The notes under the pieces were generated by a model that saw only the letters and a list, made by a program, of their open reading frames with translations, was not told the origin of the DNA and made no database searches. DNA of 20,435 nt from a virus, in IMG/VR virus record IMGVR_UViG_3300034118_000179, positions 1 to 20,435 of that record. The stretch is one strand, 5' to 3'. Position numbers and translations under genes: made by a program. This document shows positions 1-20,435 of this stretch, in pieces. Within the stretch, counting starts at the first letter, position 1; every line of letters starts with the position of its first letter.

Positions 1-1573
1 GATACCAGCGGTTGATCCGGCTCAAAACGCGCAGCACGCGGCCCTGAGACTCGTGTAAACGGGCATGGATGGACGAGAAAACGGCTGCACCCTGCTCAAT
101 CAGCGCCTGGGTGGTGCCAACTGGGGTGTTGCTGTTGACATCGGCAATCTTTTCCTCGGCGGTGGTCACCACACCCTTGGCGGCGCTCGTCAACCAGCCC
201 AAAAGCTGGAAAAGTACCGGCGATGGAGGATTGAACGGCATGGGCATGGCAATCTTGCGCACGTCGTCAACCCCCGGAGCGCCTTCAATCTCCACAACCT
301 GGGTCACTTCGATCTCTTGGGACTGGCCAGAGATTTTGCCGCCCTTGAGCTTTAGGAGCGTCGCAGCGTTGTTGATGTGGGCTGAGTCCAGCAAGGCCCT
401 CAAAGCGCCTGTAAGGGCCGCTGAGAGGCCGCCAATCAGTTGTGGCAGGCCAACTGCGTATGCCCCACGCCATGGGATGAACTTGAACTCGATCACCCAG
501 TCCAATTTGGTGTAAGTGTCGTCGCCTTCTTCCCAATTTCGGTACAGGCCGATCACGTCAGTCGACAGGTCGTCGATCATCAGGATGTACGGGGCCATCT
601 CGCCCTTGGTGACAGGGTCGTCCTCCAGTTCCAGCCATGTGTAAATGTGGTACACCCGGCGAACAGCGTCCTCGTTGTCGTTTTGGGACTTGCCTTCGAT
701 CTTGTTCGTGGCCTTTTGCGCCCCAGTCATCTCTGGGTCCATCGTGGCACGAGACAAAACCGTGTCGCGGTAAAGGCCAGAGTCAACGCGGCGCTTGTAA
801 TCCCAGTCCGAAATGTCTTCAACCTCGGTAAAACGCTCTGCGGTGTAGAAATTTCCCGCCGCAAAGGGCAAAAGCACGTTGTCGATGGGCAAAAACTGAG
901 CGCAGGGACGGCGCTTTTTTTGGTCGTACCAGAGCTTGAGGTACTGCGACCCGCCTAAAGGCAACTGGGTCAGCATCTGCTCTTGCTCGTCGCGGAATTC
1001 CTCAATCTGCTCGGTCAACTGCCAGTTCATGAAGTCGCGCTTGCGCTCGGCAATCGTCGTCTTGTCCTCAGTCACGTCGCCCAGGATCTTGGTTTTGGTC
1101 GGGCCGTCAGGCGGGAACATCTCCTTGATGGCCCTGGCCGCAAAGTCGATGCAAGTCTCGGCCATCACGGGGTGAACAACCTTGGATGCACCGTTGAAGT
1201 TCGCACCACCTGGGGCGTCATTGCCCATTCCAGTGCGCTTGATGCCCTCCTCGTATTGTTTGTCACGCTGCTTGCGGGCGTCCTTGTCCTTCTCGACAAG
1301 CTCAATGTAGCGCAGGGCAAGCGCACTCAGGTCGTAGTCCTGAATCAGGTCGCTGTCGGACAGGTTCTGGTAGAAGTCTTCGTCCTCCATCGGCCCCTTG
1401 GTGTCTAGGGTGACCACTACAGAGCCATCAGGAAGCTCCTCAAGCTCAGAGTCCAGCAAGTCAGGCATGTCGACGACCTGGGCCACCTCCTCGCCACCGG
1501 CCTCCTCGTCTTGGTTGGGATTGCCGTCAATGAAGCGGTTGAACTCTGGGTCTATCGGGAATTGCGTGGCCAT
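1..1573 (-). CDS. Phage portal protein (3' end outside window)
   Basis: Portal proteins form the dodecameric ring at one head vertex through which the terminase pumps DNA. About 524 residues are readable from the ATG at 1573 with no stop before the window edge. The N-terminus is acidic (many D/E in residues 15-60). It is followed by a helical, charged stretch (EKDKDARKQRDKQYEEGIKR), a GGANFNGASKVVHPVMAET segment and a FPPDGPTKTKI segment. The later YLKLWYDQKKRRPCAQFLPI and WRGAYAVGLPQLI patterns are typical of P22-type/podoviral portals. An AAGGA ribosome binding site lies just upstream of the ATG, and the gene follows the mosaic protein by 13 bp. Family assignment rests on recognition of the sequence pattern and on the terminase-portal context; the exact portal subfamily is uncertain. 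Confidence 0.82.
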   Translation of the reverse strand, partial: MATQFPIDPEFNRFIDGNPNQDEEAGGEEVAQVVDMPDLLDSELEELPDGSVVVTLDTKGPMEDEDFYQNLSDSDLIQDYDLSALALRYIELVEKDKDARKQRDKQYEEGIKRTGMGNDAPGGANFNGASKVVHPVMAETCIDFAARAIKEMFPPDGPTKTKILGDVTEDKTTIAERKRDFMNWQLTEQIEEFRDEQEQMLTQLPLGGSQYLKLWYDQKKRRPCAQFLPIDNVLLPFAAGNFYTAERFTEVEDISDWDYKRRVDSGLYRDTVLSRATMDPEMTGAQKATNKIEGKSQNDNEDAVRRVYHIYTWLELEDDPVTKGEMAPYILMIDDLSTDVIGLYRNWEEGDDTYTKLDWVIEFKFIPWRGAYAVGLPQLIGGLSAALTGALRALLDSAHINNAATLLKLKGGKISGQSQEIEVTQVVEIEGAPGVDDVRKIAMPMPFNPPSPVLFQLLGWLTSAAKGVVTTAEEKIADVNSNTPVGTTQALIEQGAAVFSSIHARLHESQGRVLRVLSRINRWY

Positions 1574-1586
1574 GTTTGTTCCTTGA

Positions 1587-4500
1587 TCAGTCGTGGCAGC
1601 CGCACAACTTGTTTACTGTAGACAGGCCGCTGACAGCCCCGCCTTTTTTTCTGCCGGTGTACTGCTTCATCAACTCCTCGTACATCTTCATCTCGTCGAT
1701 ATACTGCTGGTCGATTCTCTCTCGCGGGCCAAGCAACTTCATCATGTTGAACTCTTGGACGCCAGGAGTCAGTTGGCTGCGAGCGTACGCCGTGGTGTCG
1801 GGGAATGCAATCTCATACGGCGTGGGGTACTTGTTCTGTAAAATCAACTTACCAGTAATGTCTGTGTCGTATGTGGGGTGAGCAGACTCGCCCCTTCGAA
1901 GCACTGCCCCTGGAGTCATTTGGCCAACCGAGAACCCACTCACGCCAGTCTCAAGGTTGCGCAACTGAGGGTGCGTGATCGCTGCAACAACATCCAGGCC
2001 GTTGGGCAAGCCCAGCGTGTCGGTGATTGTCGGCTTTGTCAGAGTCTCGGCAATATGCTTCCTCAGCTTGGAGTTGAGTTGCGATTGCAGCAGAACATCT
2101 ATAGGGTCTTCAAACCCCTTGAAGCCTGGAAAATCACCATACTTTGGTGAACCTTTACGAATTAACTCGTTCAACTGCTCCATCTTGCTCCGGTCAAGTC
2201 GCTCTGGACGCTGAATTGCAAGCAGCGAGTCAAGATTGTGGAGGGCAAAGTTTGCTGAGTCGGACGCCATCTTGATGTATTTGCCAAGCACGGGCGCGTC
2301 GTAAAGCTCAGACAGCGCGTTGACGTTGTTTTGCACTGGCGTAGCCGCATCTGCATTTGAGGCCCAGAAAACCTCATCGTTGCCAAACCTGGGGCCGCCA
2401 AAGAGTGGCACAGGCTGGTCTGGCGTGATGTCGCCCACCTGGGTCAACTCAACGGTAGGCTTGGTGTTTTCGGTCAGGCTGCCCCGTTTGGCAACACCAC
2501 CCAGTGAGGCGTCGCCAGGAACGCCAACCATCGCGTAGTCCTTGAAATTCTCGTAGTCGATAGGAGGAACGTCTCTTTCCGGAACGACGTTGCGCGTCAC
2601 CAGCGGGATGGACTGCTCACGCTCAAACTGCTTGCGGGACTTGCCAGCAGGGTTGGTGGTCAACTTGGGATTCTGGCGAACAAAGTCACCTGTCATCTGC
2701 TCTGCCATACGTTGGGCAATCGGGCGGATGTCTTCTTTGCCCTTGGGTTCTGCGCGAGGAAAGACCAGGGGGTGATCAACCTTCTCCTTCTTCAACAGCT
2801 TCTTCAACACCTCTTTCATTACCCCGGCTTCAGTGTCAGTAGAAGCGCCGCCAGCAATGAGAGCCGCTCCAGCCTTGCGTGCAATTTTCCCCCCAGGCAC
2901 AAGCATCATTCCAACATCAACTGCGTCCTGCGGGAGAAGTAAGTCAACACCCACTTGAGACGCCTGCTTGACGGCCTTTTTGGTTTCTTCTGAACTGGGA
3001 GTGGCGCGTTGCTTAGGGTAAATGCCAAAGGCAGCACCACCGCCAGCCATCTTGACTGGGCCACCGTGGGCAAGACCCTCATCAGAGCCAATGATGTTGC
3101 CCCTTGCGTCGTACTTCAAGCGCTTACCCTCCGGCGCAACAGCATTGTGCAACCTTTGGATGTCCTCCCCTGTCAGCCATTCATTGTTTGGAACAGGTTG
3201 ACCACTTGCCTCAATTGCACGTTGTTCGTTTAGGTTGAACACATCACTGTAGCGGCGCAAGCCAGCATTTCTTGCATCACCAACATCTGACCAATTACCG
3301 CCCTTAACAAAATCTTGTATATACGGCAAATAATCTTCTTTAGGAGCGGCGTTTTGCTTGCCTTTGATTTGGGTGATACGAGGAGCAAGCGACTCGGGTT
3401 CCGGTATTCCTTGGCTGGCTCTCCACCACTCAGCAAAAGTTACTTTAGGACTTACCGTGCCATCGTTTTGGCCTGCAATATATTTGTTTTGCTGAATGTA
3501 ATAGTCATCCCCAATGGGGCGCTGATTTCCAAAAAAACCGCGATCACGATGCGTTGGGCCAACCTCAACTGTTGCATGAGGTGCGCCCTTTGGATCAACC
3601 AACGAGTAAACCTTGGCCTTGCCTTCTTTAATGGCCTCCCAGCCTCCGTGTCCATAGCCTAGACTGCCTGAGTCCCCAGACGCCTCCATCCAATCAGGAT
3701 GCCCCTTTGGTGGCTCGTAGCCGCGCACAGAGTGGCCCATTGCTTCTGACTCAGAGGCAAACGATCCAGGCTTGTTAAGCTCAACCCAACGATATCCTTC
3801 TGGATATTCCTTGTAAACAGGCAAGCCCTCACGTTGGGCGGCGCGAGATGCGGTCATCTTGGCCGCAAGCTCTTGGTCATAGTCGTAGGTGCGGCGCACG
3901 GCCTGCTCCATGCTGACCTTGTTTAACTGCTCAGGACGAATGCGGCCAGAGGCAACGTCTTGGCGCAGCACATCCATAATGTGATCAAAGCCAAGCTCAG
4001 AGACATCTGCCTGTCGAGCGCGGTATACCGATTGGTTAGGGTCCAACTTAGACAGCCAGGGGTTGGCCGCCAGCATTTCTTTGTTTGCAACAATGGGTGC
4101 GGTAATTTGAATTGACTCGTCTGCAAGGTTCTCCCAACCTCGCCCAGCTTCAGTGCGAGCCATGCCTGCACCGGGAAAACCTTCGCTTCGCCTGATGGCC
4201 TCCATAGACTCAGACAGCCACTGCCCCCTGTTCATTGCGTCTGCTGGTAGATGAGTGATGCCCTCCTCAGCCAGCTTTCGCACCGGGTCTTCAGGCGTTG
4301 CCATTTCCTTCTTAACGTAGTTGCCAAGGTTGCGATCAACCCATTGGTCAATAGCAGCCTCTTTTTTGGTCTCGTCTAATTGATAAAGAACCCTGTCAAT
4401 TTGGTCCTTGTTCAATGATGGATCTGACAACAAAGCCTCATGCTTTGGAATTCTTTGGGCCGGAGTTTCGCCCGCAATTGTTCGCGTCTTAAGCGGATCA

Positions 4501-5867
4501 AGCGCCTTCTCTACGCTACCAGCAATCCAGTTTCCACCCTTGGGTTTAATTACGCGAGGAGCGGCAGCAGCCGACGCCTTGGCAAACTCCGTTGCCCCGT
4601 GCCTGATGGCCCCAGGAAGCGCTCCAGCGACCCTCAATGGCGATCCTGGACCCAAGTAGAACCCACCAGCCAACTGGCCAGCCCCGGACGCTGCACGGCT
4701 CACAGGAGCCTCTGACCTGAACGGCAGGCGCTTCTCAATGTCCTCGGACGTTGGCAGGAATGTCGGGGAATCCTTGCCGGTGATCAACTCATACGGCAGG
4801 CGGGCAAATGACTCGATGTCTCCAGGAGCACCAAGCACGCCAGAGACAAAGCCACGGGCCAGATCCACCGGCACGTTCTTGGCCGCCTCGCGGTCTTGAT
4901 TGGCCCGGCGAGGCTTCATCTGCGGGAAGACGCCAAAGGCAGCGCCACCCTTGTCCATGTGAACCTCACCACCGGCGGCCTTGCTCAACTTGACGCCCTG
5001 CACGTCAGACCCCTTTGGGGCGACGAACAGCTTCTCATACACATCATGCGGCTCACTGCGGCCAACACGAACTTGGCCAACAACATCACCCAGGCCAAAC
5101 AAGTCGCCACGGCTTCTGGGCCGCAGCGTTGGGTTTGCGCCCGTGCCCGTATTCCAAAGTTCAGCGGGGCTGGCGTACTCTGTCGCCAATCCATACTTGT
5201 GGCCAACGTCACCCTTCTCAATGGTCGCCAGGAAGTTCAGGTCGTTGAGCAACGGGTCACCGCCCTCGGGCTTGAACAGCCCCTTGCGCACTAAGTTGCT
5301 CTTGGTGAAAGCGCCGGTCTTGGGGTCAAGCTGCTCGATGCCCGCCTCGCCCTTGGCCGACATCATGGGCCTGTTGGTCTTGGGATCAATGACCACGCCC
5401 AGCTCGTTCATGATGCGGGAGTCCAGCACCTCGCCTGTCCTTGGGTCAATGAATGCGCCCGAAGGGAAGTCCTCACGCCGCTTGCCAGTCTTGTCCAGCA
5501 CGCGCTCGACGAGCTTTTGTTGGCCAGGGAATTTGTCAGGGTTCAGGAACCACCGATTGGGCACGGGAAGAATGGGTGATCGGCCCTCCTCGCCCATCTT
5601 GGCCACCATGCCACTGATTTCCTTGTAGGTCGGCTCGGCAGCAGCCGTGGCCTTGCTTGCGCCCTTGAGGAGCCTGGAGATACCACCGGCTTGCATATGA
5701 ACGTCACCACCAGCAGCGTACTGCTTGACCTTGCGATCCCACACATGCTCCCGTCCCTTGTACTGGAGCGGAACACCACCACCAGCCGCAGCCCACTCCT
5801 GAAAAGACTGCTTCTTGGAAACCGAATCGGTTCCGCTTGGCTTTGACTTGGGTTTATTGCTGGCCAT
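1587..5867 (-). CDS. Large mosaic (polyvalent-type) phage protein with PcfJ-like domain
   Basis: A 1426-aa protein. I start it at ATG 5867 (MASNKPKSK) because AGAAAGG lies 8 nt upstream; the in-frame ATG at 5900 has no such site. The start overlaps the previous gene by 14 bp. A glycine-rich linker motif recurs at residues about 50-62 (AAGGDVHMQAGG), 297-315 (AAGGEVHMDKGGAAFGVFP), 933-951 (AHGGPVKMAGGGAAFGIYP) and 1407-1414 (KKGGAVSG), dividing the chain into modules. Residues about 680-860 look like the PcfJ-like domain of large polyvalent proteins: YRWVEL, MGHSVRGY, KVYSLVDPKGAPHATVEV, ITQIKGKQN, YIQDFV. The first module (about 90-295) contains YGLATEYASPAELWN and is unrecognised, as is the C-terminal 450 residues. 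Its place next to the portal suggests a virion-associated or co-injected protein. The function is unknown and no enzymatic residues can be named with confidence. Confidence 0.85.
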   Translation of the reverse strand: MASNKPKSKPSGTDSVSKKQSFQEWAAAGGGVPLQYKGREHVWDRKVKQYAAGGDVHMQAGGISRLLKGASKATAAAEPTYKEISGMVAKMGEEGRSPILPVPNRWFLNPDKFPGQQKLVERVLDKTGKRREDFPSGAFIDPRTGEVLDSRIMNELGVVIDPKTNRPMMSAKGEAGIEQLDPKTGAFTKSNLVRKGLFKPEGGDPLLNDLNFLATIEKGDVGHKYGLATEYASPAELWNTGTGANPTLRPRSRGDLFGLGDVVGQVRVGRSEPHDVYEKLFVAPKGSDVQGVKLSKAAGGEVHMDKGGAAFGVFPQMKPRRANQDREAAKNVPVDLARGFVSGVLGAPGDIESFARLPYELITGKDSPTFLPTSEDIEKRLPFRSEAPVSRAASGAGQLAGGFYLGPGSPLRVAGALPGAIRHGATEFAKASAAAAPRVIKPKGGNWIAGSVEKALDPLKTRTIAGETPAQRIPKHEALLSDPSLNKDQIDRVLYQLDETKKEAAIDQWVDRNLGNYVKKEMATPEDPVRKLAEEGITHLPADAMNRGQWLSESMEAIRRSEGFPGAGMARTEAGRGWENLADESIQITAPIVANKEMLAANPWLSKLDPNQSVYRARQADVSELGFDHIMDVLRQDVASGRIRPEQLNKVSMEQAVRRTYDYDQELAAKMTASRAAQREGLPVYKEYPEGYRWVELNKPGSFASESEAMGHSVRGYEPPKGHPDWMEASGDSGSLGYGHGGWEAIKEGKAKVYSLVDPKGAPHATVEVGPTHRDRGFFGNQRPIGDDYYIQQNKYIAGQNDGTVSPKVTFAEWWRASQGIPEPESLAPRITQIKGKQNAAPKEDYLPYIQDFVKGGNWSDVGDARNAGLRRYSDVFNLNEQRAIEASGQPVPNNEWLTGEDIQRLHNAVAPEGKRLKYDARGNIIGSDEGLAHGGPVKMAGGGAAFGIYPKQRATPSSEETKKAVKQASQVGVDLLLPQDAVDVGMMLVPGGKIARKAGAALIAGGASTDTEAGVMKEVLKKLLKKEKVDHPLVFPRAEPKGKEDIRPIAQRMAEQMTGDFVRQNPKLTTNPAGKSRKQFEREQSIPLVTRNVVPERDVPPIDYENFKDYAMVGVPGDASLGGVAKRGSLTENTKPTVELTQVGDITPDQPVPLFGGPRFGNDEVFWASNADAATPVQNNVNALSELYDAPVLGKYIKMASDSANFALHNLDSLLAIQRPERLDRSKMEQLNELIRKGSPKYGDFPGFKGFEDPIDVLLQSQLNSKLRKHIAETLTKPTITDTLGLPNGLDVVAAITHPQLRNLETGVSGFSVGQMTPGAVLRRGESAHPTYDTDITGKLILQNKYPTPYEIAFPDTTAYARSQLTPGVQEFNMMKLLGPRERIDQQYIDEMKMYEELMKQYTGRKKGGAVSGLSTVNKLCGCHD
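5820..5832. repeat. 13-bp palindrome copy, AACCGAATCGGTT
   Basis: Perfect copy inside the 5' end of the mosaic-protein gene (coding T-D-S-V), 33-45 bp after its start codon. It is a position where a bound protein could block transcription into the virion genes. Confidence 0.65.
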
Positions 5868-6222
5868 GCTCGTCGCCTTTCTGAGGTATGACGGCATCAT
5901 AAACGGTGGGCTGTGTCAAGTCCATCCGCTGGTCCAGCCATACGTTGAACACGCGCAGTGCCCATTCCTTGTCGATTGGCTCACCCCAACGGCTGCACAA
6001 CTCGAAGCGGTTGGCGCACATCTCTACCTTGGGTTTAGCTTGCATGGAGGTCTTTCGCTGGACGTTGACGCACATAGAGCAAATAGGCTTGCCCATCGGG
6101 TCGTTAAAGATCTGCTGCTTGAGCTTGCTCAGGCCGCCGGTGCTGTACATCCGACAAAGCGTGTCCTTGCCATCCCAGTAGTGGGCGGCAGACTTGGCCT
6201 TCAATGGGTTGAGGAGGTACAC
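5854..6222 (-). CDS. Cysteine-rich phage protein of unknown function
   Basis: A 122-aa protein starting at GTG 6222 (MYLLNPLKAK); the first in-frame ATG would remove about 24 residues. AGGGG lies about 5 nt upstream of the GTG. Cysteines are arranged as C-x2-C (ICSMC) and, about 20 residues later, C-x6-C (MCANRFELC), with another at TLCRMY. This could be a small zinc-binding fold of the kind seen in phage proteins beside the packaging genes. It is the first gene after the 379-bp non-coding gap, and its end overlaps the start of the mosaic protein, so the two are probably co-translated. I do not recognise the family and assign no function. Confidence 0.7.
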   Translation of the reverse strand: MYLLNPLKAKSAAHYWDGKDTLCRMYSTGGLSKLKQQIFNDPMGKPICSMCVNVQRKTSMQAKPKVEMCANRFELCSRWGEPIDKEWALRVFNVWLDQRMDLTQPTVYDAVIPQKGDEHGQQ

Positions 6223-6601
6223 GTTAACCCCTAGCCTTATTAAATTTCACCCAAAGACCCCCCTACCCCATGAAGGAGCAGAGAGGGAAGGTGCTTCACC
6301 CCTGTCAAGCAGGATCATCATGTGACGGGTTGGGCACCGTCTACCCCTCGGCTTGATGATTCGACCAGCCGCACGGATTATTCGGGAACTGCCCCCTAGC
6401 CTTGCGGCATACCGTGTACGCTTTTCTTCCGCGCCACCACGACTGAGGTGCTTGCTAACGTGCGGAGTACGGCTGTGGTCGTGAACGCAAAAAGCCGTTA
6501 CTACTGCACTGGGTCGCGCCCTCCCGTAGGAGGCCAATGCATGAGTAACGGCTTTCAACTGTTGTGCGCGACCACAACAACTGGTTTGTACCACAGCCAG
6601 A
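6223..6601 (-). ncRNA. Candidate structured RNA between terminase and virion genes
   Basis: A 379-bp stretch with no credible gene, dense in nested inverted repeats. Perfect pairings (plus coordinates): 6491-6502 with 6544-6555 (12 bp, AAAGCCGTTACT); 6560-6566 with 6573-6579 (7 bp); 6471-6479 with 6590-6598 (9 bp); 6520-6524 with 6529-6533 (CGTA loop); 6459-6465 with 6369-6375 (7 bp); 6314-6320 with 6354-6360 enclosing 6324-6328 with 6337-6341; 6301-6304 with 6310-6313. The loop 6567-6572 (CGCGAC) is complementary to 6513-6518 (GTCGCG), which would make a pseudoknot. Two stems gain an extra G.U pair only when read as minus-strand RNA (6490/6556 and 6559/6580), matching the direction of the operon. 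The 12-bp stem ends in GGCTTTTTG on that strand, so part may act as a terminator. No Rfam class was recognised. Confidence 0.45.
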
Positions 6602-8020
6602 TCAGATTGCATAGGGATTAACCCTACGAACTCTGCCGGTATCTGCAAAGTCGTCCTCGTCCCAGTCCTCGTCAGGCGGCGGGTCGATGTCCAACCACCC
6701 GGCATCCCTCAGATACCGCAACGCCTGGGTGCAGGCGTCCACAAGGTCGTCGTGGGTCGTCTCAGGGAAGCTACAGATCTGGCTGACGAACCCCTCGGCC
6801 CAGTCCTTGACGTAGCCCTTCCTGTGGTCTGACTCAGGAATCCACACCCGCCCACGGGCGATCACGTTGGACACAATGTTCAGCCGCTGCATCTTGTCAG
6901 CCCGGCCAGGGTTGTACGCCCGCACGGGAAGGTGGGCACGCTGGAGGTCTTGGATCAAGCTGATGCCAGCCGACTTGTCCTCGATCAGCAGCAAGTCGAC
7001 CCGCTTCCTGTCCTTGCCCTCACCGAAGACCGTCTCGTACTCCTCAATGACCTTTGGACGCAGATCCGGGTACTGGAGCCTCTCCTGCCAGCAATCAATC
7101 ACCATCGCGCTCATAGGCCCGTCCTGGGGCTTGAAAATGCCAAAGGTGATCGAGGCCGTCGGATCGTTCTGCACCTTCTCTGAGGTGGCAACGTCATACG
7201 ATTGCAGGATGTACTCAAACCTGGGGAAGGGACGCCCTGCTGGCCAGAGCTTGAACATCTCCCGCTTGACGATCCCGCCCTCCTCGGGGTCAATGATCTC
7301 AGCGTAGATCTCCTGCCTGCCCAGCTTCGTGCCCTCGTAAGCCAGAATCTGTTTCCTAAAGTTGTCCGACAAATTCTTCAGGTTGGCATACGTCGAGGCG
7401 GTGGTCAGCACCACATCGTCACCCTCCCGGCCCATCAGATCAATGATCAGATCCTTTGGCCTGGGCGTAGTGGTGACAATCATGCGGGTGCGCTTGCCCA
7501 GGCGCATGCCGAACTGGATCTGGTCCCACGCCTCTTGGATGTACTCCCACGCAGCAAGCTCGTCGCACCAGCCCCCATGGAACTGCGGCCCCCTGAAGCG
7601 CTCAGGCTCGGACGCGGGAATACCCTTGATCAGGCTGCCGTTGGTTAGGCGCAGTTCGTGGGCGGTCTTGTTGTAGTCGGCCACCAGTGACTTAGGGATG
7701 ATCGTCATGAGGCCGCTGTCGCCCTCAAAGCACGTAGCCCTTACGTCAGCCGACGTAGGGGCGGCGACGAGCCAGCGCGTCCCAGGCTGCTCATAGGCCC
7801 ACCACGCGATCTGCTCGGCGGCTGTACGGGTCTTGCCAGCCCCACGGCCTGCCAGCATCAACCAGATGGACCACCAGTCGCCGGGCGGCAGGGTCTGGTG
7901 CAGGTGCTGGGTGGAGAACCAACTCATTCTCCAGGCCCACGCAAGCCGGTACTCGGGACTGGCCTGCGCGAGGGCTTTCTGCACCTCGGGGTCAGTCACG
8001 ATAGCCGCGATGTCACTCAT
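6602..8020 (-). CDS. terL: Terminase large subunit (packaging ATPase and nuclease)
   Basis: A 472-aa DNA-packaging motor protein that cuts concatemeric DNA and pumps it through the portal. The ATPase half has Walker A GRGAGKT at residues 58-64, Walker B WCDE at 151-154 and the coupling motif IVTTTPRP at about 181-188. The C-terminal RNase H-like nuclease has acidic positions in SYDVA (D276), LLIEDKSAG (E347/D348) and HDDLVD (D424/D425). The length fits the Terminase_6 type. ATG 8020 overlaps the small-subunit stop by 8 bp (ATGAGTGA), so the two are probably coupled. The last codons contain AGGGTTAATCCCT (6613-6625), a variant of the gene-end motif seen at three other genes. The 379-bp structured gap follows directly. 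Confidence 0.95.
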   Translation of the reverse strand: MSDIAAIVTDPEVQKALAQASPEYRLAWAWRMSWFSTQHLHQTLPPGDWWSIWLMLAGRGAGKTRTAAEQIAWWAYEQPGTRWLVAAPTSADVRATCFEGDSGLMTIIPKSLVADYNKTAHELRLTNGSLIKGIPASEPERFRGPQFHGGWCDELAAWEYIQEAWDQIQFGMRLGKRTRMIVTTTPRPKDLIIDLMGREGDDVVLTTASTYANLKNLSDNFRKQILAYEGTKLGRQEIYAEIIDPEEGGIVKREMFKLWPAGRPFPRFEYILQSYDVATSEKVQNDPTASITFGIFKPQDGPMSAMVIDCWQERLQYPDLRPKVIEEYETVFGEGKDRKRVDLLLIEDKSAGISLIQDLQRAHLPVRAYNPGRADKMQRLNIVSNVIARGRVWIPESDHRKGYVKDWAEGFVSQICSFPETTHDDLVDACTQALRYLRDAGWLDIDPPPDEDWDEDDFADTGRVRRVNPYAI

Positions 8021-8642
8021 TGGCGTCGACTTGTTTGGTCAACTCGATGTTCTTAAGAATCGTGGCCAGATAGGTGTCAGCTTCGGACTGGATCTCAACC
8101 TTCAGCGGATTCTTAGGATCACCGCCAAGCGCAACCTTGTTGCCATACTTAGCAGGATTCCAGCAGGCCAACAGCTTCAGCCGGGTCTCGATCTGGAGCT
8201 TTCTGTGGCCAAGCATGTCCTCCTCGGTCACCGTCACGCTGTCCTCACCCTCACCTGCGCCTGAGCTGAAAACCTTCTTCTGGCCAAGGTGCTGCGTGTT
8301 GGCAATCTCAAGAGCTTCCTCAGCCAATGCGTCGTAACCAATGTCACGCGCATGCGCGAGGCGTGAAGCAAAGGCAGGCTTCTCTACCGCCCAGTTGTAC
8401 ACAGTCCGCCAGCTTGGCATCCCATCCATACGGCACACCCTGCGCAGGTTTACCCCGTCCGCTACCAATGCGCAGATCTCTTCTGCTATCTCTTCGGTGT
8501 ATTTGGACCCTGACCCCTTTGGTGCTCCTATCTTTTTTGGAGCCTTAAAGACGTTTTCTTGTGTGGCAGCACCCCTGGCCTTAGTCTTGGGCTTCGGGGC
8601 TGCTGTAGCTCGTTTTGATGGCTTTGCGGCGGTTTCTGGCAT
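8013..8642 (-). CDS. terS: Terminase small subunit-like protein
   Basis: A 209-aa protein from ATG 8642 (MPETAAKPSK), chosen because GAGGA lies 8 nt upstream. A longer TTG-initiated form from 8705 would overlap the preceding gene and lacks support. The first 50 residues are Lys/Ala/Pro-rich and probably disordered. Next comes a helix-turn-helix region (YTEEIAEEICALVADGVNLR, then MPSWRTVYNWAVEKPAF) typical of phage small terminase subunits, followed by HARDIGYDALAEEALEIA and the characteristic LGHRKLQIETRLKLLACWNP / AKYGNKVALGG segment. Such proteins recognise the packaging-initiation site and regulate the large subunit. Its position directly upstream of terL agrees. Confidence in the family is high; the exact Pfam name was not checked. 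Confidence 0.88.
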   Translation of the reverse strand: MPETAAKPSKRATAAPKPKTKARGAATQENVFKAPKKIGAPKGSGSKYTEEIAEEICALVADGVNLRRVCRMDGMPSWRTVYNWAVEKPAFASRLAHARDIGYDALAEEALEIANTQHLGQKKVFSSGAGEGEDSVTVTEEDMLGHRKLQIETRLKLLACWNPAKYGNKVALGGDPKNPLKVEIQSEADTYLATILKNIELTKQVDANE

Positions 8643-8685
8643 GACCGTAGTCCTCGTCCGTTTAGATGAGGCGAATGTTACCAAC

Positions 8686-8895
8686 TTACTCGCCGTCGAG
8701 CGCAAGATCTGCTTGCTCTGCCTTGTATTGCTCGATCTTCGTGCCTGCCGTGATCTCGGCGACCAAGTCGTCTTGGCTTGCGACGTGGATGGTGAAGGTG
8801 CTGTTTGCGACGTGGCTCAATGCCTGTTGACGCAAGCTGGCTTTGACGAGGCGAATCCCTTGCGGGCCGTGGACGATGTAGATGCGTTCTGCCAT
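8686..8895 (-). CDS. Small conserved phage protein upstream of terminase
   Basis: A 69-aa protein beginning at ATG 8895 (MAERIYIVHGPQGIRLV). An AGGAG site lies about 8 nt upstream, which decides this start over the ATG at 9096 that would add 67 poorly structured residues. The pattern is a beta-rich N-terminus (IYIVHG...IRLVKA) followed by helical and acidic C-terminal parts. Small proteins of this look are common just before small terminase subunits in Burkholderiales-type phages and have no assigned function. It is the first gene of the packaging operon and is preceded by a 276-bp gap with two copies of the 13-bp palindrome, so it may define the start of a late transcription unit. That last point is inference. 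Confidence 0.7.
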   Translation of the reverse strand: MAERIYIVHGPQGIRLVKASLRQQALSHVANSTFTIHVASQDDLVAEITAGTKIEQYKAEQADLALDGE

Positions 8896-8921
8896 TTTGG
8901 CTCTCCTGTTTGTTGTGACGT

Positions 8922-8934
8922 AACCGAATCGGTT
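8922..8934. repeat. 13-bp palindrome copy, AACCGAATCGGTT
   Basis: Perfect copy of AACCGAWTCGGTT, 27 bp upstream of the 69-aa gene before terS. It lies in non-coding DNA, so its conservation is not explained by protein sequence. Probable protein-binding site (inference). Confidence 0.7.
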
Positions 8935-9103
8935 TCCATTCGCTTTCGTTCCGCTGTGTTGTTGGTACTCGCTGCGTCTGTGTTTCATTTCACTGCACGC
9001 CACAGCATCCGCTTTTCCAACACGGCTGGGGACTAAGCCAAGGTTAAACAGCCCAGCGGCCAGCCTCAACCCAATCCCCATGCGTGTTGGCCCCATTGCT
9101 GGG

Positions 9104-9116
9104 AACCGATTCGGTT
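9104..9116. repeat. 13-bp palindrome copy, AACCGATTCGGTT
   Basis: Second intergenic copy, 182 bp from the 8922 copy and 55 bp after the end of the upstream gene. Both copies lie beside the similar flanking text TTTC...TTCGCTTT, which hints that a slightly longer unit was duplicated. Confidence 0.7.
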
Positions 9117-9134
9117 TCTTTTCGCTTTATCAGG

Positions 9135-9160
9135 CCATCTTCCTGGCGTCAGGAAAATGG
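9135..9160 (-). other. Strong hairpin just after the winged-helix-like gene
   Basis: CCATCTTCCTG (9135-9145) pairs with CAGGAAAATGG (9150-9160) around a 4-nt loop. The single mismatch on the plus strand becomes a G.U pair in minus-strand RNA, giving 11 continuous pairs and supporting an RNA made in the operon's direction. There is no U-run after it, so it is not a standard intrinsic terminator. It may be a processing or 3'-end stabilising stem. Confidence 0.5.
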
Positions 9161-9171
9161 TTTCCGTGGTC

Positions 9172-9417
9172 TTATTTTACTTCAGAGTTAACCGGATGTG
9201 GGCAATTTTCTGGAGGAATTACAACGCACCAGACAGCGCTGTACTGCCCCCTTGTCGGTCCTGACCACCGATCAATGTAGGCGTCAGGCATGGTCTGCAA
9301 GATCCGGCTTAACGGGTCTTTGTCAATTTGCGTCAAGTCCACAATTTGCTTGACCGTCAGGCCGTCTGAGCTGTCACGCAGCGCCTTGCGAACGAGGTCG
9401 TGTTTGGACTTGCTCAT
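9172..9417 (-). CDS. Small DNA-binding-like phage protein (winged-helix type)
   Basis: An 81-aa protein, ATG 9417. Residues about 5-45 (KHDLVRKALRDSSDGLTVKQ, then IVDLTQIDKDPLSRILQTMP) have the helix-turn-helix spacing of a small winged-helix domain. They are followed by a conserved-looking AYIDRWSGPTRGQYSAVWC segment and PPENCPHP at the C-terminus. I know this combination as a recurrent uncharacterised phage protein. The start overlaps the preceding stop as ATGA, with GGGAG upstream. It is the last gene of the small-gene chain, before the hairpin at 9135-9160. A regulatory role is possible but not shown. Confidence 0.7.
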   Translation of the reverse strand: MSKSKHDLVRKALRDSSDGLTVKQIVDLTQIDKDPLSRILQTMPDAYIDRWSGPTRGQYSAVWCVVIPPENCPHPVNSEVK

Positions 9418-9578
9418 GATGCTTGTCTCCCGTTTTCAAACGCTTCACGACCATCCATTGAGTGATGTACCCAGACTCCAGGCCACTCATCTTCTTCGGA
9501 AGGCTTGCACCAGCATTCAGCGCTGGCAGTGTGCTCGCGCAGGTCATTGACCGGCACAACGTGTACAGCCTCGGTCAT
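9414..9578 (-). CDS. Short conserved phage protein (HVVPVNDLREH type)
   Basis: A 54-aa protein, ATG 9578 (MTEAVHVVPVNDLREHTASA). AAGGGG lies 6 nt upstream, favouring this over a longer frame from 9695. The HVVPVNDLREH, CWCKPSEEDE and VHHSMDGREAFE segments are hallmarks of a small protein found in very many proteobacterial phages; its function is unknown to me. It overlaps the preceding gene by 35 bp and the following gene by 4 bp. Cysteines at CWC could bind metal, but only two are present. Confidence 0.75.
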   Translation of the reverse strand: MTEAVHVVPVNDLREHTASAECWCKPSEEDEWPGVWVHHSMDGREAFENGRQAS

Positions 9579-9720
9579 GCTTGCCCCTTGATTGATGGTG
9601 CGGATACCCAATGGGTAGGTCAGTGCCGCATCGTCCGCACCTGTCGTGTGTAACCTCCCAATCGGTGATGCAACTGATGGTGTTGCGGTGTCCAAAAATC
9701 CAGCAAAGAAGTTTTTTCAT
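9544..9720 (-). CDS. Small zinc-ribbon-like phage protein (DUF1660-like)
   Basis: A 58-aa protein, ATG 9720 (MKKLLCWIFGHRNTISC). It overlaps the previous stop as ATGA and is preceded by GGGGG. The N-terminal KKLLCWIFGH followed by CGRCG and CTRC resembles small prophage zinc-ribbon proteins of the DUF1660 kind, whose N-terminus reads LxCxxFGH. Six cysteines and several histidines in 58 residues make metal binding likely. Function unknown. Confidence 0.65.
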   Translation of the reverse strand: MKKLLCWIFGHRNTISCITDWEVTHDRCGRCGTDLPIGYPHHQSRGKHDRGCTRCAGQ

Positions 9721-10073
9721 GCTTGCCCCCTTGCCCGGATGGCGGAGGCACAACCCTCAAAGTTCAAGCCCTCCTGAAGTCGGCCTTCACACACCTTTGC
9801 ACACGCCTCTCTTTCGGCTAGCACAGCTTCATTGATGCGCTTGATCCAAAGCTCTGCACGTTTAAAGCCAACCTCACGCTCAAGTTCCTCAAGCAAGCCC
9901 TCTATCGTTTCGCCGTGGCCCGTGGCGTAGTCCTGCGCCATCATCCATGCGGCCAGCTTATTGCGCTCGGCAGCGGCGACAAGGGCGGCAAAGCGTCTCA
10001 GTGACCCGTTGTCCCCATCAAAGCCTACAAACCCAGCCTCACGGGCAATGCGGGTGATGTCGTCGCGGGTCAT
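9717..10073 (-). CDS. Conserved phage protein (MTRDDI...AIRARG type)
   Basis: A 118-aa protein, ATG 10073, overlapping the upstream stop by ATGA. The N-terminal MTRDDITRIAREAGFVGFDG, the middle RRFAALVAAAERNKLAAW and the C-terminal EREACAKVCE...CASAIRARG are all familiar from uncharacterised phage proteins. The AEREACA...AIRARG tail also appears in altered form in the 86-aa protein at 15949-16209. Mostly helical by eye; no catalytic motif. Function unknown. Confidence 0.72.
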   Translation of the reverse strand: MTRDDITRIAREAGFVGFDGDNGSLRRFAALVAAAERNKLAAWMMAQDYATGHGETIEGLLEELEREVGFKRAELWIKRINEAVLAEREACAKVCEGRLQEGLNFEGCASAIRARGQA

Positions 10074-10513
10074 GTGTTCTTCTCCACGTAAACCCGCCAG
10101 TTCTTGTCTAGCCTGCCGATCACATGCTTGTCAAACAAAGCGCCCACCGTGCCCATCGGGCCAAACATGGCTGGCTGTGCTGGCGGCGCTGTGCCAATAC
10201 CAAGATTTCCCTCTGCATGTTCACGCATGTCAACCCTCTCCCACTCACGCGCATCACGCGCCGCCACATCAAACTTCAATGCGTCCATGAAGTTTTCCGG
10301 CACAGGCTCCTGCTCTGGCTGCGCCAGCCTCTCGGTCAAAGCGGTGATGGCTTTCTCATGGTCATCAGCAAGCACTTTTAAACCGTTTACTTTGCCCTGC
10401 CTTGTCGGGTAGTTGCCGTAAAGTTTCTCTGCTTGGTAGGCATCTTCACGCACCAGATCAACGCTGTTCTCCAGCGCATCCAGCGCCTGCTGCATCAGTT
10501 CTCTGTCATTCAT
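10070..10513 (-). CDS. Conserved phage protein (LMQQALDALE...AQPEQEP type)
   Basis: A 147-aa protein from ATG 10513 (MNDRELMQQALDALENSVDL). AAGGAG lies immediately upstream, and the start overlaps the previous stop in ATGAATGA. The helical N-terminus, a KAITALTERLAQ segment and AQPEQEPVPENF match a phage family that is very common in Burkholderiales/Pseudomonas phages. The C-terminal half is a linker with Pro/Gly followed by DKHVIGRLDKNWRVYVEKNT. No function is known to me. Confidence 0.72.
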   Translation of the reverse strand: MNDRELMQQALDALENSVDLVREDAYQAEKLYGNYPTRQGKVNGLKVLADDHEKAITALTERLAQPEQEPVPENFMDALKFDVAARDAREWERVDMREHAEGNLGIGTAPPAQPAMFGPMGTVGALFDKHVIGRLDKNWRVYVEKNT

Positions 10514-11189
10514 TTTTTTCTCCTTGTGCTTTGATGCGGTAGTCGTGAAAAACTGCGCCACGGGTTTTGTCGCCCACCTCACAGTTCCTCACCCAAATTT
10601 TTTTTCCCAGCTTAGTGGTGCGCCAATGGCCACGTCTCTCATGCCACCTGGGCGCTGCGTGAGTTCCGCCCTTGTCCTCGCCCTTGAGCTTGGTAGGCTC
10701 GATCACCACCGTCTTCCAGTCGTAGGTAGGAACTTTGCCTTGGCGGATCTTTTTTGCCCAGTTGTCGCGCTTGACGGGCAAATGGCCAGTCGCCGGGCGA
10801 ACGTCGAGCGACTCAAGGAATGCCGCAATGAACGCAATCACCCCCACCGTTGGGCTGTCCCTGTAATCAAACTTTGAACCGTCCTCATGCCGGACTCGAA
10901 CGCTATCACCCTCAACGACGTAGGTGAACGCCAGAGTCTTGCCGTAGCGCTTGCCCTCCCACTGCCACCCAGCAACCGCCGTGATGCCCTGAAAACAGCG
11001 CACCAGCAGCATTATTTTCCTGTCCTCATAGGCGCACACCAAGGCTGTAAACGGGAACGGCAGGGGTCGCCCAAGCACCTCACCATCAATCTTTTGTTCC
11101 GGCCTGTACACCTCGGTCATGTCAAACCAATGGAAGTTGGCGGCCTCCTCCGGGGAGAGAGCAACCATCTCTTGAATGAGCGGGGTCAC
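10506..11189 (-). CDS. Conserved phage protein with GHWR...WVRNCEVGD C-terminal motif
   Basis: A 227-aa protein starting at GTG 11189. A near-ideal AAGGAGG 7 nt upstream, and a GTGA overlap with the 34-aa gene before it, fix this start. The N-terminal half carries a plausible alpha/beta domain (FPFTALVCAYEDRKIMLLVR). The C-terminal part, RWHERRGHWRTTKLGKKIWV followed by RNCEVGDKTRGAVFHDYRI, is a motif I know from uncharacterised phage proteins; its basic and aromatic residues suggest nucleic-acid contact. No enzymatic residues are evident. Confidence 0.72.
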   Translation of the reverse strand: MTPLIQEMVALSPEEAANFHWFDMTEVYRPEQKIDGEVLGRPLPFPFTALVCAYEDRKIMLLVRCFQGITAVAGWQWEGKRYGKTLAFTYVVEGDSVRVRHEDGSKFDYRDSPTVGVIAFIAAFLESLDVRPATGHLPVKRDNWAKKIRQGKVPTYDWKTVVIEPTKLKGEDKGGTHAAPRWHERRGHWRTTKLGKKIWVRNCEVGDKTRGAVFHDYRIKAQGEKNE

Positions 11190-11290
11190 TCGTCATCCTC
11201 CTTATGCTCTGCCTCGTACTTGGCCTGGGCTGCGGCCACCAGACGCTGGATGTCCAGCGCAACCAGCCTGTCAAATTCTTGCTGTGTCAT
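11186..11290 (-). CDS. 34-aa phage protein
   Basis: ATG 11290 overlaps the preceding stop as TGATG, and its own stop overlaps the next GTG start as GTGA. The peptide reads MTQQEFDRLVALDIQRLVAA followed by AQAKYEAEHKEDDE, probably one amphipathic helix with an acidic tail. It contains the AAGGAGG used by the following gene. The tight packing on both sides argues that it is translated. No function can be given. Confidence 0.6.
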   Translation of the reverse strand: MTQQEFDRLVALDIQRLVAAAQAKYEAEHKEDDE

Positions 11291-11508
11291 CAGGCAATCC
11301 GGTTGAAGTTGAGGTGGCCAAACACCTTGTGCTCACCGCAGTCAGAACACAAAGCGCGGTAGGCTTCAGAGCCGATGTCCTCGTGCATCTGTGTGCAGTG
11401 GGCACAAAACGCCAGATTGTCCTGGGTCAGGTATCTGGCCCCGATAGGGGTCAGACGGCACGCGGTCTGACCATCTTGACCCATGAACTCTTTGTACAAA
11501 ATTGACAT
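11290..11508 (-). CDS. Small four-cysteine zinc-ribbon phage protein
   Basis: A 72-aa protein, ATG 11508, with AAGGA 7 nt upstream. C35-x2-C38 and C54-x2-C57 form a plausible zinc ribbon (CAHC, CSDC), and HKVFGHLNF follows. Such proteins often mediate protein or nucleic-acid contacts in phage early regions. It is the first gene after one of the three repeated intergenic modules (11509-11612), so its expression is probably under that module's control. The precise family is not recognised. Confidence 0.68.
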   Translation of the reverse strand: MSILYKEFMGQDGQTACRLTPIGARYLTQDNLAFCAHCTQMHEDIGSEAYRALCSDCGEHKVFGHLNFNRIA

Positions 11509-11612
11509 TTCGCTTTCCTTCGCTGTTACCGATCTTGCTGACCGTGATGATAGTGTAACTTGAAATTACACCGCATCACAGCCAGATCAAAATGTTTTTT
11601 AGGGACAAACCC
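11509..11612 (-). promoter_or_regulatory. Repeated intergenic module, copy 1
   Basis: This gap holds a 28-bp core at 11544-11571 that matches copies 2 and 3 at 24 positions. This copy has a clean inverted repeat, GTGTAA-N7-TTACAC (11553-11571), nested in an imperfect GTGAT...ATCAC (11544-11579). At its upstream edge the preceding gene ends in AGGGTTTGTCCCT (11601-11613). At its downstream edge is the leader GGTAACAG...AAAGCGAA before the ATG. Probable operator/promoter or recombination linker; no standard -35/-10 pair is obvious. Confidence 0.55.
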
Positions 11613-12218
11613 TTATGCCACTTCCATCAGCTTGGGGCGCTGGATGACGGTTTGCTTGACGCCATCACGGACACCGTGCTCTTTAACCGTGGCGATGATT
11701 GTGGCGGTCTCGCCCTTCAGCGGGAAGTCGGCTGCTTTGCCCTTGTAGATCACCACGTTATGGTCTGTGTCCTCGCAGATGTGGATGTAGTTGGAGCCGT
11801 ATATGCCGTCCAGCACGACGATGTGGACGACGGTAAGGGTGAGGGTCACCTTCTGGCCAACGGTGCCCAGGTGCTGGCGGTCGGCATTCAACGCGGCATT
11901 CTTGCTGGCCCACTCAGCGCGGCGCTCTTCGCGCTGCACAATGCACTTGCGCACCGCATTGACTTGACCCTCGGTCAGCTTGCCGAAACGGTCATAAGCG
12001 CTTGCCAATGATCCCAGGAAGCCCTCTTTGTAGGAGACATTGCCGTTGTCGTCATAGACGCGGCCAGCGTCGATGAAATCCAGCACAGTCTCAGCGTCAG
12101 CGTAGGTGCGCTCGAAGGTTTTGCGGGCATTTTCCAGAATGTTGCGCTTCACTGCTTTGGCGTAAGCGTCTGGGTGCTCAATGGGGGGTGAAGTGATAAA
12201 CCCTGTGCGTGCATTCAT
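11613..12218 (-). CDS. Phage protein with possible OB-fold C-terminal domain
   Basis: A 201-aa protein from ATG 12218 (MNARTGFITSPPIEHPDAYA). Only weak ribosome-binding sequence is present (GAAAGAACAGCGAATC), shared with other module-driven genes. The N-terminal 120 residues are helical (YAKAVKRNILENARKTFERT). Residues about 120-200 (LGTVGQKVTLTLTVVHIVVL, YGSNYIHICEDTDHNVVIYK, GETATIIATVKEHGVRDGVK, QTVIQRPK) have the strand pattern of an OB-fold nucleic-acid-binding domain that I have seen in other phage proteins. A role in DNA or RNA binding is inference from that pattern. It follows intergenic module copy 2 and precedes copy 1. Confidence 0.7.
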   Translation of the reverse strand: MNARTGFITSPPIEHPDAYAKAVKRNILENARKTFERTYADAETVLDFIDAGRVYDDNGNVSYKEGFLGSLASAYDRFGKLTEGQVNAVRKCIVQREERRAEWASKNAALNADRQHLGTVGQKVTLTLTVVHIVVLDGIYGSNYIHICEDTDHNVVIYKGKAADFPLKGETATIIATVKEHGVRDGVKQTVIQRPKLMEVA

Positions 12219-12311
12219 GATTCGCTGTTCTTTCTGTGTTACCTGCGACTGTGCAGTGATGACAGTGTAACCCCAAATTAAACGATACAACCCACCAGCC
12301 CAATTTATTTC
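12219..12311 (-). promoter_or_regulatory. Repeated intergenic module, copy 2
   Basis: The 28-bp core at 12256-12283 differs from copy 3 at one position. The upstream gene ends in AGGGTTTGTCCT (12314-12325), and the downstream leader is GGTAACACAGAAAG followed by AACAGCGAATC and the ATG. The half-site TTACAC is kept, while the other arm reads GTTTAA, so the palindrome is imperfect here. Function as in copy 1. Confidence 0.55.
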
Positions 12312-12617
12312 TTAGGACAAACCCTTACCCTGCCGAAGGTGCGCAAGCAGGGAAATCACGTCGTACTGGTGCTTGGCCGACCACGTCTCAATCTCCCTGA
12401 CGATGAAGTCACACCCGGCATTAAAGCCTGCGATGTACTCAGTCATCACAGTCTCAGCGGCAGGGGCCTTACAGCCCTTGTGCTGGCTGATGAAGTGATC
12501 CATCGCGTCAATGATGACGTTGATGGGCGCAGGCATGTGTGGTGGTGCCTCAGTCGCCCCGCAGGCCAAGCAGGTGAATTTGCCGGTCTTGGCTTCGGTG
12601 AAGATGTGGTCAGTCAT
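12312..12617 (-). CDS. Small CCHC-type zinc-binding phage protein
   Basis: A 101-aa protein from ATG 12617 (MTDHIFTEAKTGKFTCLACG). AGGAGC lies about 5 nt upstream, and the start overlaps the preceding stop by 8 bp. C16-x2-C19 and H46-x2-C49 are spaced as a zinc site, giving a compact N-terminal zinc domain followed by a helical C-terminus (AGFNAGCDFIVREIETWSAK). The final codons form the AGGGTTTGTCC gene-end motif shared with other genes bordering the repeated modules. The family resembles short phage proteins of unknown role. Confidence 0.7.
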   Translation of the reverse strand: MTDHIFTEAKTGKFTCLACGATEAPPHMPAPINVIIDAMDHFISQHKGCKAPAAETVMTEYIAGFNAGCDFIVREIETWSAKHQYDVISLLAHLRQGKGLS

Positions 12618-12978
12618 GGGTAGCTCCTGTTGCCTTGGCGATGGCGGCTTTAGCAGAAAGCACGCAGTTGTATTCAGCCCCATCAAGTTTCGGGGCATAC
12701 GTATGGAATGCTTTAACCATTGTCTGGAGCGCATCCAGCAACTCAGGTGCTGCGGCAATCAGGCGGGCGCTGGCCACACGGTACTCTGAACAATCAATTT
12801 GGTCATCAGGAAGGTAATAGCCATCTTCATCTTGTGCTGGATACTGGCCTTTGGCGTAATAGCCCTCGGGGTCAACCACCACCAGCGTGCGCGTATGCTC
12901 AAGAACGCCATACACCGTGTCGCCAAATTGATTGCGCTGCATTACCACCATCCACGGCCCCTTTGTGTGCGTGTTCAT
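12610..12978 (-). CDS. Conserved phage protein (LIAAAPELLDAL family)
   Basis: A 122-aa protein, ATG 12978, overlapping the preceding stop by ATGA. It has the layout KGPWMVV...VVDPEGYYA...SARLIAAAPELLDALQTMVKA...AKAAIAKATG. This is the hallmark of a very widespread phage accessory protein often linked to Ead/Ea22-like families. It lies in the non-essential small-gene chain. Function unknown. Confidence 0.78.
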   Translation of the reverse strand: MNTHTKGPWMVVMQRNQFGDTVYGVLEHTRTLVVVDPEGYYAKGQYPAQDEDGYYLPDDQIDCSEYRVASARLIAAAPELLDALQTMVKAFHTYAPKLDGAEYNCVLSAKAAIAKATGATHD

Positions 12979-13160
12979 GCTGCCACCTCCATACGAGCCT
13001 CTTGGCGGCCACGATCCACGAAGTAGCGGGCCTCGGCCCTATCCTCGACCTTTTCGGCCTCTACGGCCTTCCTGATGGCCTGGGCAACGGCTTGCGCCGC
13101 CCCCGCTGTCTTTGCCTTCTCGTACTTGTAGCCGAGAGCGATGTACTGTGCGTCAGTCAT
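12975..13160 (-). CDS. 61-aa phage protein, unknown
   Basis: ATG 13160 overlaps the previous stop by ATGA, and its own stop overlaps the next start by ATGA. The sequence is Ala/Glu/Arg-rich and almost certainly helical (KAKTAGAAQAVAQAIRKAVE, then RAEARYFVDRGRQEARMEVA). No recognisable domain. Coupled translation with its neighbours supports it as a real gene. Confidence 0.65.
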   Translation of the reverse strand: MTDAQYIALGYKYEKAKTAGAAQAVAQAIRKAVEAEKVEDRAEARYFVDRGRQEARMEVAA

Positions 13161-13351
13161 GCTGTCACCTCTTTTGCCAAAACGGCCTGCAAGTTCTTGA
13201 GCATCTGCTCTGCTTCAGCGCGGGTCAGGGTGCAGTGCATGCTGCAACCACGGCCTTGCAAGCCCAGCCAGACACCACCGTCATCCCACTCATCAACGCT
13301 GATGCGCACGTTGTCTTCGGTGTAGATGGTTGTTTCAATATTTTTTGACAT
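13157..13351 (-). CDS. 64-aa phage protein, unknown
   Basis: ATG 13351 (MSKNIETTIYTEDNVRISVD) is chosen over a longer frame from 13420 that would run into the preceding gene. The leader GAAAGCGAATCGGAT resembles those of the module-driven genes. The protein has a beta-rich first half (VRISVDEWDDGGVWLGLQG) and a helical C-terminus (TRAEAEQMLKNLQAVLAKEV), a look typical of small phage proteins. Two cysteines (GCSMHC). No function can be named. Confidence 0.65.
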   Translation of the reverse strand: MSKNIETTIYTEDNVRISVDEWDDGGVWLGLQGRGCSMHCTLTRAEAEQMLKNLQAVLAKEVTA

Positions 13352-13383
13352 ATCCGATTCGCTTTCGTTTGTAATGAGTGGGT

Positions 13384-13593
13384 TTAAGCGGACAGCGACA
13401 CACCAGAAACGCGATAGCACTGGCCGCCGGGCAGTTCAATGTCAACCACCCCAAAAGGGTGAACATCAATAATTTTGCCCTCAACCATGCGACCGAACAA
13501 AGAGGTCTGTATGGTTTGGCCAATGTGACGCTTTTGACGGTTTGCAGCAACCTTGGCAAAGGTTCTTCCTTGAGCTTGCGAGGTGAATTGCAT
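13384..13593 (-). CDS. 69-aa phage protein, unknown
   Basis: ATG 13593 has AGGAG 6 nt upstream, which selects this frame over two competing frames at the same place. The N-terminus is basic (FAKVAANRQKRHIGQTIQTS), followed by a beta-rich segment (GKIIDVHPFGVVDIELPGGQ, then CYRVSGVSLS) with an SH3- or OB-like strand pattern. It follows a UUCG-loop hairpin. Nucleic-acid binding is possible but not shown. Confidence 0.68.
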   Translation of the reverse strand: MQFTSQAQGRTFAKVAANRQKRHIGQTIQTSLFGRMVEGKIIDVHPFGVVDIELPGGQCYRVSGVSLSA

Positions 13594-13607
13594 GGTGTTC
13601 TCCTGTG

Positions 13608-13621
13608 GGGGCCGAAGCCCC
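13608..13621 (-). other. GGGGC-UUCG-GCCCC hairpin between two genes
   Basis: On the minus strand a 5-bp G/C stem closes a C(UUCG)G tetraloop, the most stable known tetraloop type. It fills the 35-bp gap before the ribosome binding site of the 69-aa gene. There is no U-run, so RNA stabilisation, processing or a translation barrier is more likely than termination. Confidence 0.6.
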
Positions 13622-13628
13622 GGTTGAT

Positions 13629-13919
13629 TTACTTGCTGGTGACCTTGACTGTGTACACAGCGGTGGTCTTGGTGTGGGTGGCGATTTGCTGGGCGGTAGC
13701 ACCCAACTCAGCTAAGAGGGCTTTGTAGTCAACCGACGAGCGGTTGGACTCAGAGTAGGTGGCTTTGAAGAGGTCGCCCTCGACGACCTTGTCGCCGCCC
13801 ATGCTGGCGCTGTCTTTGATGGCATCCTTGATTGCGTCTGCCTGCTTGGTGAGCAGGGCGATCTGGGCCAAGAGTGCGCCAAGGGTGTCAACGTCGTGGG
13901 TGATAGTGAGAGTGGTCAT
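13629..13919 (-). CDS. Conserved phage protein, helical, 96 aa
   Basis: ATG 13919 (MTTLTITHDVDTLGALLAQI) directly follows the GACAGCG leader of repeated module copy 3. A coiled N-terminal half (LLAQIALLTKQADAIKDAIK) is followed by VVEGDLFKATYSESNRSSVD and a strand-rich tail (KTTAVYTVKVTSK). This layout is one I know from uncharacterised phage proteins that sit near recombination genes. A Gp157-like relation is possible but unproven. Confidence 0.72.
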   Translation of the reverse strand: MTTLTITHDVDTLGALLAQIALLTKQADAIKDAIKDSASMGGDKVVEGDLFKATYSESNRSSVDYKALLAELGATAQQIATHTKTTAVYTVKVTSK

Positions 13920-14011
13920 CGCTGTCTTTCTGTGTTGCCTGACTGTGCGGTGTTGCTGTGTCAGTGATGATAGTGTAACCCCAAATTAAACGACACCAGC
14001 ACTTTATCCAA
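13920..14011 (-). promoter_or_regulatory. Repeated intergenic module, copy 3
   Basis: The 28-bp core at 13964-13991 is nearly identical to copy 2. The upstream Ref-like gene ends in AGGGTTTGTCCCTA (14021-14033), and the downstream leader GGCAACACAGAAAGACAGCG leads into the ATG. The three module copies sit in gaps of 104, 93 and 92 bp, a consistent size. Confidence 0.55.
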
Positions 14012-14308
14012 TTATTTTGTAGGGACAAACCCTAATAAAGTGCGAACGTCCTCCAGCAGATCCGCTTCGTTGTAGCCGTAGTGTTTTGGAAAGCCCTTCG
14101 TGCCAAGCCCGTGGAGGCCCGTCTTGCCTCTGTGGTGCTCGGGGCATAGTGGGATGACATCAAAGTGGCTTGCGCGTCTCCCGCCCCCCGTTCCGGCCCT
14201 TGGATGATGGAGTTCTGCGGGCGTCCCCTCATACCCCATCCTCCTACACACAGAGCAGCCAAGCTCGGCCACCCGATTCATGTGCTTGCGCTCGGCTGCG
14301 GTGGTCAT
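14012..14308 (-). CDS. Ref-like (RecA-dependent nuclease type) HNH protein
   Basis: A 98-aa protein, ATG 14308, overlapping the AP2-HNH stop as ATGA. C18-x2-C21 and C55-x2-HH form a zinc-bound HNH/beta-beta-alpha frame around AELHHPRAGTGGGRRASHFD, VIPLCPEHHRGKTGLHGLG and KHYGYNEADLLEDV. The order matches the P1 Ref family, which cuts DNA at RecA displacement loops; the length is about that of the catalytic domain alone. A recombination or DNA-processing role next to RusA and SSB-type genes is sensible. Other small HNH families remain possible. Confidence 0.72.
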   Translation of the reverse strand: MTTAAERKHMNRVAELGCSVCRRMGYEGTPAELHHPRAGTGGGRRASHFDVIPLCPEHHRGKTGLHGLGTKGFPKHYGYNEADLLEDVRTLLGFVPTK

Positions 14309-14790
14309 AGCGTGGCCTTTGCAAATTCACCAAAATGTTTTTTTGACCCCAAAACATAAGCGGCGTGCGCGTCTTCTTTTGTTTTATGAGAGCCAAGTGA
14401 AATGTGCTTGCCGTTGACCATGATGGCAGACGCCCATTTTTTCGTGTCTTTTCTGAAAGTCACGCCCTTGTAGCCGCTTGTGTTGCTTGACTTCATGGCG
14501 CTGTTGGCCATGTTTTGACTTTGGGTGGCTGCTCTAAGATTTTCAATCTTGTTGTTGGTTGAGTCACCATCTTTGTGGTCAATGTAGTCAGGCAAAAAAC
14601 CATGATGCAACAAAAAAATAATGTGGTGCAAGTACATCGTTTTTTTGTTGATGCTAATTTTCCAGTATGGCCGACCGTTGCAAGCGGTAAGCCACCCAGC
14701 AGCCGTGCCAATTTTTTCGCCCCCACGGTTTGTTGTTCTGTACAGAACGCCGTTCTCGTAACGAAAATTTTCCTGAATGAAATTGATCAT
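14305..14790 (-). CDS. HNH homing-type endonuclease with AP2 DNA-binding domain
   Basis: A 161-aa protein from ATG 14790 (MINFIQENFRYENGVLYRTT), with GAGG 6-7 nt upstream. The HNH core spans residues about 53-95: LHHIIFLLHHGFLPDYIDHK then DGDSTNNKIENLRAATQSQN, with H55/H56, H72 and N84 as likely catalytic or metal ligands. Residues about 106-155 form an AP2-type fold (SGYKGVTFRKDTKKWASAIM ... HISLGSHKTKEDAHAAYVLG). This pairing is typical of free-standing mobile phage endonucleases. It is separated from the gene before it by 98 bp with a terminator-like structure, and overlaps the gene after it by 4 bp. Base composition looks more A/T-rich than its neighbours, in keeping with acquisition. Confidence 0.88.
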   Translation of the reverse strand: MINFIQENFRYENGVLYRTTNRGGEKIGTAAGWLTACNGRPYWKISINKKTMYLHHIIFLLHHGFLPDYIDHKDGDSTNNKIENLRAATQSQNMANSAMKSSNTSGYKGVTFRKDTKKWASAIMVNGKHISLGSHKTKEDAHAAYVLGSKKHFGEFAKATL

Positions 14791-14828
14791 GTCGCACCTC
14801 ATCATTGGTGGAAGCATCACAAGAAGAA

Positions 14829-14880
14829 AAACGGCAGGGCGGTGATGAATCGCCTTTTCCCCCGCTAAAGGTAGCCGTTT
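14829..14880 (-). terminator. Terminator-like structure before the AP2-HNH gene
   Basis: In minus-strand RNA, AAACGGC (14880-14874) pairs with GCCGTTT (14835-14829) and is followed by a T-rich run (TTTTTCTTCTT). An inner GGCG/CGCC pairing lies at 14838-14854. It fills the gap between the 114-aa gene and the endonuclease gene and could insulate the latter. The long loop makes it a weak prediction. Confidence 0.4.
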
Positions 14881-14888
14881 CCACAATT

Positions 14889-15233
14889 TTACATGGTCGC
14901 CTTGACAATCCCTCGGTTGCTTGCTTCTTGTGTTCTCCAGCACTCTATCCTCGCCTGGGCAGCTATCAGCATCCACCTAAGCTCCTCGCGCACCTCCACG
15001 GCCTGCTGGAGGGCGAGCAAATGCTGCTTGTAGGGGTGGCTGGCATACGCCTCCCTCTCCTGCATGGCGGCGGTCTTGTGGCCAAGCGTCTCGGCCTCAA
15101 TCATCTGCTCGGCCTTGATGGTCTTGCGCAACTCCTCCATGTAGACCTTGTTGGCCTCGGCCTGGGCATACGCCCTGGACTTGGCAATCATGAAGTCCAC
15201 CGCCGCCTGGGGGTCAATCAGTTTTTCTGTCAT
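14889..15233 (-). CDS. Conserved phage protein of the recombination/replication region
   Basis: A 114-aa protein from ATG 15233 (MTEKLIDPQAAVDFMIAKSR). GGAG lies 6 nt upstream; a TTG four codons earlier is less likely. It is almost wholly helical, with EANKVYMEELRKTIKAEQMI, then QEREAYASHPYKQHLLALQQ and RWMLIAAQARIECWRTQEAS. I know this layout from uncharacterised Burkholderia-type phage proteins that sit close to recombination genes. It overlaps the preceding small gene by 20 bp. No motif reveals an activity. Confidence 0.75.
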   Translation of the reverse strand: MTEKLIDPQAAVDFMIAKSRAYAQAEANKVYMEELRKTIKAEQMIEAETLGHKTAAMQEREAYASHPYKQHLLALQQAVEVREELRWMLIAAQARIECWRTQEASNRGIVKATM

Positions 15234-15384
15234 CTTGCTCTCCAATGAAATTCTGGCGCTCCCACATCATCTGGCTGGCCAGGACGTAGGCATGCTCTGC
15301 TAAGTTTTTTGACTTGCCGTTTGCAGCCAGTCCAACGCTGATGAACATGGCAAACAGGTCAATCAGTTGCGGTTCTTGTTTCAT
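15214..15384 (-). CDS. 56-aa phage protein (missed by simple ORF cut-offs)
   Basis: ATG 15384 overlaps the preceding stop as ATGA, and GGAGG stands just upstream (TGGAGGACGC). The peptide is MKQEPQLIDLFAMFISVGLA followed by ANGKSKNLAEHAYVLASQMM and WERQNFIGEQDDRKTD, mainly helical. The next gene starts inside its last 20 bp. Tight packing and a good ribosome binding site make it credible. Function unknown. Confidence 0.62.
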   Translation of the reverse strand: MKQEPQLIDLFAMFISVGLAANGKSKNLAEHAYVLASQMMWERQNFIGEQDDRKTD

Positions 15385-15584
15385 GCGTCCTCCATGAACA
15401 GTGGGTCACCCGCTTCAAACGGGAAGTACGCGCCCCAGGCCACAACCTGCTGCACGTCCATGTGCTCAAGAAAACCATCCACAACGCTGATGCGGTACTC
15501 AGTGTCACCGTCATCCGTCAGCACCTTAGCAATCCCCACCTTGCCCTTGTTGCCGGTAAACCATTTGACTTTTTGCGCTTTCAT
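15381..15584 (-). CDS. 67-aa phage protein, unknown
   Basis: ATG 15584 overlaps the RusA stop by ATGA. A basic beta-rich start (MKAQKVKWFTGNKGKVGIAK) leads to DDGDTEYRISVVDGFLEHMD and an acidic C-terminus (FEAGDPLFMEDA). The strand-rich layout suggests a small beta barrel. I do not recognise a named family. Confidence 0.62.
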   Translation of the reverse strand: MKAQKVKWFTGNKGKVGIAKVLTDDGDTEYRISVVDGFLEHMDVQQVVAWGAYFPFEAGDPLFMEDA

Positions 15585-15952
15585 AGTTCCCTCACATGCA
15601 CTTTGATCATCCCGCCGATGGTGTCGGCCCAGTAAATTCTGAGGTCAACAATGTTGCTGTCGTCTTCCCAGACCCCTGCGTGAGTGCAGCCATCAAGCGC
15701 CGCCTTCAGCAGGTTGTCGAGGTCTCGCTTGCGCTTGTCCGGACGGTATGCCTCAATCTCCACCACCAGCTTGCCCTGGTAGCCTTTTAAGCCGCCTTGC
15801 AGCATGACCTGTTCAATGACCGCCTTGCGGTATTCCCGCCCCTTGGCACTGATGATCATGCGACCCTTAAAGGTTCGCCAGTAGGTGTTCATGCTGGGCG
15901 GCCAGGGCAGCGTCAAGGTGACGCCGTTCATGAACATGGTGATGTCGCTCAT
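15581..15952 (-). CDS. rusA: RusA-family Holliday junction resolvase
   Basis: A 123-aa protein from ATG 15952, which overlaps the previous stop by ATGA; a longer frame from 16012 is not needed. RusA cuts four-way DNA junctions symmetrically, resolving recombination intermediates before packaging. The diagnostic LPWPPSMNTYWR is at residues 15-26, ISAKGREYRKAV at 34-45, the catalytic acidic motif RDLDN at 76-80, and THAGVWEDDSNI at 90-101 with further acidic residues. Length matches E. coli RusA (about 120 aa). Neighbours are replication proteins and a Ref-like nuclease, consistent with a recombination block. Confidence 0.93.
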   Translation of the reverse strand: MSDITMFMNGVTLTLPWPPSMNTYWRTFKGRMIISAKGREYRKAVIEQVMLQGGLKGYQGKLVVEIEAYRPDKRKRDLDNLLKAALDGCTHAGVWEDDSNIVDLRIYWADTIGGMIKVHVREL

Positions 15953-16209
15953 TGATGCTGTACCGGTATGCGGCTCATCACCGCTTGGGCTGCATTGCGC
16001 ATGGCCGTACAAACCTCACCCTCATCCTCAGCGTCAGCCATGTCCATCAGCATCTGGGCACAGGCCCTGCGCTCCAAGAACATGGCCTGCTTCGTGGTCT
16101 GGATGGCCACGGCCATGATCTCCGCCTTGGCCTCAGACAATGCTTTGTCAAACTCAAGCTGCGTGAACAGGGTCTGACCCTGCGAAAAGACGTTTTTCTC
16201 AAAGCTCAT
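15949..16209 (-). CDS. Small phage protein with ERRACA motif
   Basis: An 86-aa protein, ATG 16209, starting directly after the preceding TAA, with GGAG upstream. Helical throughout (LEFDKALSEAKAEIMAVAIQ, then LERRACAQMLMDMADAEDEG). The RRACA...A...AVMSRI tail resembles the EREACA...AIRARG tail of the 118-aa protein at 9717-10073, suggesting that the two share a module. Function unknown. Confidence 0.66.
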   Translation of the reverse strand: MSFEKNVFSQGQTLFTQLEFDKALSEAKAEIMAVAIQTTKQAMFLERRACAQMLMDMADAEDEGEVCTAMRNAAQAVMSRIPVQHQ

Positions 16210-16443
16210 TTAATTTCTCCATTTGTTGTTTCCAATCTCCGTCTGCGCCTCGGTTTCCAAGGCCCCACTGGACTCGAACATCTCTCTCAAGAGGTGAGCC
16301 GGGATGAAGTTCATTCCAGCCCTTGTGACGACGGCCAGTGTGGTCAGTGTGACCAGTGAGCCATCGGTGTGCTGCATCGCGATCTTGTATCCGTCGTCTG
16401 ATGACCCATCGAACGAGACAACGATACATATGCTCCTGCTCAT
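16210..16443 (-). CDS. 77-aa phage protein, unknown
   Basis: ATG 16443 lies immediately after the helicase stop. An overlapping frame with a TTG start (16199-16447) is rejected because its composition is Arg/His/Trp-heavy and it lacks an ATG. The chosen frame has alternating strand and helix segments (ICIVVSFDGSSDDGYKIAMQ, then LVTLTTLAVVTRAGMNFIPA). No recognised domain; the ribosome binding site is weak (GGGG). Confidence 0.55.
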   Translation of the reverse strand: MSRSICIVVSFDGSSDDGYKIAMQHTDGSLVTLTTLAVVTRAGMNFIPAHLLREMFESSGALETEAQTEIGNNKWRN

Positions 16444-17454
16444 TCAAAATGAACCCCGCTGATCAAAAGACATCGGCATGCCGCCAACCTCATCAACGAA
16501 CTGTTGGGACTCCCTGTTAAACCAGAGGGAGTACCACTCCTCAGCCTCCCCGTTGCGCTGCTTCTCGCACATCAGCAAAGCGTCGGGTTTCTTGTGGTCA
16601 GGGATCTGCCCGTTTTGGATGTCGTGCTCCTTCTTTTTGTTGCGCCACATCAGCAGCACGTTGTCCACTTGGTCAGCAATCGCACCAGACCCCTTGATGT
16701 CGGTCTTGCTTGGCTGCATCTCTTCGCTGCCCAGCTTGCGGATGTGGTGGATTAGATGAATGTGGATGTTGTGGTCACGGGCTAGGGCGGTCAACTCATC
16801 AACAAAAGTCTTCTGAGCGTTGTAGTCGTCCTCGCCGGTCACGCACTTCATGAGGGAGTCGATGAAGACATGCTGCACGCCCAACTCAATTGCGCAGTAA
16901 CGGGCCATGGCAATCACTTGCTGGCTTGACGTAGTGCCCTGTTGGTCATACAGCCATAGGCCCTGCTCTGAGTAGTCAATGAACCGTGTCAGCAAGCGGC
17001 CAATGTAGGTGGCCTTGTCGGTGTAGCGAGGCACATCAATGTCCTCCCCGGCAAACTGCCTCAGCATCCGGTACAGCGTGCGCTTGGGCTTCATCTCAAA
17101 GCTGGCAATGCACACCCGCTGCTTTTGCTTGATCAGGCCCAGAGCAATCTGCCCGGTCACCAGGGACTTGCCACCGCCATTGCTGCCAGCGTAGAGGGTC
17201 ACCTCGCCTGGGCGAAACCTGAAGGTCGAGTGAGTCTTTGCCCAGGGCATGGTGCTGCTCAGATCCTTTTCAGGTGGGTTCACTAGATCATTCTTGATCT
17301 CGTCCAGCCAGACCGATGCCTCATGCACCTTGTGGGTCACGTCATTGGCCTTGAGGTACTTTTCCATGTCAATGTCCTGGGACTTGATCAGCCTGACCTT
17401 GCGGGCCTGATCAAGGTCTCTGGCCCTTTGCTCAATTGCGCTCACGTTAGACAT
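16444..17454 (-). CDS. DnaB/RepA-type replicative helicase
   Basis: A 336-aa RecA-fold ATPase that would unwind DNA at the phage fork. Walker A GSNGGGKS is at residues 90-97, Walker B HVFIDS at 195-200, the HLIHHIRK segment at about 238-245, and KGSGAIADQVDNVLLMWR (motif H4 type) downstream. It lacks the DnaB N-terminal domain; the roughly 80 residues before the ATPase core are charged and helical. It overlaps the CHC2 protein by 8 bp, so a primase-like zinc finger and a helicase are made as separate coupled proteins, an arrangement comparable to a split T7 gp4. Confidence 0.9.
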   Translation of the reverse strand: MSNVSAIEQRARDLDQARKVRLIKSQDIDMEKYLKANDVTHKVHEASVWLDEIKNDLVNPPEKDLSSTMPWAKTHSTFRFRPGEVTLYAGSNGGGKSLVTGQIALGLIKQKQRVCIASFEMKPKRTLYRMLRQFAGEDIDVPRYTDKATYIGRLLTRFIDYSEQGLWLYDQQGTTSSQQVIAMARYCAIELGVQHVFIDSLMKCVTGEDDYNAQKTFVDELTALARDHNIHIHLIHHIRKLGSEEMQPSKTDIKGSGAIADQVDNVLLMWRNKKKEHDIQNGQIPDHKKPDALLMCEKQRNGEAEEWYSLWFNRESQQFVDEVGGMPMSFDQRGSF

Positions 17455-17875
17455 TTGCGTACCTCACTGCCTCGTCGATTCGTTGGTAAGCCGTCAGCAT
17501 CCGCTCACGGGTCTCTTCAGTTGGCAACTTGCCATGAGCTATGTCGTAGGCCACGATCTGCACAATCAAAGCCTCAAAGTGGATGATGCGCATCAGGTCG
17601 CTGGCAAAGAACGCAGGCTTCATGCTGGGCTTGCTGACAACATCTCGGCGCTTGTCACCAGCCGGGAACAGATCGCTCATGTCCATGCCGATAGAGGCCA
17701 GCACGTCCGATGTAGAGCAGCCGCCAAAGCAGTGCAGCAGCACCCGTCCGTCCTCACCCTCACGAACAGCCAAGGACGGACTCTTGTCCTCATGGGCTGG
17801 GCATCTGGCAGTCCAAGCACCGTTGCGGCCCTTGACCACTTGCAGGCGCGAGATCAAGTTTTCGACCGGGGTCAT
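17447..17875 (-). CDS. CHC2 zinc-finger protein (primase zinc-binding domain only)
   Basis: A 142-aa protein. Residues 22-70 (WTARCPAHEDKSPSLAVREG ... RVLLHCFGGCSTSDVLASIG ... MDMSDLFPAG) are a clear CHC2 primase zinc finger with C25, H28, C49 and C53. The rest is helical with no TOPRIM catalytic domain. It could read template sequence for a primase supplied elsewhere, or act with the adjoining helicase. The missing catalytic part is unusual, but it is a complete ORF with ATG 17875 and coupled neighbours, so it is not obviously a frameshifted remnant. Confidence 0.88.
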   Translation of the reverse strand: MTPVENLISRLQVVKGRNGAWTARCPAHEDKSPSLAVREGEDGRVLLHCFGGCSTSDVLASIGMDMSDLFPAGDKRRDVVSKPSMKPAFFASDLMRIIHFEALIVQIVAYDIAHGKLPTEETRERMLTAYQRIDEAVRYANV

Positions 17876-18108
17876 TGCTCCCTCGCTTTCAGCATGGCGT
17901 CAGCCATAGCGTAGGAGCGTTCGGCGGCCCATTGCAAAAATGTCTCATGCTGATAAGCGTGTTCCACCCATCCTTCTTCAAACTCGGACATTGTTTTCTG
18001 CATCGCTTTTGCGGCGAAGTAATCCCTAAGCGTCATGCCCGCTGTCACCGGCTCATGCAGGTGCTCGATAACGTGAGGGAAGGCAAAGCCACCAGTGTCT
18101 TTCGTCAT
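17872..18108 (-). CDS. Conserved small phage protein (TLRDYFAAKA type)
   Basis: A 78-aa protein, ATG 18108, overlapping the upstream stop by ATGA. TGGFAFPHV...AGMTLRDYFAAKAMQ...RSYAMADAMLKAREQ is the signature of a small protein found in very many proteobacterial phages and prophages, usually in replication or accessory regions. Its function is unknown to me. Confidence 0.8.
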   Translation of the reverse strand: MTKDTGGFAFPHVIEHLHEPVTAGMTLRDYFAAKAMQKTMSEFEEGWVEHAYQHETFLQWAAERSYAMADAMLKAREQ

Positions 18109-18770
18109 ATCACTCTCCTGTTGAAAATGGAACCGTTAACCGAATCGGTTTCTGAGTCGTCCTCCCACCTCTTTTGATTCAAGAACGTAAGTGGGGCAGG
18201 ATCAAAGCCCGTTAACCACTGCTCAGAGGCCCTTAAACGGGTCACAGAGGCGATTATTTTGTCGGCGAAGGGGTCTAGTGCTTGACGCTTCCATTTCGCC
18301 TCACAGGCCGTTTTAGCGACTTTGCGTTTTGATGGTGGCCATGCTGACCAAAAGTCGTTAAAGCGTGACGTTGTCGGTGCAACCGACGATATGGTATTTA
18401 TATCTTTATCTTCTTCTTTTAGGGTTAACTTTGGGTTTCGCTTCGTAACCGATTCGGTTTTCTTGGGTCTGCCACCCATCTTCCCCAGAGAGCGGTTGGT
18501 CTCAACCTGCTTGTTGTAACGTGCGATTTCAGCATCGCAACGACTGTTGAAATAGCCCTCATCAGTCCTTTCGAAGAACTCTCCAAGCACTGTTTCAACG
18601 ATGTCAAGGTCGATTCGGATTTTCCTGGAAACCGATTCGGTATTGAGTGGGATTTGCTTTTCGCTGATGTAGTACAAATCCAAAAGACGGCGGTAAGCCA
18701 AGTCTTCTGCATCGGAGAGATGCGTGGTGTGGGTGATGTAGTCACCAAGATGGAATTTGTACCAAATCAC
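18105..18770 (-). CDS. DUF1376 (YdaU-like) phage replication protein
   Basis: A 221-aa protein starting at GTG 18770, overlapping the repressor stop by GTGA and preceded by GGGGA. The N-terminal IWYKFHLGDYITHTTHLSDA followed by EDLAYRRLLDLYYISEKQIP is DUF1376. A charged linker (NPKLTLKEEDKDINT) follows, then a C-terminal segment (FNDFWSAWPPSKRKVAKTAC, LTFLNQKRWEDD) shared with primosome or replication-initiation proteins. The gene contains three copies of the 13-bp palindrome, a second inverted repeat and an A/T-rich stretch, so it may carry the origin as lambda O does. Role in initiation is inference. Confidence 0.83.
   Translation of the reverse strand: MIWYKFHLGDYITHTTHLSDAEDLAYRRLLDLYYISEKQIPLNTESVSRKIRIDLDIVETVLGEFFERTDEGYFNSRCDAEIARYNKQVETNRSLGKMGGRPKKTESVTKRNPKLTLKEEDKDINTISSVAPTTSRFNDFWSAWPPSKRKVAKTACEAKWKRQALDPFADKIIASVTRLRASEQWLTGFDPAPLTFLNQKRWEDDSETDSVNGSIFNRRVI
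18138..18150. repeat. 13-bp palindrome copy, AACCGAATCGGTT
   Basis: Perfect copy near the 3' end of the DUF1376 gene; read on the coding strand it gives the residues T-D-S-V. Confidence 0.7.
18373..18459. other. Candidate replication origin inside the DUF1376 gene
   Basis: An inverted repeat GTCGGT-GCA-ACCGAC (18373-18387) is followed by an A/T-rich stretch (about 18389-18421, encoding the charged linker), then a perfect 13-bp palindrome (18447-18459). Further copies at 18138 and 18630 flank it. Iterons plus an A/T-rich region within the linker of an initiator gene is the lambda-type arrangement. No direct evidence of activity. Confidence 0.35.
18447..18459. repeat. 13-bp palindrome copy, AACCGATTCGGTT
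   Basis: Perfect copy in the linker part of the DUF1376 gene (coding T-E-S-V), next to the A/T-rich stretch. Confidence 0.7.
18630..18642. repeat. 13-bp palindrome copy, AACCGATTCGGTA
   Basis: Copy with one mismatch in the last base, in the DUF1376-domain part of the gene (coding T-E-S-V). Confidence 0.6.
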
Positions 18771-18976
18771 TTTAAGTCCCCGAAGATGTCAGGTCTGAGG
18801 GTTGCACGCTTCACCTGACCCTTGGTGTAGCGCTCGATGGCCCCGCACAACTCAGGGGAGGCCAATTCCCTCCCTGAGATGACGAGGCTCATCCACGTTT
18901 TGCTCACGCCGATCTTGTTGGCCATTGCCAACTTTGCTCCTCGTGGCTTGTCTTCAAAAAACTCTGTCAGTGTCAT
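18767..18976 (-). CDS. YdaS/Cro-like DNA-binding repressor
   Basis: A 69-aa protein, ATG 18976, with AAGGAG 5 nt upstream. The helix-turn-helix lies at residues about 13-36 (GAKLAMANKIGVSKTWMSLV), and the C-terminal AIERYTKGQVKRATLRPDIF matches the YdaS family of Cro-like regulators. It is the first gene of the leftward operon and faces a divergent rightward operon across an inverted repeat, the usual layout for a Cro/CI-type switch. It probably binds the operator at 19044-19082 and tunes both promoters. No partner repressor is visible in the window. Confidence 0.85.
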   Translation of the reverse strand: MTLTEFFEDKPRGAKLAMANKIGVSKTWMSLVISGRELASPELCGAIERYTKGQVKRATLRPDIFGDLK

Positions 18977-19002
18977 CCGATCTCCTTGGTTGGTTTAAGC
19001 AC

Positions 19003-19030
19003 ATCATACACCAGAAAAAAAGATGCACAA
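19003..19030 (-). promoter_or_regulatory. Predicted leftward promoter for repressor/replication operon
   Basis: On the minus strand, TTGTGC (19030-19025) and TATGAT (19008-19003) are separated by 16 bp; the -10 matches the consensus at 5 of 6 positions. It lies 27 bp before the repressor start codon and just beside the operator repeat. Confidence 0.5.
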
Positions 19031-19035
19031 GGGGC

Positions 19036-19064
19036 TTGTATGCTCAAGTTAAATTTGATACAGT
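19036..19064 (+). promoter_or_regulatory. Predicted rightward early promoter
   Basis: TTGTAT (19036-19041) and TACAGT (19059-19064) are separated by 17 bp. The spacer includes the left arm of the operator repeat, so a bound repressor would block it. The predicted start near 19071 gives a short leader with GAAGG before the ATG at 19092. Confidence 0.5.
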
Positions 19065-19082
19065 AGCGTCACTTTAACTTGA
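19044..19082. promoter_or_regulatory. Operator candidate: 10-bp inverted repeat in the switch region
   Basis: TCAAGTTAAA (19044-19053) and TTTAACTTGA (19073-19082) are perfect inverted copies separated by 19 bp. They overlap the rightward -35/-10 spacer and lie upstream of the leftward promoter. This is the expected place for Cro/YdaS binding. Confidence 0.6.
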
Positions 19083-19091
19083 AGGCACATT

Positions 19092-19196
19092 ATGAGTGGC
19101 TTTTTTACAGCGATTGTTCGGTTCTTGCTTGGGAGGGGGAGCGGCATCTGGTTCTTCCTCTTGTTGGCCTTTGGCTACTTCATGGCGAAGGACTGA
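19092..19196 (+). CDS. 34-aa single-span membrane peptide
   Basis: ATG 19092, with GAAGG 6 nt upstream. The peptide MSGFFTAIVRFLLGRG followed by SGIWFFLLLAFGYFMAKD has a hydrophobic segment at residues about 18-31 and a positively charged start, so it is probably an inner-membrane peptide. It is the first gene of the rightward early operon; such early peptides can act in exclusion or host takeover, but nothing here shows which. It ends 1 bp before the next ATG and supplies that gene's ribosome binding site (GAAGGA). Confidence 0.6.
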   Translation: MSGFFTAIVRFLLGRGSGIWFFLLLAFGYFMAKD

Positions 19197-19197
19197 C

Positions 19198-19365
19198 ATG
19201 GGCGGCGAAGCACAACAACTGATGCTGGAGCGAATGCAAATGCTTGAGGAGGCCCTTCGCCGGGCCATCGCAGGCGTTGCTACCACCGACGACTGGGAGA
19301 TGATTTGCATGGAATGCGGCATGCCCAGGTCGTCTATTTTTGAAACTGACAGGAGCGAAAAATGA
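19198..19365 (+). CDS. 55-aa protein, unknown
   Basis: ATG 19198 (MGGEAQQLMLERMQMLEEAL) follows AAGGA 6 nt upstream; the longer frame from 19096 overlaps the membrane peptide in another frame and has no ribosome binding site. The N-terminal half is a strong helix, then DDWEMICMECGMP with C-x2-C. The stop overlaps the next start as ATGA. Function unknown. Confidence 0.6.
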   Translation: MGGEAQQLMLERMQMLEEALRRAIAGVATTDDWEMICMECGMPRSSIFETDRSEK

Positions 19366-20015
19366 GTTTGACAGCGAGAGACAGCGGCGGCGGCAGCTTT
19401 ACGCCCGTGGCCCCAGGCATGCACCTTGCCCGGTGCTACCGCATCGTAGACATTGGCACACAGAAGACTGAGTACCAAGGACAGATCAAGCACCAGCAAA
19501 AGGTGATGATGCAGTTTGAGGTTCACGGTGAGGACGACAACGGCAACCCGATGGTCACCAGCAAGGGTGAACCTTTGTCCATCAGTAAGAACTTCACTTT
19601 GTCACTGAGCGAAAACGCCACCCTGCGCAAAGATCTTCAGGCTTGGCGTGGCCGTCAGTTCACACCTGAAGAGCTTCGTGGCTTTGAGTTGAAGAACGTG
19701 CTGGGCGCTTGGTGCATGTTGACTGTGGCTAAGGCCATTGGCAACAACGGCAAGGAGTACACCAACATCATCTCAATCAACCCGGTTCCTGTGGCGATTA
19801 AGAAGGCTGGCCTTCCGGAGGGCTTCAACAAGATGTCCATGTTCGTGATCGACAACCCAGACATGGAGTTGTTTGAGACCTTCGGTAGCAGCCTCAAGGA
19901 GAAGATCCAGGCTACACCTGAGTGGCGTGCCCGTAACGCTGGTCAGCCCGTCAGCAAGCCTGCCCCATCAGGGTCTGGGTTTGATGACATGGAGGATGAC
20001 ATACCTTTTAATTAG
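19362..20015 (+). CDS. Phage single-stranded DNA-binding-like protein
   Basis: A 217-aa protein. The C-terminus is a Pro/Gly/Ser-rich linker (PVSKPAPSGSGFDD) ending in DDMEDDIPFN, close to the bacterial SSB tail DFDDDIPF that recruits partner proteins. The preceding roughly 190 residues have strand-rich segments (HLARCYRIVDIGTQKTEYQG, KVMMQFEVHGEDD, YTNIISINPVPV) and a helical TLRKDLQAWRGRQFTPEELR section. I know related phage proteins annotated as ssDNA-binding or recombination-associated. It would coat DNA during replication with the helicase and recombination genes across the switch. The tail here has one extra residue (N) after the Phe. Confidence 0.75.
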   Translation: MSLTARDSGGGSFTPVAPGMHLARCYRIVDIGTQKTEYQGQIKHQQKVMMQFEVHGEDDNGNPMVTSKGEPLSISKNFTLSLSENATLRKDLQAWRGRQFTPEELRGFELKNVLGAWCMLTVAKAIGNNGKEYTNIISINPVPVAIKKAGLPEGFNKMSMFVIDNPDMELFETFGSSLKEKIQATPEWRARNAGQPVSKPAPSGSGFDDMEDDIPFN

Positions 20016-20027
20016 AACGGGCCTGTA

Positions 20028-20120
20028 ATGGTTGCTCCAAAGTCACTGGAGTTCAACATGGTTCGTTCTAAAACTTCTAAGTGCAACGCCGCTGCCACAA
20101 GCAGCGGCACAAAGAATTAA
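20028..20120 (+). CDS. Possible 30-aa micro-ORF
   Basis: The frame from ATG 20028 gives MVAPKSLEFNMVRSKTSKCN followed by AAATSSGTKN. A second ATG at 20058 has GGAG 7-8 nt upstream and would give 20 residues. It lies in the 127-bp gap after the SSB-like gene and contains the strong hairpin at 20088-20108, so the sequence may instead be kept for RNA structure. Low confidence. Confidence 0.25.
   Translation: MVAPKSLEFNMVRSKTSKCNAAATSSGTKN
20088..20108 (+). other. 8-bp perfect hairpin after the SSB-like gene
   Basis: GCCGCTGC (20088-20095) pairs with GCAGCGGC (20101-20108) around CACAA. There is no T-run downstream, so it is not a classical terminator. It could attenuate transcription or protect the 3' end of the upstream message. 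Confidence 0.55.
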
Positions 20121-20142
20121 AACAACTTTAATGGAAAGAAAT

Positions 20143-20435
20143 ATGAAACGCTACATCGGAGTAAAAGAAATCAATGCCCTTCCTGTAAACAGGCAGGCAT
20201 ACAACGACATGCGCGGCTGGAAACTTCCCGCCAATGAGAACGGTTCTGATGAGGGTTATCTGGTTGAGTACATCGGTGGCGGTGAACCCAATCATCCTGA
20301 CTTTGACGGCTACATCTCATGGTCACCAAAGGATGTGTTTGATTCGGCTTATAGGCCCACGGATGGCATGACCTTTGGGATAGCCTTGGAGGCTCTAAAA
20401 AAAGGCTACAAGGTGGCTCGTAGGGGCTGGAACGG
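20143..20435 (+). CDS. gp49/Sf6-gp66 family protein fused to a DUF2829 (Tad2-like) domain, truncated by the window
   Basis: 97 complete codons are present from ATG 20143, preceded by GGAAAG. Residues 1-72 (MKRYIGVKEINALPVNRQAY ... MRGWKLPANENGSDEGYLVE ... GYISWSPKDVFDSAYRPTDG) match the N4 gp49/Sf6 gene 66 phage family. From residue about 75, MTFGIALEALKKGYKVARRG followed by WN is the start of DUF2829, the domain of Thoeris anti-defence protein Tad2, which sequesters cyclic-ADP-ribose-type signals. The rest of that domain is outside the window, so its binding residues cannot be checked. Placement in the early rightward operon suits an anti-defence role. Confidence 0.82.
   Translation, partial: MKRYIGVKEINALPVNRQAYNDMRGWKLPANENGSDEGYLVEYIGGGEPNHPDFDGYISWSPKDVFDSAYRPTDGMTFGIALEALKKGYKVARRGWN

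Follow-up and report, generated by a model that had tools for sequence, protein, structure and literature searches.

A two-module, pseudoknotted RNA locus carried beside varied genes in uncultured phages

The window analysed here is a 20.4-kb IMG/VR virus record of 20,435 nt. Its gap at positions 6223–6601, between the large terminase gene and a 122-aa gene, was found to hold two adjacent noncoding-RNA modules, A and B, both read from the minus strand. The structure of both modules is well supported, whereas the evidence on function is weak and the function proposed here is inferred. Our preferred explanation, which we consider about evenly poised between right and wrong, treats the gap as a portable cassette of noncoding phage RNA in which A would yield a stable small RNA (sRNA), B would be made by read-through, and the products would act in trans.

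Structure of the two modules

The gap is the sole long one among the left-hand genes of the window, as the original prediction had noted, and the inverted repeats predicted in it, including a 12-bp stem (AAAGCCGTTACT), were verified in both coordinates and sequence. Its fold surpassed those of all dinucleotide-shuffled sequences (z = −3.2 on the minus strand and −2.9 on the plus strand), and homologous gaps showed strong compensatory change that included both pseudoknots, which bears out the prediction of a highly structured RNA; the assumption of one single RNA did not hold, because two modules are present. Model R1, built without the pseudoknot of module A, scored 80.5 bits (E = 3.6e−15) on the minus strand but 22 bits when applied to the plus strand. 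G-U pairs are found when the RNA is read in the sense direction, and the operon strand had been assigned correctly. In line with the earlier remark that no known class was recognised, scanning positions 6150–6700 against Rfam at gathering and permissive thresholds (up to E 5) returned no family. No tRNA was found in the window, and the 122-aa gene had no protein family match.

Table 1. Positions of the modules, their structural elements, and further features in the window and in related contigs (window positions unless a contig is named)
Feature	Position	Strand	Basis or remark
Large terminase gene	6602–8020	minus	upstream of gap; Pfam Terminase_6N/6C
Extended −10-like promoter element TGTGGTACAAA	6585–6595	minus	sequence; ends 6 nt before P1
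Module A, ~95-nt sRNA-like unit (P1, pseudoknot, P2/P3, U-run)	6486–6579	minus	model R1; covariation
P1 hairpin, arms GTTGT (6574–6578) and ACAAC (6561–6565)	6561–6578	minus	96.4% of P1 cells paired
Loop L1 of P1 (GTCGCGC)	6566–6572	minus	partner of L2′
P2/P3 terminator hairpin (AAAGCCGTTACT-CA-TGC.../...GCA-GT-AGTAACGGCTTT), then U-run	6489–6555	minus	covariation
L2′ (GCGCGAC), module A pseudoknot	6513–6519	minus	partner of L1; covariation
Segment CGACCACA	6474–6481	minus	just 3′ of U-run; complementary to 5′ arm/loop of A (6569–6576); candidate alternative pairing
Module B, type B1, ~227 nt, nine or more helices including two pseudoknots	6246–6472	minus	alignment A2, n = 32
Hairpin CGGCT (6367–6371)/AGCCG (6349–6353), loop segment ATCATCA (6354–6360)	6349–6371	minus	32/32 paired
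TGATGAT, module B pseudoknot	6314–6320	minus	partner of 6354–6360; 32/32 paired
122-aa gene	5854–6222	minus	downstream of gap; begins right after module B
int-alpA RNA	14814–14881	minus	RF02996, 45.7 bits, E 9.4e−7
HNH endonuclease with AP2-like domain, homing-endonuclease-like	14305–14976	minus	
tRNA-like domain in module B hairpin	L230 3327–3442	minus	also in L226, L311, L231, L159 and others
tRNA-like domain in module B hairpin	L161 5790–5855	plus	
Large terminase homology interrupted by ~850 bp	L044 1026–3338		also L040, L046–L051
199-aa HNH-like ORF lying in a different frame within the ~850-bp insert	L044 2570–3169		
Type II hammerhead ribozyme match	L111 1104–1163	plus	RF02276, 38.2 bits
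Annotated hypothetical CDS UOF77725.1, overlapping an A-B locus	MW202484.1 33533–33892 (L219 12037–12396)		

Module A opens at the RNA 5′ end with P1, whose consensus in homologues is GUUGY/RCAAC. The predicted complementarity between its loop (6567–6572, CGCGAC in plus-strand letters) and 6513–6518 (GTCGCG) lies at the right positions and is backed by covariation. Of 105 distinct homologues, 104 had an L1/L2′ helix of 7–9 uninterrupted Watson-Crick pairs, and these helices took 39 different sequences; swapped controls reached seven pairs in 3.7%. L2′ sits on the 3′ side of P2/P3, and P2 was 99.8% paired, with compensatory changes. In the 33-sequence alignment, 93.4% of paired cells were pairable versus 78.2% after shuffling, and the covariation score was 0.483 versus 0.180, with none of 500 shuffles as good; double changes were found at six of the seven pseudoknot pairs, some register slips notwithstanding. 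The U-run was present in all 33 sequences. Because module A, by its form, ends as an intrinsic terminator (a stable hairpin directly followed by a U-run), the earlier suggestion of a complex terminator was partly right.

Module A is laid out like a self-standing, terminated sRNA gene. A sigma-70-like promoter scoring at least 10/12 preceded P1 in 41 of 121 distinct upstream sequences, versus about one expected, and the −10 element mostly ended 6–7 nt ahead of P1, a fixed spacing such as an sRNA gene would have. The window's own promoter is weak: a promoter scan gave no match there, and only the extended −10-like element was seen. Module A resembles intrinsic (Rho-independent) terminators in its stable hairpin and in the run of five or more U residues after it, and differs from them in its promoter signal, its 5′ hairpin and its conserved loop-to-bulge pseudoknot.

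Past the U-run, the segment complementary to the 5′ arm of A forms an alternative pairing that is suggestive only. Such pairing of at least 6 bp occurred in 32% of homologues versus 12% of swapped controls; as a universal third pairing of module A the idea was therefore only partly supported, holding for a minority of homologues. In a read-through transcript, this segment would open P1 by pairing with the 5′ arm. The riboregulatory role originally proposed for the gap RNA may still apply.

Module B was analysed in alignment A2, which contains 32 distinct B1 sequences of 218–240 nt. Its structure comprises 38 pairs in nine helices, with double changes at 23 of the pairs; 98.8% of paired cells were pairable versus 80.9% after shuffling, and the covariation score was 0.462 versus 0.138 (0 of 500 shuffles as good). 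The CGGCT/AGCCG stem was 100% paired, with double changes at three pairs. The second pseudoknot had been predicted as TGATGAT in the loop of this stem (6354–6360) pairing with ATCATCA (6314–6320), again in plus-strand letters, and it is present in 32 of 32 sequences, with double changes at four pairs; ATCGTCA/TGACGAT and ATCTGCA/TGCAGAT are examples of its compensatory variants. In type B2 and in a type with GGGCCTGCATGGGCC, covarying stems were recognized by inspection only. No terminator of its own was seen in module B.

A protein-coding gap was considered and rejected: the B homologues vary in length through non-codon indels and share no conserved frame, so the RNA reading was not overturned by an ORF conserved among homologues, and the B2 members are out of frame by inspection. 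Equally, an ordinary bidirectional terminator followed by decayed DNA is hardly credible. The long hairpin with its U-run is a terminator by form; the two pseudoknots with compensatory changes, the strand-specific signal and the retention of a second module in more than 100 contigs all speak against decay, and the covariation refutes it.

Occurrence, association and neighbouring genes

Homologous gaps were collected starting from 80 terminase relatives. Part of the gap recurs after the terminase gene in many of these and ahead of the small terminase gene in others. The module A motif TTACTCATGC-N25-55-GCAGYAGTAA gave at least 120 viral-contig matches, nearly all of which read as the same element; the invariance of the motif letters within this set is partly by construction, because its members were found via the motif. 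More divergent module A members came from loci found through the terminase (L003, L004, L011 and L022), and L003 carries a compensatory U-A to A-U change inside the motif. The B1 and B2 motifs also gave at least 120 viral-contig matches each. Each module, like each of the three search motifs, is represented in over 100 IMG/VR contigs, and this kind of A-B locus occurs in hundreds of uncultured phage contigs, mostly environmental.

Reference collections contain almost none of these loci. Among the 50,697 INPHARED records, A-B was found in one, the uncultured phage MW202484. BLASTN of the gap against INPHARED gave chance-level matches only, and MW202484, the first match retained, became significant with a better query; with queries from other classes, two had no match and one had a 29-base match at E 0.04. 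In a bacterial genome collection, the module A motif had 17 matches, of which only L210 and L214 are the element, and the other 15 seem to be coding sequence matched by chance. Of 300 genomes sampled from one host's order, only one was positive, the one already known. Among whole records, 15 of 18, including the complete circular MW202484, contained exactly one sense copy of A; opposite-strand matches were weaker and overlapped the same place. We found no prior description of the A-B RNA in the literature outside subscription journals. The hypothetical CDS annotated over the A-B locus of MW202484 (UOF77725.1) is probably not a gene.

The two modules are closely associated. Of 143 distinct B loci, 123 were preceded by a terminator hairpin whose end lay <90 nt from B, whereas 71 of 864 random sites had any such hairpin within 300 nt. 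Loop pairing of at least 7 bp was present in 113 of these 123 hairpins, versus about 13 expected by chance, so the layout of A is retained in classes of differing sequence; many of these loci lack the A motif and had thus not been found through A. A types and B types recombine in a mix-and-match manner. In L170, A is directly followed by an apparent gene start, and A alone therefore probably occurs. Extra modules, some with closing hairpin arms of their own, lie between A and B in L047, L109, L118, L242 and L321. At least two classes of larger upstream module precede B, in L319, L335, L337 and L348 and in L072, L328 and L349; these are of the CCCATT...AATGGGTTTTT type and the CCCCATAG...TATGGGGTTTTT type and may be separate RNA families.

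The genes around the cassette vary widely. Its same-strand neighbours belong to at least 32 families upstream and 50 downstream, and none of the protein families was common to all 14 records compared. A shared protein partner was rejected as a candidate: the widest family, which looks tail-related by eye, occurred in only 10 of the 14. In L010, L018 and L038, A-B lies at the junction between the terminase gene and the homologue of the 122-aa gene, whereas in close relatives such as L009, L019, L026 and L045 the terminase stop leads straight into that homologue; the cassette is cleanly absent even from relatives whose terminase is 90–94% identical.

These neighbours bear directly on the suggestion of a packaging-associated RNA similar to the phi29 pRNA. 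Like the pRNA, A-B is a phage RNA with loop-to-loop complementarity, and it adjoins terminase genes in the window and, counted by eye, at about 28 of 79 such loci that were searched. Its fold is different, however, it lacks an Rfam match, and elsewhere unrelated genes precede it, in one case on the early side of MW202484. Since the neighbouring genes vary so widely, and near-identical terminase relatives do without the cassette between the same genes, there is no fixed link to the terminase, and we consider a packaging role very unlikely.

Further elements were met in the same set of sequences. The int-alpA RNA model (RF02996) matched above threshold in L233 (44.9 bits) as well as in the window, and more weakly in L221 (30.4 bits); L233 and L221 both carry a B1 RNA. 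The ~850-bp insert in the terminase homology of L044 is in frame and intein-like. The HNH endonuclease of the window and the hammerhead match in L111 are given in Table 1.

tRNA-like domains and comparison with known RNAs

In a subset of B1 RNAs, one hairpin contains an insertion of ~110–190 nt with D-arm-like and T-arm-like hairpins, closed by arms of the GATTGATGATGG/CCATCATCAATC type. The Rfam tRNA model matched at E 0.003 in L230 (B1) and L161, which has a different B type, and ARAGORN did not call the tRNA-like domains of B RNAs as tRNAs. Some members lack the canonical T loop, and the sequence that stands in its place is often complementary to the D-like loop, as CUGAU/AUCAG or, in L304, as CCGAU/AUCGG (by inspection only). 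Real tRNA genes lie just upstream of the A-B locus in L229 and L233, which is not general among the loci.

The closest kind of RNA is represented by GOLLD and ROOL, with which A-B has no detectable homology; their models had no match up to E 1 in the homologous loci. GOLLD and ROOL are ornate RNAs of phages and prophages with several pseudoknots, and the GOLLD linker can hold tRNAs (PMC12286853). A-B is likewise phage-encoded, ornate and pseudoknotted. Of a tRNA link of the GOLLD/ROOL type there are only occasional signs, the tRNA-like insertions inside some B1 RNAs and the tRNA genes near two loci, and none in the window. In contrast to GOLLD and ROOL (600–800 nt), A is ~95 nt and B ~230–400 nt; A-B has no Rfam match, a separate terminated module A nearly always leads, and the modules mix.

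Possible modes of action

According to the preferred cassette explanation, RNA polymerase would initiate where A begins and in most cases terminate at its U-run, giving a stable sRNA of ~95 nt with its 5′ end locked in the pseudoknot. B would arise by read-through of the A terminator or from transcription of upstream genes, and would be either a folded leader for the genes that follow or an RNA released by processing. The products of A and B may then be structured RNAs that work in trans by binding a host component, and not a switch that serves a single neighbour. Trans action fits better than control of one gene because the neighbours are varied, the locus is single-copy and cleanly present or absent, and its make-up is mosaic. 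Against this explanation, the next gene was co-directional with the cassette in 82 of 98 cases and B has no terminator of its own, both of which also suit a cis-acting leader; the segment complementary to the 5′ arm of A hints at a switch in cis or trans, and the promoter in the window is weak.

A cis-acting attenuator and leader is consequently a serious rival, which we rate as possible rather than probable. In this view A would terminate transcription conditionally where an operon begins, and B, a structured 5′ leader, would control antitermination, stability or translation downstream. Besides the co-directional genes, this would explain why an A-like module is almost always ahead of B, why several whole records have the cassette behind a divergent junction, close to where a rightward operon begins, and why an alternative pairing spans the A terminator. 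However, the diversity of the downstream genes and the unfixed genome position do not favour a leader; B is far more ornate than usual leaders, and relatives manage without the cassette.

The P1 c4 antisense RNA and the P4 CI RNA are short phage RNAs whose transcription stops at an internal terminator that may be read through. The IsrK sRNA of Salmonella Gifsy-1 acts through two transcripts of one promoter, one short and terminated, the other a read-through product (PMC4825925), and A is similarly a short phage RNA with an internal terminator and possible read-through to a longer one. In a regulatory or immunity RNA of this kind, the short RNA would pair in trans with the read-through transcript and the variable loop would set specificity; the hypervariable loop indeed stays complementary to nearby segments. 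We nevertheless find this unlikely, since in nearly all members that loop is paired within its own RNA, the main complementarity lying inside A, and the third segment is complementary only in a minority. The single positive among 300 host-order genomes gives little sign of lysogeny, the Rfam c4 model did not match the gap, and A-B differs from these RNAs in lacking an Rfam match, a linked ant-like gene and a conserved neighbour.

Returning to the cassette, A as a pseudoknotted sRNA and B as its ornate partner may further constitute a modular kind of phage RNA machine that has not been described before, passed among unrelated phages and acting in trans on a host component, a bolder proposal that we regard as doubtful at present. 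Large structured phage RNAs without a known job are few and have so far been surprising, GOLLD and ROOL having turned out to be RNA-only cages. The present family combines very strong covariation with a size compact enough for bench tests, and it is nearly invisible in reference collections; its modularity and the tRNA-like domain of some members are concrete handles on function. If the proposal is true, some members would carry a tRNA-mimicking elbow domain, and the RNAs may serve, for example, as decoys or inhibitors of translation factors or of a host defence that is directed by RNA.
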